NCBI RefSeq assembly: GCF_019598945.1
Contig: NZ_CP080598.1
Coordinates: forward strand, 1,426,001-1,490,000
Direction: 5' to 3'
Source: Sphaerospermopsis torques-reginae ITEP-024
GTDB lineage: Bacteria > Cyanobacteriota > Cyanobacteriia > Cyanobacteriales > Nostocaceae
Length of the DNA stretch: 64,000 nucleotides
Position 1 is the stretch's first letter. Each line of letters starts with the position of its first letter. Below the pieces are notes generated by a model. That model did no database searches, was not told where the DNA came from, and was given only the letters and a program-made list of their open reading frames with translations. Both the position numbers and the translations under genes were made by a program. This document shows, one piece after another, positions 1 to 64,000 of this stretch.

Positions 1-22
1 GTCACCAGTCACCAGTCCCCAG
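1..22. repeat. CCAGTCA-type short tandem repeat at window edge
   Basis: The window opens inside an array of CAGTCAC/CAGTCCC units that runs on through about position 45 and forms the 3-prime end of the scpB coding region on the minus strand. Confidence 0.8.
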
Positions 23-562
23 TCACCCATCACCTGTCCCATCTAACTCTAGTTCTAATTGTTGTTCTTTGTCGGTTTTGGGAATAATTTCGGGAAGTTG
101 ATCAATTTGGAAATATTGGTGAAATTTTGGCGTGACTTGTAATGAATATGACCGGGATTCATTGTCTCGTCGTTTACGCACAAATCCTAATTCTACCAGT
201 TCAGGAACGTGCTGATATACACCTGAACCCCGCAGTTCTATTAACTCACTTTGCAAAATGGGACTGTTAAGAGCGATCGCTGCTAAAGTCCGTAAAGCTC
301 CCACACCCAACTCTACAGGGATCAAAGTCTGTACTAAATCATGAAAATCTGACCGCAGTTGCAAACTATAACCATTTGCGGTTTCGACAACTTCTAGCGC
401 ACTATCTCGACGGGCATAATTATCCATCAGTTCAATTATACCTTCTTCTGCTGTATGGCGATCGCACCCAGCATACTCGGCTATTTCACTCACAGACAAA
501 GGTTTACCCTTTAAATACAAAATCGCTTCTATTTTGATTGCTATGGCTATATTCTTGGACAT
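23..562 (-). CDS. scpB: Segregation and condensation protein B
   Basis: Predicted ScpB, the winged-helix accessory subunit that with ScpA and SMC forms the condensin that compacts and segregates the chromosome in the cytoplasm. The 179-residue protein shows the usual N-terminal winged helix (about residues 10-80, with AILYLKGKPLSVSEIAEY) followed by a second one (about 85-150, with the conserved segment ALRTLAAIALNSPILQSELIELRG, which is typical of ScpB and includes the RGSGVYQHVPEL stretch). ScpA is not adjacent. The last residues, GTGDG, and the TGA stop are encoded by the intergenic short repeat, so the natural C-terminus has probably been replaced by repeat-derived sequence. Start ATG at 562 matches the family. 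Family assignment is firm; the tail effect is read directly from the sequence. Confidence 0.93.
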   Translation of the reverse strand: MSKNIAIAIKIEAILYLKGKPLSVSEIAEYAGCDRHTAEEGIIELMDNYARRDSALEVVETANGYSLQLRSDFHDLVQTLIPVELGVGALRTLAAIALNSPILQSELIELRGSGVYQHVPELVELGFVRKRRDNESRSYSLQVTPKFHQYFQIDQLPEIIPKTDKEQQLELELDGTGDG

Positions 563-602
563 ATTTAAAAGTTATAGGAATCAGGAGTCAGGAGGCAGGA
601 GA

Positions 603-634
603 ATTTTAGATTTTAGATTTTAGATTTTAGATTG
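603..634. repeat. TTTTAGA heptanucleotide repeat
   Basis: About four and a half tandem copies of TTTTAGA lie between scpB and ispD. The same unit, or its complement TCTAAAA and variants such as TCCAAAA, recurs near 2640, 33250, 58420-58480 and 63480-63560 and inside purL. Confidence 0.9.
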
Positions 635-663
635 GATTCATGAAATACAATCCAAAATCAAAA

Positions 664-755
664 ATCCAAAATAAAATCACCAGTCCCCAGTCCCCAGTCC
701 CCAGTCCCCAGTCCCCAGTCACCTGTCACCTGTCACCTGTCACCTGTCACCTGTT
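664..755. repeat. CCAGTCC then CACCTGT heptanucleotide arrays
   Basis: Two adjoining arrays: about six CCAGTCC units, then about four CACCTGT units. The second array overlaps the last codons of ispD on the minus strand and supplies its TGA stop. Confidence 0.9.
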
Positions 756-1431
756 CCCTGTGACAGAGAATAAATTCTGCGATCGCCAAATCTTGAGGAG
801 TTGTCACTTTCAAATTAGTCTCCTCTCCTGGTACTATCCGTACTTCAATCCCGCATTTTTCCAACAAAGCGGCATCATCTGTCACTTCCCAACCTTGACG
901 CACACCCTCAGCATGACATTCTTTTAACAACTTCACATCAAATCCTTGGGGAGTTTGCGCTGCCCAAAGTTGCTCTCTGCTAGGTGTACTTTGAATTATG
1001 CCACTTTCCCCCACAACTTTCATTGTATCTTTTACAGGTATAGCCGCAATTAACCCTGGACAATGAAGAATAGCTGCTGCACAAGCATTAAATAAGTCCG
1101 GTGTAGCTAAACATCGCGCCCCATCATGAATTAATACCTGTTCAGCATTTTCTGGTAATGCCTGTAATCCGTTATAAACCGACTCTTGGCGGGTAGCACC
1201 ACCAGGAATAAACTCCACAGGTTTAGTTAGCTTTAAATCAGCCAAAATTGCCTTAAAGTCCTCCCAGTCATGAGGTTGGGAAATAATTCCGATCCAACTG
1301 ATAGCACTAGCAGCTTCCGCAGCTAACAAAGTCCAAGCAATAAGAGTTTTTGAGCGAACCTGTAATAACAGTTTATTGCGGTCAGCACCCATTCTTTTAC
1401 CGCTACCTGCGGCCGGAATTAATAAATACAC
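733..1431 (-). CDS. ispD: 2-C-methyl-D-erythritol 4-phosphate cytidylyltransferase
   Basis: IspD joins CTP and MEP to give CDP-methylerythritol in the plastid-type (MEP) isoprenoid pathway, which cyanobacteria use for carotenoids, phytol and quinones. The 232-residue protein has the nucleotide-binding signature PAAGSGKRMG near its N-terminus (residues 6-15) with KLLL just after, the GGATRQESVYNGL motif (about 79-91), the IHDGARC metal/substrate motif (about 103-109) and the late TDDAALLE segment (about 188-195). Length is normal. The final residues HREQVTGDR are translated from the CACCTGT repeat array and end at a repeat-borne TGA, so the original C-terminus has been overwritten by about ten residues. 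Start ATG at 1431 fits the family. Confidence 0.96.
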   Translation of the reverse strand: MYLLIPAAGSGKRMGADRNKLLLQVRSKTLIAWTLLAAEAASAISWIGIISQPHDWEDFKAILADLKLTKPVEFIPGGATRQESVYNGLQALPENAEQVLIHDGARCLATPDLFNACAAAILHCPGLIAAIPVKDTMKVVGESGIIQSTPSREQLWAAQTPQGFDVKLLKECHAEGVRQGWEVTDDAALLEKCGIEVRIVPGEETNLKVTTPQDLAIAEFILCHREQVTGDR

Positions 1432-1453
1432 AACTTTCCTCGATGTTTTAAAT

Positions 1454-1502
1454 AGCAGGAGGCAGGAGGCAGGAGGGAGGAGGCAGGAGTCAGGAGTCAG
1501 GA
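1454..1502. repeat. GGCAGGA heptanucleotide repeat
   Basis: Imperfect GGCAGGA and GTCAGGA units in tandem, in the gap between the divergent genes ispD and the glycosyltransferase. Confidence 0.85.
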
Positions 1503-1522
1503 TAAAGTATTTTCTTCTCCCT

Positions 1523-1632
1523 AATCACCAGTCCCCAATCACCAATCACCAATCACCAATCACCAATCACCAATCACCAATCACCAATCACCAATTACCA
1601 ATCACCCATTACCAATTACCATTCCCCATTTC
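1523..1632. repeat. CCAATCA heptanucleotide array
   Basis: At least eight perfect CCAATCA units flanked by variants (CCAGTCC, CCAATTA, CCCATTA). This is the classic STRR type of heterocystous cyanobacteria. It lies directly upstream of the glycosyltransferase gene, leaving only about 40 bases for its promoter and ribosome site. Confidence 0.93.
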
Positions 1633-1673
1633 ACCTAAAATAAGGACGATAAGCTTCAATAAATATATTATTT

Positions 1674-2633
1674 ATGCGAGTAGTAGCTTTTGCACCTGGT
1701 TCAATTGGCGACCAAGTTCTTTTTTTCCCCACTTTGGATGATCTCAAGCGTTCCTATCCTGACGCTTTGATAGATGTCGTTGTGGAACCCCGGTCTAAGG
1801 CTGCCTACCGAGTGAGCAAGTCAGTTCACGAGGTATTGACCTTTGATTACAAGGATCGTAATAGTTTAGCAGATTGGGGTAACTTGGTGGGAACAATCCG
1901 CGATCGCGAATATGATGTTGCCATCACTGCTGGAGAAAGTTGGTTTGTCGGTTTGTTTCTCTGGTTGACTGGTATTCCCACTCGCATTGGCTTCCAAGGT
2001 AGTGGTGCAAATTTTCTCACCAATGTTGTATCTCCCAACACATCCCAATATATACCCTCCATGTATCATGATTTGTTGCAACCTTTGGGAATCAAGACAC
2101 CTTGCCCACCGTTAGCAGTAAATCTACTGAAACCAGATATTGAATGGGCGCAACAGCAACAAAAACGTTTGGGTATCAATGACACAGGTTACATCCTGAT
2201 TTATGGCGGTTCTGGTAAGTTGTCCCAAATCAATGGTGCTGATACCAGCTATCCTGTAGCTAGTTGGCAACAAATTATTCAAGATTGTCAACGCAAACAA
2301 CCAGATTTACCAGTGGTGGTTATTAAAGAAACTGAGGATGATAAATTTGTTTCTTCCCTGGTGCAATCTTGTCCCGGTATTAAAGTAATTGCCATTGATG
2401 ATGTGGGCAAATTAACTGCCATAATTGGTGGAGCAAGTTTAATGCTTTCTCTCAACAGTGCGCCCCTACAAGTGGCTGTAGCTGTACAAACCTATACTAT
2501 CGCCCTACTTGGTTCTACAGACCCAGGAAAGATATTACCAACCAGTGATAAATTCCTCGCCATTAAATCCCCCACTGGCAAAACCGCTGACATAGCACCT
2601 GCAACCGTCTTAGAAAAAATCTGGGGCGGTTAA
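1674..2633 (+). CDS. Glycosyltransferase family 9 protein
   Basis: Predicted family 9 (heptosyltransferase-like, GT-B fold) enzyme of surface polysaccharide synthesis. The 319-residue protein begins with the family pattern PGSIGDQVLFFPTLDDLKRS (residues 8-27), resembling the GDxVLxTPxLxxLK motif of ADP-heptose transferases, and has the C-terminal half segment ASLMLSLNSAPLQVAVAV (about residues 260-277) where the family places its donor-site motif (usually D-GP-H; here the motif is SLNSAPLQVA). Cyanobacteria do not normally make heptose, so the true donor is unknown and the heptosyltransferase name often given should not be taken literally. It is transcribed alone, with repeat arrays on both sides. 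Confidence 0.85.
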   Translation: MRVVAFAPGSIGDQVLFFPTLDDLKRSYPDALIDVVVEPRSKAAYRVSKSVHEVLTFDYKDRNSLADWGNLVGTIRDREYDVAITAGESWFVGLFLWLTGIPTRIGFQGSGANFLTNVVSPNTSQYIPSMYHDLLQPLGIKTPCPPLAVNLLKPDIEWAQQQQKRLGINDTGYILIYGGSGKLSQINGADTSYPVASWQQIIQDCQRKQPDLPVVVIKETEDDKFVSSLVQSCPGIKVIAIDDVGKLTAIIGGASLMLSLNSAPLQVAVAVQTYTIALLGSTDPGKILPTSDKFLAIKSPTGKTADIAPATVLEKIWGG

Positions 2634-2636
2634 CTA

Positions 2637-2700
2637 TTAGTTTTAGATTTTAGATTTTGGATTTTGGATTTTGGATTGATTGAAAAATCTAAAATCCGAA
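2637..2700. repeat. TTTTAGA/TTTTGGA repeat with inverted copy
   Basis: Tandem TTTTAGATTTTGGA units immediately followed by the complementary form (AAAATCTAAAATCC), giving a potential hairpin just after the glycosyltransferase stop. It could end transcription, but there is no U-run to support an intrinsic terminator. Confidence 0.7.
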
Positions 2701-2790
2701 ATTTATATAGCAGATGACAAACATTCTAACTCCTGACTCTTGGGGCAACCACAGGGGGATTGCCCCTACTGACTCCTGACTCCTAAATTC

Positions 2791-3273
2791 CTATCTTTTT
2801 TCAATCATTTCAAAAAAGCCATCTTCTAATTCATAGCCCAAGACTTGCGCGAAAGATTTAAGTCGGAATGGTGTAGGAATACTTTGTTGTTTTAGCCAAT
2901 CACTTAAAATAAAAATTTTGTGCATCAAAAAGATTTCTAAGGCTTCAGGGTTGTACTGTATACCTTCTTTTTTAATAAACTGATGGGGTACTAGCATAGC
3001 AGCATAACGGGCTAATTCCCCAGCTTTCCAATCTAGTAAAAACGGCAACCAGGGATATTTGGCATCTAAACGCACAAACCACAACCTGACCTCTGGAATT
3101 TCCGAAAGCTCCCGTGGATCATTTGCTTCCCGTGAGTAATTGATTTCAAAGCGCAATTGCTGTTCCTGGGATGTAATGGATTCCTCTTGCAGCAATGGTT
3201 CAATTACCTTTAATGCAGGTGACAAATCTAGATTATTTATAGAGTCGTTATGAAGGCTGATTGTGATTGTCAT
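2791..3273 (-). CDS. CRR6-family NDH-1 assembly factor
   Basis: This 160-residue protein matches my knowledge of the chlororespiratory reduction 6 (CRR6, DUF1817) family, conserved in cyanobacteria and chloroplasts and needed to assemble the peripheral arm of the NDH-1 (NAD(P)H dehydrogenase-like) complex. Recognisable family segments are PEVRLWFVRLDAKYPWLPFL (about residues 59-78), followed by DWKAGELARYAAMLVPHQ and a C-terminal LGYELEDGFFEMI. There is no signal peptide or membrane segment, in keeping with a soluble factor. It is convergent with the glycosyltransferase and stands alone. The identity rests on recall of family sequence, not on a search. Confidence 0.8.
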   Translation of the reverse strand: MTITISLHNDSINNLDLSPALKVIEPLLQEESITSQEQQLRFEINYSREANDPRELSEIPEVRLWFVRLDAKYPWLPFLLDWKAGELARYAAMLVPHQFIKKEGIQYNPEALEIFLMHKIFILSDWLKQQSIPTPFRLKSFAQVLGYELEDGFFEMIEKR

Positions 3274-3357
3274 TGACTTTTTTGGCTGCTTTTTTGATTG
3301 CTCAAATGTGGTATCCAGAATCCACAGTAGCAGTTTTTAGGCATTAATGCTACTTTA

Positions 3358-3515
3358 TCAATTGATAATTGACAATTGATAATTGATAATTGTTTCATTC
3401 AAGGTTTAAAACCTCCCCTTTCAAGGGGAAAAAAGAGCAAAATTCCGATTTTTCAATCCTCTCCCTTCAAGGGAGAGGTAATTGTCAATTGTTCATTGTT
3501 AATTGTCCATTATTG
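3358..3515. repeat. Hairpin-rich MITE-like repeat (copy 1)
   Basis: Ordered parts: AATTGACAATTGATAATTG units; TCATTCAAGG; a hairpin of CCTCCCCTTTCAAGGGG type; a hairpin CCTCTCCCTTCAAGGGAGAGG; then GTAATTGTCAATTG. The ends form an inverted repeat built from CAATTGACAATT. A second copy in opposite orientation lies at 49762-49887 with the same order of parts, which shows it is a dispersed element and not chance. Confidence 0.85.
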
Positions 3516-3850
3516 AATGTGCTATTTTTTCTATTTTGCGTAGTTGTACTATTGACATTTGATAATTTTATATACATTTTCCCAAACTACAACCCCCTCA
3601 CCTGGACATTTATGGTCTTGATAAGCTAAAGTTGTAATGAGTTTGTTTTAGAGTTAAGATGTAATTAATTATAAAATAACCCAAAACCAAACCGGCTCAA
3701 ACCTGTAGTTAATCAAAGATGTCAGTATCAAATACACAGGATAAGCAAAGAATATATTGTAAATATGTAATATACCTGCGTATAAAAATCAACATTTATT
3801 TCATTAAAGCAGAAAACTATTCCTACAGTTCCTACAGTTAAAACTGAAAT
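3516..3850. other. Intergenic region upstream of the Fur-family gene
   Basis: AT-rich, with no convincing coding capacity. It must hold the promoter of the Fur-family gene. A perfect PerR/Fur box could not be identified by eye. Confidence 0.5.
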
Positions 3851-4321
3851 ATGCAAAAACCAGCTATTTCTACAAAAGCAATTCGTTCTTTAGAAGATGC
3901 TCTAGATCGGTGTCAAATACTAGGTATGCGTGTTAGCCGCCAGCGCCGATTTATACTAGAATTACTATGGCAAGCTAAAGAACATCTTTCCGCTAGAGAG
4001 ATTTACGATCGCTTGAACCAACAAGGTAAAGAGATTGGCCATACTTCTGTTTATCAAAATTTAGAAGCTCTATCCAGTCAAGGTATTATTGAGTGTATTG
4101 AACATTGTGATGGGCGGTTATATGGTAATGTGACTGATGCTCACAGTCATGTTAACTGCTTAGATACAAATCAAATTTTAGATGTGCATATAGAAATACC
4201 AGAAGAATTGATCCAGCAAGTTGAGGCACAAACCGGAGTGAAGATTAGTGGCTACACCATCAACTTTTTTGGACACCGTAACTTACATCCAGATCACAAT
4301 GGTCATTATCATCAGCAATAA
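3851..4321 (+). CDS. furC: Fur-family regulator, FurC/PerR-like
   Basis: A 156-residue winged-helix regulator of the Fur superfamily. The DNA-binding half contains MRVSRQRRFILELLWQ (about residues 26-41) and the recognition segment GHTSVYQNLEAL (about 63-74). The metal-sensing pattern EHLSAREIY, DAHSHVNCLD and LDVHIEIP supplies the His/Asp ligands expected of a PerR-type peroxide sensor. The two CxxC pairs that hold structural zinc in classical Fur and PerR are absent, as I recall for cyanobacterial FurC. The sequence closely resembles FurC of Anabaena, which responds to peroxide and influences iron and nitrogen metabolism. FurA and FurB/Zur differ in keeping CxxC motifs. The His-rich tail HRNLHPDHNGHYHQQ may bind metal. 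Confidence 0.82.
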   Translation: MQKPAISTKAIRSLEDALDRCQILGMRVSRQRRFILELLWQAKEHLSAREIYDRLNQQGKEIGHTSVYQNLEALSSQGIIECIEHCDGRLYGNVTDAHSHVNCLDTNQILDVHIEIPEELIQQVEAQTGVKISGYTINFFGHRNLHPDHNGHYHQQ

Positions 4322-4418
4322 ATTAAAGTGACAAAAACAGGTGAAAATAGGAATGACTCAGCTGGGATGACTGCGGTTTTTTGGCTGGGAAAAAATTCCA
4401 TTTTTATTTGACCTGACT

Positions 4419-6203
4419 ATGAGCGATCGCCCTTTAAGTAGTTTAAATTTACAATTATTATTAATTGACCCAGACCCCATCTTTCGTCTAGGACTAAGGG
4501 TAGCTCTAGAAACAATCCCCCACCTACAAGTAATAGCCGATGTTCCCACCGATACCGCAGCCTTACAGGTTTTAGCGGAAATTGTAGCACCTGATCAAAA
4601 CCAAGTCAATCTAATAGTTTTAGAATTAGGAAATGGCAGTTCTAGCGAATCTCAACAGCTAGGGTTACAATTTTGCAGACAACTTAAAGCTTTATACCCT
4701 CATATACCCATTTTGTTGCTTAGTTCTATATCTACACCAGAACTGTTATCAGCAGCAAAAAATACAGATGTAAATGGCTATTGTCCTAAAGGTATATCTA
4801 TTTCTGAATTAGTACCCATCATGCAAGAAATAGCATCAGGTGGTTACTATTGGTTAGGATCAACAGGAATAAATTCCCCTTTATCTCATTTACCTTTTGC
4901 CAGACTCAGAAATAATATCAGGTTAACAGGAATTAATCATATTAATAATAATCTGTCCGCAGTTACCGCACAATTAAAAATTCCTGGATTACCATTATTA
5001 GATAAAGCTATTCTTGCAGGACAAAGAAGAGAACTTTTAGCAGCGCGTTGGGTAGTAAATAACTTATTGTCTGCACCAGAAGAAAGACAAGAAATACAAA
5101 AATCTCAACCATTACCGCTACCCATTTCTTACTCAAATAGCGCCATTAGTAAAGCAGAATCACAACAAATGGAAACTGTTATACCGCCTTTACTGAGTCC
5201 AAAAGCACTACAATCTATAATATTTACATCTTGTACTAATAAACTCCAGTTTCCTTTACAAAATCTGACAGACATACCTTTAGAAATTGATATTCTGCGT
5301 GAAGACAAAAAAAGAGAACTTCTTTATATCATCTTACAAAAAGTATCTCAAAAATTAGATGATCTACGTAGCTCAAAAGTCGAAATTCAACAAATACCTG
5401 AGTTAAAAAATCAGATTCTCAATAATTTATGGGAATCAGCAATTACCGAATTTTACGGTAAATCTTCCCGGATAAATGTCGGAGATATCAATATAGAAAT
5501 AGTCACTTTTTTATTGAAAAATGCAGCAGGTGTAGAAACTGAAATCCTCAATAAAATTCCCTTAGTCGAAGACTTGTTTTCTTATCTCCTTTGGCAAACA
5601 GATTTATATGTTGATAATATCTCTTATTCCGCAGGAACTGAACCTGCAAATTCTCAAGCATCAATGATTTTAGAGAATGTACTAATTCAAGTTGCTAATG
5701 GTGTATTACAACCATTGCTAAATTCCTTGGCAGATGTAGAAACCATCAAACAAAATTTTTATGATCGTCATTTAATTTCTACAAGAGAAATTGAAAGATT
5801 TAGAAATAATTTATCTTGGAAATACAGATTGAATAATTATGTGAATGAAGCCCAGGCAATTTTTGAAAGTCGCTATGAACTATTTGTATTTGCACCTCGT
5901 GGTATTGCCAAAATATCAATTTATTCTCCTCGTAACCAAGAGTTAGCAAAACTGTCTGGAGTTCCTTTAGCGGTTACATTACTGTTAGAATGTCGGGATG
6001 CGATCGCACCTCGGTTACAATCTCTATTATCTTTTTTCGGTAATGGAATTGTATTTGTATTAACACAAATCATTGGTCGTGGTTTAGGTTTAGTTGCCCG
6101 TGGTATTCTTCAAGGTATTGGTAGTGTTTCCTTAACAGAAAAAACTTTAAAACGTAATAGCGACAAGCAAAACAATAACGAAGGTAGGAGGCCGTTTTTG
6201 TAA
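4419..6203 (+). CDS. Degenerate receiver domain fused to Ycf55-like (DUF3685) domain
   Basis: A 594-residue cyanobacterial protein. Residues about 10-140 resemble a NarL-type response regulator receiver: the acidic pair DPDP after LLLI, the Ser of LLLSS and the Lys of YCPKG. The position of the phosphate-accepting Asp reads VLELG, so Asp is replaced by Glu and phosphorylation is unlikely; the domain may be locked or purely structural. The rest lacks an HTH and corresponds to the Ycf55/DUF3685 family found in cyanobacteria and red-algal plastid genomes, whose function I do not know. C-terminal hydrophobic stretches (ALAVTLLLECRD and FFGNGIVFVLTQIIG, about 510-550) might touch a membrane. The gene starts within a HIP1 site (ATGAGCGATCGCC). 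Confidence 0.75.
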   Translation: MSDRPLSSLNLQLLLIDPDPIFRLGLRVALETIPHLQVIADVPTDTAALQVLAEIVAPDQNQVNLIVLELGNGSSSESQQLGLQFCRQLKALYPHIPILLLSSISTPELLSAAKNTDVNGYCPKGISISELVPIMQEIASGGYYWLGSTGINSPLSHLPFARLRNNIRLTGINHINNNLSAVTAQLKIPGLPLLDKAILAGQRRELLAARWVVNNLLSAPEERQEIQKSQPLPLPISYSNSAISKAESQQMETVIPPLLSPKALQSIIFTSCTNKLQFPLQNLTDIPLEIDILREDKKRELLYIILQKVSQKLDDLRSSKVEIQQIPELKNQILNNLWESAITEFYGKSSRINVGDINIEIVTFLLKNAAGVETEILNKIPLVEDLFSYLLWQTDLYVDNISYSAGTEPANSQASMILENVLIQVANGVLQPLLNSLADVETIKQNFYDRHLISTREIERFRNNLSWKYRLNNYVNEAQAIFESRYELFVFAPRGIAKISIYSPRNQELAKLSGVPLAVTLLLECRDAIAPRLQSLLSFFGNGIVFVLTQIIGRGLGLVARGILQGIGSVSLTEKTLKRNSDKQNNNEGRRPFL

Positions 6204-6249
6204 CGGGGATTGATCTATAAGAGACTATTCTTAGCCGCTGCTAATTTTT

Positions 6250-6363
6250 CCTCCTGACTCCTGTAAGGGCGTTCGCGAAGCGTGCTGGAAGCATCAGCAT
6301 TCGGGCGATAAATTATCAATTTTTATCACAGGTTATTTTCCGAATGCTTCGCCCCTAAGACTC
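6250..6363. repeat. GGGCGAAGCATTCGG inverted repeat, copy 1
   Basis: A dispersed hairpin element: GCATTCGGGCGATAAATTATC then TTTTCCGAATGCTTCGCCCC. It has an extra 25-base piece (GTTCGCGAAGCGTG...) within the left arm compared with the copy at 21375-21443. It lies between the convergent 3-prime ends of the Ycf55-like gene and asnS, where it could act as a two-way terminator. Confidence 0.75.
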
Positions 6364-6370
6364 CTAACTA

Positions 6371-7762
6371 TTAAAACTCCGCGCTTTGTGGTGTACGGGG
6401 GAAAGGAATCACATCCCGAATATTCCCCATACCTGTCATAAACTGCACCAGTCTTTCAAACCCTAAACCGAAACCAGCATGAGGTACAGTACCATAACGA
6501 CGTAAATCTAAATACCACCACAAATCTTCTGTTTTCATTCCCTGTGCTAAAACCCGTTTTTCTAACACATCTAATCTTTCTTCCCGTTGCGAACCTCCAA
6601 TAATTTCACCTATTTTCGGTGCTAAAATATCCATCGCTCTCACGGTTTTTTCATCATTATTCAACCGCATATAAAAGGCTTTAATTTGCGCTGGATAATC
6701 TGTCACAATCACAGGTTTTTTAAACAATTGTTCCGCTAAATAACGCTCATGTTCTGACTGTAAATCCGCACCCCAACTTACAGGATATTCAAATTTTACA
6801 TCCGCTTTTTCTAAAAGTTTGACTGCATCGGTATAAGTCAATCTTTCAAATTGATTGTTAATAATATTGTTAGCAGTTTCTAAAACAGTATTATCAATTC
6901 TTTGATTGAAAAATTCCATGTCTTCAGCACAGGTTTCCATCACATATTTAAAAATATGTTTTAAGAAATCTTCTGCTAAATTCATATCTCCTTCTAAATC
7001 ACAAAATGCCATTTCTGGTTCTACCATCCAAAATTCGGCTAAGTGACGAGAAGTGTTAGAATTTTCCGCCCGGAATGTGGGACCAAAAGTATAGACGTTA
7101 CTAAACGCCATTGCCATTATTTCTGCTTCTAATTGTCCACTTACTGTTAAATAAGTTGGTTTGCCAAAGAAGTCTTGACTATAATCAACTTCTTTATTTT
7201 CTGTGCGGGGAATATTTTTTAAATTCAAACTTGTAACACTAAATAATTCTCCTGCACCTTCACAATCACTGGCGGTTAAAATGGGAGTATGTACCCACAT
7301 AAAACCCCGTTCTTGGAAAAATTGATGTATGGCATTTGCACAAGCATTTCTTACCCGAAATACTGATCCAAAGGAGTTAGTTCTACCTCTTAAATGGGCA
7401 ATGCTTCTTAAAAACTCAAAGGAATGACGTTTCTTTTGCAGAGGATAAGTTTCGGGATCAGCATCTCCGTAAACTTTTACTGCATCTGCTTTTAGTTCTA
7501 TTCTCTGTCCTTTTCCTTGAGATGCAACTAATATTCCTGCAACTTCGACAGAAGCACCTGTATTTATCTGTTTTAATATGGCTTCGTAGTTTGGTAATTC
7601 TTGATTGATAACTATTTGTAAGTTGGCTAAACATGAACCATCGTTAACTTCTAAAAAGGCAAATCCTTTTAATTCGCGTTTGGTTCTTACCCAACCTTGT
7701 ACTGTTAAGGTTTCTTCTGGTTGACCACTTCTTAATATTTCGGCAATTCGATGTTTAATCAT
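6371..7762 (-). CDS. asnS: Asparaginyl-tRNA synthetase
   Basis: Class IIb aminoacyl-tRNA synthetase that charges tRNA-Asn with asparagine in the cytoplasm. The 463-residue protein has the N-terminal OB-fold anticodon-binding domain (about 1-110, with [20 protein letters not shown]), the class II motif 2 ([16 protein letters not shown], about 231-246) and motif 3 ([12 protein letters not shown], about 432-443). AsnRS rather than AspRS is indicated by the length of about 460 residues and by the absence of the large insertion of bacterial AspRS. Start ATG at 7762 gives a normal N-terminus. It is convergent with the upstream receiver/Ycf55 gene and shows no operon partner. Confidence 0.96.
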
Positions 7763-7805
7763 TTTTTACAGTTTGGATTTTTTTAACTATATATAACATT
7801 AATTT

Positions 7806-7843
7806 TAGTCAGGGAACAGGGAACAGGGAACAGGGAACAGGTA
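7806..7843. repeat. CAGGGAA heptanucleotide repeat
   Basis: About five CAGGGAA units, followed by a GCCTTTT/GCCTCTT-rich stretch to about 7905 and CCAATCA units at 7915-7932. Together they fill the gap between asnS and the next minus-strand gene. Confidence 0.85.
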
Positions 7844-7928
7844 AGATATAAAGTCAAACGTCAAAGTTAAGAAACTTTTGCCTTTTGCCTCTTGCCTCTT
7901 GCCTTCTTTTTCAATCACCAATCACCAA

Positions 7929-8273
7929 TCACCCAGCTAAAGATTTTAACACCCATCCTATAATAATTCCTAAACCACCAAAACGGACTGCTTGCCAAAA
8001 AGGCCGATTTAGGCTTTTCCAGGAAAATAATTGGCTTTCTAGGTTAATTTCTAGGGCTTCTAACTCTTTTTCCAGGCGTTTTAACTCGGCTTTGATTTCT
8101 GGTGTCTGATTTTTATTTTCTTTGAGATTTTTAATTTCTTGTTGCCATTGTGCCTTTTGCTGTTGATCCCGTTGCACTTGGGCATATCTTTCTTTTAAGA
8201 GTCGCAGTCCGGTTTCTAGTTCCTCTAGTTCCTGTTCAAAGTCGGGTTGCTGGTTTTCCTCTGGTTTGGTCAT
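7929..8273 (-). CDS. Small coiled-coil protein with C-terminal membrane anchor
   Basis: A 114-residue protein that I do not recognise by name. Residues about 10-80 are rich in Glu, Lys, Gln and Leu in heptad spacing, predicting a coiled coil. After an FWQAVRFGG segment, a short hydrophobic stretch (LGIIIGWVLKSLAG) could anchor the C-terminus in a membrane. The TGA stop comes from the CCAATCA repeat on the opposite strand, right after SLAG, so the natural end may have been lost. CCAATCA-type repeats also abut the start codon. The reading frame is well supported by codon pattern; the function is unknown. Confidence 0.65.
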   Translation of the reverse strand: MTKPEENQQPDFEQELEELETGLRLLKERYAQVQRDQQQKAQWQQEIKNLKENKNQTPEIKAELKRLEKELEALEINLESQLFSWKSLNRPFWQAVRFGGLGIIIGWVLKSLAG

Positions 8274-8275
8274 TG

Positions 8276-8320
8276 GTGATGGGTCATTGGTGATGGGTCA
8301 TTGGTGATGGGTGATTGGCT
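8276..8320. repeat. TGGTGATGGGTCAT repeat
   Basis: Three units of GGTGATGGGTCATT lie in the short gap between two divergent genes, and a GTG in this run could be mistaken for the start of the plus-strand gene. Confidence 0.85.
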
Positions 8321-8367
8321 ATGATAATTACATCATAACTTTTACTCTTAACTCAGCACTTAGTCTT

Positions 8368-8628
8368 ATGTATCAAACCAGTCAATTAAATGATGTTACT
8401 ACTCTGGAACTTGCCCAAGCTTTGATGGAAAAATTGACTATTTCTCCTGATGACTGGCATCGTCTCAAGTCTAACCGCAATGCCCGCGCTAGTGAGCTTG
8501 TAGCGGCTGCTATGGTGTTTTTGGTCAAAAATGAGCCTCAAGAGGCTCAAGCTAGGTTAGAACAGGCTATAGGCTGGTTAGATAAGTCTATTTCTGCCCC
8601 TCCCTGTCCCACTCACGGTAAACATTGA
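8368..8628 (+). CDS. DUF6439-like small cyanobacterial protein
   Basis: An 86-residue protein, by my recollection of the DUF6439 type. Its features are LELAQALMEKL, the central DDWHRLKSNRNARASELVAA and the tail QAIGWLDKSISAPPCPTHG. I start it at the ATG at 8368, because the upstream GTG at 8311 would add 19 residues translated largely from repeat sequence with no family resemblance. It is soluble and of unknown function. Head to head with the coiled-coil gene. Confidence 0.65.
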   Translation: MYQTSQLNDVTTLELAQALMEKLTISPDDWHRLKSNRNARASELVAAAMVFLVKNEPQEAQARLEQAIGWLDKSISAPPCPTHGKH

Positions 8629-8631
8629 GGG

Positions 8632-8716
8632 ATTGGTGATTGGTGATTGGTGATTGGGAATAATATTACCAATTTACCAATTACCAATTACCCATTACCC
8701 ATTACCAATTACCCAT
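8632..8716. repeat. TGGTGAT and CCAATTA repeats
   Basis: GATTGGT units followed by CCAATTA/CCCATTA units. The two halves are complementary, so the RNA could fold back between the convergent genes on each side. Confidence 0.8.
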
Positions 8717-8719
8717 TTT

Positions 8720-9169
8720 CTATCTTCTTAAAGATAACAAACGCCGATTTTCTATTTGCTTGCAAAGTCTTAATTCTGTTCCTTTACGGTTCCATTGTAC
8801 TTGATCAAAAATTAGATGCAGTAGAGACATTCCTCGACCATTTTCTGATTCATCTGGTGGTAAAAAGTCAGTGGGATCACTATCAGGATTACAACAGGGA
8901 GTAAAACCATTACCTTGATTGGAAATAATCCACCAATATTGATTATCTATCAAGGAAAAACGAACTACTACTAGTTTACTGGGATCAAGATTATTGCCGT
9001 GTTTAGCTGCGTTTACTAGGGCTTCTTGAAGTCCTAAACGCAGTTCGGCGTGTAATTTTGTGGGAATATCTGCCAATAATAAATCTAATATTGGGCATAG
9101 ATAAAGAGTGGAGGCAAAACTAATAGTACCCCAAGAGCGCCCAAGTGGACGAAGAGAAATGGTAATCAC
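8720..9169 (-). CDS. Anti-sigma-factor-type ATP-binding protein (RsbW-like)
   Basis: A 149-residue GHKL ATPase of the HATPase_c_2 (RsbW/SpoIIAB) type. The N-box is EALVNAAKHGN (about residues 48-58). The G boxes are SNQGNGF (about 83-89) and NGRGMSLLHLIFD (about 109-121). Such proteins phosphorylate an anti-anti-sigma (STAS) partner or sequester a sigma factor. No STAS partner, phosphatase or sigma gene is adjacent, so the target is unknown. A second protein of the same class is encoded at 59640-60083. The cytoplasmic location is inferred from the lack of signal or membrane segments. Confidence 0.82.
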   Translation of the reverse strand: MITISLRPLGRSWGTISFASTLYLCPILDLLLADIPTKLHAELRLGLQEALVNAAKHGNNLDPSKLVVVRFSLIDNQYWWIISNQGNGFTPCCNPDSDPTDFLPPDESENGRGMSLLHLIFDQVQWNRKGTELRLCKQIENRRLLSLRR

Positions 9170-9633
9170 AAGAGAAACCCCGTAGCTTTTAGTTAGCTAG
9201 ACATCAGTTCGCTATTACAGACACCCTGATAAAAATAAAGGTAGTCATGCTGTCTTTAAACTTGCGTCTGTAAAACTAAATTTATGAAATTGCTAGGGAG
9301 CATTGACTCTAAAATATGTGTGAATGTGTGAAAATTGCCTAATTAAAATTTGGCTGTAATTGTTTTGCTAATACAATTAACAACTTCTGTGTTGCTATTT
9401 ATTACTTTGGGAAAGTATATAAATATTCAACTTTCTTTGTAGCCGCTTCATAATTTGCACAATTTATTTCACTTTTTCAAATCAGAGTCATGCAACTTTA
9501 ATGGTTAAAAAAGAAGTTTCTATTTTTAGGTTAATTTTATTTTAGCATTATTAGTATGCACTGGACTACAAATTTTCCATTTAAGTTTTTGTAAACAATC
9601 GGTTAACATATAAGCCAAAGTTAATAGTTGCTT
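9170..9633. other. Intergenic region between two minus-strand genes
   Basis: About 460 bases of AT-rich DNA with no supported gene and no heptanucleotide array. It would hold the promoter of the RsbW-like gene on the minus strand and the 3-prime end of rlmD. Confidence 0.5.
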
Positions 9634-11004
9634 TTAGCATGGATATCGCTGGAGAAAGGCTGCTGTTTCTACGTGAGCGGTTTGGGGAAAAAAGTCGGCT
9701 GGCTGTACTCTTGTAAGATGGTATTGTCCATGTTCACACAATAATTTTAGGTCACGAGCCAAGGTGGCTACTTTACAACTGACGTAAATAATGCGCGAAG
9801 GTTTCAGGTTCAGTAAAGATTTGATGACATTAGCTTCACATCCTTTACGTGGCGGATCAAGTAAGACAATATCTGGTATAATTCCCAAATTTGGTAAATT
9901 TTTCTCCACTGCTCCTACTTGAAATGTAACATTATTAATTCCGTTTTGTTGGGCATTGAAAATTGCCTGTTCTACGGCTGCTGATTGCACTTCCAAGCCA
10001 ATAACTTGGCGTGCTTGTTTTGCTAGGGGTAAAGTTAAAGTACCAATACCACAATAGGCATCTACTAAAACTTCATGACCTTGTAAATTTAATTCTGACT
10101 GAATGACTTGTAACAGTGCTTCAGCCGTTTCTGTATGAACTTGAAAAAATGTATCCGGGCGGATTTGAAATTCTAAACCAGCGAATTTTTCTCGCAGGTA
10201 AGGAATCCCTGCAATACAAGTTGTATCTTTTCCAAATATAGCATTTGTGCGATCGCTATTGCGATTTAAACAAACTCCTACTAACTGGGGATAACGCTGT
10301 AACCATTGCTGTGCTTGGGTTTCAATGTCTGGTAAATTTCTATCTTTGACTACTAAAGTTAGTAGCATTTCCCCTGTGCGGCGACCTATGCGTAAACTTA
10401 AATGGCGAATTTGTCCTTGGTGGCGGTTTTCGTCATAAATTGACCAACCCCGCTTTTGAATATCCTGCTTGACTTCAGCTAATAAAGGATTTAAACGGGA
10501 GTCTTGAACTGGACATTGATTTAAGTTAATGAGTTGATGGCTACCTTTTTGGTAATAACCGGCTTGAACTTGTCCGGTAGCTGAGATACGGACGGGATAG
10601 GTGGCTTTGTTGCGATAACCTAAAGATGATGATGTTGATAAGACGGGAGCTACTGGGGGGTTAACAAAACCGCCTATTCTTTCTAAAGCTTGAGTGACTT
10701 GATTATGCTTTGCTGTAAGCTGATAATCATAATTTATATGTTGCCACTGACAACCACCACATTTATCAGCAACAATACAACTAGGTCGGATACGTTGTGG
10801 AGAGGGTTGGAGGATTTGTTTGAGGGTAGCATGAGCATATTTGGGTTTAACGTGTGTAAGTCTGACTAAAGTGCGATCGCTCACTACTGTATCGGGAACA
10901 AAAACCACACGCTGATCAAAGCGCCCTACACCATCGCCAGTGTCGCTTAAATCAGAAATTTCCAGTTCTATTACTTCACCCTGTTGCCAAACTGTATTAG
11001 TCAT
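9634..11004 (-). CDS. rlmD: 23S rRNA (uracil-5-)-methyltransferase, RlmD/RumA type
   Basis: SAM-dependent TrmA/RumA-family enzyme that makes 5-methyluridine in 23S rRNA. The 456-residue protein starts with a TRAM domain (about 5-65, LEISDLSDTGDGVGRF), then carries an iron-sulfur cysteine cluster CIVADKCGGCQW (about 78-89) with a fourth Cys in QCPVQDS (about 163). The methyltransferase core has VDAYCGIGTLTLPLA (about 318-332) as SAM motif I, LLDPPRKGC (about 384-392) and the nucleophile motif IYVSCKVATLARDL (about 406-419). The exact position methylated is inferred; cyanobacteria often have a single RumA-like protein. Upstream of the start there are TAGTTAT repeat units. Confidence 0.88.
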   Translation of the reverse strand: MTNTVWQQGEVIELEISDLSDTGDGVGRFDQRVVFVPDTVVSDRTLVRLTHVKPKYAHATLKQILQPSPQRIRPSCIVADKCGGCQWQHINYDYQLTAKHNQVTQALERIGGFVNPPVAPVLSTSSSLGYRNKATYPVRISATGQVQAGYYQKGSHQLINLNQCPVQDSRLNPLLAEVKQDIQKRGWSIYDENRHQGQIRHLSLRIGRRTGEMLLTLVVKDRNLPDIETQAQQWLQRYPQLVGVCLNRNSDRTNAIFGKDTTCIAGIPYLREKFAGLEFQIRPDTFFQVHTETAEALLQVIQSELNLQGHEVLVDAYCGIGTLTLPLAKQARQVIGLEVQSAAVEQAIFNAQQNGINNVTFQVGAVEKNLPNLGIIPDIVLLDPPRKGCEANVIKSLLNLKPSRIIYVSCKVATLARDLKLLCEHGQYHLTRVQPADFFPQTAHVETAAFLQRYPC

Positions 11005-11155
11005 TAGTTATTAGTTATTAGTTATTAGTCATTAGTCATTAGTTATTAGTTGGTGGAAATAGAGAATAGGCAAAAGTTACAAAATATTAATTTAATTTGC
11101 ATAATTTACACCAATTACCAATTACCTATTACCAATTACCAATTACCAATATACC
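11004..11155. repeat. AGTTATT and CCAATTA repeats
   Basis: An array of TTAGTTA/TTAGTCA units directly upstream of rlmD (to about 11050) and a second array of ACCAATT units at 11110-11155, which sits about 65 bases before apcD. Confidence 0.85.
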
Positions 11156-11219
11156 CTTCACTTCTGTACCGCGAACTGGTTAAACTAACAAATAATATAA
11201 TTTCCGTGATTACATAATC

Positions 11220-11705
11220 ATGACTGTAATTAGCCAAGTTATTCTCCAAGCTGACGACGAACTGCGTTACCCTAGCAGTGGCGAACTCAAAAGTATCAAA
11301 GAATTTTTGCAAACAGGCGCACAGCGGACTAGAATCGCTGCTACCCTGTCAGAAAACGAAAAAAAGATAGTTCAGGAAGCAACCAAAAAACTTTGGCAAA
11401 AGCGCCCTGACTTTATCGCTCCCGGTGGCAATGCTTACGGAGATAAGCAACGCGCTTTATGTATCCGTGACTTCGGCTGGTATCTGCGCTTAATTACCTA
11501 TGGTGTGCTTGCAGGTGACAAAGAACCAATTGAAAAAATTGGGTTGATTGGTGTACGGGAAATGTACAATTCTCTGGGTGTTCCTGTACCGGGAATGGTA
11601 GAAGCTATCAACTGCCTTAAACAAGCATCCTTGGGCTTACTAAGTGGTGAAGATGCAGCAGCAGCAGAGCCTTACTTTGATTACATCATTCAAGCGATGT
11701 CCTAA
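11220..11705 (+). CDS. apcD: Allophycocyanin alpha-B chain
   Basis: ApcD is the minor allophycocyanin alpha subunit of the phycobilisome core and one of the two terminal emitters that pass excitation to chlorophyll; work in other cyanobacteria links it chiefly to photosystem I and state transitions. The 161-residue protein is full length. Residues [30 protein letters not shown] (read as segments around 60-90) contain the phycocyanobilin-binding Cys in [10 protein letters not shown], and the downstream [22 protein letters not shown] is typical of allophycocyanin. It is monocistronic, away from the main apcABC cluster, as is usual for apcD. The start ATG at 11220 is clear. Confidence 0.96.
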
Positions 11706-11910
11706 TCATAAGGTTTCTCTGCAACATTAGCGATCGCCATCACGGCTGACGCTTTGCGTAAAGCTACTGGTGATCTTGCTCATTTGATCACTCTTTCCCC
11801 ACACTTGATAGTTGCTATGGCAAAATTATGGCAACATATTTGTCAAGTTATTATAAAGTTGTGGGGATATTTTATGTGCATCTACTGACACTCACCAAAA
11901 ACAAAAAAGA

Positions 11911-11928
11911 CCGACAGGAGGCTGTCGG
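11911..11928 (-). terminator. Intrinsic terminator on the minus strand
   Basis: On the minus strand the sequence reads CCGACAG, a four-base loop, CTGTCGG, then TCTTTTTTGTTTTT. This is a perfect 7-bp GC-rich stem followed by a U-rich tail, a strong rho-independent terminator. On the plus strand there is no U-run. No minus-strand gene ends here, which implies an unannotated short transcript from somewhere between about 11930 and 12190. Confidence 0.8.
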
Positions 11929-12019
11929 ACATTAGTTGTGTTCCCTATTAATGACTCGGCTAGAGTTCAGTTATAAGTAATTATCCCAAGATGCTCATTC
12001 TTAGAGGAGGATCTTCATC

Positions 12020-12055
12020 ATGGATAATGGTGATTGTAATCATATTCATTGGTGA
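12020..12055 (+). CDS. Possible 11-codon leader-type peptide
   Basis: A short frame, MDNGDCNHIHW, begins with ATG nine bases after AGAGGAGG, one of the best ribosome-binding sequences in the window. It is followed by the inverted repeat GTGATTTTAATCAC and lies about 145 bases before the lipoprotein gene on the same strand. It may be a small protein, a leader or chance. The frame is too short for sequence statistics to decide. Confidence 0.25.
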   Translation: MDNGDCNHIHW

Positions 12056-12199
12056 TTTTAATCACTGAAGAATTGAAGAAAAAATGTATACCTTTGAGCA
12101 ATTGATTGAAAGAGGACAATACATCATTTTGATGGCAGCAGCAACAGTCAATTGCATATATGGGTCAAATTTCTGTAAACACTAACACATTTTTGTAAA

Positions 12200-12853
12200 A
12201 TGTATCTGAATCTTATTAAAGTAGTAGCAGCAACAATCTTATTAAGTGGAATTACTGCTTGTACTACACCTACCCAAAACCAAATTTCTGCGGACAATAG
12301 CCGCATTACCGAAAATAAACCCATTGTAGATAGTAATAAATCTGCACAAAATAGACCAAATAATAAAACAGCTACTATTTCTGTGGAAGGGGAAAAAACC
12401 AGCATTTCCTTAAAACTTTACCAGGAGAAAAATGTGTTCAGTACCTACTTTCCTGAAGAAGATTTTGTAGTTAAATCAGAAGATGCAAATCAAAGAAAAG
12501 CAGCGAAGTTTATTGTTAATTTTGGGGGTGTAAAAAATGAAGATGCTTATGTTAAATTTGTTTTTCCTGATGATTTAAAAACTTTAGAAGAAGTCAAAAA
12601 TTTTATTAATAGTAAAGATGGGATAATTGCATCTAATGGTTGGAAAGTTGGCAGTCGTAGCGATACAGTAACCTATCCTTGGGCAAAAGAAAAGATTACT
12701 TTTAGTAAAGGTCAAGAGATTTTTGGTAATATTTATATTGGAGAAGAAAAGGGTAAAGTATTTTATGTAATTACCCATTATCCAGCAGAATATGGAGATG
12801 GTTTTGAACCAAGAGCAGATTTGATTTTAAGTAATTTGGAAATAGGTGGATAA
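12200..12853 (+). CDS. Predicted lipoprotein of unknown function
   Basis: A 217-residue protein with a type II signal sequence: short charged N-terminus, hydrophobic VVAATILLSGI and the lipobox LSGITAC with Cys at residue 21. It is therefore expected to be lipid-anchored on the outer face of the plasma membrane or in the outer membrane, after processing by the signal peptidase encoded at 29153-29629. A Ser/Asn/Lys-rich linker (about 25-55) precedes a globular part with KAAKFIVNFGGVKNEDAYVKF and a repeated EEV/DG segment. I do not recognise the family. It may form a unit with the DUF2887 gene 67 bases downstream, though that gene lacks functional connection. Confidence 0.7.
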   Translation: MYLNLIKVVAATILLSGITACTTPTQNQISADNSRITENKPIVDSNKSAQNRPNNKTATISVEGEKTSISLKLYQEKNVFSTYFPEEDFVVKSEDANQRKAAKFIVNFGGVKNEDAYVKFVFPDDLKTLEEVKNFINSKDGIIASNGWKVGSRSDTVTYPWAKEKITFSKGQEIFGNIYIGEEKGKVFYVITHYPAEYGDGFEPRADLILSNLEIGG

Positions 12854-12920
12854 TGTCAAATAGTTTAACTGGCACCTTTTTATTTTTGTCGTAGTTTAAA
12901 AAATAGGAATTTTTCGCAGG

Positions 12921-13748
12921 GTGAAAACAGATACTATCTTCTATCAACTCTTTCAAACATTACCAAATATTCTTTTTGAATTGATTGGTAAACCAGCTAC
13001 AGAAGCAGAAAATTATCAATTTACATCTGTAGAAATAAAAGAGTTAGCATTTCGGTTTGATGGGTTATTCATACCAAATTCAGATATACCTCAACAACCG
13101 ATTTATTTTGTTGAGGTGCAATTTCAACCAAAAACGGATTTTTACTGGAAATTATTTGCGGAAATCTTTGTTTACCTCAATCAATATAAACCAAAAAATG
13201 ATTTTCATGCAGTGGCAATTTTTGCTAAACGCAGTTTAGATCCTGGTGTACCTATCCAGTATCGAGGTTTGCTAATGAGTCAGCAAGTAACAATCATTTA
13301 TTTAGATGAGTTAGAAGTCACAAATGATAACTCTGTAGGGTTGGGTATGGTACAGTTAGTAGTAGAGAAAGAAGAAACTGCAATTGATCACAGTCAACAG
13401 TTAATGGACAAATCTCGACAACAATTTACAGATGCAGCCCAAAGGCAAAAAGTCTTACAATTGTTAGAGACGATCTTAGTTTATAAATTCAATAATTTAA
13501 CTCGTCAGGAGATAGAAGCAATGTTTACTTTTGAAGATTTAAAGCAAACAAGATATTTCCGAGATGTTGCGGAAGAAGAAAGAAAAAAAGGTAGGTTACA
13601 AGGTAGGTTAGAAGGTAGGTTAGAAACAGTACCTCTATTAATAGAGTTAGGTTTGACGGTGGAAGAAATAGCGACAAGGTTAGATGTAGATATTGAAGCA
13701 GTGAGGAAGGTTGCGGAAAAATCTGGGGATCAAAATTCTGTGGAGTAG
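12921..13748 (+). CDS. Rpn family (DUF2887) nuclease-like protein
   Basis: A 275-residue protein of the PD-(D/E)XK Rpn/PDDEXK group that is abundant in cyanobacteria. The nuclease-like core is near the N-terminus: ELAFRFDGLFIP (D at about 49), then IYFVEVQFQPK (about 66-76), which supplies the D...ExQ pattern. The C-terminal part has the family's GRLQGRLEGRLETV repeat (about 228-241), followed by a small helical segment LTVEEIATRLDVDIEAVRKV. Rpn relatives promote RecA-independent recombination in E. coli; a role here is only inferred. The start is a GTG at 12921. Such genes are often multi-copy and mobile-like. Confidence 0.8.
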   Translation: MKTDTIFYQLFQTLPNILFELIGKPATEAENYQFTSVEIKELAFRFDGLFIPNSDIPQQPIYFVEVQFQPKTDFYWKLFAEIFVYLNQYKPKNDFHAVAIFAKRSLDPGVPIQYRGLLMSQQVTIIYLDELEVTNDNSVGLGMVQLVVEKEETAIDHSQQLMDKSRQQFTDAAQRQKVLQLLETILVYKFNNLTRQEIEAMFTFEDLKQTRYFRDVAEEERKKGRLQGRLEGRLETVPLLIELGLTVEEIATRLDVDIEAVRKVAEKSGDQNSVE

Positions 13749-13868
13749 GTTGAGAGAGAAATTAAAATTTACTGTTTAATATGATAGGCGATCGCTAATA
13801 TTAAAAATGGCGATCGCTCTCCTAGCATACCCCACACCCAGACTAATTTCTACCGCATATTCATTTCT

Positions 13869-14063
13869 TCAGAAACAGCAAATTCCTACCGTTTTATTCT
13901 TCTGCATCAAATAAGAACGCAATGCACGGAATTTGTGAGTAAAGATGCCATCCTCAATAGCTTTACCAACTAAACTATCAGCAGATATACCTTCAGCTTG
14001 AGTCATTTCTAAAAGTGCTGCTTTTAGTTCTGGGTTAATGGTAATGGTTAAAGTATCTTGCAT
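13869..14063 (-). CDS. Orphan ribbon-helix-helix antitoxin-like protein, possibly truncated
   Basis: A 64-residue protein with a ribbon-helix-helix start: TLTITINPELKAALLEMTQAEGIS. Such proteins are usually antitoxins of type II modules. Homologues I recall run on after the RALRSYLMQK segment with an acidic tail, whereas this one ends in KTVGICCF, so it may have lost its C-terminus to a frameshift. There is no toxin gene next to it: the 120 bases after it hold only two HIP1 sites. Likely an eroded relic. Confidence 0.5.
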   Translation of the reverse strand: MQDTLTITINPELKAALLEMTQAEGISADSLVGKAIEDGIFTHKFRALRSYLMQKNKTVGICCF

Positions 14064-14151
14064 ATTGGATCAGCGATCTACATAATTAATTATAAAGAAG
14101 TTAGGGTTCTCAGATACAATAATCATCTGTCCTCTTGGTGCATAACAAACC

Positions 14152-16557
14152 ATGACCACCGAAAGTCCCTTTTCTCCCCAAGAAATCGCCTCAGAAGGCA
14201 TTAAACCACAAGAATATACCGAAATTGTCCGCCGCTTAGGCCGTCACCCCAACAAAGCCGAACTAGGTATGTTTGGGGTAATGTGGTCAGAACATTGTTG
14301 TTATAAAAATTCCCGTCCCCTCCTCAAACAGTTTCCCACCACAGGACCCCGCATTCTTGTCGGACCCGGTGAAAATGCCGGTGTGGTAGACTTAGGCGAT
14401 GGACTGCAACTAGCATTTAAAATAGAATCCCATAACCACCCCTCAGCAGTTGAACCATTCCAAGGTGCTGCTACAGGTGTAGGAGGTATATTAAGAGATA
14501 TTTTTACAATGGGGGCGCGTCCAATTGCGTTATTAAATTCTCTGCGTTTTGGTAGTTTGGATGATCCCAAAACTCAAAGATTATTTAATGGCGTTGTAGC
14601 GGGTATTTCACATTATGGTAACTGTGTCGGTGTTCCCACGGTAGGCGGCGAGGTTTATTTTGATCCAGCTTATTCAGGAAATCCCTTGGTTAACGTCATG
14701 GCACTGGGATTAATGGAAACACCAGAAATAGTAAAATCCGGTGCTTCAGGAATTGGCAACCCTGTATTATATGTTGGCTCAACCACTGGTAGGGATGGTA
14801 TGGGTGGTGCGAGTTTTGCCAGTGCAGAATTAACCGATGAATCAATGGATAACCGTCCTGCGGTGCAAGTGGGCGATCCATTTTTAGAGAAGTCTTTAAT
14901 TGAAGCCTGTTTAGAGGCATTTAAAACCGGGGCAGTGGTAGCGGCTCAAGATATGGGTGCTGCGGGTATCACTTGTTCTACTTCGGAAATGGCAGCTAAA
15001 GGCGGCGTAGGTATTGAATTTGACCTTGATAAAGTTCCGGCACGTGAGTATGGAATGATACCTTATGAATATCTGCTTTCCGAATCTCAGGAAAGAATGC
15101 TGTTTGTCGCGGAAAAAGGTAGAGAACAGGAATTAATTGATATTTTCCACCGTTGGGGACTGCAAGCGGTGGTTGCAGGTACGGTAATTGCTGAACCGAT
15201 GGTGAGAATTTTATTCAAGGGTGAAGTTGCTGCGGAAATTCCTGCGGATGCTTTGGCTGAAAATACGCCTTTGTATGAAAGAGAACTGTTAGCCGAACCG
15301 CCAGAATATGCAAAAGCAGCCTGGGCTTGGAGTGTAGATAGTTTGCCAAGTTGTGATATTACGGGAATTACAGTTAATGGTAAGTTACAAAGTTGGCAGG
15401 ATGTTTTATTAACTTTGCTGGATACACCTACCATTGCTTCTAAAAGTTGGGTATATCGCCAATATGATCATCAGGTGCAGAATAATACTGTATTATTGCC
15501 TGGTGGGGCAGATGCGGCTGTAGTGCGCTTACGTCCTTTAGAAGCAAACCCCAATCTAAAATCCAAAATCCAAAATCTAAAATCTGGTGTAGCAGCTACA
15601 GTTGATTGTAATTCTCGCTATGTTTATTTAGATCCTTATGAGGGAGCTAAGGCGGTGGTAGCTGAAGCTGCAAGAAATCTAAGTTGTGTGGGTGCTGAAC
15701 CTTTAGCGGTGACTGATAATCTGAATTTTGGCAGTCCTGAAAAACCTATCGGTTATTGGCAGTTAGCATCAGCTTGTAAAGGATTAAGTGAAGGATGTCA
15801 GGAGTTGGGAACACCTGTTACGGGTGGCAATGTTTCTTTGTATAATGAAACTTTTGACTCTCAGGGAAATACCCAGCCTATTTATCCGACTCCTGTAGTG
15901 GGAATGGTTGGTTTAATTGAGGATTTGGATAAAATTTGCGGACAGGGTTGGAAAAATCCAGGTGATGTAATTTACCTTTTAGGTTTACCAATTCAATCCA
16001 AAATCGTTCGACTGAGCGAAGTCGAAGTCCAAAATCTAAAATCTAAAATCGAATTAGGAGCTTCTGAATATTTAGCAACGATTCATAATACAATAGCTGG
16101 TAAACCGCCAAGGGTTAATTTTGATTTAGAACGGAAAGTACAAAGCGTGTGTCGTTATGGTATCCGTTCTGGATGGGTAAATTCTGCCCATGATACTGCT
16201 GAAGGTGGTTTAATTGTAGCTCTGGCGGAATGTTGTTTAAGTGGAAAGTTGGGAGCAGAATTAAATTTAGGTATTTCTGTAAACTCTGATTTTCGCTTTG
16301 ATGAAGTGTTGTTTGGTGAAGGTGGTGCGAGAATTTTAGTCTCTGTGAGTGTGGAAAATCAGGAAATTTGGGAATCCTATTTACAGGAACATTTAGGAGA
16401 AAATTGGCAAAAATTAGGTATTGTTGCTAACTTGGAAACAGGGTTAACAGTGACTACTGCTGATAACCAAGAAGTTATTAAAGTTAGCATTGAGGATATG
16501 AGCAACGTTTACGATCAGGCGATCGCCCAACGTCTCGCTCTCTATGCCAATACATAA
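14152..16557 (+). CDS. purL: Phosphoribosylformylglycinamidine synthase subunit PurL
   Basis: ATP-dependent FGAM synthase, the fourth step of purine synthesis, acting with PurS and the glutaminase PurQ, whose genes are not in the window. The 801-residue protein has the PurM/PurL-fold motifs: [14 protein letters not shown] near residue 45, [14 protein letters not shown] (about 89-102), [10 protein letters not shown], and the second repeat half with [10 protein letters not shown] and [19 protein letters not shown]. Two stretches are foreign: residues about 468-481 ([13 protein letters not shown]) and about 615-633 ([19 protein letters not shown]). Both are translations of intergenic repeats inserted in frame, the second with a palindromic repeat. 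They enter loops between conserved blocks, so the enzyme may still work. purF follows 221 bases downstream. Confidence 0.96.
15553..15586 (+). repeat. TCCAAAA/TCTAAAA heptanucleotide repeat inside purL
   Basis: Tandem AATCTAAAATCCAAAATCC... units identical to the intergenic arrays lie within the purL reading frame. The insert keeps frame and encodes [11 protein letters not shown]. Confidence 0.92.
15994..16051 (+). repeat. Compound repeat inside purL
   Basis: AATCCAAAATCG, then the palindromic repeat TTCGACTGAGCGAAGTCGAA (16007-16026), then GTCCAAAATCTAAAATCTAAAATCG. It looks like one repeat family nested in another, all in frame. A partial copy of the palindromic repeat occurs outside genes at about 54149-54165. 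Confidence 0.9.
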
Positions 16558-16671
16558 ACCGCATCAATGTCAAGGATAAGCCATGAAAATTTACAATTCA
16601 TCCCCCATCCTTGACCAATTTACGGTACTGTTTTAATGGATGGTTAAAGATTTATTAAGAGGCAGTAAGAA

Positions 16672-16765
16672 GGTGACAGGTGACAGGTGACAGGTGACAG
16701 TAGGAAGTTTACCAATTACCAATCACCAATTACCCATTACCAATTACCAATCACCAGTTACCAGG
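16672..16765. repeat. GGTGACA and CCAATTA/CCAATCA repeats
   Basis: Four GGTGACA units then about eight ACCAATT/ACCAATC units fill the gap between purL and purF, ending 14 bases before the purF start. The AGGAG at 16761-16765 just after the last unit is a good ribosome site for purF. Confidence 0.88.
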
Positions 16766-16778
16766 AGCAAAAACCGGC

Positions 16779-18266
16779 ATGATTCCCCAACATTCTATCA
16801 CTTCTGATCAATCCATAAATATTAGTGAAATTAGTGAAAACGCTTGTGATAAACCAGAAGAAGCGTGTGGTGTTTTTGGTATCTATGCACCAGAACAAGA
16901 TGTAGCAAAAATGGCATACTTTGGATTATATGCCCTGCAACATCGGGGTCAAGAATCTGCTGGTATTGCTACCTTTAATGGACATTATGTACACCAGCAT
17001 AAAGATATGGGGCTGGTTTCTCAAGTATTTAATGAAACTATTTTAGAAGAATTAGTCGGTAATATTGCAGTTGGCCATAACCGTTATTCTACTACTGGTT
17101 CTAGTCGCAAAGTTAACGCTCAACCCGCAGTTATCTCAACCCGTTTAGGTCATTTGGCTTTAGCACACAATGGTAATTTAGTCAATACCATACAATTGCG
17201 GGAAGAATTACTCAAGAGTAATGTTCATTTGCTGACAACCACCGATTCAGAAATGATTGCTTATGCGATCGCTGAAGAAGTCAATGCTGGTACAGACTGG
17301 TTAGAAGGTGCAATTCGTGCGCTTCACCGTTGTCAAGGTGCATTTAGTTTAGTCATTGGTACACCCGATGGTATCATGGCAGCGAGAGATCCTAACGGTA
17401 TTCGTCCCCTAGTCATTGGGACTTTAGATAGTGATCCCGTGCGTTACGTTCTCGCTTCCGAAACCTGCGGTTTAGATATTATCGGTGCTGAATATCTGCG
17501 CGATGTCGAACCAGGAGAGTTAGTTTGGATCACAGAAAAAGGTTTAACATCACACCGATGGAATCAACAACCCCAGCGCAAGTTGTGTATCTTTGAAATG
17601 ATCTACTTTGCTCGTCCTGATAGCGTCATGCACCATGAAACATTATATAGCTATCGGATGCGATTAGGACGGAGATTAGCGGAAGAATCACCCATAGAAG
17701 CAGATATAGTATTTGGTGTACCTGATTCTGGTATACCTGCGGCCATTGGTTTTTCCCAAGCATCAGGGGTAGCTTATGGTGAAGGTTTGATTAAAAATCG
17801 CTACGTCGGTAGAACATTTATTCAACCTACCCAAAGTATGCGCGAATCAGGGATTAAGATGAAATTGAACCCACTGAAAGATGTATTATATGGTAAGCGA
17901 GTGGTAATAATTGATGATTCTATCGTCCGGGGAACTACTAGCCGCAAACTCGTTAAAGCATTGCGTGAAGCAGGTGCATCGGAAGTACACATGAGAATAT
18001 CTTCCCCACCTGTCACCCATCCTTGCTTTTATGGGATTGATACAGATACCCAAGATCAACTAATTGCCGCTAAAATGTCAGTAGCAGACATAGCCAAGAA
18101 ATTAGAAGTTGATACCCTTGCTTATTTAAGCTGGGAAGGAATGTTAGAAACAACCAGGGAAGATACAAATAGTTTTTGTTCTGCTTGTTTTACAGGAGAT
18201 TATCCTGTAGCTATTCCTGAACAGGTGAAGCGTTCTAAATTGATTTTGGAAAAAGCAACAGTTTAG
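16779..18266 (+). CDS. purF: Amidophosphoribosyltransferase
   Basis: PurF makes phosphoribosylamine from PRPP and glutamine, the first committed step of purine synthesis. The 495-residue protein has a short propeptide before the catalytic N-terminal Cys in EEACGVFGIY (about residue 30), class II glutaminase motifs YGLYALQHRGQESAGI and GHNRYSTTG, and the PRPP-binding motif VVIIDDSIVRGTTS (about 376-389). Four cysteines at the positions expected of the iron-sulfur (Bacillus/plant) type are present: KLCIFEM, THPCFYG and SFCSACF. The propeptide and cluster suggest oxygen-sensitive control of stability as known for that type. It follows purL on the same strand. Confidence 0.96.
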   Translation: MIPQHSITSDQSINISEISENACDKPEEACGVFGIYAPEQDVAKMAYFGLYALQHRGQESAGIATFNGHYVHQHKDMGLVSQVFNETILEELVGNIAVGHNRYSTTGSSRKVNAQPAVISTRLGHLALAHNGNLVNTIQLREELLKSNVHLLTTTDSEMIAYAIAEEVNAGTDWLEGAIRALHRCQGAFSLVIGTPDGIMAARDPNGIRPLVIGTLDSDPVRYVLASETCGLDIIGAEYLRDVEPGELVWITEKGLTSHRWNQQPQRKLCIFEMIYFARPDSVMHHETLYSYRMRLGRRLAEESPIEADIVFGVPDSGIPAAIGFSQASGVAYGEGLIKNRYVGRTFIQPTQSMRESGIKMKLNPLKDVLYGKRVVIIDDSIVRGTTSRKLVKALREAGASEVHMRISSPPVTHPCFYGIDTDTQDQLIAAKMSVADIAKKLEVDTLAYLSWEGMLETTREDTNSFCSACFTGDYPVAIPEQVKRSKLILEKATV

Positions 18267-18276
18267 AATATCAGAC

Positions 18277-18315
18277 CCCCGACTTTTATAGATCAGTTAA
18301 TTTTAGAAGTCGGGG
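18277..18315. terminator. CCCCGACTT hairpin after purF
   Basis: Inverted repeat CCCCGACTT ... AAGTCGGGG with a 21-base loop, starting 10 bases after the purF stop. It lacks a U-run, so it may protect the 3-prime end or be a dispersed repeat rather than a true intrinsic terminator. Confidence 0.5.
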
Positions 18316-18344
18316 ATATAAATACATTTACAGAATTTCGATTT

Positions 18345-18420
18345 TGTCTGAATCAGGATAACCAGGATGAGAGGATTTACAGGATTATATTTAAAATTAA
18401 TATTGAAAATTAATATTTAA
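18345..18420. repeat. TGTCTGAATCAGGAT-type dispersed repeat
   Basis: Begins TGTCTGAATCAGGATAACCAGGAT and continues with GAGGATTTACAGGATT. The same family bounds the element at 19471-19680. Confidence 0.7.
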
Positions 18421-18433
18421 AATTATTTGTAAA

Positions 18434-18526
18434 TTAAAATTCTTTGGCTTTTTTCTCAGCTTCTAAACGATGAATTTCTGGAACTTCGGGTAAGGTGAGG
18501 GTAAATTTTATTTCTGTTGCAGCCAT
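18434..18526 (-). CDS. Possible 30-residue protein, antitoxin-like N-terminus
   Basis: Short minus-strand frame from ATG at 18526 to TAA at 18434, encoding MAATEIKFTLTLPEVPEIHR followed by LEAEKKAKEF. The EIKFTLTLPE strand resembles the beginning of ribbon-helix-helix or UPF0175-type antitoxins, but the rest of such a protein is missing. It lies just downstream of the VapBC-like pair on the same strand. It is either a tiny gene or a remnant. Confidence 0.35.
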   Translation of the reverse strand: MAATEIKFTLTLPEVPEIHRLEAEKKAKEF

Positions 18527-18687
18527 TTTTTTATTATTCCTCAATTTTGGGAAATATTTTTATATAATAATATCGCATTTCTATCATTTTGCCTGAATCA
18601 GACAAAAAACACTTGACAAAATCACCGCACTTGACATATATTAATATAATGGAAATCCGTGTCGCCCATATATAACGTCTTTTCAAC

Positions 18688-19149
18688 TTATCCATTATGT
18701 GGTAAAGGTGGAATTTGAAACTCGTTAAACAAAAAAATATTATAGGATGAAGTTGCTAAAGCCTTAACTAACTTCTTATCTAGCGTTAACAAAGTAGCAT
18801 TCTTATGTTTTGAAAGTGCAACATAAGAAGCATCGTAAGCAGAAATATTGTAATTTAAGGCGATATTAACTGCATCATCCATCAAGTTTGCTGTCGAAAC
18901 AACTTGTAATTGTAAATTTTTCAGAGTAGCTAAATCTGCCTGTACCTCAGCAGAAGTATACATATTTGCACGTACATATTTCAAGAAAACATTTGTACAT
19001 TCTATGTAAAATAAGTCTGGAACAAAAATTTCTGTTTCTGGATAAGCAAGGTGAGTAAACAGTTCAATAACTTTAGGACTGAGTGAATCTGCAATAAAAT
19101 ATTTAATGCACACACTGGTATCTAATACACATTTCAAAGTAGTAGTCAT
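18688..19149 (-). CDS. PIN-domain toxin, VapC-like
   Basis: A 153-residue PIN-domain protein, expected to be a Mg-dependent RNase that blocks translation when free of its antitoxin. Conserved acidic residues are visible: Asp in CVLDTSVCIKYF (about residue 9), Glu in DLFYIECTNV (about 50), and the paired Asp of SAYDASYVALSK (about 106) and LLTLDKKLVKAL (about 122). Its start overlaps the stop of the antitoxin gene by four bases (ATGA), the usual arrangement for translational coupling. The module sits in a patch of repeats and remnants, consistent with acquired DNA. Confidence 0.87.
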   Translation of the reverse strand: MTTTLKCVLDTSVCIKYFIADSLSPKVIELFTHLAYPETEIFVPDLFYIECTNVFLKYVRANMYTSAEVQADLATLKNLQLQVVSTANLMDDAVNIALNYNISAYDASYVALSKHKNATLLTLDKKLVKALATSSYNIFLFNEFQIPPLPHNG

Positions 19150-19412
19150 CTGTCTCTATCTTCTCTAATCATTTCTGTACTATCTGGTAGTCCAAAATCC
19201 GCAGGGTTTAAGCGCCGACGATTGCGACTTTCCTCTATGACTTTTAGCACATTTTCACGGCGTTGAGCTTCTATTTGTTGTTTTTTTATCTGTAAAGCGT
19301 TCTGTAATAGTGCCACAACTTGAGATTCTACGGAATCGTTTTCAGATTCAGCTAATTTTTGCAGTTCTTTGTATAAATTATCAGGTAGAGTGATAACATT
19401 AAGATTATTCAT
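19146..19412 (-). CDS. Antitoxin of the PIN-domain module
   Basis: An 88-residue partner of the PIN toxin. The N-terminal segment NVITLPDNLYKELQKLAESE predicts a ribbon-helix-helix or similar DNA-binding start, and the C-terminal half is charged (IEAQRRENVLKVIEESRNRR) and would wrap the toxin. I use the ATG at 19412; a TTG five codons upstream would also be in frame but is less likely. It should repress its own promoter, which would lie at about 19415-19470. Confidence 0.8.
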   Translation of the reverse strand: MNNLNVITLPDNLYKELQKLAESENDSVESQVVALLQNALQIKKQQIEAQRRENVLKVIEESRNRRRLNPADFGLPDSTEMIREDRDR

Positions 19413-19470
19413 GGGTGAAACTCTCAAAGACTTTTATAGAGATTTCAATTATTATGATCATAACATAAAT

Positions 19471-19680
19471 TGTCAGAATCAGGATTTTCAGGATTTGAAG
19501 ATTAACAGGATTTTTATTTGATAATTTATCAGATTATTTAAAAATCATGGAAAAATTACATCTTTTAAAAATTATCTACATCATTATTTATAGAACATCT
19601 AAAAAATCCTCACATCCTCAAAATCAAACTTTCAATCACATCCTGAAAATCCTTAAATCCTGGATATCCTGATTCTGACA
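19471..19680. mobile_element. MITE-like element with TGTCAGAATCAGGAT ends
   Basis: A 210-bp segment whose ends are a perfect 15-bp inverted repeat, TGTCAGAATCAGGAT at 19471-19485 and ATCCTGATTCTGACA at 19666-19680, with weaker matching further in (AGGATTTTCAGGATTTGAAG versus its complement). There is no coding capacity. A half-copy is at 18345. This fits a miniature transposable element or a long hairpin repeat. Confidence 0.75.
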
Positions 19681-19916
19681 AATAAGATTTTATTTCGCGC
19701 AAAGTCGCTAAGAAGCAAAGACGCTAAGAAGAAAAGGAGGATGTTTTTTGTTTCATCCCTTCTCAGGTTTTTACTGAAAATTAAATCCTGAAAATCCTTA
19801 ATAAAAAGTACAGCGCAATATCTGTCACCCAAAATCATTTTACTGCCACAACGTTGACAGAAAATAGTCCCTGATGGGTTTTGCTGTAGACAGTCGGAGT
19901 TGAGACACTGACTCAT
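19653..19916 (-). pseudogene. Fragment of a 4-Cys-prefix serine/threonine kinase gene
   Basis: The first 38 residues (19803-19916), MSQCLNSDCLQQNPSGTIFC then QRCGSKMILGDRYCAVLF, are the zinc-ribbon-like 4-Cys prefix that opens many cyanobacterial serine/threonine kinases, followed by the first beta strand of the kinase domain. The expected glycine-rich loop is then replaced by residues translated from the AAATCCTGAAAATCC dispersed repeat, and no kinase domain follows. The gene was therefore truncated by repeat insertion or deletion. The remaining reading frame to 19653 is junk. Confidence 0.8.
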
Positions 19917-19929
19917 AGATGCAGGTGGG

Positions 19930-20146
19930 TAATTAGGGTTTGCTGAAAAAGTTATCTGTGAAGGACCAGTGACAGGTGACAGGTGACAGTTTCAAGAGTT
20001 GGATAGGAACGATTTTTTCTTTAAGTAGGAATTAAGTGCAAGGTTTTTCAGTTGCCACCTCATAAAAGCTTGCACTTTTTGAAAGTCAAAATACCTAAAA
20101 CCCTTTACCTGTAAAGTTTTCAGATTTATTCAGCAAACCCTAATTA
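19930..20146. mobile_element. 217-bp MITE with TAATTAGGGTTTGCTGAA ends
   Basis: Perfect 18-bp terminal inverted repeats: TAATTAGGGTTTGCTGAA at 19930-19947 and its complement at 20129-20146. The interior is non-coding, holds a GTGACAG repeat run and a hairpin AAGTGCAAG/CTTGCACTT. Single ends of the same family are at 38157 and 43809, so the parent insertion sequence has been active in this genome. Confidence 0.88.
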
Positions 20147-20275
20147 TAGCAGTAATTATAACTACATTTTATCTGATCTGCAATTTAGACAATCAAAGTC
20201 TTTCTTATTACTCTCACCTGTCACCTACTATTTGAACTCCGTACAAAAAAGCGTTACCCTAAGCACAGGACATAA

Positions 20276-20315
20276 TTCCAAAATCAAAAACCCAAAATCA
20301 AAAATCAAAAATCAA
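20276..20315. repeat. AAAATCA/AAAACCC repeat before nitroreductase
   Basis: CAAAATCAAAAACCCAAAATC units that end directly at the ATG of the nitroreductase gene; a longer in-frame upstream extension is mostly translated from this repeat and is not believed. Confidence 0.8.
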
Positions 20316-20981
20316 ATGACTTCTACAACTCAAATCCAAGCATTAGACGTACCTACAGCTATATTACAACGTCGTTCTATCAAAACCTTTAAACCAGATC
20401 CCATTTCCCCAGAAATGCTTAAACAACTGGTAGAACTAACTGTAGCTGCACCCAGTAGTTTTAACACCCAATCTTGGAGAATAGTTTTAGTTAAAGATGA
20501 AACCCAAAAAGCTGCATTATGTGAAGCATCTTGGAATCAAAAACAAATCATTCAAGCACCTGTAACCTTTGTATTTGCTGCTGATGCAACTGCTGGAGAA
20601 CAAGATTTAACACCCATTTTAGAACAGGGATTAAAAACCGGTGCTTGGAATGAGGGAACAGTTAATTATTTTAGAAATGCTATTCCCCAATTTCAAGAAG
20701 CTTTAGGAGATAAGCGTCGGGAATATGCTATTAAAGATGCCATGATAGCTGCTACAAATTTAGTATTAGCAGCAGAAAGTTTGGGTTTATCTACCTGTTT
20801 TATGAATGGTTGGATTGAAGATAAAGTTAAAGCCGTGATTGGTGCAGAGAATAACCCAGATATAGGTATTGCAGTGGTTGTACCTGTGGGTTATGCAGCC
20901 GAACCCCGTTTAAATCCTGGTCGTCTACCGTTATCTGCTAATGTATTTGTGGATAAAATAGACAACCCATATCAAGGTTAA
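20316..20981 (+). CDS. Nitroreductase family protein
   Basis: A 221-residue FMN-dependent oxidoreductase of the nitroreductase fold. The FMN phosphate motif is near the N-terminus (LQRRSIKTFKPDPIS, about residues 15-29), followed by VAAPSSFNTQSWRIVLV (about 41-57), typical of the family. The middle DAMIAATNLVLAAESLGLST (about 147-166) and the later VPVGYAAEPR are further family marks. The substrate cannot be told: homologues reduce nitroaromatics, quinones or flavins. The start at 20316 excludes a repeat-encoded extension. It is convergent with the next gene across a palindromic repeat. Confidence 0.88.
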   Translation: MTSTTQIQALDVPTAILQRRSIKTFKPDPISPEMLKQLVELTVAAPSSFNTQSWRIVLVKDETQKAALCEASWNQKQIIQAPVTFVFAADATAGEQDLTPILEQGLKTGAWNEGTVNYFRNAIPQFQEALGDKRREYAIKDAMIAATNLVLAAESLGLSTCFMNGWIEDKVKAVIGAENNPDIGIAVVVPVGYAAEPRLNPGRLPLSANVFVDKIDNPYQG

Positions 20982-21010
20982 TTAGACATCTCTAATTAGA
21001 CATTTCAAAA

Positions 21011-21040
21011 AGTAGGGACAATTCATGAATTGTCCTTACT
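21011..21040. repeat. Palindromic repeat AGTAGGGACAATTCATGAAT..., copy 1
   Basis: Near-perfect 30-bp palindrome AGTAGGGACAATTCATGAATTGTCCTTACT between convergent genes, with a TTAGACATCTC segment just before it. Related copies occur at 37309-37336 and 43597-43615. It could end transcription from both sides. Confidence 0.82.
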
Positions 21041-21321
21041 CAATTATGTTGTAAAAACTCAATCTTAGGCAATAAAGGATCATTAACTACTCCCACACCA
21101 GCAAAACCCCAACGTTTTAATAAACTTCCTATTTGTGTACCAGGAATAGACTCTACAGCTAAACGATTTGCTAAATCAGCAGCATGAGCATTTAAATAAC
21201 TGAGTGCTTCAAAATCTTCTTTGAATAATAATAAATATCCTGATCTATCATCATCAACTTTTGCAGTGAGATATTTACCATCTGTTTTTGACCGAATAAT
21301 ATAATAAACCTGAGAAAGCAT
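21040..21321 (-). CDS. Conserved cyanobacterial protein of unknown function
   Basis: A 93-residue soluble protein beginning MLSQVYYIIRSKTDGKYLTA. I do not recognise a named domain, but the clean codon pattern and the match with my memory of small proteins of this type in Nostocales support it as real. The start used, ATG at 21321, leaves out an upstream in-frame extension encoded by CCAATCA and other repeats. No operon partner is evident; it may be co-oriented with the ABC permease gene upstream. Confidence 0.65.
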   Translation of the reverse strand: MLSQVYYIIRSKTDGKYLTAKVDDDRSGYLLLFKEDFEALSYLNAHAADLANRLAVESIPGTQIGSLLKRWGFAGVGVVNDPLLPKIEFLQHN

Positions 21322-21376
21322 AATATTGGTGATTGGTGATTGGGTAGAATTAACTAATGACTCCTGACTTCTGTAC

Positions 21377-21441
21377 GGGCGAAGCATTCGGGCGATCAAT
21401 TATCAATTTTATGAAAAGCCTATTTTCCGAATGTTTCGCCC
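21377..21441. repeat. GGGCGAAGCATTCGG inverted repeat, copy 2
   Basis: GGGCGAAGCATTCGG at 21377-21391 pairs with CCGAATGTTTCGCCC at 21427-21441, around the core CGATCAATTATCAATTTTATG. It is the same element as at 6250-6363 but without that copy's extra segment. It is flanked by CTCCTGA repeats. Confidence 0.85.
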
Positions 21442-21461
21442 CTACGACTCCTGACTCCTGA

Positions 21462-22508
21462 CTAATTCAAATCCTCTAATTTAATTCTTGGATCAGCAGC
21501 TTTTAACATTAAATCAGCAATTAAATTTCCTAGAATTAATAAAACCGCACTCATCACTAAACTAGCCATGACTAAATATTCATCTTTTGCCAAAACAGCT
21601 TGTAAAGTTAATTTACCCAAACCAGGCCAGTTAAAGAAGTTTTCTGTAATAAATGCACCACTTAATAAACTTGCTAATTCAAATCCTAACAAAGTAATTA
21701 AAGGGTTAATAGCATTCCGCAAAGCATGAACATAAATAACACGGTTTTCTGGTAATCCTTTAGCACGAGCAGTTTGAATATAATCTTGCCGCAAAACATC
21801 CAATAATTGACCACGCATGATTCTTTGTAAACCAGCAAAACTGGTAATACTTAACGCAATCAAAGGTAAAATCATGTGCCAACCGATATCTAAGATTTTT
21901 CCGAACCATGTCAGTTCACCATGATCAATGCTAGTCATGTTACCCACAGGAAACAATGGGGTAGTGACTTGAGCAAAGAATAATAAAAATAAAGCAGTGA
22001 TAAAACTAGGAACACCCTGTCCAGCGTAACTTAAAACCTGTAAAATTTTGTCCGTGGGGCGATTTTGTTTAACCGCAGCGAGGATACCCAGAGGAATAGC
22101 GATCGCCCAAGTTGTAAATAAAGAAGCGATCGCTAACAACAAAGTCGCTGGTACTCTCTCCCACAACAAAGACGACACAGAACGCTGATAAACAAAACTT
22201 GTCCCAAAATCACCCTGAGTAACAATTTGTCTCAACCATAGCCAAAATTGCTCAGACCAAGACTTATCCAAACCAAACTGTTGTTTAATTTCTTCAATCC
22301 GTTCTGGTGAAATCTTAGAATTGTGTATCAATGTAAGTAAAAAAGTACCTGGTGACAATTTCATCACAAAAAACGACAACGCAGAAGCTAGAAAAATAGT
22401 TAACAAAGCCTGTAGCAGTCGTTTTATGACATAAATAAAAGTTTCATCTGTGATTAGCTTAATCAGCCAATCTCGACCAGTTTCTAAAGCAATTTTTGTA
22501 TTAGTCAT
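21462..22508 (-). CDS. ABC transporter permease, dipeptide/oligopeptide (DppB) type
   Basis: A 348-residue inner-membrane permease. The DppB-type N-terminus has a first membrane helix (LLQALLTIFLASALSFFVMK) followed by SPGTFL and a long periplasmic loop with IKQQFGLDKSWSEQFW. About five more helices follow, and the EAA loop for the ATPase is visible as QLLDVLRQDYIQTARAKGLP (about residues 237-256). No substrate-binding protein, second permease or ATPase lies beside it. The fused two-domain ATPase at 54275-55924 is of the matching class and could be its partner, as such systems are often split in cyanobacteria. The substrate may be peptides or nickel and is not known. Confidence 0.88.
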   Translation of the reverse strand: MTNTKIALETGRDWLIKLITDETFIYVIKRLLQALLTIFLASALSFFVMKLSPGTFLLTLIHNSKISPERIEEIKQQFGLDKSWSEQFWLWLRQIVTQGDFGTSFVYQRSVSSLLWERVPATLLLAIASLFTTWAIAIPLGILAAVKQNRPTDKILQVLSYAGQGVPSFITALFLLFFAQVTTPLFPVGNMTSIDHGELTWFGKILDIGWHMILPLIALSITSFAGLQRIMRGQLLDVLRQDYIQTARAKGLPENRVIYVHALRNAINPLITLLGFELASLLSGAFITENFFNWPGLGKLTLQAVLAKDEYLVMASLVMSAVLLILGNLIADLMLKAADPRIKLEDLN

Positions 22509-22602
22509 TAGTTGTTAGTTGTTAGTTGTTAGTCATTAGTTATTAGTTATTAGTCATTAGTCATTATTTTATTTATCCTCCTAATCACCAATCACCAATC
22601 AC
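22503..22602. repeat. TTAGTTG/TTAGTCA and CCAATCA repeats
   Basis: Tandem units between apt and the permease gene, both on the minus strand; the first array touches the permease start and the second the apt stop. Confidence 0.85.
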
Positions 22603-23121
22603 CTAATATTCCACCAAAGAAATAATTGGTACATCCGGTAAATACTTGCGTCCTTGCAAATCCCGTAGCTCGATGATAAACCCAAAACCCACAAGTTCAC
22701 AGCCAATCTTCTGTACCAACGTAGCTGTTGCACTTGCAGTTCCACCTGTAGCAATTAAATCATCTACAATCAACACCCTACTACCTGGATGTAAAGCATC
22801 CTGATGTACCTCCAAGCAATCTGTACCATACTCTAGTTCATAATCAATTCTGTGAACTGCTGCGGGTAACTTGCCTTTTTTGCGAACCGGAATAAAACCA
22901 GATCCCAATTTATAAGCCAGAGGTGCGCCAAAAATGAAACCCCTTGATTCCATACCCACAATGCAATCAACTGGGATTTCAAGTTCAATACATTTTTGTG
23001 CTAAAAAGTCAATAGTGTAGCGCAAACCTTCTGGATTACGCAGTAGAGTGGTAATATCCCGAAATACAATTCCAGGCTTAGGAAAATCTGGTATGTCACG
23101 AATCAGAGATTTTAAATCCAT
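22603..23121 (-). CDS. apt: Adenine phosphoribosyltransferase
   Basis: Apt salvages adenine with PRPP to AMP in the cytoplasm. The 172-residue protein begins [18 protein letters not shown], exactly as expected, followed by FRDITTLL and the PRPP-binding motif [17 protein letters not shown] (about residues 118-134). I use ATG at 23121; the frame could extend upstream by 24 codons but that part is repeat-derived. The permease gene follows on the same strand but about 100 bases away, with repeats between, so co-transcription is doubtful. Confidence 0.96.
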
Positions 23122-23177
23122 AGTATTCAGTAGTAACAGGGAATAGAAAATAGGGAATAGTAAGAATTTAGTTTTTA

Positions 23178-23228
23178 CCCAGTCACCAGTCACCAGTCAC
23201 CAATCACCAGTCACCAGTCACCAATTCC
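23178..23228. repeat. CCAGTCA heptanucleotide array
   Basis: About seven CCAGTCA/CCAATCA units upstream of apt. Confidence 0.88.
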
Positions 23229-23551
23229 CTGAAAAATCGTACACTATTATGTCATCTCCTGAAGGTTATTGCTGTATGTTTCGTCAATCATTGACAATAA
23301 CTAAGAATTTAACCCAAGCTAGAGATGTATTTGTACCGTTAAACTAGGTAGGTTAGTAAACTGATGCTTTAAAAGTTTCATTAGAATATACGGTAATCTT
23401 GGTATAACAAGAGTAAGTATTGTATATATTAAGATGCTTATCCATAAGCACAAAACCTGAGTTCTGGTTTAGCTATCTATCTTAAATAGTGTTTAATGTT
23501 GTTTTACTCATCTCACTCAGTCTGTTGGCATAACACAAGGTATTTTAGAGC
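23229..23551. other. Intergenic region between divergent apt and the DUF3038 gene
   Basis: AT-rich DNA with no supported gene, RNA or long repeat. It must contain the promoters of both neighbours. Confidence 0.5.
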
Positions 23552-24178
23552 ATGAATGTCTCCGCAAGCGTAAAGTCATTGAATGATCCAACTCCTGAGT
23601 CCATGCCGATGATACTGGACACATTACCAGATCCAGCCATAGGACCCAAGGGCTGCCCCCGCAGAACCACAGTAGAAATAGACCTGATGTTACTGGCAAT
23701 TGAAGCTTTAGAATTGGGTGGTTCTGAAGCCATCCTCGCTTTTGCCCAAGAACTAGACCTGACAGGAATTGTCAAAAACCGAGTAAACCTCTGGCGAATG
23801 CGTGCTTCTAACCCTCTACGAAGAGCGCACACCCGTCGTCCCCTGACAGTCATGGAAGCAAAAGCTTTAGTAGTAATTGCTTGCTACATAGCGCGGCGGT
23901 TAACAGTTGTCATCCGGCAGTTGCTCATGATATATCAGCAATTATCAGAAAAGCAGATTCCACTAGAGCAAAATTTAAGACTAGCTAATTATCTAGAACG
24001 GTTTAGAGCGCATTTTAAAAGCCGCATGAATGCCAGACGTTCTGTTTTACTAACATTAAACTCAGACGAAAAATTAGATGAACTGGCTATAGACTTATTA
24101 GCAAAATTACTATTCTGCACAGGTACAGCTGGAATGCAGCGTTTTTGGATTTCTCTTTTTGATGGTGAAGTAGAATGA
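23552..24178 (+). CDS. DUF3038 protein
   Basis: A 208-residue protein of a family limited to cyanobacteria. After a variable, Pro-rich start it has CPRRTTVEIDLMLLAIEALE (about residues 36-55), NRVNLWRMRASNPLRR and a C-terminal half of amphipathic helices ending in LLFCTGTAGMQRFWISLFDG. There is no signal or membrane segment. It overlaps the next gene by four bases (ATGA), so both are translated together. The pair is conserved as a unit in my recollection, which suggests that the two proteins act together, but no function is known. Confidence 0.78.
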   Translation: MNVSASVKSLNDPTPESMPMILDTLPDPAIGPKGCPRRTTVEIDLMLLAIEALELGGSEAILAFAQELDLTGIVKNRVNLWRMRASNPLRRAHTRRPLTVMEAKALVVIACYIARRLTVVIRQLLMIYQQLSEKQIPLEQNLRLANYLERFRAHFKSRMNARRSVLLTLNSDEKLDELAIDLLAKLLFCTGTAGMQRFWISLFDGEVE

Positions 24179-25599
24179 ATATTCAACGTAAGTACAGTTT
24201 ACCTAATTGCACACTGCTCTTAGAAGGGTTAAGTGATGTCGCCCCCACAACCCAATTTCAAGAACTGCGTCCAGAATTATCTATATTGGTGAATGCAGAA
24301 TGCTATTTATCTGGTCATAGTCAACCTATAGCCGGAGGCCGGGAATTTTTTGAAAGCTTAGTCAGGGCAGTAAGCGCCTATGCCCAAGAATTTTTAAGTA
24401 ATGTACCCAATCCCCAAGCACACAACGGTGACTCAGAGTTAGTCGAGTTACAAAAAATTGATAGCAACAGACACAAGTTAATTGTACATTCAGAAATTAC
24501 TGGTGATAGTTTGCAATCTCAATCAAACGAACTGCCTCAGCCATCTATTCAAATTGATTTGAATACAGTGCAATTATTTGATTTAGTCGAGGCTGTAGAC
24601 CAGTTTTTTGCTGATACCCAAACCTTACCAGAGTTAACACTAGAACTACAACCAGTCACAAGACGCTATGGGGGTACTAGTCAAGCTGTATTAAAACAAG
24701 CAGTACCAGCAACTGTAGGAGTATCGAGTTTAGCAGTAGCAGCGATAGCCTTTAGCTTAATTCCTCCCCCCCAGGTACGTCCACCCGAACCGAAACAAGA
24801 AGAACAAACCAGCACTGCAACACCCACTGCCACACCTACAGGTGAAGCATCACCCACAGACTCACCCACACAAACAGCATCACCTACGGACTCACCTACA
24901 CCGATTATTAAAGATTTAGAAGCACTTCTAAATACAGTTCCAGAAATTACTGACCCCTCCCAGCTACGAGCATTGAATCGCCAAGTGTATAACCAAATTC
25001 ATCCTGTCTGGGAGAATCGTTCGGAAATTACAGAAGATTTAGTCTATCGTTTAGGTGTGGCTGGTGATGGCAGTATTATTGGTTATAAAGCTGTTAACAA
25101 AAATGCCAATGATGCAATAGAAAAAACTCCACTGCCAAAATTACTCTACAATCCTGCTAACGGCAATGTCACCAACGAACCCATTGCTCAATTTCGAGTA
25201 GTTTTTACTAGACAAGGTGTCTTAGAAGTTAGTCCTTGGTTGGGATATACCAGAACACCAGATGTCATCGGTGAAAAAATCACTGATTCTAGTACAGTCA
25301 AAGACTTAAATCAAAAGCTTTATAATACAATTCGCCAAAATTGGAGCGTCACACCTACCTTTAACAGAGAATTGAGATATCGGGTAGCGGTCAACAAAAT
25401 AGGTGTCATCGCTGACTATGAACCACTTAATCAAGTCGCCTTTGACTATTTTCGGGAAACACCCTTACCACAAATGTTTCAATCTGTCTACGGGTCAAAT
25501 CAAGCTGCTCCCAACAATAAAGAACCTCTTGCCCACTTCCAAGTAGTCTTCAAATCTAACGGTACTCTGGAAGTCACTCCTTGGGATGGATATAGGTAA
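24175..25599 (+). CDS. DUF4335 protein with membrane segment and tandem C-terminal repeats
   Basis: A 474-residue cyanobacterial protein. The N-terminal DUF4335 part (about 1-180; NIQRKYSLPNCTLLLEGLSD) is probably cytoplasmic. One hydrophobic stretch at about 182-197 (VGVSSLAVAAIAFSLI) could cross the membrane. A Pro/Thr/Ser-rich linker follows (about 200-245, TATPTATPTGEASPTDSP type), then two similar domains of about 100 residues, each with an LNRQ/LNQKLYN...I-W start and the ending LEVSPWLGY or LEVTPWDGY. The duplication is directly visible. The start overlaps the DUF3038 gene by four bases. It could be an envelope adaptor; no enzymatic motif is seen. Confidence 0.78.
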   Translation: MNIQRKYSLPNCTLLLEGLSDVAPTTQFQELRPELSILVNAECYLSGHSQPIAGGREFFESLVRAVSAYAQEFLSNVPNPQAHNGDSELVELQKIDSNRHKLIVHSEITGDSLQSQSNELPQPSIQIDLNTVQLFDLVEAVDQFFADTQTLPELTLELQPVTRRYGGTSQAVLKQAVPATVGVSSLAVAAIAFSLIPPPQVRPPEPKQEEQTSTATPTATPTGEASPTDSPTQTASPTDSPTPIIKDLEALLNTVPEITDPSQLRALNRQVYNQIHPVWENRSEITEDLVYRLGVAGDGSIIGYKAVNKNANDAIEKTPLPKLLYNPANGNVTNEPIAQFRVVFTRQGVLEVSPWLGYTRTPDVIGEKITDSSTVKDLNQKLYNTIRQNWSVTPTFNRELRYRVAVNKIGVIADYEPLNQVAFDYFRETPLPQMFQSVYGSNQAAPNNKEPLAHFQVVFKSNGTLEVTPWDGYR

Positions 25600-25726
25600 C
25601 TGGTGACTGGTGACTGGTGACTGGTGACTGGTGACTGGTGACTGGTGACTGGGAGGATGAATAACCTAATTGCCAATTACCAATTACCAATTACCCATTA
25701 CCAATTACCAATTACCCATTACCAAT
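25598..25726. repeat. TGGTGAC array then CCAATTA array
   Basis: Seven or more GGTGACT units followed by about seven CCAATTA/CCCATTA units between two convergent genes. The TAA stop of the DUF4335 gene abuts the first array. Confidence 0.92.
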
Positions 25727-27997
25727 TTATTTGGCGATTTTCCGCATATAATTCCCCCATAACTGAGCTGCTTGACCACTGCTACCAGATGTGGGGGAAT
25801 TATTATCATTTCCTAGCCAAATACCTGTTACAAGTTGCCGACTGGGAATAAAACCAATAAACCATAAGTCAACGTTTTTATCTGTTGTTCCAGTTTTACC
25901 CGCTTCTTCTCCCAGTCCAATAGATGCACCACGACCAGTACCACTGGAAACTACCCTCTGCATCATATCGGTCATTGTATTGGCGATACTTGTTTTTAGC
26001 ACTCGCTGATTACTCTCTCGATCTTGATCGTAGGAATAGATAACACGGCAGGTCTTTAAATCATTGCGATCTTCACAATCGCTACTGTCTAAAATCCTGC
26101 TAATAGCATGGGGGCGATTCCACACACCACGATTACTAATAGCACCAAAAGCACCGGTCATTTCTAAAACGTTGACTACACTTTGACCCAAGACTAAACC
26201 AGGAACAGCTTCCAGTGAGGATTTGACTCCTAAACGCTGCGCCATTTCTACAACTTTATTTAATCCTACTTCTCTGGCAATTCTTAAAGCAATAGGGTTT
26301 TCTGAAAGTGCCAAACTTGTGGCTACATCTAAACTACCACCACCAGAGCGGCAGGGTCTGTAGGTAAAGCCACCCCAAGGTACAGCGGAGCAAGAATAGG
26401 TTCTTGATGTTGGTATTCCTTGTTCTAAAGCCGCAGCGTAAGCAAAAATTTTGAAGGTAGAACCCGGTTGTCTTTGAGCTTGTACCGCCCGATTAAATTG
26501 ACTTTTTTTGTAATCAGTCCCTCCTACCATTGCTAAGATGCTGCCAGTTTTCGCGTCTAATGTAACAAGCGCACCTTGGGAAAATCGCAGGTTTGACCCG
26601 ACGTTACTCACAGAATTTCGCAGGGCTGTTTCTGCCTGGGCTTGCATTGCCGGATCTAACTGGGTTTCGATGATATAGTTACCCTCTCTTGCTGCGCCCT
26701 CTCCTAATATTGATTCCAGTTCTTGAAAGACGTAATTATAAAAGTAAGGGGCAATAGTCTGAGCTTGTCTTTCGCAAACTTTAGGACTAACTTGCACTGT
26801 AGAACGTCTGGCACGGTTGGCATCTTCGACGCTAATTTTGCCCATGTCCAGCATCCGCCTAATTACACGATTGCGGTAATCTGCTGCGTCCAGTTTTCTT
26901 GGACCATCTCCACAAAAATTAAAGGCGTTGGGTGCGGGTAAAATTGCTACTAGGGTCGCTGCTTCTGCTAATGTTAATTCTTTGGCTGATTTTTCAAAGT
27001 AATATTTAGCCGCATCTTCAAAGCCCGAAGTATCACCACCTAAAAATACTCTGTTGAGGTAAGTCAGTAAAATTTCATCTTTGCTGTAAAAGGTTTCTAA
27101 CTTCAGGGAGACAATAGCTTCACGCACTTTCCGCCCCAAGGAATCTTGTCTACCTACATAATCGCGGAATAAACTGCGGGCAAGTTGTTGAGTAACTGTA
27201 CTTGCTCCCTGTTGTACGTCACCGCTACGACTATTGATTAATACGGCTCGCAAAATCCCTAAAGGATCAACTCCAAAGTGCCAGTAATAACGACTATCTT
27301 CAGAAGCGACTACCGCAGCAGGTAGGTAAGGACCAAATTCTGATAACTGTTTTAAGTCTACGTGAGCGATGTTCCGTGGTTCTCGTAGGGGTGTAGAACC
27401 ATCACGGGCATAAATGACTACCGGGGCGCTGGTGGCTGTAGGTAGGGGTCTAACGGAAAATTTTGTCCATTCTAAGCCAATAGCTAGGGCAAATAAGGCG
27501 CTGACACTCCCAACACCATAAAATGCCCATGTTCCTGCTTTGATATACCAGGGAGGCGGATCGAAGTATTGCAAACGCACTGAAGCAGCAAGTTCTGGGG
27601 GACCCAAGGTGAAAACGTCACCATGACGCAGTTCTAGGGATGTAACTCTGCGCTTGCCAATATAAATGCCATTGGTGGAATTTTCATCTTTGATGGTGAA
27701 AACTGGTGTTCTTTGGCTGGAATCACGCGACAGGGACAGGTGAATCTGGCTGACTACTGGGTTGCGGACGACGATATCGCAGGATTTGGAACTGCGACCA
27801 AGTATATAGCGATCGCCCAATAGGGGATATATTTCCGCTTTGTCCGCTCCCGCATCCTGCACCCAGATTTCCGGTACTTTGGCATTTGGCTTGAGCGCCA
27901 GTTTGGAAAAATCTACCCTGGCTTGAATTGTATTTACTGCTTGCGTCAGTTGACCAAGTAAGGTTTGCGGCTTTTGCGGCGGTTGCGGGGAACTCAT
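25727..27997 (-). CDS. FHA-domain penicillin-binding protein 1A
   Basis: A 756-residue class A PBP, making and cross-linking peptidoglycan outside the plasma membrane. Residues about 50-130 form an FHA phosphothreonine-binding domain (GDRYILGRSSKSCDIV, then NSTNGIYIGKRRV), which must lie in the cytoplasm before the membrane helix at about 155-175. The GT51 transglycosylase domain has the catalytic Glu in ASEDSRYYWHFGVD and GASTVTQQLARSL. The transpeptidase has SxxK in PGSTFKIF, SxN in LSENPIAL and KTG in AGKTGTT. An FHA domain fused to a PBP suggests control by a serine/threonine kinase. The C-terminus borders on a repeat array but the IAK end is normal. Confidence 0.94.
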   Translation of the reverse strand: MSSPQPPQKPQTLLGQLTQAVNTIQARVDFSKLALKPNAKVPEIWVQDAGADKAEIYPLLGDRYILGRSSKSCDIVVRNPVVSQIHLSLSRDSSQRTPVFTIKDENSTNGIYIGKRRVTSLELRHGDVFTLGPPELAASVRLQYFDPPPWYIKAGTWAFYGVGSVSALFALAIGLEWTKFSVRPLPTATSAPVVIYARDGSTPLREPRNIAHVDLKQLSEFGPYLPAAVVASEDSRYYWHFGVDPLGILRAVLINSRSGDVQQGASTVTQQLARSLFRDYVGRQDSLGRKVREAIVSLKLETFYSKDEILLTYLNRVFLGGDTSGFEDAAKYYFEKSAKELTLAEAATLVAILPAPNAFNFCGDGPRKLDAADYRNRVIRRMLDMGKISVEDANRARRSTVQVSPKVCERQAQTIAPYFYNYVFQELESILGEGAAREGNYIIETQLDPAMQAQAETALRNSVSNVGSNLRFSQGALVTLDAKTGSILAMVGGTDYKKSQFNRAVQAQRQPGSTFKIFAYAAALEQGIPTSRTYSCSAVPWGGFTYRPCRSGGGSLDVATSLALSENPIALRIAREVGLNKVVEMAQRLGVKSSLEAVPGLVLGQSVVNVLEMTGAFGAISNRGVWNRPHAISRILDSSDCEDRNDLKTCRVIYSYDQDRESNQRVLKTSIANTMTDMMQRVVSSGTGRGASIGLGEEAGKTGTTDKNVDLWFIGFIPSRQLVTGIWLGNDNNSPTSGSSGQAAQLWGNYMRKIAK

Positions 27998-28438
27998 CGG
28001 CTATATCACATCACGGCTGTTGGTGAAGACAGAATCGCACGGATCGCAATTTTAATGCTAGTCTTACACCATTTTACTCAAAAGCCAGAAATAAATTGGC
28101 TGTACTGAATTTAAAGGTATTCAAGTAAACCTTTTGATGGATTGGCAAGTAAAATTAACTTGTAATCTTTGTCACTGCTTTCTACATCACAAATTTGTTG
28201 CTTGGAGATAAAATGCTGATTTTATCGAATAAAGCCAGCGGTACAAGTTCAAATACAATCTTTCTCTGTGTATTCCTTAAAACTTCTATTCAATTGACAA
28301 AATATTTAAATTTTACTTTTGTCAAAGGCTCTTAGCATTATTCAAGAAATTTTACATCTTCCTTGCGACTGATTTTGTCCCATCAAGAGTTTGATTTAAT
28401 TAGCGCAGTGTTCCGTTGACCTTGAGGTTAATTTCAGA
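27998..28438. other. Divergent promoter region
   Basis: About 440 bases between the PBP gene and a plus-strand exported-protein gene. No gene, RNA, array or clear operator is visible. Confidence 0.5.
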
Positions 28439-28933
28439 ATGAAGGGAAAATCTCTGACCCTGATTGGTACCGCCATGACTTTGGCGCTTACTGGTAACGC
28501 TGCTATGGCTCAATCAAGTGAATCTTTGTTGGTAGAATCAAGTGACTCCTCTATGGGTACAGCGGCGGAAATTAAGATGTCACCAGAAGGAATGGAAATT
28601 CTCTGCCAACGTTTCCCGCTTAACTCACGTTGTCCAGGTGGGATACCACTTGATAGGAATTTTCTGAGTCCTGTTTCATCACCAGAAACTAATCTACAAA
28701 CTAATCCAGAAACTAATCCAGAAACTAATCTACAAACTAATCCAGAAACTAATTCTATTGAGAGCAATACCGACTTAAATACTACCACAGTACCAGTTAC
28801 ACCAACTAGCCCAAATCCTGATAATTCCAACCAATTGACTCCTGTTCCAGAAAGCTCTCCTGTAACAGAGTTTTCTAGCCCAGAGCAAGTTCCTGTGAAT
28901 ATTCTACCACAAACTGCCCCTTCTGGTACTTAA
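28439..28933 (+). CDS. Exported protein with Asn/Thr/Glu-rich repeats
   Basis: A 164-residue protein with a signal peptide (KGKSLTLIGTAMTLALTGNA, predicted cleavage after AMAQ or thereabouts). A short conserved-looking segment, MSPEGMEILCQRFPLNSRCP, has two Cys that could form a disulfide. Then come ten-residue repeats of the type TNPETN/TNLQTN (about residues 83-105) and a Pro/Ser/Thr-rich tail, as in cell-wall-spanning or surface proteins. The family is unknown. The ATG at 28439 starts a good signal peptide. Confidence 0.65.
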   Translation: MKGKSLTLIGTAMTLALTGNAAMAQSSESLLVESSDSSMGTAAEIKMSPEGMEILCQRFPLNSRCPGGIPLDRNFLSPVSSPETNLQTNPETNPETNLQTNPETNSIESNTDLNTTTVPVTPTSPNPDNSNQLTPVPESSPVTEFSSPEQVPVNILPQTAPSGT

Positions 28934-29101
28934 ATCTGAATCTTTTAACTCAAATTTCTACTCCTTAAAGAACAACTTTCGCTACATTTATTTATTTGTT
29001 CGATCAGGGGATTTTGTACAAGTTTGCATCAACAAAAAATAGTCTCTATCACTAAACAGCGGATTTTTCAATGTCAAGAAAACGCTGGTATTGGCGATAG
29101 A

Positions 29102-29152
29102 GATATTTCAACAATTGACAATTGACAATGGACAATTATCAATTATCAATTG
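29102..29152. repeat. CAATTGACAATTATC-type repeat
   Basis: AATTGACAATTGACAATGGACAATTATCAATTATCAATTG, related to the ends of the hairpin-rich repeat at 3358 and 49762. It lies just after the lspA stop. Confidence 0.75.
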
Positions 29153-29629
29153 TTATCGTATTCTGTGATGAGAATTTGGTGTTTTTTGGAAAGATGCAAT
29201 TAACAAACAAACAATACCAATACTAATACAAGAATCAGCCAGATTAAAGACTGCAAAGTTGATGAGGCGAAAATCGAGAAAATCAACGACGTAGCCTAAA
29301 GCAAATCTATCAATACCATTACCCATAGCTCCACCTAAAATTAAACCATAACCTAACTGTTCCCAAAAACTTAATACTGGTCCCCAGGATGCGATCGCTA
29401 TCAACACTAAACTCACTCCCAAGGATAACCAGCGCAACCATTCTACTTTTCCACTTAAAATACTAAAAGCAGCCCCAGTGTTGGTGAGATATGTAAAGTG
29501 AAATATTCCTGGTAGCAGTGGTAATGTTTCTCCTAACTCAAAGGTTTTTACTACCCATAATTTTGTTAATTGGTCTACCACAAAAGCAACGAAAGCAGCA
29601 ATCCAAAAAAGTCGATTTTTTAAACGCAT
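29153..29629 (-). CDS. lspA: Lipoprotein signal peptidase
   Basis: Signal peptidase II, the aspartyl protease in the plasma membrane that cleaves lipoprotein signal peptides after diacylglyceryl transfer. The 158-residue protein has the four expected membrane helices, FVVDQLTKLWV near the start (first conserved Asp, about residue 16), the NTGAAFSIL motif (about 54-62), the catalytic GNGIDRFALGYVVDFLDF (about 104-121) and the second catalytic Asp in FNLADSCI. I use ATG at 29629; an upstream extension would be encoded by GGCAGAA repeats. bioY precedes it on the same strand. Confidence 0.95.
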   Translation of the reverse strand: MRLKNRLFWIAAFVAFVVDQLTKLWVVKTFELGETLPLLPGIFHFTYLTNTGAAFSILSGKVEWLRWLSLGVSLVLIAIASWGPVLSFWEQLGYGLILGGAMGNGIDRFALGYVVDFLDFRLINFAVFNLADSCISIGIVCLLIASFQKTPNSHHRIR

Positions 29630-29639
29630 GGTAAATTTT

Positions 29640-29735
29640 TCAGGAGTCAGGAGGCAGAAGGCAAAAGTCAGAAGGCAAAAGTCAGAAGGCAAAAGGCAGA
29701 AGGCAAAAGGCAGAAGGCAAAAGTCAGGAGGTAAA
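29640..29735. repeat. GGCAGAA/GGCAAAA/GTCAGAA heptanucleotide array
   Basis: About a dozen seven-base units of AGGCAAA and AGGCAGA between bioY and lspA. Confidence 0.9.
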
Positions 29736-29795
29736 TATTTCTTCTCCCCATCTCCCCATCTCCCTGTTCCCTTATTCTATGTAACTCTTAATTGA

Positions 29796-30383
29796 CTAAT
29801 AAAACATGATATGTCGTAGTACATAAGCTATGATGGTGACAGCGCAGACTACAGCTAGTTGACCTGGAAGTGAAAACCAAGAATATTTGAGGATAGCTTG
29901 CATTAAAGGTAGATATTCTGCACCTCTCCAGGGAAAAAGATAACTGATCATTAAATAGGCAATACCGCATAAGTGGACGGTTAACAAGCCGCAAAGGCAA
30001 CTAAAAGCCAGGGTTTCTAAACGAGGTCTGGCTTTAAAGGCAAAATAGCCGCAAATCCAAGCTCCTGGAATAAAACCGAGCAAATAGCCAAACTGAGATA
30101 GTTTAACATATCCTATACCGCCTCCTTCGGCAAATACAGGCAATAATGTTAATCCCATCACTAAATAAGCAATCTGGGAAAGCGCACCAGCATTTTTACC
30201 TCCTAAACAACCTACCAACAGCACTGCACCAACTTGATAGCTGACACCTAAAGAAAAAGTTTTAATTCCTTGCTGACTCCAACTCCAAGGTAAGGTAGTA
30301 CCATAGGCTTCTAGGAACGTGCCACCCATTGTTAGGAGTAAGCCAATCATGGACCATAGTAATTGATTGGAAGCAGCAAACAT
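29796..30383 (-). CDS. bioY: Biotin transporter BioY
   Basis: The substrate-binding (S) component of an ECF-type biotin importer in the plasma membrane. The 195-residue protein has about six hydrophobic helices and the BioY-typical stretches GVSYQVGAVLLVGCLGGKNAG (read as segments about 46-66), QIAYLVMGLTLLPVFAEGGGIGY and GYLLGFIPGAWICGYFA. No ATPase or EcfT gene is adjacent, as often for BioY, which can work alone or share a module. lspA lies downstream on the same strand beyond a repeat array. Confidence 0.92.
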   Translation of the reverse strand: MFAASNQLLWSMIGLLLTMGGTFLEAYGTTLPWSWSQQGIKTFSLGVSYQVGAVLLVGCLGGKNAGALSQIAYLVMGLTLLPVFAEGGGIGYVKLSQFGYLLGFIPGAWICGYFAFKARPRLETLAFSCLCGLLTVHLCGIAYLMISYLFPWRGAEYLPLMQAILKYSWFSLPGQLAVVCAVTIIAYVLRHIMFY

Positions 30384-30473
30384 TGATCAGGCAATAGGGA
30401 ATAGCCCAAAGGTAACACTAACAGCAACCAGTATATGTAAAAATTGCAAATGTAACCAATCAAGTAAGAATTC

Positions 30474-30527
30474 AGGAGTCAGTAGTCAGGAGTCAGTAGT
30501 CAGTAGTCAGGAATCAGGAGTCAGAAT
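30474..30527. repeat. CAGGAGTCAGTAGT repeat
   Basis: Alternating GTCAGGA and GTCAGTA units between the divergent bioY and pstS genes. Confidence 0.85.
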
Positions 30528-30675
30528 ATTTGTTTGCAGAAGTAACTTACAGGAGCAAGTTTTTCAATATTTTTCCTGAAATTATCTTTAATTACAGTAT
30601 AATTTGTATCACTATTAGTAACAACTATCAGATAAATTTTGGACATTGATCAGGAAAACAGAAAATTTGTGGTTT

Positions 30676-30705
30676 GTTAACCTTTTGTTTACCTGAGATT
30701 AAATA
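30676..30705 (+). promoter_or_regulatory. Pho box upstream of pstS
   Basis: Three 8-base repeats at an exact 11-base period: GTTAACCT (30676-30683), GTTTACCT (30687-30694) and ATTAAATA (30698-30705), each separated by three bases. This matches the spacing and YTTAACCT-like consensus known for cyanobacterial PhoB/SphR sites. It lies 60-90 bases before the pstS start, so phosphate starvation should induce the operon. Confidence 0.82.
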
Positions 30706-30764
30706 TTTAGAGGTATGTTAGAGGCGCTTCTCTGATTATGGCAACTTACAAAATTTAGACAACA

Positions 30765-31946
30765 ATGCTATTACGCAAAATTTCTGTTAAAAATAATCGC
30801 CTCAAAACCGCTATTTCCGTAGTAGCACTAGCATTGGGTGTAGCGGCTTGTGGGGCAGATTCTAGCCCAAACAACACTGCTAATACTGATAATTCAGGCA
30901 ATACTGAAAATACTGCTGCCACTACCTCTGGTAAAAATTTGGATTTAGGTGGAGATGTTACATTGACAGGTGCTGGTGCATCTTTTCCTGCTCCACTTTA
31001 CCAAACTTGGTTTACTGAATTGAACAAAAAATATCCGAGTTTAAAAGTTAACTATCAGTCAGTGGGTAGTGGTGCTGGAGTTGAACAGTTTACCAAAGGT
31101 ACTGTAGACTTTGGTGCTAGTGATGTGGCCATGAAGGATGAGGAAATCGCCAAAATACCAGCAGATAAAGGGGTAATGATGCTGCCTGTAACTGCTGGTA
31201 GCATTGTCCTGGCTTATAACCTGCCAGATGTTCCTGAACTGAAACTACCACGAACCGTATATACTGATATTCTACTAGGTAAAATCAAAACCTGGAATGA
31301 TCCAGCGATCGCCAAAGCTAATCCTGATGCTAAGTTACCAAACCAACCCATAACTGTCATCCATCGTGCTGATGGTAGTGGAACTACAGGTGTATTTACC
31401 AAACATCTCAGTGCTATTAGTCCAGAGTGGAAAGAAAAAGTTGGTGAAGGAAAAAGTGTAAAATGGCCAGTGGGCGTTGGTGGTAAGGGTAATGAAGGTG
31501 TCACTGCCCAGATCCAACAAACTCAAGGTGCTATTGGTTACGTAGAGTACGGCTACGCTAAACAAAGTAATTTAAAAACTGCGGCTCTGGAAAATAAAAG
31601 TGGTAAATTGATTACTGCTAACGAGGAATCAGCATCTAAAACTTTAGAAGCTGTAACCTTACCAGAAAATCTCCGCGCCTTTATTTCTGATCCAGAAGGT
31701 GCAGATTCTTACCCCATTGTCACTTATACTTGGATTCTGGCTTATAAAAAGTATCCTGATGCAGCTAAAGCGAAAGCAATGGAAGCGGCTATCGAGTATG
31801 CTTTGACTGATGGACAAAAGCTGGCTGGTGAACTAGGTTATGTGCCTTTACCAGCAAATGTGGTGACTAAGGTCGCTGCTGCTGCTGATGCCATAAGTCC
31901 TGATTATAAAATTGCTGTTGGTGACTCCACCAATGCGAGTAAGTAA
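30765..31946 (+). CDS. pstS: Phosphate ABC transporter substrate-binding protein
   Basis: PstS captures phosphate in the periplasm for the PstCAB importer. The 393-residue protein has a lipoprotein signal (TAISVVALALGVAACGAD, Cys at about residue 29), an Asn/Thr-rich spacer, then the mature domain with TGAGASFPAPLYQTWF (about 69-84), SVGSGAGVEQF (about 99-109), the phosphate-binding DFGASD and the RADGSGTTGVFTKHL motif (about 200-214). It is the first gene of pstSCAB and lies behind the Pho box. The gap to pstC (about 220 bases) is wide for an operon but holds no other gene. Confidence 0.96.
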   Translation: MLLRKISVKNNRLKTAISVVALALGVAACGADSSPNNTANTDNSGNTENTAATTSGKNLDLGGDVTLTGAGASFPAPLYQTWFTELNKKYPSLKVNYQSVGSGAGVEQFTKGTVDFGASDVAMKDEEIAKIPADKGVMMLPVTAGSIVLAYNLPDVPELKLPRTVYTDILLGKIKTWNDPAIAKANPDAKLPNQPITVIHRADGSGTTGVFTKHLSAISPEWKEKVGEGKSVKWPVGVGGKGNEGVTAQIQQTQGAIGYVEYGYAKQSNLKTAALENKSGKLITANEESASKTLEAVTLPENLRAFISDPEGADSYPIVTYTWILAYKKYPDAAKAKAMEAAIEYALTDGQKLAGELGYVPLPANVVTKVAAAADAISPDYKIAVGDSTNASK

Positions 31947-32164
31947 TTTCACTCTTCCGTCTATGCTCAAGATATTCAATCATTGAATTATCAAATCAGT
32001 TGGGATCCCTGATTCTTTAGTATTAAATGCCAAAAGGTAACGAAATGATAATTTCATTTATAGCCACCCCCAAGGTTATCACCGCAAGCATTTGACTTGT
32101 GACTTTTGACTTTTATTTGGTTCCCCTCACATTTTTTCCGATTTTCTTTCTAGAGTCAGTATTC

Positions 32165-33115
32165 ATGAATACAAATTTTCAGAATCTGTCATTAGCTGTT
32201 AAACAACGCTCGGAACTTGATAAATCTCTAGATAGGGGCTTTATTTGGTTGACAAGGATTTTTGCTCTGGCGATCGCTGGTATTCTCCTGTGGATAGCGT
32301 TGCAAGTCGCTTCTAGTGCTTGGCCTGCTATCCAAGAATTTGGATTGGGCTTTTTACTTCAAAGCAGTTGGAACCCAGTTAATGATAACTATGGAGTTTT
32401 ACCAGCAATTTATGGAACTCTGATGAGTTCTTTTATTGGCTTGTTGTTAGCAGTACCCATTGGCGTGGGTACGGCGATTTTATTAAGTGAGAATTTTCTC
32501 CCATCTCAGGTGCGGCTGGTTTTAGTATTTTTAGTAGAATTACTAGCTGCTATTCCTAGTGTTGTCTATGGAGTATGGGGAATTTTTGTTTTAATCCCGA
32601 TTTTAAATGATCTGGGTAAATGGTTACATAGTTCTTTAGGTTGGATACCCTTTTTTAGTTCTACGCCTACAGGTCCGGGGATGTTACCCGCAGGAGTGAT
32701 TTTAGCAATTATGACTTTGCCGATTATCACTGCTATCTCCCGTGATGCTTTAATTTCCCTTCCCCCTAGTTTACGTCAAGCAGCTTTAGGACTGGGTGCA
32801 ACTCGTTGGGAAACTATTTTTCAAGTCCTGATTCCTGCTGCATTTTCCGGTATTGTCAGTGCTGTGATGTTAGCACTTGGCCGAGCAATGGGTGAAACAA
32901 TGGCTGTCACCATGTTAATTGGTAATTCTAACAATATTAATATTTCTTTGTTAGCTCCTTCTAATACCATTTCTTCACTACTAGCAAATCAATTTTCTGA
33001 AGCCAGCGGTCTGCAAGTTTCGGCTTTGATGTACGCTGCTTTAGTGTTGTTTTTACTGACGTTGTTAGTTAATATTCTGGCAGAGTTTATTGTTCTTCGG
33101 GTTAAAAAATTTTAG
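32165..33115 (+). CDS. pstC: Phosphate ABC transporter permease PstC
   Basis: Integral membrane subunit of the phosphate importer. The 316-residue protein has six hydrophobic segments and PstC signatures: SWNPVNDNYGVLPAIYGTL (about residues 69-87), PIGVGTAILLSEN, and the cytoplasmic EAA-type loop with LPPSLRQAALGLGATRWETI (about 199-218). I use ATG at 32165; an ATG 22 codons earlier would add a hydrophobic extension not found in the family, to my knowledge. pstA follows. Confidence 0.94.
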   Translation: MNTNFQNLSLAVKQRSELDKSLDRGFIWLTRIFALAIAGILLWIALQVASSAWPAIQEFGLGFLLQSSWNPVNDNYGVLPAIYGTLMSSFIGLLLAVPIGVGTAILLSENFLPSQVRLVLVFLVELLAAIPSVVYGVWGIFVLIPILNDLGKWLHSSLGWIPFFSSTPTGPGMLPAGVILAIMTLPIITAISRDALISLPPSLRQAALGLGATRWETIFQVLIPAAFSGIVSAVMLALGRAMGETMAVTMLIGNSNNINISLLAPSNTISSLLANQFSEASGLQVSALMYAALVLFLLTLLVNILAEFIVLRVKKF

Positions 33116-33244
33116 TTGCAGCAGCAATCAGAACGATTATGAAAAAATGCAGATGAACATTTAAAATTATGCACGTTTTTTCATACTAATTCGGTTTCTG
33201 ATTGCTAGTTATATATACAAGCAAAAATGACTTTTTGTAGAGTC

Positions 33245-33277
33245 AATCCAAAATCTAAAATCCAAAATCTAAAATAG
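33245..33277. repeat. TCCAAAA/TCTAAAA repeat
   Basis: AATCCAAAATCTAAAATCC... units end right at the pstA start, leaving almost no other leader sequence. Confidence 0.85.
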
Positions 33278-33278
33278 A

Positions 33279-34160
33279 ATGACTTCTCTATTTCCCCAAA
33301 ATAGCCTGACTCGCTCCCCTACTTCTCCCCGCACTTTATTTAACATGGTGATGACAGTAGTAGCGTTTATCTGTGGAGCATTGGCGCTATTTCCTTTGTT
33401 GGCTGTACTTTCTTATGTATTGTTTAAAGGCTTCAGCAGTCTCAGCTTTGATGTGTTTACCCAACTACCACCAGCACCTTTCAGAAAAGGGGGTGGTTTC
33501 GGTAATGCCATTTTGGGAACTTTGCTGATGGTGGGTATTGGTGCTATCATCAGTATTCCTACTGGAGTATTAGCAGCTATTTATTTAACGGAATTTAGTA
33601 ATGGGAAAATTGCTCGATGGGTACGCTTTGCTACTAATGTTTTGAGTGGTGTTCCCTCAATTATTGCAGGTGTGTTTGCATACTCGATTGTAGTTCTGAC
33701 ATTGACAAATCTGAAGTTAGGCTCTTACTCAGCTTTGGGTGGTGGGTTTGCGTTGGCAATTTTAATGTTACCAATTATTGTCCGTACAACTGATGAAGCT
33801 TTACAGCTTGTACCCCAGGATTTACGACAAGCATCTTTGGGGTTAGGCGCAACTAACTTTCAAACAGTTATACAAGTTGTTGTACCAGCAGCTTTACCAG
33901 CTATTGTAACTGGTTCGACTTTGGCGATCGCCAGAGCATCGGGAGAAACAGCACCATTATTGTTTACTGCTCTCTTTTCTTCTTTTTGGCCTGATGGTTT
34001 ACTCAAACCTACCGCTTCTTTAGCTGTTTTAGTTTACAACTTCGCTATTTCACCTTTCCAAAATTGGCAGTCTCTAGCTTGGGCTGCTTCTTTAATTTTG
34101 GTCTTGATGGTTCTGATTACAAGTATTATCGCTCGCTGGGCAACTAGACAGAAAGCTTAA
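33279..34160 (+). CDS. pstA: Phosphate ABC transporter permease PstA
   Basis: Second membrane subunit of the phosphate importer, 293 residues, six predicted helices. PstA marks are GGGFGNAILGTLLMVGIGA (about residues 70-88), AIYLTEFSNG, FATNVLSGVPSIIAG and the EAA loop VPQDLRQASLGLGATNFQTV (about 174-193). The spacing to pstB is 18 bases, so the two are almost certainly co-transcribed. Confidence 0.95.
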   Translation: MTSLFPQNSLTRSPTSPRTLFNMVMTVVAFICGALALFPLLAVLSYVLFKGFSSLSFDVFTQLPPAPFRKGGGFGNAILGTLLMVGIGAIISIPTGVLAAIYLTEFSNGKIARWVRFATNVLSGVPSIIAGVFAYSIVVLTLTNLKLGSYSALGGGFALAILMLPIIVRTTDEALQLVPQDLRQASLGLGATNFQTVIQVVVPAALPAIVTGSTLAIARASGETAPLLFTALFSSFWPDGLLKPTASLAVLVYNFAISPFQNWQSLAWAASLILVLMVLITSIIARWATRQKA

Positions 34161-34178
34161 CAAAAGATCATAAACATT

Positions 34179-35018
34179 ATGCCTACTTTACAACCTAACT
34201 CTAAAATATCTATGACTACTAACCCTAGTACAATCAACGATGCTAACGTTGTGTTACGTACAGAAAACCTCAATATTTATTACGGTAACTTCCTAGCTGT
34301 ACAAAATATTTGGTTAGATATTCCCAAAAATCAAGTTACCGCTTTTATTGGTCCTTCTGGTTGTGGTAAAAGTACATTACTACGTTGCTATAATCGTCTG
34401 AATGATTTAATTGACTCATTTCGTGCAGAAGGCAAAGTTTATTTTGACAATAAGAATTTGTATGCACCTGACATTGATCCAGTAGAAGTGCGTCGTCGCA
34501 TCGGGATGGTGTTTCAACGACCAAACCCTTTTCCAAAATCAATTAAAGAAAATATTGCTTTTGGCGCGAGAATTAACGGCTACAGAGGTAATATTGATGA
34601 ATTGGTAGAACGGAGTTTGCGTCAAGCAGCTTTGTGGGATGAAGTGAAAGATAAACTCAACCAAAGTGGTTTGTCTCTTTCTGGTGGACAACAACAAAGG
34701 TTATGTATCGCTAGAGCGATCGCAGTGCAACCAGAAGTAATACTCATGGATGAACCTTGTTCTGCTCTTGATCCTATTTCCACTTTGCGGGTTGAAGAAC
34801 TCATTCACGAACTTAAAGAACAATACACGATTGTGATTGTTACCCACAATATGCAACAAGCTGCGCGGGTTTCTGATAGAACAGCTTTCTTTAATGTTAA
34901 AACCGCAGACAAAGGGGAACGTACAGGTTATTTAGTAGAATACGCCCCAACAGAATTAATTTTCAACAATCCGCAACAAGAAGATACAAAAGCTTATATT
35001 AGCGGTAGATTTGGTTAA
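34179..35018 (+). CDS. pstB: Phosphate ABC transporter ATP-binding protein
   Basis: The ATPase that powers phosphate import. The 279-residue protein has Walker [10 protein letters not shown] (about residues 58-66), the Q-loop [12 protein letters not shown] typical of PstB, the signature [15 protein letters not shown] (about 166-180), Walker [14 protein letters not shown] and the H-loop IVTHNM. An in-frame ATG eleven codons further in (34212) is an alternative start. PhoU is not found downstream, where the next feature is a tRNA gene on the other strand. Confidence 0.97.
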
Positions 35019-35243
35019 CTATTGTAGTTGTGTCACAGTTTGTTTATACCTGAATCTTGTAGGAGTAAAGCACATTGCTAAACTCCTACTGACTCTTGTT
35101 ATATTTGTTAATTCTTAATGGTTTATATCCTAAACTTTGAAAATCGACATTGATAGAATATTGCTAGAAATTAGATCAAGAGAGTTTTTAACTTTCTGCC
35201 ATCTCTACCTTTAAAACTAAATACATTAAAGGTTTTACAACTA

Positions 35244-35314
35244 AGCGGGCGGCGGGAATCGAACCCGCATTAATAGCTTGGAAGGCTATAGTTTTACCAC
35301 TAAACTACGCCCGC
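35244..35314 (-). tRNA. tRNA-Gly (anticodon UCC)
   Basis: Read on the minus strand the 71-base sequence folds into a cloverleaf: 7-bp acceptor stem GCGGGCG/CGCCCGC, D arm GTTTAGTGGTAAAAC, anticodon stem ATAGC/GCTAT with loop CTTCCAA (anticodon UCC), and T arm GCGGG-TTCGATT-CCCGC. The discriminator base is U, as for glycine tRNAs. CCA is not encoded. Gly UCC reads GGA/GGG codons. Confidence 0.96.
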
Positions 35315-35364
35315 GAATTTCCATCTATTTAAAGATAACAGAACCTTCCTGAAATTGCAAGCCC

Positions 35365-36531
35365 TTATTGAAAATTTATCGGCTCAATTTTAATACGCAC
35401 ATATAAATTGCTTAACTCTGGTTTTGAGCCATCCTGATTATACGCACCCACAAAGATTTCTTGTTGAAAAATATCATTTAATGCTTGTTCATAAATACTT
35501 TTTTCACTGCGAAGTGCCGCAGGTTCGAGATTGATAATTACTGCTTGTTGAAAGTTACCGTTTTTATCAATAATTAAACTGGCTAGTATATTTGCTGGTT
35601 TTAATCCAGAGTCACTTGCAAGAAAATTAAGCTCTAATTCCTTGCTTGGAGAACCTTGATATTCTGCCAGTACATCAGGTAAACCATCTACTCTTAATTT
35701 TCCATCTTGTCTTAATTGTTCTATTTCATCTCTAAGTATAGGCGCAATATTAGCTAGTAAACCCCCTGCTTTTGGAGTTGTGGTTTCTTCTGATGTGGGA
35801 GTTGTGGTTTCTTCTGGAGTGGGAGTTGGTGTAGTTTCTGATGTGGGAGTTGTGGTTTCTTCTGGAGTGGGAGTTGGTGTAGTTTCTGGAGTGGGAGTTG
35901 ATGCAGTTTCTGGTTCTGGTTCTGGAGTTGGTGACTCTGAAGGAATATCATTTGGTAATAAAGTTCCCTTTCCCAACTTGATTTCTTGACGACGATTCCA
36001 GGGAAGATCATTGAATGGAATAGTCTGTGTGGGAGTAGGTTTGGGAGTAAATTGTACTTGAGGTGTAAATGTAGGTGTGGGTGTAAATGTAGGTGTGGGT
36101 GTAGGTGTAAGTGTGGGTTCTAATGGTTGATTATTAACCTCAGTATTTTCGCTTTCTCCCTGTTGTGAAAGATTGGGATCAGAACTTATCACCTGATCAT
36201 CTGGGTTTTCAGGAGTGGTGAGAGTGGTTTTTGGTAAAGATGCTGTAACAGACTTTTGACTTGAAGAAGAAACTTTTGGTTTAACGGTTGTAGGTTGTGA
36301 TTCTTGTGATTCTACAGAAGGTTGAATATCTATTAAATCAATAGCAATATAATCTTGATTTGACCGAGGAAGCCACGGTGAAAATTGGCCATAGGAGCGC
36401 AATAACCAAAACACTAACAGATGTAGGAAAATCGAACTTGTAAATACAGCAGTCCAAAACCAAGGTGGATCAGTATGTCTGTATTTGATGGTTTCATCAT
36501 ACAGTTTAAAACTGGATTTGACATTGTTCAT
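35365..36531 (-). CDS. TonB-like membrane-anchored protein with Pro/Thr repeats
   Basis: A 388-residue protein with TonB-like organisation: a short cytoplasmic N-terminus, one membrane helix (WTAVFTSSIFLHLLVFWLL, about residues 27-45), a long periplasmic region rich in Pro, Thr and Ser with tandem units such as TPTPTPTFTP and ETTPTPTPEETTTPTS (about 140-250), and a C-terminal domain of about 130 residues. Such proteins pass energy from the plasma membrane to outer-membrane receptors. The C-terminal domain is only weakly TonB-like (FQQAVIINLEPAALRSEKS), and no exbB/exbD lies nearby, so the partner is unknown. The repeat region may vary in length between strains. Confidence 0.7.
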   Translation of the reverse strand: MNNVKSSFKLYDETIKYRHTDPPWFWTAVFTSSIFLHLLVFWLLRSYGQFSPWLPRSNQDYIAIDLIDIQPSVESQESQPTTVKPKVSSSSQKSVTASLPKTTLTTPENPDDQVISSDPNLSQQGESENTEVNNQPLEPTLTPTPTPTFTPTPTFTPQVQFTPKPTPTQTIPFNDLPWNRRQEIKLGKGTLLPNDIPSESPTPEPEPETASTPTPETTPTPTPEETTTPTSETTPTPTPEETTTPTSEETTTPKAGGLLANIAPILRDEIEQLRQDGKLRVDGLPDVLAEYQGSPSKELELNFLASDSGLKPANILASLIIDKNGNFQQAVIINLEPAALRSEKSIYEQALNDIFQQEIFVGAYNQDGSKPELSNLYVRIKIEPINFQ

Positions 36532-36557
36532 GTTTGAATATCCAGTACAACTTGACT

Positions 36558-37033
36558 TTACTCATTAGCTATAGAAGCATCTAAATCTGTTCTCACGACA
36601 AAAGTGAGAACTGTTTCATCTATTCCTTTCAGTTCCAGGGGACTACCTTTAGTAATTTCTTCTTCCTGCAAATAATCAGCAACAGCAGCAGAAACTAAGA
36701 TAGTACCAGGTATAGCCGCGGCTTGCAATCTAGCAGCAATATTCACAGAAGGACCTATAGCCGTATAATCAGCACGTTCTTCCTACCAAACATCCCCACG
36801 ACTACTGTACCTTGGTGGATGCCACAGCGAAACTGTACGCCTTTACACCCATCTGTTTCAAATATACCCTGTTCTAGCCAACGCTTATTTAAATTTACCA
36901 GGGCTTGTTGCATTCCTCTGGCAGTATTGATAGCACGACGCATCTGCTCATTGGGTGTGAGGTCTTCTGGCGCTCCGTACAAAGCTAAGATAGCATCTCC
37001 CCTCTTCCGCAGGACAGTTAATTGGATTGTCAT
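36558..37033 (-). pseudogene. Broken class III adenylate/guanylate cyclase
   Basis: Two frames that together give the second half of a class III cyclase catalytic domain: GDAILALYGAPEDLTPNEQM and FRCGIHQGTVVVGMFGRK, then after a one-base deletion near 36782, ERADYTAIGPSVNIAARLQ and GTILVSAAVADYL. The expected AGGAAGGAACG reads AGGAAGAACG, and adding one G restores the frame. The N-terminal part with the first metal-binding Asp (the F-DI-GFT block) is missing upstream. The gene is thus dead by truncation and frameshift. A GGAGGTG ribosome site precedes the ATG at 37033 by chance or as a remnant. Confidence 0.85.
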
Positions 37034-37532
37034 TTTTGATTCACTGTGTAAATTTCAACTGACTAATTCTTTTCTCACCTCCTTTTATAACCTGCTGGTG
37101 CTACATCAGACCCTGTCATCCAGAGAAAAGAGTATAAAATATATATTGATTTTTCCCATTCCATCCGTGATACTAACACTTAAAGCTGATTTTTTGTGAT
37201 CTGGGTTATGGTAGCGTGATGAATATGACATATAATAGCTATATTTCAAAATAAAGTATAGTATTAAACAAGTACCTCTTGGTAATTAGACATCTGATGA
37301 AAATTATTGTAGGGACAATTCATGAATTGTCTCTACAGGGATTCGGGGATTATGCACATTTAATTACCACGAGATGTCTATTGAGCAATCACAACGTGAT
37401 CGGTGACAGGCTTCGCCGTGAGTTTCCACAGTCTCAACTACAGCATAACCTCATGACTAATGACAAGTGACGAATTACAAAAACTATACTCAAGCCAACT
37501 TTCCTTAAATTAACCTCAATCCTCAACTAGCT
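37034..37532. other. Intergenic region with a compound repeat
   Basis: No gene seen. It contains a small element at 37286-37380 with ends TTAGACATCT and AGATGTCTA and, inside it, the palindrome described separately. Confidence 0.5.
37309..37336. repeat. Palindromic repeat GTAGGGACAATTCATGAATT..., copy 2
   Basis: 28-bp near-perfect palindrome, the same family as at 21011-21040. Both copies have TTAGACATCT just upstream, so the repeat unit is larger than the palindrome. Confidence 0.82.
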
Positions 37533-38162
37533 TTGAAATCCTGGTTTTTTCACCCACATCACCAACAGTTAGTTACAGATACACGTATCCTCAATTCTTG
37601 GCAGTTCCAAATCCGTGCAGCTACATCTGCTGATTTACCGGGGATTGCCCAAATCATTGCTGAAAGTTTTCACTCCCAAAAAGGTTTATGGGGATGGGCT
37701 TTTCCTTTATTCCGTTTGGGTATTTATGAAGACTTAAAGTATCGTCTAGCGTCAATGACACCTCATCACGTCTGTTTGGTGGCTGTTGACACCAGTTCCA
37801 CAGGAAATCATCAAATACTGGGAACTGTGGAACTGGGTGTGCGTTTCAATGATAGTTGGACAAATATTCAAAAGAGTTATCCCTATTTGTCTAATTTAGC
37901 TGTTCACCCAAAATACCGTCGGTATGGTTTGGCTTCCAGTTTACTGATTAGTTGTGAACAAGTGTGCCAAGACTGGGGATTTGAAGATTTATATCTTCAT
38001 GTCTTGGAAAATAATTATCAAGCCAGGCAGTTGTATTTCAAGTTGGGATATCGCGTGTATGGAGTTGAATCTAATTGGAACAGCTTTTTCTTTTATCCCT
38101 CACGACAGATTTTCTTGCATAAACGCCTGACTCCTGGAACACCTGACTCCTGCTATAGTTAG
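37533..38162 (+). CDS. GNAT family N-acetyltransferase
   Basis: A 209-residue GNAT-fold enzyme, likely acetylating a small molecule or protein N-terminus from acetyl-CoA. The family core begins at about residue 25 (FQIRAATSADLPGIAQIIAE), and the acetyl-CoA-binding motif A is YLSNLAVHPKYRRYGLASSLL (about 128-148), with the RRYG pyrophosphate loop. Motif B follows as YLHVLENNYQARQLYFKLGY. The last eleven residues (LTPGTPDSCYS) are encoded by the ACTCCTG repeat, and the stop TAG is part of the adjoining TAGTTAGGGTTTGC end of a mobile element. The start is a TTG at 37533 (low certainty). Confidence 0.8.
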   Translation: MKSWFFHPHHQQLVTDTRILNSWQFQIRAATSADLPGIAQIIAESFHSQKGLWGWAFPLFRLGIYEDLKYRLASMTPHHVCLVAVDTSSTGNHQILGTVELGVRFNDSWTNIQKSYPYLSNLAVHPKYRRYGLASSLLISCEQVCQDWGFEDLYLHVLENNYQARQLYFKLGYRVYGVESNWNSFFFYPSRQIFLHKRLTPGTPDSCYS

Positions 38163-38370
38163 GGTTTGCTGAAAAAGTCGAAAAAACCTTGAGGAAAATT
38201 GAGTGGGTAGTCAAGCAGAAATAAAGATAAGTTTTTGTTGTCTAACCCTCACTAAACCATCAATTTCACTAATGAACCAAGGGAAAAAAGACGTAATTCT
38301 GAAAAATTGACATAAAAATCCCCAAAAAAGCCGTGATAATTCGGAAGATTTGACTTTCTTTTTTCTGGCT
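38157..38370. mobile_element. Remnant of the TAGGGTTTGCTGAA element
   Basis: Starts with GTTAGGGTTTGCTGAAAAAGTC (38157-38178), matching one end of the MITE at 19930-20146. The right end is missing and the IS630 element begins at 38371, so the older element was probably cut or deleted by that insertion. No coding capacity is visible. Confidence 0.6.
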
Positions 38371-38385
38371 ACTAAGTAAGTCGGC

Positions 38386-39506
38386 GTGAAAAAACCGAAC
38401 TATGTAAAGATAAGTAAATACGGAGAAGACATCTACCAAGGTGATAGAGATATGGGCGCTCGTTTGAGGGTATTTTTAACTCGTAAGCAAGACGAAATGC
38501 TGTTAAAACTGAGAACTGTGGATGTGCCACAGAAAGTCAAAGACCGAGCAGAGGTAGTGAGGTTAAATGCACATGGCTGGTACGTGGAAAAAATAGCAAA
38601 TCATTTTAATTGGACTCCACAAACAATCAGCGAAGTATTGCATAAATGGCAGAAACTAGGGCTGGAAGGACTTTGGGAATTACCAGGTAGAGGTGGAAAA
38701 ACCAAGTACACAGAAGAAGACATAGTTTATCTGGAAGAATGCTTGAAACAAGAACCCCGAACATATAACAGCCATCAACTAGCTGAAAAACTCAAGAGTG
38801 AACGCCAAATTGAAATGAGTCCCGATAGGTTAAGACGGGTACTCAAAAAAAGGGGGTCATTTGGAAACGAGCCAGAAAGAGCCACAAAGGAAAACAAGAC
38901 CCGAAAAGTAGAGAAATTAAGCAAGCAGACTTAGATATGTTGGAATTGTCTGCCGCTACGGGAGAAATAGACCTGAAATATTTGGATGAATCAGGTTGTT
39001 GTATGTGGAGTGAGCCAAGTTATACATATTACCAACGAGGTGAGCAAAAACATTTAGAGCAAACAAAGCGTCGTGGACGCAGATTAAGCATAATTGGGCT
39101 TCTTCAACCTTTAATCAGCTTTGTTTATGGCTTAGTTATTGGCGGAGTGAATCGCAAATCTTATATCCAAATGATGGAGCATGAAGCCCAAGAGGCGGAA
39201 AGATTGGGACGTATAATAGTAATAGTACAGGATAACGGTCTCATACACCGATGCCAAGAAGTAAAACAGTTGTGGTCAAAGTGGGAACGTCAGGGTTTAT
39301 ACATCTTTTTTCTACTTAAATATTGCTCCGAGATGAACCCAATTGAATTAGAGTGGCTGCATCTGAAAAAAGATGAGCTATCGGGACAAATGTTTGAGGA
39401 CGAGTTAGACCTTGCTTATGCCGTTATAAATGGGGTGAATGCTAGGGGAAAAACAAGAAAACATAGTACGGTACGTATTAAATTTAACAGTAATACTAAT
39501 TGTTAA
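38386..39506 (+). CDS. IS630-family transposase, made by -1 frameshift
   Basis: The first frame (38386-38934) encodes the N-terminal helix-turn-helix part: VVRLNAHGWYVEKIANHF and TISEVLHKWQKLGLEGLWEL. The second frame carries the DDE catalytic core: KYLDESGCC (Asp), VQDNGLIH (Asp) and MNPIELEW (Glu). They join at the slippery run A7G5 at 38845-38856: a -1 slip gives KKGVIWKRARKSHKGKQDP, the normal family sequence, then ADLDMLEL. Programmed frameshifting is known in this family, so the gene may be active. The GTG at 38386 is at the edge of the terminal repeat; an ATG at 38452 is an equally good start. Confidence 0.88.
38845..38856 (+). promoter_or_regulatory. A7G5 slippery site in IS630 transposase
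   Basis: Seven A followed by five G, with zero-frame codons AAA AAA AGG GGG. Slipping back one base restores the conserved transposase frame. No downstream pseudoknot was searched for. Confidence 0.7.
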
Positions 39507-39545
39507 ATTTACGTTACATAGTTATAAATTTCCCCGCCGACTTAC

Positions 39546-39827
39546 TTAGTTTATTTCTGTTGTATCTTGTATCGCCAAGACTACCTGATGCTTGGCAATT
39601 CTCTCTACTGTTGCATCAAGATGTCCTTGTCTAATCATGGATGGTTTGATGTAGGGTGAATCCCAGAAGTCATAAGTAGCTTTGGTTTGCGACCATGTTC
39701 CACTTGCTTGCGGTACACTGGCTTCTGGTGATGCACTCAGATTTGACACTATTTTGATTAACCTTTTGGTTCTTGTTTTATGCCCTAACTCGGTTCTTTC
39801 CAGTTCTTGTGTGATCCACTCTTCCAT
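39546..39827 (-). pseudogene. N-terminal fragment of an IS4 (Tn5-like) transposase
   Basis: About 90 residues match the DNA-binding start of Tn5-type IS4 transposases: EEWITQELERTELGHKTRTK, ASPEASVPQASGTWSQTKAT, YDFWDSP and the last segment HQVVLAIQDTTEIN, where Tn5 has its first catalytic Asp (QDTT). The frame stops inside the terminal repeat of the IS630 element. The remaining two thirds, expected to the left at 38157-38370 and beyond, are absent. Confidence 0.85.
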
Positions 39828-39978
39828 TGACTGACTCTGGTTTGACTCTGGGTATTTTCATACTCAATACACAATCCCTGGATTTTGTCAAATTTTATGT
39901 TAAGAAAGATGTGGGTAATGGATAGCTTTTTAAGGGGGATTTAGGGGGATCTGCGGGTGTCAAATCCCACACGAAAAA

Positions 39979-39995
39979 GTTTTCAAACAACCTCT
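39979..39995. repeat. AGTTTTCAAACAACCTC repeat end
   Basis: Matches the right terminal repeat of the element at 58508-58726. The left end is not recognised here. Confidence 0.6.
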
Positions 39996-40683
39996 AATCA
40001 CTTGTGGAAATTGCCAAGTGAATCTGGTTAAGTTGAGGAGTGAGATTTTCTAATAAAAGCGTTACTGTTTCAATAGATTTTACCATATCTTTTACAGCAA
40101 TTAAGTCTTCTTCAGAGGAAACTTGTTTAGAAATATTTTTCATATCCTCTCCTACAATATATGTAGATTTTCTTAAATTATTAACCGCCTTCGTCAGATT
40201 ATTAATCTCAGTTATAGTTACCTGCTTATTGGGTGATATTAAAGTAGATAAAACATCTGCTACCTGTTCAAAATCTTTAGTAAAAGTATCAATATTTTCA
40301 CTTATTTGTTGAGAACTTTTTACTAATTTATAATCCTTCCCTTCAACCAGCTTTAAAGATTTTATTGGCACAATTTTAGTATGATGGCGAAAATTACTAA
40401 CTTTACCGAATACTTGCGCTTTCTGTAATTGAATGAACTTAACGAGTTCTTCCTCAATCCATTGGATATTAGCGTCGGATGAGTAAGATTCATGGTTCAA
40501 TGAAATTCTCCAGCAATTCCCATTCTCATCTGTCACTTCGTAGCTGATAGTAGCTACAAATTTATCCGATTGAGACGTTTGCTGTGCTAGTACAGGCTTA
40601 CCCAAAAGAGTAGTAGCAAATAATGGACTTAGAAATAAAACCATTGCAAAATTAATTTTTTGTTCCCGGAAAGAAAATTTCAT
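39994..40683 (-). CDS. Exported protein of unknown function, paired with outer-membrane protein
   Basis: A 229-residue protein with a signal peptide (MKFSFREQKINFAMVLFLSP and cleavage near VLAQQ). I start it at ATG 40683, which has AAAGGTGATG just upstream; twelve more residues from an earlier codon would spoil the signal. The mature part begins with VATISYEVTDENGNCWRISL, and its C-terminal half is predicted helical with ISENIDTFTKDFEQVADVLS and later LTKAVNNLRKSTYIV, suggesting a coiled-coil. The stop of the upstream gene is 38 bases away on the same strand, so they form an operon. The family is unknown. Confidence 0.65.
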   Translation of the reverse strand: MKFSFREQKINFAMVLFLSPLFATTLLGKPVLAQQTSQSDKFVATISYEVTDENGNCWRISLNHESYSSDANIQWIEEELVKFIQLQKAQVFGKVSNFRHHTKIVPIKSLKLVEGKDYKLVKSSQQISENIDTFTKDFEQVADVLSTLISPNKQVTITEINNLTKAVNNLRKSTYIVGEDMKNISKQVSSEEDLIAVKDMVKSIETVTLLLENLTPQLNQIHLAISTSD

Positions 40684-40721
40684 GATCATCACCTTTTTAT
40701 GAATTACAAAAGTTGCCAATT

Positions 40722-41813
40722 TTAAAATTGAAATCCGTAGCCTATGCTAATACCAAGTCTCACACCGTCTCCCGCACTACCCGTGATGTCAATAGCCGCA
40801 GGAGTAATTACAATGGGTGTATTCGCAAAAGGTGCGATAGACAGCCCTACATTTAAATCCTGACCAGTCCATTCAGTAAAAACATTCATCTGGTCAATTA
40901 CCCTCAAACCAGCACTACCAAAAACACCCACGGAATCAGTATTATTAAAAATTTGACTCTCCGTGCGAAACCTTCCATTACCAAGCCCAGCATTAAGATA
41001 CAGCCGACTAAAGGGGTCAAACTTGCTCTGCTTGAGTTTTACAACCTTGCTGACAACGCCATAAAGACTAGTATTGGTATCAGTAGCACCCCAAACTAAA
41101 GAATTTTCCAGCCCTACAGCAGCCCTAAAATTCCCCGGTAAAACCCGATGCAACTTAAAGGAAAAACTACCCCTCTCACCAAAGGTTTGATTGCCATTAA
41201 TACCTAAATCGTTGATATTAATACCGACATCAAAACCAATGGTATGATCGGGATCACCTAAACCAAAAGTTATCCCCATACCACCATCAGCAGTCTGGGT
41301 AAAACGAGTCCGACTCTGAAAACCAGCGCCAATGCCCATATTTCCAAAAGAAGCACCATAGGCGCTCGGTACCTCAAAACTATCACCAGGGGAAGAAGTC
41401 CAAATAAATTCAGGAATGTTGTTCTCTAAGACCTGTAGCCGTTTCTGTAAGTCTTGAATTTGCTTATCTAGTTCTCCTGGAGTCGGGGGGACTGCTGGTG
41501 TTGTTGTTTTGCCAGGTAACGTATTTTCATCATTGACAACATTTTTCTGAGCCAACACCGTGGGAACTGAATCATTTTTTGTTGTTTGTGTCTCAATGTT
41601 AGAGAAAACAGGTAAAACTGAGGTATCATCAGATATGGATACATTTGCAGGCTGGGTTAGTTTTGGATCTGATTGTTTGGTTCGGTCTAAGGCTTCAGTA
41701 TTATACCCATCGCTAGGATAACTCTGAGCTAAAGCCAAGCCCGGAATCAAGCAACAAAACAAGGTGGTCATAGTTGCCAACCTTTGCAGGAGGTAAAAAT
41801 TGACGTGACTCAT
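40722..41813 (-). CDS. Predicted beta-barrel outer-membrane protein
   Basis: A 363-residue protein with a signal peptide (about residues 1-29, TLFCCLIPGLALAQ), a low-complexity linker, a short coiled coil (LDKQIQDLQKRLQVLENN, about 115-132) and a C-terminal region of alternating hydrophobic beta strands from about 150 that ends in GISIGYGFQF, with the terminal Phe expected for barrel insertion. I infer an outer-membrane barrel with about ten to twelve strands. It is the first gene of a two-gene unit with the exported protein downstream and is divergent from the STAND NTPase gene, 199 bases away. Family not recognised. Confidence 0.65.
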   Translation of the reverse strand: MSHVNFYLLQRLATMTTLFCCLIPGLALAQSYPSDGYNTEALDRTKQSDPKLTQPANVSISDDTSVLPVFSNIETQTTKNDSVPTVLAQKNVVNDENTLPGKTTTPAVPPTPGELDKQIQDLQKRLQVLENNIPEFIWTSSPGDSFEVPSAYGASFGNMGIGAGFQSRTRFTQTADGGMGITFGLGDPDHTIGFDVGININDLGINGNQTFGERGSFSFKLHRVLPGNFRAAVGLENSLVWGATDTNTSLYGVVSKVVKLKQSKFDPFSRLYLNAGLGNGRFRTESQIFNNTDSVGVFGSAGLRVIDQMNVFTEWTGQDLNVGLSIAPFANTPIVITPAAIDITGSAGDGVRLGISIGYGFQF

Positions 41814-42012
41814 TGTTGTTTTAGTGCAGATAGGGAATTTTTATTTGATACTTTATACTTTTACTTTAATTGTGGATTTTAACAACCCAGAAAAATACGG
41901 ATTTAAACGTCTCTTCTGTGAAATAATTTTAGAAGAAAAAAACGGAAAAAATTAGAAAAAATCGGGTCAACTTTTGCTACAATACTTACAACCCTTAGTA
42001 TGTATAGTTTTC

Positions 42013-43362
42013 ATGAATGTAAACGAAATTTTACAATTTGTAGATCGGCTGGTAATTGAACACACGGGAAAACATCTGGATGATGTGCAAAGGGCTGTGG
42101 TGGTGGGAACATGGCAAAGACAAACCTATGATGATATTGCCCAGCAACGCAATTTTAATAAGAATTATGTAAGTGACGTGGGGGCAGAACTCTGGCAAAT
42201 TTTATCATCTGTCTTGAGTGAGGATATAAAAAAATCTAATTTTTGTTCTACGATTGAAAGATATAGACTCACTGAATCACCAGTTATTATACAAAATCAT
42301 CATCAAAGTAATAATAGTTTTAATATTTGCAACTATCCCTATGCGGCAAATCATAAATGCCAAGGAAATGAGCAAGAACTAACTTATCACGATTTAAGCA
42401 CCGCGCCTCAAATCTTCGAGTTTTACAATCGAGAATCTGAACTAGAAATCCTTTACTGTTGGCTACTCAAGCAAAATAGCCGCGTCATTTCAGTTTTAGG
42501 CTTACCTGGTATTGGTAAAACCACCCTAGTAAAAAAATTCATTGACCTGAATTATCAACATTTTGAAATCATTATTTGGAGAAACTTCACCTTTCCTAAA
42601 AGTCTTGATTTACTGATCAGTGATTTGTTGAAATGCTGCAAACAGCAACTCCAGGAAACATTACATGAACAATTTCAACACCTCTTGGATCTTTGCCAGC
42701 GTCAAAAATGCTTAATCGTTCTAGATGATTTGCAAAATCTTTTCACACCTGGTGAATTGGCTGGTGAATACCGACCGGAATATCGCAACTACCAAACATT
42801 TTTCCAAGCAATCAGGGAAACCTATCATCAAAGCCAGATCATTTTAATCAGTCAGGAAAAATGTCCAGAAATGCAATGCTTAGAACAAGAATTGTACCCC
42901 TTTAAATGCCTAGAATTATTAGGAATCAATAACACAGAAATTCTCGAAAATATGGGTTTAAAAGATGAAGATAATTGGCTGAATCTGATTAAATTATATG
43001 AAGGTAATCCCCAATACTTAAAAGATATTGCTACTTTAATCAAAGAGTGTTTTGACTCCAACGTTGCTGAATTTTTAGCGGAGAATAAGTTAATCATTAC
43101 TATTCAGATGAAAAGGCAGTTTAAACAATTATTTGATCGATTGTCATCTGTGGAAAAGCAACTCGTTTTAGAACTAAGCAAAATTGAAAACACCGTGGTT
43201 AGAGAAAGTTTAAAACAGTCCCTGAATTTATCATCTATTGAATTTATTAATGCCCTACAATCTCTACAACAACGCTATCTCATCATCAAAACCAAGGCAG
43301 ATAAAACTCTGTTTCATTTGTCTCCTATTTTTAGGGAATATGTCAAATCACTTCTTAAATAA
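42013..43362 (+). CDS. Short STAND NTPase with vMAP-type N-terminal domain
   Basis: A 449-residue protein. Residues about 1-85 match the N-terminal HTH-like domain often labelled vWA-MoxR-associated (MNVNEILQFVDRLVIEHTGK, then QRQTYDDIAQ). An NB-ARC-type NTPase follows: Walker A GLPGIGKTTL (about 163-172), Walker B CLIVLDDLQN (about 233-242), and the RESELEIL entry at about 137. A winged-helix-like tail ends at EYVKSLLK. The long C-terminal WD40 or TPR sensor typical of such regulators is missing, so the protein stops where recognition would start. The ATG at 42013 is preferred to a TTG at 41974. Confidence 0.8.
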   Translation: MNVNEILQFVDRLVIEHTGKHLDDVQRAVVVGTWQRQTYDDIAQQRNFNKNYVSDVGAELWQILSSVLSEDIKKSNFCSTIERYRLTESPVIIQNHHQSNNSFNICNYPYAANHKCQGNEQELTYHDLSTAPQIFEFYNRESELEILYCWLLKQNSRVISVLGLPGIGKTTLVKKFIDLNYQHFEIIIWRNFTFPKSLDLLISDLLKCCKQQLQETLHEQFQHLLDLCQRQKCLIVLDDLQNLFTPGELAGEYRPEYRNYQTFFQAIRETYHQSQIILISQEKCPEMQCLEQELYPFKCLELLGINNTEILENMGLKDEDNWLNLIKLYEGNPQYLKDIATLIKECFDSNVAEFLAENKLIITIQMKRQFKQLFDRLSSVEKQLVLELSKIENTVVRESLKQSLNLSSIEFINALQSLQQRYLIIKTKADKTLFHLSPIFREYVKSLLK

Positions 43363-43808
43363 GGGTTCTTCAGTACATAGTATGCAAAATCAATCTCAAA
43401 AAACTGCGGAAGGCTTAATATACATAAGACATAAGCTACAGATATTGGATATTTTTACAAAAATTGCCTCTTTACCCTGTTCCCTGTTCCCTGTTCCCTC
43501 TTTCAGACTGGTAATTTAGCATAACAAGTACGGTAGAACCTAAATAAGTAGATTGGGACTTACGTAAGATGTGCTTACAGACCTTATTTTTACCAAGGGT
43601 AATTCATGAATTACTCCTACTTTTGTTCTTTTTTGTGAGAATGCTGGCAACTTTGGCGGCCAAGATGCCCGGACTACAAGATTTTAATCATTCCTATTTA
43701 TGAAAAAGAAAAAATTTCGCATTTTAAGAGTTAAGAGTATTGACTTGTGCTGGGGAATGTGATATGATATATTTTAATAATAAAAAACTATATTATAGAA
43801 ATTGTATT
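43363..43808. other. Intergenic repeat-rich region
   Basis: Contains CCCTGTTCCCTGTTCCC units (43478-43500), a GGGACTTACGTAAGATG segment at 43557 related to the MITE end at 44010, and the palindrome GGTAATTCATGAATTACTCC at 43597-43615. No gene is supported. Confidence 0.6.
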
Positions 43809-43831
43809 TAATTAGGGTTTGCTGAATAAAT
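43809..43831. mobile_element. Single end of the TAATTAGGGTTTGCTGAA element
   Basis: TAATTAGGGTTTGCTGAATAAAT matches, over 23 bases, the right terminal repeat (complement) of the MITE at 19930-20146. The opposite end is not found before the next element. Confidence 0.7.
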
Positions 43832-43833
43832 GA

Positions 43834-44085
43834 GAAAACATTACAGTACAGAAAATTCTGAAACAATTTGCACAGTATTTTCCGGCAGAAATGGTTGCTG
43901 ATCTGCCAGATGCTGCTTTTCCTATGTTAGTGGGTGTGTTGCCGCAAACAGTGACAATAGTGCCTCGTCTTGGTAATGATTTAGACGATGAATGTTTTGA
44001 TTATGAATATAGGACTTACGCACTGTACAAATTCACCATGATGTGGATGAACGAAAATCCGCCATTTCAGGCTTTTGACGATTAA
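43834..44085 (+). pseudogene. Gene remnant between two mobile-element ends
   Basis: An open frame after the TGA at 43831 encodes ENITVQKILKQFAQYFPAEM, VADLPDAAFPMLVGVLPQT and LGNDLDDECFDYE. The composition is gene-like. Its start is cut by the mobile-element end at 43809-43831, and its C-terminus is cut by the MITE at 44010. If the MITE and one copy of its flanking repeat are removed, the codon after FDYE becomes TAG, a natural stop, so the MITE landed in the stop codon. The family is not recognised. Confidence 0.5.
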
Positions 44086-44189
44086 CTTCCGATTCAATAG
44101 CGATCGCTCAAAAATCATTAAAAAATCACGTTAAAAAGCCTGAAACCCATACCTCATATTTGGTTGATCCTGTCAATGCGTAAGTCCTA
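44010..44189. mobile_element. 180-bp MITE with TAGGACTTACGCA ends and 5-bp duplication
   Basis: Perfect 13-bp terminal inverted repeats TAGGACTTACGCA (44010-44022) and TGCGTAAGTCCTA (44177-44189). Direct repeats GAATA lie on both flanks (44005-44009 and 44190-44194) and fit a 5-bp target duplication. Interior non-coding, with a TTTCAGGCTTTT/AAAAGCCTGAAA hairpin. Confidence 0.88.
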
Positions 44190-44204
44190 GAATAGTTAAT
44201 ATAG

Positions 44205-45356
44205 TTAATATTCCAGCTTGGCTAAAGCTGTTTGTAATCGCGTCAAGGTACGAGAGTTTTCTTCTGGTGTTCCTAGAGTAATTCTCAATCCCCCAGGCAA
44301 TAATCTGATTAAAGTTCCTTCATTTGTGAGTGTTTGATTGATCATTTTTAAAGCTTCATTGACTGGTTGAGAAGTATTCGGTTTCAGACGCAGGTAAATA
44401 AAGTTAGTATCACTAGCTGTAACTTCTAATGCTGGGTGTGGGGATAAAGCCGTGATCAGTTTACTGCGTTCACTCAGAGTTTGGGGAATGGAACTCAGCA
44501 AAAGTTGGCGATTTTGTAAAGCTACTAAAGCGGAAGCAAGGGAAAAACTGGGTAGATTGTAAGGAAGACGGACTTTTTCTAAAATAGCGATCGCATCGGG
44601 ATGACCTACACAATAGCCTACTCGCATAGCTGCTAACCGGAAAGCTTTGGAAAAAGTCCGCAACACTACCCAGTTGGAATGCTGTGCTAATTCCCCAACT
44701 AAGGTAGTTTGGCTAAATTCAAAGTAAGCTTCATCAATCACTACCAAAATTTCCTCTGGTAAACTTTTCAACCATGTTACTTCTGCCGCAGTCAAACTAT
44801 TAGCTGTGGGGGAATTGGGATGAACGACGAAAACCACCCGAATTGGAGGATTTTGAGTTTCTTCTAGGGCTGATTGTGCCGCTGTCAAATCTATTTCAAA
44901 ATTGCTTGCATTTCTACCCACACTCACCACAGGAATGCCCAGAGTTTGCGCCAAAATGGCATACATGGAAAAAGTTGGATTAGCAACTAAAATCGAACCT
45001 TCTCCCCCCAAACAGGTGGCGATTAATAAAGAACGAATCAGTTCATCGGAACCATTACCTACAGAAATATGAGCAGCGGTGAAAGTGGAGAATGAAAGGT
45101 TAGCTGACTCATTGACATATTCGGCGATCGCTTCTTTGAGCGCCTCATGTCCACCATCAGGATAACGATTGCTTTCAATGACTTGTTGAAAAGTCCATGC
45201 TAATTTTTCTTTGATCTCTGATGGCAAATCATAGGGACTTTCATTAGTATCCAGCCGATCAAATTGCGTTGCAACCGGTTCGCTTGTATTGCTGCTGGGG
45301 TGGGGTTTGTAAGCAGAAAATTGGTTTAAATCAGAACGAATAAATGGAAGCATCAT
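44205..45356 (-). CDS. hisC: Histidinol-phosphate aminotransferase
   Basis: PLP enzyme of histidine synthesis, converting imidazole-acetol phosphate to histidinol phosphate. The 383-residue protein shows the fold-type I pattern: [12 protein letters not shown], the cofactor region [12 protein letters not shown] (about 99-110), PNSPTANSL, the Asp of [10 protein letters not shown] that pairs with the PLP nitrogen, and the Schiff-base Lys in [16 protein letters not shown] (about 236-251). Length and order match HisC rather than other class I/II aminotransferases, though aromatic substrates are possible. The start is either MM at 45356. Repeats lie upstream. Confidence 0.9.
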
Positions 45357-45427
45357 TTGTTAGTTGTTAGGGAACTATTAAGAGGGAACAGAAAGCAGAA
45401 GGCAGCAAGCAGGGGACGCAGGGCAGG

Positions 45428-45485
45428 TAGGGGAAGATGAATAGCCCAATGCCCAATGCCCAATGCCAAGTCACCAGTCACCATT
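45428..45485. repeat. CCCAATG and CACCAGT repeats
   Basis: CCCAATG units (45446-45465) merge with TCACCAGTCACCA, and the latter supplies the end of the next minus-strand gene. Confidence 0.8.
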
Positions 45486-46121
45486 CCCCAGTTTGCAGAA
45501 TGAGGGAATGGCTTGCCAAATTTCATCTGTAACATTACCCAAGGCGTGATCGCTATCCAATTCTATTAATTCTACCCAAGGACGCGATCGCGCAAAATCT
45601 CGACTAGCTTGAATAGGAATAACTTCATCTTGTTTGCCATGCAAAATCAGGGTAGGAATGGGACGTTGTAACAAGTTTTCCTGGTATTGGGCTGCATCGG
45701 TGACAAAATTATAACTTAAAGGTAATTCTCTTCCTTCGCCATAGTGATATACCAAGAGATATTCTTCCTGCTGCCAACGTTTGATTTTTTCTGCTCCTAA
45801 AGAGGGCAACCAATGGGATAAAAACCCAAAAGCTGGTGCTAGTAACACTAAGCGTTGCACTTGTAGGTTTTGTTGTGCCAAATGAGCAGATGTTAAACCA
45901 CCTAAACTAGAACCAATCAGCGTTACAGGTATGGATGGATCAGGAAATTCAGATTTAACCTGATTTAATTGACGGCTAATGGTGAGATGGGAAAAATCAC
46001 CAGCATTTAAATCGGGAATTTTTAACTTGATCTGAATTTGGGTAAAGCGATCGCTCAAATCCTGTGCTTTGGTTGATTTAGGACTGGAAGCAAAGCCATG
46101 AAGATAGATGAATGAAGTCAA
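45471..46121 (-). CDS. YqiA/YcfP-type alpha/beta hydrolase
   Basis: A 216-residue esterase-like hydrolase. It begins SFIYLHGFASSPKSTKA (oxyanion region), has the nucleophile elbow VTLIGSSLGGLTSAHL (Ser at about residue 71), a late LHGKQDEVIP (catalytic Asp at about 167) and SDHALGN (His at about 194). That triad and length match the YqiA/YcfP family of small esterases, whose physiological substrate is not known. The last residues LGNGDW and the TGA stop are repeat-encoded. Confidence 0.83.
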   Translation of the reverse strand: MTSFIYLHGFASSPKSTKAQDLSDRFTQIQIKLKIPDLNAGDFSHLTISRQLNQVKSEFPDPSIPVTLIGSSLGGLTSAHLAQQNLQVQRLVLLAPAFGFLSHWLPSLGAEKIKRWQQEEYLLVYHYGEGRELPLSYNFVTDAAQYQENLLQRPIPTLILHGKQDEVIPIQASRDFARSRPWVELIELDSDHALGNVTDEIWQAIPSFCKLGNGDW

Positions 46122-46154
46122 ATTAAAACTCCCGATCCATTATTAACTCAAAAC

Positions 46155-46430
46155 TTAATTGTTACCAGGATTATTTCTAGGATTATTTCCAGGGTTGTTA
46201 TTCTGTCTATTTTCGCGGATGACTTCTCCTGTTTTGACAAAAGAATCTATTGATCCCAAAGGATTATTCCTGATTGATTCTCTTCCTAAATTATCTCTGG
46301 TAGGACGGTTGATAAATCTTTGTTCGCGCCTAGATTCTCTATTGTTAGAGCGATTGTTGGAGTTATTATTGGCGTTGTTATTAGAGCGATTGATTTTTCT
46401 AGCTAGTTCTTTAGTGTCCAGTCCCCAATC
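46155..46430 (-). pseudogene. Possible C-terminal fragment of an Asn-rich protein
   Basis: On the minus strand one frame between a TAG near 46450 and TAA at 46155 reads DTKELARKINRSNN, then stretches of Asn, Arg and Ser, then INRPTRDNLGRESIRNNPLG, FVKTGEVIREN and NNPGNNPRNNPGNN. The biased composition looks like a true protein tail. No start codon is present, and the 5-prime side dissolves into CCAATCA-type repeats, so the front of the gene is probably lost. Confidence 0.4.
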
Positions 46431-46452
46431 ACCTATTCCCTATTCTCTATTT

Positions 46453-47271
46453 CTAATAACTAATCCAATCACTCCAACTACCTGCATAAAGTTTAGCTGT
46501 GGAAATTCCAGCTAGTTCTAAAGAAAGTAAATTGACACAGGCGGTTACACCAGAACCACAATAAACTAAAATTTCTGTAGTAGGTGCTATTTTTTCCCAT
46601 CGCTGACGTTGTTCTGATTGGGGAAGTAAGAAACCGGAAGTGTCGGTGACTTCTTGCCAAGGATAGTTTACAGCACCAGGAATATGACCAGCTATTTTAT
46701 CGGTTGGTTCTCGTTCTCCACGATAGCGATCGCCATCTCTTGAATCTACTAAAACTACATCTGGACTATCTTTGAAATTTTTAACATAAGTATAGTCTAC
46801 AACTTTTTCTTCATTTAACTGAGGGGTAAAAGTTCCCATTTTAGGTGCTGGAATTACATCTGTAACAGGATAACTAGCTTTTTGCCAACCAGCAAAACCA
46901 CCATCTAAAATAGCTACTTGTTCATGTCCTAAATAACGCAATAACCACCACAAACGAGATGCAAAAGCCAAACGTGAATCATCATAAGCGACTACTAAAG
47001 TTTTTTGCGATGTTACCCCGATGTTTGCTAATTTATCAGCTAAATTATTGGGGTTAGGTAAAGGATGTCTTCCTCCATGTTCAGCGACAGGGCTAGATAA
47101 ATCCTGATTTAAATCTAAATAGTAAGCTCCTGGAATATGACTTGTTTGATATTGGTTTTGTCCTAATTGTGGATCAGCCAAAGAAAAGCGACAATCAATA
47201 ATGACTACTTGGGAATCATTAAGATGGGTAAATAGCCATGCGGGAGAAACAACAAATTGATGATTAATCAT
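46453..47271 (-). CDS. Thiosulfate/3-mercaptopyruvate sulfurtransferase (two-domain rhodanese)
   Basis: A 272-residue enzyme that moves sulfane sulfur to cyanide or other thiophilic acceptors. Two rhodanese domains are seen: an N-terminal one (WLFTHLNDSQVVIIDCRFSL and HIPGAYYLDLNQDLS) and a catalytic C-terminal one (VVLVDSRDGDRYRG, HIPGAVNYPW). The active-site loop is VYCGSGVTACVNLL (Cys at about 237), in which CGSGVTA is typical of the mercaptopyruvate/thiosulfate group. I use ATG at 47271, since the upstream part is repeat-encoded. Divergent from the MnmC-like gene. Confidence 0.9.
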   Translation of the reverse strand: MINHQFVVSPAWLFTHLNDSQVVIIDCRFSLADPQLGQNQYQTSHIPGAYYLDLNQDLSSPVAEHGGRHPLPNPNNLADKLANIGVTSQKTLVVAYDDSRLAFASRLWWLLRYLGHEQVAILDGGFAGWQKASYPVTDVIPAPKMGTFTPQLNEEKVVDYTYVKNFKDSPDVVLVDSRDGDRYRGEREPTDKIAGHIPGAVNYPWQEVTDTSGFLLPQSEQRQRWEKIAPTTEILVYCGSGVTACVNLLSLELAGISTAKLYAGSWSDWISY

Positions 47272-47296
47272 AGGTGACAGGTGACAGGTGACAGAA
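47271..47296. repeat. GGTGACA heptanucleotide repeat
   Basis: Three GGTGACA units immediately before the rhodanese start codon. Confidence 0.8.
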
Positions 47297-47367
47297 AGAA
47301 GGTTATTCTCGCTCACCCAGTATCCTAACTGCTGAATGATGAATATTGAAATGAGGTAACGAGAAAA

Positions 47368-48255
47368 ATGTCAGATACAAATAATTTTACACTTCAATCT
47401 ACAAAAGATGGTTCTTTTACTTTTTTCTCTCCAGAATTTAATGAAGCTTTTCATAGTAATTATGGAGCAAAACAAGAGAGTTATCTAAAATTTGCAGTTC
47501 CAACTCAAGTACAGAAAGTAGCTAGGAAAGGAATAGTCAAAATTTTAGATGTTTGTTATGGACTAGGATACAATACAGCGGCTGCTTTGGAGGTAATTTG
47601 GCAAGAAAATCCTACTTGTATAGTAGAAGTTATTGGTTTAGAAATAAATCCCGAAGTTCCCAAAGCAGCAATTAGCCAGGATATATTTAATGATTGGGAT
47701 GATGAGTATAGAAAAATTTTAACTGAATTAGCATTTAAGCACTATTGTCAAACAAATCGCTTACAAGCCAAATTACTCATAGGTGATGCTAGAAAATTAA
47801 TTCAAGAAGTAGGTAAATCTGGTTTTTTAGCCGATGCTATTTTTCTTGATCCCTTTTCACCACCCCATTGTCCCCAATTATGGACTGTAGAATTTATACA
47901 AAAATTAACGCAGTGTTTACACAGAGATGGGTTATTAGCGACTTATTCCTGTGCTGCTGCTGTACGCACTGCACTTTTAGCGGCTAAGTTGGTAATAGGT
48001 TCTACCGCACCTGTAGGAAGACGCACTCCTGGTACTATTGCAGCATATCCCGATGGGGTAAATGACATTACAGGGATTTATCCGCTTTCACTGGCTGAAA
48101 AAGAACATTTACAAACTCGCGCTGCTATTCCTTATCGAGATCCTGCTTTAAGTTATACGGCTGAGTTAATATTAAGCATAAGGCAACAAGAACAACAAAC
48201 CAGTCCCTTAGAACCTACTTCCAAATGGCGCAAACGATGGCTAGGACAGGCTTGA
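47368..48255 (+). CDS. MnmC-like methyltransferase
   Basis: A 295-residue protein of the MnmC methyltransferase-domain (DUF752) family. In bacteria MnmC finishes the 5-methylaminomethyl-2-thiouridine of tRNA wobble positions; single-domain versions lacking the FAD oxidase domain are typical of cyanobacteria. Visible segments: LQSTKDGSFTFFSPEFNEAF, FHSNYGAKQESYLKFAVP, SAM motif I ILDVCYGLGYNTAAAL (about residues 67-82), FLDPFSPPHCPQLWT (about 159-173) and TYSCAAAVRTALLAA. Since the oxidase is not fused or adjacent, the substrate could differ. ATG at 47368 has AACGAG before it. Confidence 0.82.
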   Translation: MSDTNNFTLQSTKDGSFTFFSPEFNEAFHSNYGAKQESYLKFAVPTQVQKVARKGIVKILDVCYGLGYNTAAALEVIWQENPTCIVEVIGLEINPEVPKAAISQDIFNDWDDEYRKILTELAFKHYCQTNRLQAKLLIGDARKLIQEVGKSGFLADAIFLDPFSPPHCPQLWTVEFIQKLTQCLHRDGLLATYSCAAAVRTALLAAKLVIGSTAPVGRRTPGTIAAYPDGVNDITGIYPLSLAEKEHLQTRAAIPYRDPALSYTAELILSIRQQEQQTSPLEPTSKWRKRWLGQA

Positions 48256-48390
48256 TATTAATAATTAGGGTTTACGTCACGCTGCACGAACACGGAAAGA
48301 CTTTATAAACCCTAGATAATTAACTGATATGATTTAGCCTTGAATCTCCAAGTCAAAAAAGCATTTATTGTCATTTACTGATAATTAATT

Positions 48391-49746
48391 ATGGTTGTTG
48401 TAGCAATTCTCGCCGCTGGAAAAGGCACAAGAATGAAATCTAACCTACCTAAAGTTTTACACTCTTTAGGTGGAAAGTCCTTAGTTGAGCGGGTGATTAA
48501 AAGTGTAGAACCTCTTGCACCTGAACGCAGGTTAGTAATTGTTGGGTATCAGTCTGAAGAAGTGAAAACAGCTTTAGGTGGAAATTCTGAATTAGAATTT
48601 GTGGAACAAACTGTACAATTAGGTACAGGTCACGCTATACAACAATTACTTCCCCATCTAGAAGGTTACACTGGGGATTTATTAATTTTGAATGGTGATG
48701 TACCTTTGTTGAGAACTGAAACTCTGAAAAACCTGTTACAAATTCATCAAGAAAATCAAAATTCCTGTACTATTCTCACAGCACATTTATCAAATCCCCA
48801 AGGTTACGGAAGAGTTTTTTGTGATGAAAACAGCATTGTGCAGAAAATGGTTGAGGATAAAGATTGCACTCCTGAACAAAGAAAAAATCACCGTGTTAAT
48901 GCTGGTATTTACTGTTTCCGTTGGACTGATTTAGCAAACTTTTTACCACATTTACAAAATAATAATGCCCAAAAAGAATATTATCTCACTGATGCTGTTA
49001 CCCAAGTAGGTAAAGTAATGGCTGTAGATGTGGAAGATGAGCAAGAAATTCTAGGAATTAATGATAGATTGCAATTAGCCACAGCTTACGATATTTTGCA
49101 AAGACGCATCAAGGAAAAATGGCTTTTGGCAGGGGTGACAATTATTGATCCTGCTAGTGTGACAATTGATGAAACTGTAGAATTACAGCCAGATGTAATT
49201 ATTGAACCGCAAACTCATTTACGGGGTAAAACATTGATTAAATCTGGTAGTCGCATAGGACCTGGAAGTTTAATTGAAAATAGTCAAATAGGTGAAAATG
49301 TGACTGTTCAATATTCTGTAGTCAAAGATAGTTTTGTGGAAGCAGGAACTCGTATTGGTCCTTATGCTCATTTGCGTGGCCATGCGGAAGTGGGTGAAAA
49401 TTGCAGAATTGGTAATTTTGTCGAGTTGAAAAATACTCAATTAGGGAACGGTTCTAATGTTGCACACCTTTCTTATTTGGGTGATACAACTGCGGGAACT
49501 CAGGTAAATATTGGTGCAGGAACAATTACCGCTAATTATGATGGAGTGAAAAAACATAGAACCAGAATAGGCGATCGCACCAAAACCGGTTCTAATAGTG
49601 TTTTAGTCGCACCTATTACCATCGGTAATGATGTTTATATTGCCGCAGGTTCAACGGTGACAGAAGATGTGGAAAATGAAGCTTTAGTCATTGCCCGGAG
49701 TCGTCAGGTAGTTAAACCAGGTTGGAAGATCAAAGCTGAAAGTTGA
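48391..49746 (+). CDS. glmU: Bifunctional GlmU (UDP-GlcNAc synthesis)
   Basis: Acetylates glucosamine-1-phosphate and joins it to UTP to give UDP-GlcNAc for peptidoglycan and lipopolysaccharide. The 451-residue protein has the uridylyltransferase signature [13 protein letters not shown] (about residues 5-17), the LNGDVPLL Mg-binding motif (about 103-110) and [10 protein letters not shown]. The C-terminal acetyltransferase has left-handed beta-helix hexapeptides ([16 protein letters not shown]-type turns) with the acetyl-transfer His in the [20 protein letters not shown] segment and [11 protein letters not shown] (about 377-387). Full length and intact. Confidence 0.97.
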
Positions 49747-49761
49747 GGAAATTTCAATAAT

Positions 49762-49887
49762 TGACAATTACCTCTCCCTTGAAGGGAGAGGATTGAAAAA
49801 GCGGATTTTTGATTTTTCCCCTGGAAAGGGGAGGTTTTAAACCTTGAATGAAACAATTGTCAATTTTCAATTGTCAATTATCAATTA
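49762..49887. repeat. Hairpin-rich MITE-like repeat (copy 2, inverted)
   Basis: Reverse orientation to the copy at 3358-3515: GACAATTACCTCTCCCTTGAAGGGAGAGG, a spacer ending GATTTTTCCCC, then GGAAAGGGGAGGTTTTAAACCTTGAATGAAACAATTGTCAA. It separates the convergent glmU and relA ends; the two hairpins could terminate both. Confidence 0.9.
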
Positions 49888-52155
49888 CTTTGATTCTTCT
49901 ATTTGACCGACTCTGCGAATGTTAAGAATATCACTCATTTTTCTAATCTGCACAAACAGATGTTCTAATTGATTGCGATCGCGGATATCAATTCCCAAAT
50001 CCATCAACGCAGGTTGTCCCAAAGCTGTTTTCACGTTAGCATGACGCACATTGATACCTTGATCACTCAACCGCGATAAAATATCTTTTAAGATTCCCAC
50101 TCGATCCAAAGTTTCAATTTGAATCTCTATGGGGTAAGTGTGAGGACGGCCATGATGTTCTGTAGCAGTATTCCATCTTACGGGTACTAGGCGCTCACAT
50201 TCCACATTGTCAATATTATGACATCCTTGGCGATGAATGGATATACCTCGTCCCCGCGTTACCACCCCAATAATCGCTTCACCAGGAATCGGCGTACAGC
50301 ATCCAGCTATATGATAAACCAATCCTTCCACGCCAATAATCGGTGAATCACTAGCACGGGATGTAGTGGGTGAAGTTTCCCGTGTAGTTTTTGATGTTGA
50401 TTCTTTGGGAATAAATGGAATCACATCAGCTACAGGTTGTTGTGCTTTTACCACTTCTCGCCAGCGGTTTAACACTAAGTTTAAGGTAATTTCCCCGTAA
50501 CCTAAACCTGCCAGTAAATCTTCCACACTGTGATAATTGCACTTTTCTGCCACAGTTTGCATTGCGTCTGATTTCAACAAGTGATCAAAACCTGTTTTAC
50601 CCAGTTCCTTCTCTAATAAATCCCTTCCCCGCGCTAGATTTTCTTCCCTGCGCGATCGCTTGTACCATTGTTTAATCCGATATTTCGCCGCCGAAGTCCT
50701 GACAAAATTCAACCAATCCAAACTCGGATGGCTATTTTTTTGCGTAATAATATCAACAATATCCCCATTTTGTAATCGGGTGGATAACGGCACAATGCGC
50801 CCATTTACCCGCGCCCCTGCACAATGGTTTCCGACCTCTGTATGAATTCGATAAGCAAAATCTATACTTGTAGATCCGGGACTTAGAGGTACAACATCCC
50901 CCTTGGGAGTGAAAACATAAACATCATCTTCAAATAAATTATCTTTGATACTATCTAAATATTCTTGCGCGTCTTTTAAATCACTCTGCCATTCCAATAG
51001 TTGCCGCAACCAAGTAAATTTTTCATCTGCTCCTGTTACCTGACTGGTAGAACCGCCTGTTTCTTTATACTTCCAATGAGCAGCAATACCATACTCTGCA
51101 ACATGGTGCATCTCCATTGTGCGAATTTGCACTTCCAACGGGCGACCGGTCAAACCTATCACCCCTGTATGCAAGGATTGGTAACGGTTAGGTTTGGGTA
51201 AACCAATGTAATCTTTAAATCTGCCGGGAATAGGACGAAAAGCATCATGAACCACCGCCAAAGCCCGATAACATTCTTCATTAGTTTGGACAATGATTCT
51301 CAGTGCAGCCAAATCATAAATTTCATGGAATTCTTTTTGCTGTCGCTGCATTTTTTGATAAATGCTATACAGATGTTTGGGGCGACCGCTAACCTCCAAA
51401 CATTTAATACCCGCTTGTTGCATTCTCTCCCGCAACACTTCCTTAGCTTTAGTCAATTTTTCTTCCCGTGCTGTCCGTTTTTCCGCAACGTGCTGTTGAA
51501 TTTCTCGGTAAGCATCAGGTTCTAAATATTTAAAGGCTAAATCCTCTAATTCCCATTTAATATGCCAAATACCCAAACGATTGGCTAAAGGTGCAAATAT
51601 ATCTCGTGTTTCCTGGGCGCTGCGACGACGGCTGGCTTCTGACATATATTGTAAGGTTCGCATATTATGCAAACGATCCGCCAATTTCACCACAATTACC
51701 CGAATATCCTGCGCCATTGCCAAAAACATTCGGCGGAAATTTTCCGCTTGACTTTCGGTTTTACTGGTGAAATTGATTTTAGAAAGCTTGGTGACACCTT
51801 CTACTAACTGGCGCACTTCTGCCCCAAAATTGTCTTCTATTTGTTCAATTGTAACTTCTGTATCTTCAACTACATCATGAAGAAATCCAGCTGCTATCAT
51901 AGCAGCACTACCACCTAAATCGCGTAGTAAATCAGCTACGGCTACAGGATGGGCAATATACGCTTCTCCAGATTTACGATACTGTCCTTGATGCAGTTGA
52001 TAGGCAAATTTAAAGGCATTACAAATCAAAGTGGCATCATTGTGCGTTCGGTCATCTTCTCCCGTGTTGCTTTTCGCTAATGTTTCTCGTAAACATTTTT
52101 TAAGCCATTCCGGGAGACTAACATCAACGGAGGAATCAACAAGTAAGCTGCTCAT
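49885..52155 (-). CDS. Bifunctional (p)ppGpp synthetase/hydrolase (RelA/SpoT)
   Basis: Makes and degrades the stringent alarmone. The 756-residue protein has the HD hydrolase domain near the N-terminus (GFLHDVVEDTEVTIEQIED, about residues 88-106; HNMRTLQY later), the synthetase domain (KRTAREE ... VSGRPKHLYSIYQKM, AALRIIV, GLPKPNRYQSLHTGVIG), a TGS domain (VYVFTPKGDVVPL, about 400-460) and a C-terminal ACT domain (IEIQIETLDRVGILKDILSRL, about 667-687). Both catalytic halves are complete, so it can both make and remove ppGpp, as usual for the single long RSH protein of cyanobacteria. Confidence 0.96.
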   Translation of the reverse strand: MSSLLVDSSVDVSLPEWLKKCLRETLAKSNTGEDDRTHNDATLICNAFKFAYQLHQGQYRKSGEAYIAHPVAVADLLRDLGGSAAMIAAGFLHDVVEDTEVTIEQIEDNFGAEVRQLVEGVTKLSKINFTSKTESQAENFRRMFLAMAQDIRVIVVKLADRLHNMRTLQYMSEASRRRSAQETRDIFAPLANRLGIWHIKWELEDLAFKYLEPDAYREIQQHVAEKRTAREEKLTKAKEVLRERMQQAGIKCLEVSGRPKHLYSIYQKMQRQQKEFHEIYDLAALRIIVQTNEECYRALAVVHDAFRPIPGRFKDYIGLPKPNRYQSLHTGVIGLTGRPLEVQIRTMEMHHVAEYGIAAHWKYKETGGSTSQVTGADEKFTWLRQLLEWQSDLKDAQEYLDSIKDNLFEDDVYVFTPKGDVVPLSPGSTSIDFAYRIHTEVGNHCAGARVNGRIVPLSTRLQNGDIVDIITQKNSHPSLDWLNFVRTSAAKYRIKQWYKRSRREENLARGRDLLEKELGKTGFDHLLKSDAMQTVAEKCNYHSVEDLLAGLGYGEITLNLVLNRWREVVKAQQPVADVIPFIPKESTSKTTRETSPTTSRASDSPIIGVEGLVYHIAGCCTPIPGEAIIGVVTRGRGISIHRQGCHNIDNVECERLVPVRWNTATEHHGRPHTYPIEIQIETLDRVGILKDILSRLSDQGINVRHANVKTALGQPALMDLGIDIRDRNQLEHLFVQIRKMSDILNIRRVGQIEESK

Positions 52156-52431
52156 ACAAGAGAAATGATAAGTTTTTCGTGGATCGGTGAGATATAGATG
52201 AAAATGACAGCATCTTCTATTGACGATGCTGCCCTACAGACGGGTGGGAAAAATTTTGTCAGAATGATTTTCTGATTACCTGATGATCTCATGACTGATC
52301 AGCCTGACTAGCCATAAGGATCAACCAAGTCTCACAGATGGTTTTAAGGCTATTCTTAGGAATGAGTTGGGAAAAAGGTTTATTCTAGAAATAAATTTTC
52401 TTGTAGTTTATACTATCTCAACTAGCACCAA

Positions 52432-52785
52432 ATGTCTTTAAATCTGCAAAAATATCAGGAATTGACAACATTACTGGAGGAATTACGCTCCAATGTTAAC
52501 AAAACTCAATTAGATATTCCTACCTTGCGATCGCATCTAGCCGATTTACAGCATTTTTTTTTACAAGAAATCGCACCATTTACTGATTTGAACTACCGCC
52601 AGCAGTCTTATCAAACGGAAATTAGCAAGCAACTTCGTTTATTAGAAGTAGATGTAATTTTTTTACAAGGCGCAAGACAGTCTACTACAATACAGGCACG
52701 ATTAAAAACAATTACAGAGCGCATTAATATTTTAATTCGATACTGTGAGGCTATTTTACACCCAGATGAGAAGGGAGAATATTAA
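52432..52785 (+). CDS. patD: PatD-like heterocyst frequency control protein
   Basis: A 117-residue, wholly helical soluble protein. The distinctive segment YQTEISKQLRLLEVDVIFLQGARQSTTIQARLK (read in parts, about residues 62-94) resembles my recollection of PatD in Anabaena, an NtcA-regulated factor that tunes the number of heterocysts and is reported to act on FtsZ assembly. That makes a heterocyst-forming host likely. The identification is by memory of the family and not by search, so it could be another small cyanobacterial helical protein. There is no clear NtcA site GTA-N8-TAC visible just upstream. Transcribed divergently from relA/spoT. Confidence 0.6.
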   Translation: MSLNLQKYQELTTLLEELRSNVNKTQLDIPTLRSHLADLQHFFLQEIAPFTDLNYRQQSYQTEISKQLRLLEVDVIFLQGARQSTTIQARLKTITERINILIRYCEAILHPDEKGEY

Positions 52786-52878
52786 CTAATATGAATCTCC
52801 TATCAAGGCAATAGTTTTCATGGTAGGTTGGTTGCAACTACATGACAACCACACTCATTTTGGTATAAAATATTCTAT

Positions 52879-54105
52879 ATGTTTACTAAAATACGTAACA
52901 TTTTAGCTCAATTTTTTAACAACTCCAGAACAATCAACAACGAACCACTAAATAAAGTGAGTTTGATTGTAATCATTATAGTAGATATTTTCATTTTAAT
53001 CAATGTTTTTACAGGTTTAGAGGATATTAGTAGATGGCATCTTAGCCCCTACCAGGCTTATCCATGTTATTTAGAATGGGAGAATTATCAAAAGCAAAGT
53101 GATAAAAATAAAGATTATGACATGATCATAAGCTCAGTACTATTGAACAATAATCAACCTAAGTTTCAAGCAGAAGGACATTTAGGGAAAGTTTCAGAAA
53201 TATGTATAAATTATGGTGAGTTAAAAGATAACTTGAATAATGACCTAAATCAAAAAAATATTACAACCATAAATCAGAGACAAGATAAAATCAATCAATT
53301 AGAAAGAGAGAATACAAATATTCGCAATCAATATGATTCAACGCTGTTGGAAAAAATTGCCGGGCAGTCATCCGGAAATTCCATCAATCAAGTCAGGGCT
53401 GAAAAAGCTAAACAAGAATTAGATAAAAATCAACAACAAATTGCACAAATTAAACAAGAAATTAATAATCTTAAAAACCAACTTCTTACTAAACCAGAAA
53501 GTCTTACTTTCCTATCTTTGATCAAAGATGAGAATAAATTCGCGGCAGTTAAACAAGATTATGAAAGAGCCTCCTTTTGGTATCCTAGCATTCAGTTTAC
53601 ATTGCAATCTATCTTTCTACTACCTTTAATTATTATTGCTTTATTAGTCCATAGAATAAGTCAAAGTCGAGGATATGGACTTATTGCATTAATTAGCTGG
53701 CACTTATTGGTAATATTTTTGATTCCTCTGGTTCTCAAAATCTTACAATTTCTGCAAATTGGTGTAATCTTTCAATTTTTATTGAAGGTTGTTAGTAACC
53801 TATTGGGTGGGTTGTTATTCTTAATTAGTTATGTTTATATCTTGCTAATTCCTCTCATAGGTTTTGGAATTATCAAGTTCTTTCAAGGAGTAGTATTTAA
53901 TAGCAAAGTTCAAGCTGCTAAAAGAGTTCAAAAATCACAATGTATCAATTGTGGAAAAACTCTTAAATCTAATAATGCTTATTGTCCTCATTGCGGTTAT
54001 TATCAATATATAGAGTGTCACAATTGCCATAATTTAACTTACAAAAAGTTACCTTATTGTTATCATTGTGGAACTGAGCAAAATTCTAAGCTGTCAAGCA
54101 GCTAA
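52879..54105 (+). CDS. Membrane protein with coiled coil and double zinc ribbon
   Basis: A 408-residue protein of unknown family. An N-terminal membrane helix (VSLIVIIIVDIFILINVF, about residues 27-44) is followed by an external part, a coiled coil (about 125-200, NQLERENTNIRNQYDS and QQQIAQIKQEINNLKNQ), three hydrophobic stretches (about 235-255, 262-285, 300-335) and a C-terminal cytoplasmic tail with four CxxC pairs: CINCG, CPHCG, CHNCH and CYHCG, making two zinc ribbons. Stand-alone zinc-ribbon tails of this sort occur in many cyanobacterial membrane proteins of unknown role. It lies downstream of the patD-like gene by 93 bases on the same strand. Confidence 0.68.
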   Translation: MFTKIRNILAQFFNNSRTINNEPLNKVSLIVIIIVDIFILINVFTGLEDISRWHLSPYQAYPCYLEWENYQKQSDKNKDYDMIISSVLLNNNQPKFQAEGHLGKVSEICINYGELKDNLNNDLNQKNITTINQRQDKINQLERENTNIRNQYDSTLLEKIAGQSSGNSINQVRAEKAKQELDKNQQQIAQIKQEINNLKNQLLTKPESLTFLSLIKDENKFAAVKQDYERASFWYPSIQFTLQSIFLLPLIIIALLVHRISQSRGYGLIALISWHLLVIFLIPLVLKILQFLQIGVIFQFLLKVVSNLLGGLLFLISYVYILLIPLIGFGIIKFFQGVVFNSKVQAAKRVQKSQCINCGKTLKSNNAYCPHCGYYQYIECHNCHNLTYKKLPYCYHCGTEQNSKLSSS

Positions 54106-54148
54106 ATTGTATAATTTTCAGATAGTGAAGTCTTGTGGTGCGGGCATA

Positions 54149-54168
54149 CTTCGACTGCGCTCAGTACA
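54149..54168. repeat. TTCGACTGCGCTCAGT-type repeat
   Basis: ACTTCGACTGCGCTCAGTACAAGTC is related to the palindromic TTCGACTGAGCGAAGTCGAA insertion inside purL. Confidence 0.65.
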
Positions 54169-54274
54169 AGTCTTGCCTGTATCATTTATACAAATTAAAT
54201 GCACAACAGCTTAGTCAGATAAAAGACGGTGGATCAGTAGACAATAAATAGACGATAATTAACTATAATTAACT

Positions 54275-55924
54275 ATGAGTGAAACCTTATTTAAGATTGA
54301 AAATCTCCGCGTAGCTTATCCCCAACGTGACGAAGAAGCAGTAATTTGGGCGGTTAATGATGTATCTTTTAAACTACTACCAGGGGAAAAAATGGGCTTG
54401 GTGGGTGAGTCTGGGTGCGGTAAATCTACTATTGGCAGGGCAATTATGCGTTTGTTACCTGCCTCTAGTCAAGTTGAAGGTAAGGTAATTTTTCGGGGAA
54501 ATTCAGTATTAGATTTAACGCCTCTGCAAATGCGAAAGTTTCGCGGTGAAGCGGTAGCTTTGGTGTTTCAAGACCCCATGACAAGATTAGATCCTTTAAT
54601 GACTATTGGTAATCATTGTTTAGAGACCTTAGCAGCGCATTCACCAGAATTAACTAAACAACAAGCGAAAGAAAAAGCTTTAGCAACTTTAGAAAAGGTG
54701 AAAATTCCTGCAAGTCGTTGGAGTCAGTACCCCCATGAATTTAGCGGTGGGATGCGTCAAAGAGTTGCTATTGCGTTAGCTTTACTGTTGAATCCTAAAT
54801 TAATTGTCGCTGATGAACCTACAACTAGCTTAGATGTTACCGTTTCTGCTCAGATTTTACAAGAACTAACGCGATTGTGTGCAGAAGAAAATATGGGATT
54901 ATTATTAATTTCCCATGATTTAGCAATGGTAGGGGAATATTGCGATCGCATTGGGGTCATGTATCAAGGTAAAATGGTAGAAACAGGGAAAACAGAAAAT
55001 GTCTTTAAAAATCCTCAACATGAATACACCCAATCTTTATTAAAAGCAGCATTACATATTCAAACCGTTGATGAAGTTGAAAACTTTACCCAAGCACGAA
55101 TCACCAATCACCAATCACCAATTTTAAAACTTACAGAACTGCAAAAACATTATAGCATAGAACCGAATTTTATTGAAAGAATATTTAAAGGTGAAGGACA
55201 ACAAATTAAAGCTGTAGATGGTATTAATTTAGAATTATATCCAGGGGAAATATTAGGATTAGTGGGAGAATCTGGTTGTGGAAAAAGTACACTTTCTCGG
55301 ACTATTTTACAATTAATTCCTCCCACTGCGGGAAAAGTAGAATTTTTAGGACAGGATTTAACTAAATTATCTCGCAAAGAAATCCGCGCTTCCCGGAGAC
55401 AAATCCAAATGGTATTTCAAGATCCTCATGCTTGTTTAAATCCTGCCATGACAGTGGGACAGAGTATAGCAGATCCCCTATTAATTCACAACTTAGCTAA
55501 TGCTAAAAAAGCCAAAGAAAAGGTTTTATGGATGTTAGAAAAAGTGGGGTTAACACCAGCAGAAATGTATTATCAACGTTATCCTTCAGATTTATCGGGA
55601 GGACAACAACAAAGAGTAGCCATTGCTAGGGCTTTAATTACCCAACCTAAACTGGTAATATGTGATGAACCAGTGAGTATGTTAGATGCCAGTGTGCAAT
55701 CACAAGTTTTAGATTTAATGCTACAATTAAAAGACGAATTTGAGTTAACCTATTTATTTATTACCCATGATTTATGGTTAGCTCGCTTTTTGTGCGATCG
55801 CATTGCCGTTATGAATGGTGGTAAAATCGTGGAATTAGGAAATACAAAAGAAATCTTTGCTCATCCCCAACATCCCTACACAAAAACCCTTTTATCTGCT
55901 GCACCATTATTAGCTAGAGTTTAA
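54275..55924 (+). CDS. Fused two-domain ABC ATPase, dipeptide/oligopeptide type
   Basis: A 549-residue ATPase with two complete DppD/DppF-type nucleotide-binding domains. The first (about 1-265): Walker A GESGCGKST (46-54), signature FSGGMRQRVAIALAL, Walker B LIVADEPTTSLD. The second (about 285-549): [42 protein letters not shown]. The linker between them contains ARITNHQSPIL, translated from CCAATCA repeats at 55099-55124. It would power a peptide-type importer such as the one using the permease at 21462-22508. The domain order and fusion resemble YejF and GsiA. Confidence 0.93.
   Translation: MSETLFKIENLRVAYPQRDEEAVIWAVNDVSFKLLPGEKMGLVGESGCGKSTIGRAIMRLLPASSQVEGKVIFRGNSVLDLTPLQMRKFRGEAVALVFQDPMTRLDPLMTIGNHCLETLAAHSPELTKQQAKEKALATLEKVKIPASRWSQYPHEFSGGMRQRVAIALALLLNPKLIVADEPTTSLDVTVSAQILQELTRLCAEENMGLLLISHDLAMVGEYCDRIGVMYQGKMVETGKTENVFKNPQHEYTQSLLKAALHIQTVDEVENFTQARITNHQSPILKLTELQKHYSIEPNFIERIFKGEGQQIKAVDGINLELYPGEILGLVGESGCGKSTLSRTILQLIPPTAGKVEFLGQDLTKLSRKEIRASRRQIQMVFQDPHACLNPAMTVGQSIADPLLIHNLANAKKAKEKVLWMLEKVGLTPAEMYYQRYPSDLSGGQQQRVAIARALITQPKLVICDEPVSMLDASVQSQVLDLMLQLKDEFELTYLFITHDLWLARFLCDRIAVMNGGKIVELGNTKEIFAHPQHPYTKTLLSAAPLLARV
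55099..55124 (+). repeat. CCAATCA heptanucleotide repeat inside ABC ATPase gene
   Basis: AATCACCAATCACCAATCACCAATT, three and a half units, within the linker between the two ATPase domains. It stays in frame over the insertion and encodes ITNHQSPI. Confidence 0.92.
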
Positions 55925-55929
55925 TATCA

Positions 55930-55968
55930 TTATTATCCATTACCCATTACCAATTACCCATTACCGAA
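55930..55968. repeat. CCATTACCAATTA repeat
   Basis: ACCCATTACCAATTACC units fill the 51-base gap between the ABC ATPase and methyltransferase genes. Confidence 0.82.
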
Positions 55969-55975
55969 TTAAATA

Positions 55976-56695
55976 ATGTCTAAAAATCAACCGATAGATT
56001 CATTTAAAAATAAAAACTATTCCTTAGATAAATGGCAAGAGAGAATAGCACAAATCGCCTATCGTTTCAATAAAGAATATCAAAAAGAACCCTTTGAAGT
56101 ACCCGCAGAAATAGAAGAAATGCCAATTTATAAAGAATGGAAAAATGGCATTTTAGCTTATAAAATTGCTTCCCCATTTTGGGAAATTGCCCAACCGCAA
56201 AAAAACCAACGTTGTTTAGACATTGGTTGCGGAGTCAGCTTTTTAATCTATCCTTGGAGAGATTGGCAAGCATATTTTTATGGTCAAGAAATTAGTAATA
56301 TAGCCAGAGATACACTAAATTCTCGTGGTTCACAACTAAACTCAAAACTCTTTAAAGGTGTAGAATTAGGAGCAGCACATCAATTAAACTATGATGCAGC
56401 ACAATTTGATTTAGTTATAGCTACAGGATTTAGTTGTTATTTTCCCCTAGAATATTGGCAATCTGTTTTATCAGAAGTCAAAAGAGTATTAAAACCAGGT
56501 GGATATTTTGTATTTGATATTCTGAACTCAGAACAACCATTAGCGGAAGATTGGGCAGTTTTAGAAACCTATTTAGGTGCAGAAGTGTTTTTAGAGACTG
56601 TATCTGATTGGGAAAAAACAATTAAAAATGCAGGTGCGAAAATAGTTAAAAAGCAATTAGGAGAATTATTTGAATTGTACAAAGTCAGATTTTAA
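55976..56695 (+). CDS. Class I SAM-dependent methyltransferase
   Basis: A 239-residue methyltransferase of unknown substrate. Motif I is CLDIGCGVSFLIYPW (about residues 80-94), motif II region AQFDLVIATGFSCYFP (about 141-156), and the RVLKPGGYFVFDIL element (about 169-182) is typical of the methyltransferase-11 group. An N-terminal helical section (about 1-70, with YRFNKEYQKEPFEVPAEIEE) may bind the substrate. It is co-oriented with the ABC ATPase and may be co-transcribed with it. Confidence 0.85.
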   Translation: MSKNQPIDSFKNKNYSLDKWQERIAQIAYRFNKEYQKEPFEVPAEIEEMPIYKEWKNGILAYKIASPFWEIAQPQKNQRCLDIGCGVSFLIYPWRDWQAYFYGQEISNIARDTLNSRGSQLNSKLFKGVELGAAHQLNYDAAQFDLVIATGFSCYFPLEYWQSVLSEVKRVLKPGGYFVFDILNSEQPLAEDWAVLETYLGAEVFLETVSDWEKTIKNAGAKIVKKQLGELFELYKVRF

Positions 56696-56742
56696 AATTT
56701 CATTAAAATTTCACTGATTCAACCTCTTGCTTTTTAACATTA

Positions 56743-57618
56743 CTACAATAAACCTAAATCTTTCAAACTACTGCGTGTAATTTCAATTCGTGCAGGTAAA
56801 TCTTCTCGTTTATTAACATCAATATTTGTAGCAAAAAAATAGACATTATCATTTTGTTCCAAATAACCAACAAACCACCCTATTTGTTGTTTACTCCTAG
56901 TTAACCAGCCCGTTTTAGCTCGCAGTGTGTAATCTGGAGTTTTTTCCAGGATCATAATATCTTTGACAATATCTATTGTTCTTTGAGAAAAAGGTAAATT
57001 ACCTTGATATAATCTTTGCAAAAAATTAACTTGTTCTTTAGGAGTGATTTTCAAAGGACCCTGCAACCAAAAACTATCAATATCTGTAGCAGTACCTATG
57101 TTACGGTTGCCATAACCCACTTTATTAATCCATCCCTGCATTCTCACATAACCAATTTTTCGGGCAAGAATTTGATAAAACCAAACAACTGAATATTTAA
57201 AACCTTGACGCAAATTTGTATCCTGATTCCAACCTGCAAAATCTCGATTAATTCCATCCCAAGTCAAAACAGCTACATCATCAGCAATCACACCAGTTTC
57301 TAAAGCAGTCAAAGCATTAAAAATTTTAAAAGTTGAAGCTGGAGTAAAAGCAGTAACATTGCGTTGAGGATTATGTTCATAAGTTCGGTTATTTTTCGCA
57401 TCATAAATTATGATCGATCCTACAACACCAAACTTGTGGAAATGTCGCCCTAAATCTGGGACTTTAGTATTTCCTTTTACTAAAGATTCAGAAGCATTGG
57501 CAGTAGGTTGAGCATGGACATATCTTGGACTCAAACTCATGATAATTATGAATGTGAAAACAAAACTGAGCGATTGCGCGGAGCGCAACACCAGAGGCGA
57601 CAAACAAGTACCAAACAA
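56743..57618 (-). CDS. Class D beta-lactamase homologue
   Basis: A 291-residue exported serine hydrolase. The N-terminus holds a signal-like hydrophobic stretch (SLSFVFTFIIIMSLS, about 16-30). All class D motifs are visible: S95-T-F-K98 (PASTFKIFNAL), S143-V-V (KYSVVWFYQ), Y169-G-N (VGYGNRN) and K235-T-G (RAKTGW). The homologue may hydrolyse penicillins or serve in wall metabolism; many environmental relatives have weak activity. An ATG at 57540 (MSLSPRY) would give a shorter signal. Not linked to any mobile element here. Confidence 0.86.
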   Translation of the reverse strand: MFGTCLSPLVLRSAQSLSFVFTFIIIMSLSPRYVHAQPTANASESLVKGNTKVPDLGRHFHKFGVVGSIIIYDAKNNRTYEHNPQRNVTAFTPASTFKIFNALTALETGVIADDVAVLTWDGINRDFAGWNQDTNLRQGFKYSVVWFYQILARKIGYVRMQGWINKVGYGNRNIGTATDIDSFWLQGPLKITPKEQVNFLQRLYQGNLPFSQRTIDIVKDIMILEKTPDYTLRAKTGWLTRSKQQIGWFVGYLEQNDNVYFFATNIDVNKREDLPARIEITRSSLKDLGLL

Positions 57619-57891
57619 AATAGTTTCTCCTTAAAAATAAATACCTGATTATTACAGCAGTTTCCGTTATTATGAGGTACAGATATTAATGATAAAACTC
57701 TTGTGGGGTGGGCATCTTGCCCGCCCATAGTGTACCTCATGTAGATGGAAAGTGCTGTAAGTTTGTAGTTAAATAAACTATCTAATGATGAAACAATAAA
57801 TCTTGATTAAAAATGCTCATAAATTTTGCGGTGACAGTGTATGATTTGTGAAGATTGTACCGATAATTTGAATTTTGCCCAAAAAGCCGCA

Positions 57892-58383
57892 ATGATTATT
57901 CGCCATGCCACAGAAACAGACTTACCAGAAATTGTAGCCATTTATAACGCTGCTGTTCCCACACGCATGGCCACAGCCGATTTAGAACCCGTAACCGTAG
58001 AAAGTCGCATGGCTTGGTTTCAGGGAAGAGTACCTTCACAACGTCCCCTCTGGGTAGTAGAAATAGACGGTATCATTGCCGGATGGCTGAGTTTTCAATC
58101 CTTTTATGGTAGACCAGCTTACCATTCCACCGCTGAAATAAGTATTTATATTTCCCCAAACTTTCAACAACGTGGTTTAGGAAAGCTGCTGTTAGAAAAA
58201 GCAATTAATGAAAGTCCAAATTTAGGTTTAAAAACTTTAGTCAGCTTTATTTTTGCTCACAATCAACCTAGTTTAAAACTATTTGCTAAATTTGGTTTTC
58301 AAAACTGGGGATATTTACCCAAAATTGCCGATTTAGCCGGCGTAGAAAGAGATTTAATTATTCTGGGTTTACGAGTTGGGTAA
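57892..58383 (+). CDS. GNAT acetyltransferase, phosphinothricin-type
   Basis: A 163-residue GNAT enzyme. IRHATETDLPEIVAIYNAAV at the start and the TADLEPVTVESRMAWFQ segment (about residues 35-51) resemble the phosphinothricin/methionine-sulfoximine acetyltransferase subgroup. Acetyl-CoA motif A is EISIYISPNFQQRGLGKLLLE (in parts, about 80-100), and NQPSLKLFAKFGFQNWG follows. I prefer ATG at 57892 to one at 57841 that would add 17 residues with three Cys/Asp-rich positions. The natural substrate may be methionine sulfone-like amino acids; resistance function is only inferred. Confidence 0.8.
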   Translation: MIIRHATETDLPEIVAIYNAAVPTRMATADLEPVTVESRMAWFQGRVPSQRPLWVVEIDGIIAGWLSFQSFYGRPAYHSTAEISIYISPNFQQRGLGKLLLEKAINESPNLGLKTLVSFIFAHNQPSLKLFAKFGFQNWGYLPKIADLAGVERDLIILGLRVG

Positions 58384-58389
58384 AAGTGA

Positions 58390-58507
58390 AATAGGTGACA
58401 GGTGATTGGGGAAGAAAATTTTAGATTTTAGATTGGATTTGACAAAAACAATCCAAAATCCAAAATCCAAAATCCAAAATCCAAAATTAATAACTCCTGA
58501 CTCCTGA
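58390..58507. repeat. TTTTAGA, TCCAAAA and CTCCTGA repeats
   Basis: GGTGACAGGTGATTGG, then TTTTAGATTTTAGATTGG, then about five TCCAAAA units and CTCCTGACTCCTGA. It fills the gap before the MITE-like element. Confidence 0.88.
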
Positions 58508-58726
58508 GAGGATGTTTTAAAAGTTTATGGCTAACGCCACGCTACGCTATCGGCGAATATAATAGAGCTTCCGGTCCCGTTAGGGATACGCTACTATACA
58601 AACGAAGTCCACTAGTGGACTAATGAAAAATCAAGGCTTTTGAACCCACGAAGGTGGGTTTGATCTGTGTAGACGCGATTTATAATCGCCAAGGGATGTA
58701 TGAATTTAGACTTTTCAAACAACCTC
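58508..58726. mobile_element. 219-bp MITE-like element with GAGGNTGTTTNAAAAGTNTA ends
   Basis: GAGGATGTTTTAAAAGTTTA (58508-58527) pairs with TAGACTTTTCAAACAACCTC (58707-58726), with three mismatches. The interior carries CGCCACGCTACGCTAT, CCACTAGTGG and the hairpin AACCCACGAAGGTGGGTT and a TGTAGACGCGATTTATAATCGC segment, all known-looking dispersed motifs. No coding capacity. A related right end is at 39979. Confidence 0.78.
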
Positions 58727-58936
58727 TGACTCCTCACTCCTGAATTCTATATATTTAGCTAGAAGTTAAACTATTAAAGCGGTTTTTATTAAAAACATAC
58801 CCAGTCTAGGCAAGTTTATACTCATGTTTACAAATCCTCAATTTTTAGGTAAACTTGGGCAACTCTTAATTTATGCTTAATTTCAGAACTTTCATTAGTT
58901 CCACCTTTGGTGTAGCACAACTTTTAACGGTTTGTA
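58727..58936. other. Leader region of pyrE
   Basis: AT-rich. No gene or confident regulatory site. The preceding repeats and MITE explain the rest of the long gap from 58384. Confidence 0.5.
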
Positions 58937-59551
58937 ATGTCGTATTCTACTGAAACATCCAACCCATCGGATATTTGGGCAACCACTACTGATTTAACTA
59001 CCCTGCGTCAGAAGTTACTAAATTTATTTTGCCAACTTGCTTATCAAGAAGGTGATTTTGTTCTTTCCTCTGGACAACGTAGTTCTTACTATATTAATGG
59101 TAAACAGGTTACACTGCACCCCCAAGGAGCTTTAGCTATAGGTAGGTTGATATTACATATTCTACCAGTAGATACACAGGCTGTCGCCGGTTTAACTCTG
59201 GGTGCTGACCCTATTGTTTCCGCTGTCAGTGTGGTTTCTGTCTATGAAAATCGCCCCATACCAGCGTTAATTATTCGCAAAGAAGCTAAGGGTCATGGCA
59301 CAATGGCTTACATTGAAGGTCCTACTTTACCCACAGGTGCAAAAGTTGTAGTCCTGGAAGATGTAGTGACAACTGGCCAATCTGCACTGAAAGCAGTTAA
59401 ACGTTTACAAGCAGCAGGTTATACCGTTGATAGGGTAATTTCTTTGATCGACAGACTTCAAGGAGGCGCAGAATTATATAAATCTGCTGGTTTACAGTTT
59501 GATGCGCTCTTTTCTATTCAGGATTTACAAGCAAGGTATCAGCAAATGTAG
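58937..59551 (+). CDS. pyrE: Orotate phosphoribosyltransferase
   Basis: PyrE joins orotate to PRPP, the fifth step of pyrimidine synthesis. The 204-residue protein has DFVLSSGQRSSYYINGKQVT (about residues 39-58), typical of the family, AVAGLTLGADPIV, IRKEAKGHGTMAYIEG and the PRPP motif VVVLEDVVTTGQSALKA (about 137-153). An N-terminal 17 residues rich in Ser/Thr/Asn may be variable. PyrF is not adjacent. Confidence 0.95.
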   Translation: MSYSTETSNPSDIWATTTDLTTLRQKLLNLFCQLAYQEGDFVLSSGQRSSYYINGKQVTLHPQGALAIGRLILHILPVDTQAVAGLTLGADPIVSAVSVVSVYENRPIPALIIRKEAKGHGTMAYIEGPTLPTGAKVVVLEDVVTTGQSALKAVKRLQAAGYTVDRVISLIDRLQGGAELYKSAGLQFDALFSIQDLQARYQQM

Positions 59552-59639
59552 CAAATAGTAGATATTAGGACAAACTTAGTCTAAATAGAAATCTATCCCA
59601 GTACGGAATATTTATCAACGGACTGGGTTATTTCAAAAA

Positions 59640-60083
59640 TTAATGTTGCTCTTCTAAACGATATTTGACAATTAACAGACAATTTCTGTTATCAGAATTA
59701 CGTTCATAAACAACATAATCTGCCACACGCCGAATCAGAAACCATCCATACCCATGATCTTGCAAAGTACCTGGTTTTGGTTCAGGTATCTGATCAGGAT
59801 TAAAAGGTTTACCGTAATCCCAAATTCTTATTTCCAGTCTGTCTACCCACAGACTCAATTCAATTTCTATATTTGTTTCTGGCGGTAAAGTCCGATGAGC
59901 ATGACGAACTGCATTAGTAAAGCCTTCTGCTAATGCTAAATTGAGACGATAGAGTTGGCTTTCTGACCAACCTCTTTGAGCTAAATATTGCAGAGAAAAT
60001 TTTTCAAACCATTGTTGCACTTGGTTTTGGAGCTTCAGATCGCTCTTCACCGTCAGATGGTCTTGCTGCACTGTAGTAAGCAT
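59640..60083 (-). CDS. Anti-sigma-type ATP-binding regulator (RsbW-like)
   Basis: A 147-residue HATPase_c_2 protein. N-box ALAEGFTNAVRHAH (about residues 50-63), then DYGKPFNPDQIPEP (about 93-106) and HGYGWFLIRRVADYVVYE (about 113-130), which has the G2 box. It closely parallels, but is not identical to, the protein at 8720-9169. Likely part of a partner-switching or serine kinase system. No STAS or sigma gene lies near, so the target is unknown. Confidence 0.82.
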   Translation of the reverse strand: MLTTVQQDHLTVKSDLKLQNQVQQWFEKFSLQYLAQRGWSESQLYRLNLALAEGFTNAVRHAHRTLPPETNIEIELSLWVDRLEIRIWDYGKPFNPDQIPEPKPGTLQDHGYGWFLIRRVADYVVYERNSDNRNCLLIVKYRLEEQH

Positions 60084-60475
60084 TGACCGTGACTAGAATA
60101 TTAAGTAAGTAAAAAACGTAACTTGTGTTTGTTTTTTGGTGGTTTTAGATTTTGGAATAGCTTTTATGGCAGTTAGCAGTTAGCTGTTTCAAAATCTTGT
60201 TTGAACCAAGATCCCAGAATTTAAAATATTCCTAGTTACTCTGGCAACTGCTATATTTTTATATTTTACACCCAAAACTAAAAATCCGGTCTTCAAAATA
60301 GACCTATGAAAATTGACACCTGTGAGTTTTCAAAAGCATATTCACTAGAAGAATGAGAGCTAATGGGCTGTATATTCCTTGCGGCCAGTCTTTAGACTCA
60401 TAACTTCGGTATATGCTCTTGAAACTCACAGGTGTCACAGCACTTTATGGAAACTAAAAATTAGTGGCAACTAAT
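60084..60475. other. Intergenic region between the RsbW-like gene and petD
   Basis: Holds one long hairpin (60315-60437), described separately. Nothing else recognised. Confidence 0.5.
60315..60438. other. Long imperfect hairpin downstream of petD
   Basis: TGACACCTGTGAGTTTTCAAAAGCATAT pairs with its near-complement (ATATGCTCTTGAAACTCACAGGTGTCA) over about 27 bases with two irregularities, and an inner pair TGAGAGCTAA/TTTAGACTCA continues the rod. On the minus strand it begins about 40 bases after the petD stop, so it should be part of the petBD transcript tail. Either a terminator/stability hairpin, a structured RNA or a miniature element. Confidence 0.7.
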
Positions 60476-60958
60476 TTAGAACAGTCCCAAAGTCAGAGAT
60501 TTGTCTAAGGGTAATGCAGCACCAATACCTAACCAGATGGTGACAAAAGTACCAAACAAGAATACTGTTGTCGCTACTGGACGACGGAAGGGGTTTTGGA
60601 ACTTGTTAACGCTCTCAATAAAGGGAACGAGGATCAATCCCAAGGGTACGGAAGCCATTGCCAATACTCCCAACAGTTTGTTAGGTAGTGAGCGAAGAAT
60701 CTGGAACACTGGGAACAGATACCACTCTGGCAAAATTTCCAAAGGTGTAGCAAAAGGATTTGCTGGTTCACCCACCATTGCAGGGTCTAGGATAGCTAGA
60801 GCCACAATACAAGCGAATGAACCCATGATCACGATGGGAAACACATACAGCAAGTCGTTAGGCCAAGCTGGTTCGCCATAGTAGTTATGACCCATACCTT
60901 TGGCGAGTTTAGCTCTTAAAGCTGGATCGTTTAGATTTGGTGGTTTATGTGTGGACAT
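60476..60958 (-). CDS. petD: Cytochrome b6f complex subunit IV
   Basis: PetD corresponds to the C-terminal half of cytochrome b and forms the quinol-oxidising site of the thylakoid b6f complex. The 160-residue protein has the typical [20 protein letters not shown] start (about 21-40), the conserved PEWY motif in [17 protein letters not shown] (about 74-90) at the Qo site, and three membrane helices. It follows petB on the same strand with a gap of about 258 bases that holds a hairpin. Confidence 0.98.
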
Positions 60959-61100
60959 TTTTAGATCTGGTCTCCTGCTTAAGTGAAGTTAAAGCATTCG
61001 TGTAAGCTATCAGCTATTTAGGCAAGCCACAAATTTATTATGACACTGGATTCAGCTTTGCCAGTTGAAGCAAGTGTTAATTGTGTTTACAGCTTACGGT

Positions 61101-61195
61101 TTCAGTGAATAGTGCTTGTTTTTATTCTGAGGCTATGTGCCTTCAGTTTAAAACAAACAACTTGCATCTGGAAACTGTTTTACCTATTCACTGAA
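61101..61195. other. Hairpin between petB and petD
   Basis: TTCAGTGAATAG (61101-61112) and CTATTCACTGAA (61184-61195) are perfect complements. Inside, TTGTTTTTA/TTAAAACAAACAA and CTGAGGC/GCCTTCAG also pair, giving a rod of about 95 bases within the petB-petD transcript. It may set the ratio of the two messages or mark a processing site. Confidence 0.75.
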
Positions 61196-61216
61196 TCACT
61201 ACTGACTAAATTTTGA

Positions 61217-61864
61217 TTACAATGGTCCAGAAATACCTTGTTTGCGGATCATTAAGAAGTGGAAAAGCATGAATACCGCAATTAACCAAGGTAATACGAA
61301 TGTGTGGGCGCTATAGTAGCGGGTTAATGTTGCTTGACCAACGCTAGAACCACCACGTAGTAAGTCAGAAATCAAAACACCAACTACGGGGATTGCTTCT
61401 GGTACACCACTAACGATTTTCACCGCCCAGTAACCAACTTGGTCCCAAGGTAAGGAGTAACCAGTTACACCAAAGGAGACTGTAATGACTGCCAGGATGA
61501 CACCACTTACCCAGGTCAATTCGCGGGGTTTTTTGAAACCACCAGTCAAATAAACTCGGAAAACGTGGAGAATCATCATTAATACCATCATGCTGGCAGA
61601 CCAGCGGTGAATGGAGCGAATTAGCCAACCAAAGTTGACTTCATTCATGATGTACTGCACTGAAGAAAATGCTTCTGCGACTGTGGGCTTGTAGTAGAAT
61701 GTCATCGCAAACCCAGTGGCAAACTGAATCAGGAAGCAAACTAGGGTAATTCCACCCAAGCAGTAAAAGATATTAACGTGGGGAGGTACGTACTTGCTGG
61801 TTACATCTTCAGCAATAGCTTGAAGTTCTAAACGTTCTTCAAACCAATCATAAACGCTGGCCAT
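61217..61864 (-). CDS. petB: Cytochrome b6
   Basis: Haem-bearing subunit of the b6f complex, 215 residues with four helices. Landmarks: [20 protein letters not shown] start, the Cys of FYCLGGITL that binds haem c-n covalently (about residue 35), the first His pair in [33 protein letters not shown] (in segments, His near 86 and 100), and the second in [17 protein letters not shown] (His near 187 and 202). Start ATG 61864 is clear. It leads the petBD unit and is divergent from ctpA. Confidence 0.98.
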
Positions 61865-62188
61865 ACAATCTCAAGTTCCTACAAATTGCTTGTGGTTGAT
61901 AAATATCCCAAGATTAATTTTGTTTGGGATGTTCACAAAGAGAATCTTTGTTACAGAATTATTAAGTTTTTCAGAAACTTAACATTCTGTAAATATGGAA
62001 TATATTGCGATCCCTTTGCAAGCCAACGTGAAAAATGTTGGTTACAAAGAGATTTTATCGTTTTTGAGGTGAATTTGCTTCTCTAGAGTTGCTTAACAAC
62101 TTGATGAGAAAATGCACCTCTTCTATAAAAAAAGTAACATAATTTAGAGATATATTTCATCAGCAACGTCCCAAATGGAGATTGATAA
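61865..62188. promoter_or_regulatory. Divergent promoter region petB / ctpA
   Basis: About 325 AT-rich bases between the petB and ctpA starts. No array, RNA or recognisable operator is visible; the promoters for both units must lie here. Confidence 0.55.
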
Positions 62189-62224
62189 GTGATTTGGGTA
62201 AAGATACAAGGTAAGATGGGCTTC

Positions 62225-63466
62225 ATGAATAAACAGGTTTTTCGGTGCGGATTTTCCTTGCTTTTAGCTTTTGGATTGGCTTTTGGCTTGACTTTTGGCT
62301 CAATTCCACCAGCAAATGCTCTAACTCAACAGCAAAAGTTAGTTTCTGAAGTTTGGCGAATTGTTAACCGATCTTATTTGGATGAAACATTTAATCATCA
62401 AAATTGGACAGAGGTACGACAAAAAGCTTTTAAGAGTCCGCTGGGAAATGACCAAGAAGCATACAAAGTAATTCAAAATATGCTCAAAAGCTTGGATGAC
62501 CCTTTTACCAGGTTTCTAGACCCAGAGCAGTACCGCAGTTTACAGGTGAATACTTCTGGAGAATTGACAGGTGTGGGTTTACAAATTGCCCTCAATCCCC
62601 AGACAGGTATTTTAGAGGTAATTACACCTATAGAGGGGTCGCCGGCTGAAAAAGCAGGTTTAAGACCACGCGATCGCATTTTGCAGATTGAAGGAACATC
62701 CACAGCAAATCTGACTCTGGATGAAGCTGCGGCGCGGATGCGCGGACAGGCTGGTACTGTTGTTACTCTCTTAATTGGTAGAGAGGGAGAAGCAGATAAA
62801 GAAATTATACTGGTGCGCGATCGCATTGAACTGAATCCTGTAGTAGCCGATTTGCGTTTATCCCCCCAAGGAACACCCATTGGCTATATCCGCCTCACTC
62901 AATTTAATGCTAATGCACCAATGGAATTAGCACACGCTATTCATACTCTAAAACAAAAAAGCGCAGCAGCCTATATTCTAGATTTGCGAAATAATCCAGG
63001 GGGATTATTACAAGCGGGAATTGAAGTTGCTCGTCAGTGGTTAGATGAAGGCACAATAGTTTATACTGTCAATCGCCAAGGCATTCAAGGGGATTTTGAA
63101 GCTTATGGTCAAGCTTTGACAGAAGCTCCTTTAGTTATTTTGGTCAATCAAGGAACTGCAAGCGCGAGTGAAATTTTAGCTGGTGCTTTACAAGACAATG
63201 GACGCGCCCAGTTAGTAGGTGAAACTACTTTTGGCAAAGGGTTGATTCAGTCGTTATTTGAATTATCCGATGGTTCTGGTTTAGCAGTGACAATTGCTAA
63301 ATATGAAACACCCAACCACCGGGATATTAACAAATTAGGTATTAAGCCGGACATAGTAATTCCCCAAGAACCAATCTCACGGGAGCAAATTGGCACAGCA
63401 GCAGATGGACAATATCAAGCTGCTATGGAACTGTTGAGCAAAAATTTGGTAGTAGCGGGTTCGTAA
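62225..63466 (+). CDS. ctpA: Carboxyl-terminal processing protease (D1 processing)
   Basis: Tail-specific serine protease of the lumen; CtpA of this group cleaves the C-terminal extension of the photosystem II D1 precursor. The 413-residue protein has a signal peptide (FSLLLAFGLAFGLTFGS, cleavage near ANA-LT), a PDZ domain (about 95-175, with GLRPRDRILQIEG), and the catalytic core with Ser in NQGTASASEILAGAL (about 306-320) and Lys in GETTFGKGLIQS (about 332-343). I use ATG at 62225; an ATG at 62216 with AAGG four bases before it, or GTG at 62189, would be alternatives. Divergent from petBD. Confidence 0.94.
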   Translation: MNKQVFRCGFSLLLAFGLAFGLTFGSIPPANALTQQQKLVSEVWRIVNRSYLDETFNHQNWTEVRQKAFKSPLGNDQEAYKVIQNMLKSLDDPFTRFLDPEQYRSLQVNTSGELTGVGLQIALNPQTGILEVITPIEGSPAEKAGLRPRDRILQIEGTSTANLTLDEAAARMRGQAGTVVTLLIGREGEADKEIILVRDRIELNPVVADLRLSPQGTPIGYIRLTQFNANAPMELAHAIHTLKQKSAAAYILDLRNNPGGLLQAGIEVARQWLDEGTIVYTVNRQGIQGDFEAYGQALTEAPLVILVNQGTASASEILAGALQDNGRAQLVGETTFGKGLIQSLFELSDGSGLAVTIAKYETPNHRDINKLGIKPDIVIPQEPISREQIGTAADGQYQAAMELLSKNLVVAGS

Positions 63467-63474
63467 GGAGTCAG

Positions 63475-63645
63475 GAGTTATTAATTTTGGATTTTGGATT
63501 TTGGATTTTGGATTGTTTTTGTGATCTCCAATCTAAAATCTAAAATCTAAAATCTAAAATTTTCCTCCCCAGTCACCAGTCCCCAGTCACCAGTCCCCAG
63601 TCACCAGTCCCCAGTCACCAGTCCCTATTCCCTAATCTCTGATAA
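63475..63645. repeat. TTTTGGA, TCTAAAA and CCAGTCC/CCAGTCA arrays
   Basis: Three successive arrays: about four TTTTGGA units, about four TCTAAAA units and about nine CCAGTCA/CCAGTCC units. The last supplies the C-terminal codons and stop of the minus-strand gene at the window edge. Confidence 0.93.
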
Positions 63646-64000
63646 GCTTTGTCAATGATGTGTTTACCTCGGAGGAAGCCGATGTTAGCGCCGGGGCAAA
63701 TGTATTGTAGAGTTTCTGGTGAAAAGCGATCGCGCAATGCTTGAACACTTTTAAGTTGTCTAGGCCAGTGAAAAGTTTTTGCCATGCGAAATGGCACAGG
63801 TTCACCTTGCAAGTTAGGGAGTAAATGCCGTCCTGAAAATAAAACTCCCCCAAATTCACGATAATATAGACATGAAGAGCCTGGAGAATGGCCGGGTGTC
63901 CAAATAATTTGTGTGGTGTCATCAAGAGTCAATTCTTGAGAAAAGGTAGTAACAGTTAAACCAGGTAACAAATAAGCTTCTTGTTCTTGAATGATAATCT
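63615..64000 (-). CDS. Metallo-beta-lactamase-fold hydrolase, partial
   Basis: The 3-prime part of a gene that continues beyond the window. The frame stays open to the edge (IIIQEQEAYLLPGLTV). MBL-fold motif HSPGSSCLYY (zinc His) is present. The next metal motif, normally G-D, reads LFSGRHLLPN, so a usual zinc-ligand Asp appears to be Arg/His here. CPGANIGFLRGKHIIDKAY ends the core. The final LGNRDW and TGA are repeat-encoded. This resembles a cyanobacterial MBL subfamily that I recall with the same SGRHLLP motif. Function unknown. Confidence 0.72.
   Translation of the reverse strand, partial: IIIQEQEAYLLPGLTVTTFSQELTLDDTTQIIWTPGHSPGSSCLYYREFGGVLFSGRHLLPNLQGEPVPFRMAKTFHWPRQLKSVQALRDRFSPETLQYICPGANIGFLRGKHIIDKAYQRLGNRDW

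Follow-up and report, generated by a model that had tools for sequence, protein, structure and literature searches.

The window analysed here, a 64,000-nucleotide stretch of Sphaerospermopsis torques-reginae ITEP-024 DNA, contains a phycobilisome gene, apcD, and a lipoprotein-like gene, both on the plus strand. Between them lies a group of minus-strand features that we read as a putative small RNA gene with its upstream sites:

11220-11705, plus strand: apcD, phycobilisome protein, allophycocyanin-alpha-like, the convergent neighbour
11796-11867, plus strand: conserved hairpin 3' of apcD with a CCCCACA/TGTGGGG base (z -4.64)
11903-11928, minus strand: intrinsic terminator, stem-loop (11928-11911) and U-tract; pairing is kept where the stem varies
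11904-11971, minus strand: predicted small RNA of ~68 nt; start from the -10 element and a sharp conservation edge, end from the U-tract
11937-11971, minus strand: 5' core of 35 nt, ACTGAACTCTAGCCGAGTCATTAATAGGGAACACA; 34 of the 38 copies in 30 BLAST-selected loci have it unchanged
11937-11955, minus strand: linker, GUCAUUAAUAGGGAACACA, predicted unpaired from folding and the diverse-copy alignment
11954-11966, minus strand: small 5' hairpin ACUC-UAGCC-GAGU, predicted by folding
11980-11985, minus strand: -10-like hexamer GATAAT, by pattern match
12008-12021, minus strand: site 2, ATGATGAAGATCCT, weakly CRP-like, centred at -43.5 and 22 bp from the -10 hexamer
12030-12043, minus strand: site 1, ATGATTACAATCAC, centred at -65.5, with 9 of 10 consensus letters and one letter lost
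12052-12065, minus strand: third site, GTGATTAAAATCAC, centred at -87.5, a perfect match to GTGATNNNNATCAC 22 bp further upstream
12200-12853, plus strand: lipoprotein-like gene, the other flank of the terminator region

The name apcD is an assignment by the earlier reader that we have kept; the best NCBIfam match, ApcA, is below its cut-off. The hairpin at 11796-11867 is kept in sequence and place across many heterocystous genera and stops before the small RNA. It is probably the 3' end of apcD, and could be an apcD terminator or a 3'-UTR-derived RNA. Runs of short repeats (TTAGTTATTAGTTATTAG; CCAATTACCAATTACC) occupy 11004-11217, between a minus-strand open reading frame (9634-11004) and apcD. 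A gene for a DUF2887 protein (12921-13748, plus strand) follows the lipoprotein gene, and a similar open reading frame is the nearest one upstream of the small RNA in some other loci.

The terminator and the extent of the RNA

On the minus strand, 11928-11911 reads CCGACAG-CCTC-CTGTCGG and is followed by TCTTTTTTGTTTTT. The strong terminator that the earlier note had described here, with a 7-bp stem, a four-base loop and a tail, is thus present exactly as described. Its remark that no minus-strand gene feeds this terminator also holds, both flanking genes being on the plus strand. From the terminator to the start of the lipoprotein gene, the minus strand has a single open reading frame of at least 40 aa (12148-12405, 85 aa); it is mostly antisense to the lipoprotein gene and matched no Pfam family.

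Within 3 kb there are 3 terminator-like sites, as compared with 1.9 ± 1.6 in shuffles, which is not beyond chance. The hairpin alone therefore proves little, since such sites are not rarer than shuffles predict. However, 194 of the 217 family genomes contain a conserved unit with this stem at its 3' terminus. In an alignment of 62 copies, changes on both sides are seen at 3 of the 10 terminator pairs (shuffles give 2.2 for the whole structure), amounting to 10 both-side-change cells against 4.0 in shuffles; in an alignment of 22 diverse copies they are seen at 4 pairs, against a shuffled mean of 0.9. We conclude that the terminator is real and ends a predicted minus-strand small RNA gene, a case that rests on conservation.

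That there is no RNA at all, the hairpin being a leftover or a terminator that halts read-through towards apcD, would fit the chance-level terminator counts. It is nevertheless highly improbable, as promoter, start, core and terminator travel as a unit, also in tandem and away from apcD, and the core precedes the terminator and is better conserved than it.

The comparison strongly supports the earlier proposal of a minus-strand small RNA transcribed towards apcD, but not its extent of 11930-12190. The RNA most likely is shorter and runs from ~11971 to ~11904, and 11972 to ~12065 would be promoter and regulatory DNA. Among 141 copies from relatives, 125 have 73-77 nt between the start and the U-tract. 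A closed reading frame is absent in 124 of 142 copies, and the longest is 24 aa. A predicted promoter of its own, a sharp start, an intrinsic terminator and no reading frame are the features of a stand-alone intergenic small RNA gene.

The RNA of the window folds only slightly better than its shuffles (z -1.34; 15 of 200 shuffles were as good). The first hairpin is predicted from folding and is invariant in the 62-copy alignment, so that covariation says nothing on it there. When six copies were folded singly, two from one locus (L167) formed a longer first hairpin with other letters, and two others (L163 and L178) did not form it. Distant copies keep the linker as GUCAUCAAYAGGGAACACA or nearly so, and, being predicted to be unpaired, it may well be the likeliest interaction face of the RNA.

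Conservation and neighbourhood of the small RNA gene

Of 60 related genomes searched with 11700-12210, 40 had some match, and the best-kept block lay at about 11919-12042 of the window. Core-type matches were found in 38 genomes, and the best matches alone were made into loci (30 fetched, with 38 copies). The four cores among these that are not identical to the 35-nt core differ from it at 1, 1, 1 and 4 bases. The predicted RNA thus keeps nearly the same first 35 bases in many filamentous cyanobacteria that fix nitrogen. Further loci were added by a pattern scan with an exact 25-base pattern with one free position, among the matches listed. Together the BLAST and pattern-scan loci (124, again among the matches listed) gave 142 distinct copies. 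Over these, per-base identity is 0.97-1.00 at positions 1-35 and rises abruptly at position 1; this core identity is partly a product of selection, because part of the core was used to choose the added loci. The 34 of 38 identical cores and the model count of 194 of 217 genomes are freer of this bias. No exact match to the core pattern was found in viral contigs.

A covariance model built from the 62 copies accounts for these 194 family genomes, which represent 50 of 56 genera and include one weak match counted as present (G093, E 5e-4). In a sample of the phylum the same model matched 53 of 386 genomes. Strong matches numbered 48, 32 of them in the family and 16 outside it, the latter among 344 sampled genomes. 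A broader model built from 22 diverse copies matched 63 of the 386 at E up to 0.05 and returned the same 16 strong matches outside the family. With this model no match fell between E 7.6e-11 and 0.001, and weak matches outside the family (E 0.001 to 0.05) were treated as noise; the weak small RNA matches dropped there were G371, G506, G244 and G480. Three non-matching genomes outside the listing (G017, G224 and G240) were taken to lack the small RNA.

The source genome has a single copy, the next model match being at E 1.8. Two to five matches are found in 15 of the 217 family genomes, with the second match weak in at least one (G184). In Calothrix- and Cyanomargarita-type genomes as many as 5 copies stand in tandem, each with its own promoter, core and terminator. 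Comparison between genomes thus establishes the predicted gene unit and its boundaries.

Downstream of the small RNA, a convergent apcD is seen in 121 of 144 loci, at a distance of 138-560 nt in all of these but one (1010 nt). Of the other loci, 17 are too short to tell (they end within 900 nt) and 6 lack apcD; the 144-locus set contains some regions twice. The loci of 13 strong carriers outside the family were retrieved (all of the 16 but G384, G390 and G571). Here apcD adjoins the small RNA in 4 loci and is missing from 9, one of which has just 790 nt downstream. Two loci of a family genome, G021, also lack apcD. This genome has four copies at two places (L177 and L176), and its three-copy array is flanked by CBS-domain-, HEAT-repeat- and response-regulator-like open reading frames, named by eye. 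On the upstream side, the nearest open reading frame of at least 100 aa falls by single-linkage clustering in a cluster that includes PurL-like proteins (our own naming of the cluster) in 41 of 102 loci, and in a cluster with the lipoprotein in 17 of 102.

The frequent convergence with apcD, seen in the 121 loci and in 4 of 13 outside the family, is what would be expected if a small RNA or a 3'-overlapping RNA acted in cis on apcD. We consider this very unlikely. The small RNA is found without apcD in 9 of the 13 outside loci and in the two loci of G021, the hairpin of apcD ends before the small RNA, and the start regions of 139 apcD genes (many of them near-duplicates) pair with it no better than shuffles do (mean -10.67 against -10.49 kcal/mol). 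With apcD beside the small RNA in so few of the loci outside the family, cis control of this gene is unlikely to be the core role. Judged by these loci, the predicted small RNA is an independent gene, for which the place beside apcD is a long-lived but not universal address.

Upstream sites and a CRP-like protein

The -10 pattern was found in 98 of the 142 copies, as CATAAT in 94, mostly starting at -14. Further upstream, every one of the 142 copies has GTGA-N6-TCAC, mostly at -65.5, as compared with 1 of 2840 shuffles. Near this position 140 of the 142 copies agree with GTGATNNNNATCAC in at least 9 of its 10 fixed letters, whereas 1 of 710 shuffles does so. An exact copy of the full TGTGAN6TCACA is present in 42 of the 142. 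The shuffles used for promoter sites, and for start-region pairing, keep base composition only. In 132 of 142 copies site 1 is accompanied, 22 bp away, by a weaker second site, ATGATTAAGATCGT, at -43.5. Six other distinct copies share the perfect third site of the window at -87.5, and another matches it at 9 of the 10 letters. Two copies from a genus with small genomes (g106; L163 and L175) have a single site at -44.5.

The cyanobacterial regulators SyCRP1 and AnCrpA bind TGTGAN6TCACA, and in most of the CRP-activated promoters found the -10 box lies ~22 bp downstream of the site (PMC2633013). The 22 bp between site 2 and the -10 hexamer is the spacing reported there. Palindromic GTGA-N6-TCAC sites at an activating distance resemble what a CRP-family activator would need, and it is again the comparison between genomes that establishes these predicted sites. 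No NtcA site (GTAN8TAC) and no HLR1-like motif was found in the 142 copies.

The source genome encodes a CRP-like protein (G000, 1575936-1576631). Its nearest solved relatives are CRP-family regulators, and its NCBIfam CRP match is below the model cut-off. Within the family, a CRP ortholog was detected in 190 of 194 carriers of the small RNA and in 11 of 23 non-carriers (Fisher p 1.2e-10, ignoring relatedness). Outside the family it was found in all 16 strong carriers, as compared with 72 of the 344 sampled genomes (Fisher p 3.2e-12, also ignoring relatedness), and 56 of these 72 CRP-bearing genomes lack the small RNA. In these counts G095 and G119 (CRP matches 1.5e-41 and 2e-44; G119 is 54% complete) were scored as without ortholog, and 11 rows of family f36 with CRP matches of ~1e-40 to 1e-45 were left out of the outside-family set. 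From the ortholog and carrier counts it follows that the small RNA is rarely found without the CRP-like protein, while the protein is often found without the small RNA.

Losses of the small RNA would be informative in this respect. Over half of the family genomes that lack it (12 of 23, one of the 12 only 54% complete) also lack a detected CRP ortholog. In genus g69 all five genomes (G132-G136) are without the small RNA and keep the CRP-like protein, unlike genera g14 and g61, which are without both. This pair of situations would be useful for reading the effect of losing the small RNA.

The promoter might instead respond to another CRP/FNR-family protein or to an unrelated factor, and not to the ortholog of cAMP-CRP. 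The genome has 10 matches to the CRP-type helix-turn-helix family, site 2 departs from the CRP consensus, and 4 of the 194 family carriers have no detected CRP ortholog. We nevertheless regard another regulator as rather unlikely, as the main site fits the published CRP consensus (PMC2633013), NtcA sites are absent from all 142 copies, and the CRP-like protein and the small RNA occur together.

Mode of action and relation to known small RNAs

Our main reading, to which we give a probability of roughly two in three, is that of a CRP-activated, trans-acting small RNA: a stand-alone gene of ~68 nt with its own promoter and terminator, and a linker that pairs with several mRNAs. A CRP-family activator, of the cyanobacterial cAMP receptor protein type, would bind one to three sites 22 bp apart, the nearest ~43 bp upstream, and switch on the promoter with its -10 element. 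Transcription would start at ~11971, the near-invariant 5' part would expose an accessible linker beside a short hairpin, and the RNA would end at the terminator hairpin. The linker would most likely base-pair with several mRNAs in trans. Of these steps, we infer transcription, cAMP-CRP control and pairing in trans.

Pairing tests gave little. Antisense 17-mers with up to 3 mismatches exceeded the reversed control in 2 of 12 genomes (31 against 13 in G248 and 17 against 8 in G258, counts that include the small RNA gene itself) and were below it in the other 10. There is thus no general antisense enrichment, the control being exceeded in so few genomes. For the start regions of six CRP genes, pairing was -10.2 kcal/mol, as compared with -11.45 kcal/mol for shuffles. 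Such results would also agree with a small RNA whose conserved 5' part has a protein, or another RNA (as a sponge), as its partner and not mRNAs; a stretch of 35 almost fixed bases is also long for a pairing seed. We find this unlikely, although less so than action in cis on apcD, given that the linker is predicted to be unpaired, as pairing small RNAs need, and that no binding partner is known.

cAMP is a long-known signal in cyanobacteria, and its outputs are only partly understood. In Anabaena species its level goes up under far-red light and under nitrogen starvation (PMC4284465). Tentatively, and with somewhat less than even odds, the small RNA family might predate the heterocystous cyanobacteria and form a main RNA arm of cyanobacterial cAMP-CRP signalling, which would adjust light harvesting, or the use of carbon and nitrogen, to a rise in cAMP. 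The RNA would then be turned on by CRP dimers on sites phased by 22 bp and would present a binding face that hardly varies. If true, selection on dose and timing would lie behind the frequent adjacency to apcD and the tandem duplication seen in Calothrix-type genomes. A conserved RNA that is apparently under CRP control in genetically tractable genera would give the cAMP pathway a testable output. It would also add a family to Rfam, and existing transcriptomes could be re-read for the small RNA.

A scan of the window with Rfam 15 at gathering score gave no match at the small RNA and only a tRNA elsewhere, and 14 distant loci matched no family at that score; at E up to 10 there were 8 weak chance matches, all below gathering scores. 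Literature searches by sequence did not find CTGAACTCTAGCCGAG and gave no cyanobacterial title for AGGGAACACA among the matches listed. Searches on PmgR1, IsaR1, SyCRP1, Ncr0700, AnCrpA, CRP or apcD with small RNA gave no title that we recognised as the present RNA. A screen in Nostoc PCC 7120, a heterocystous relative, joined start sites to terminators (PMC4734099). One entry in its Table 1, 1938093f, is 70 nt long and so comes close to the length expected; the text consulted does not mention apcD and gives no sequence or neighbour. The present RNA may therefore be listed there, unnamed. No description of the putative family was found in the literature searched, and it differs from Yfr1, Yfr2, NsiR1 and PsrR1 in the features tested.

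Yfr1 and Yfr2 are likewise short, widely conserved, stand-alone small RNAs with conserved unpaired motifs, and the present small RNA is found in far fewer lineages than either. The unpaired motif of Yfr1, CTCCTCACAC, and the 5' motif of Yfr2, GTGTGAGGAG, which is complementary to Yfr1 and was taken from printed primers, both occur in 0 of 142 copies, so identity with either was rejected. PsrR1 (SyR1) is a trans-encoded small RNA conserved in cyanobacteria that acts on photosynthesis genes (PMC6202907). The present RNA resembles it as a conserved cyanobacterial small RNA, and may share its action in trans. It was rejected as PsrR1 because the broad model, run on two Synechocystis-type PsrR1 loci, gave a best E of 0.28, outside the PsrR1 gene.

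NsiR1 is a heterocyst-specific small RNA found in Nostoc. In heterocystous cyanobacteria it is ~60 nt long and occurs in tandem copies with individual promoters (PMC9045159). Small size and tandem copies with their own promoters are also seen here. NsiR1 lies upstream of hetF with a DIF1 promoter motif, whereas here the neighbour is apcD. The core letters of DIF1 are TCCGGA. With this core in 0 of 142 copies, and apcD convergent in most loci, identity with NsiR1 was rejected. Among small RNAs of other phyla, CyaR of enterobacteria is activated by cAMP-CRP. We claim no homology with CyaR, and the likeness would lie in this mode of activation: control by CRP is the most interesting property that we infer for the family.
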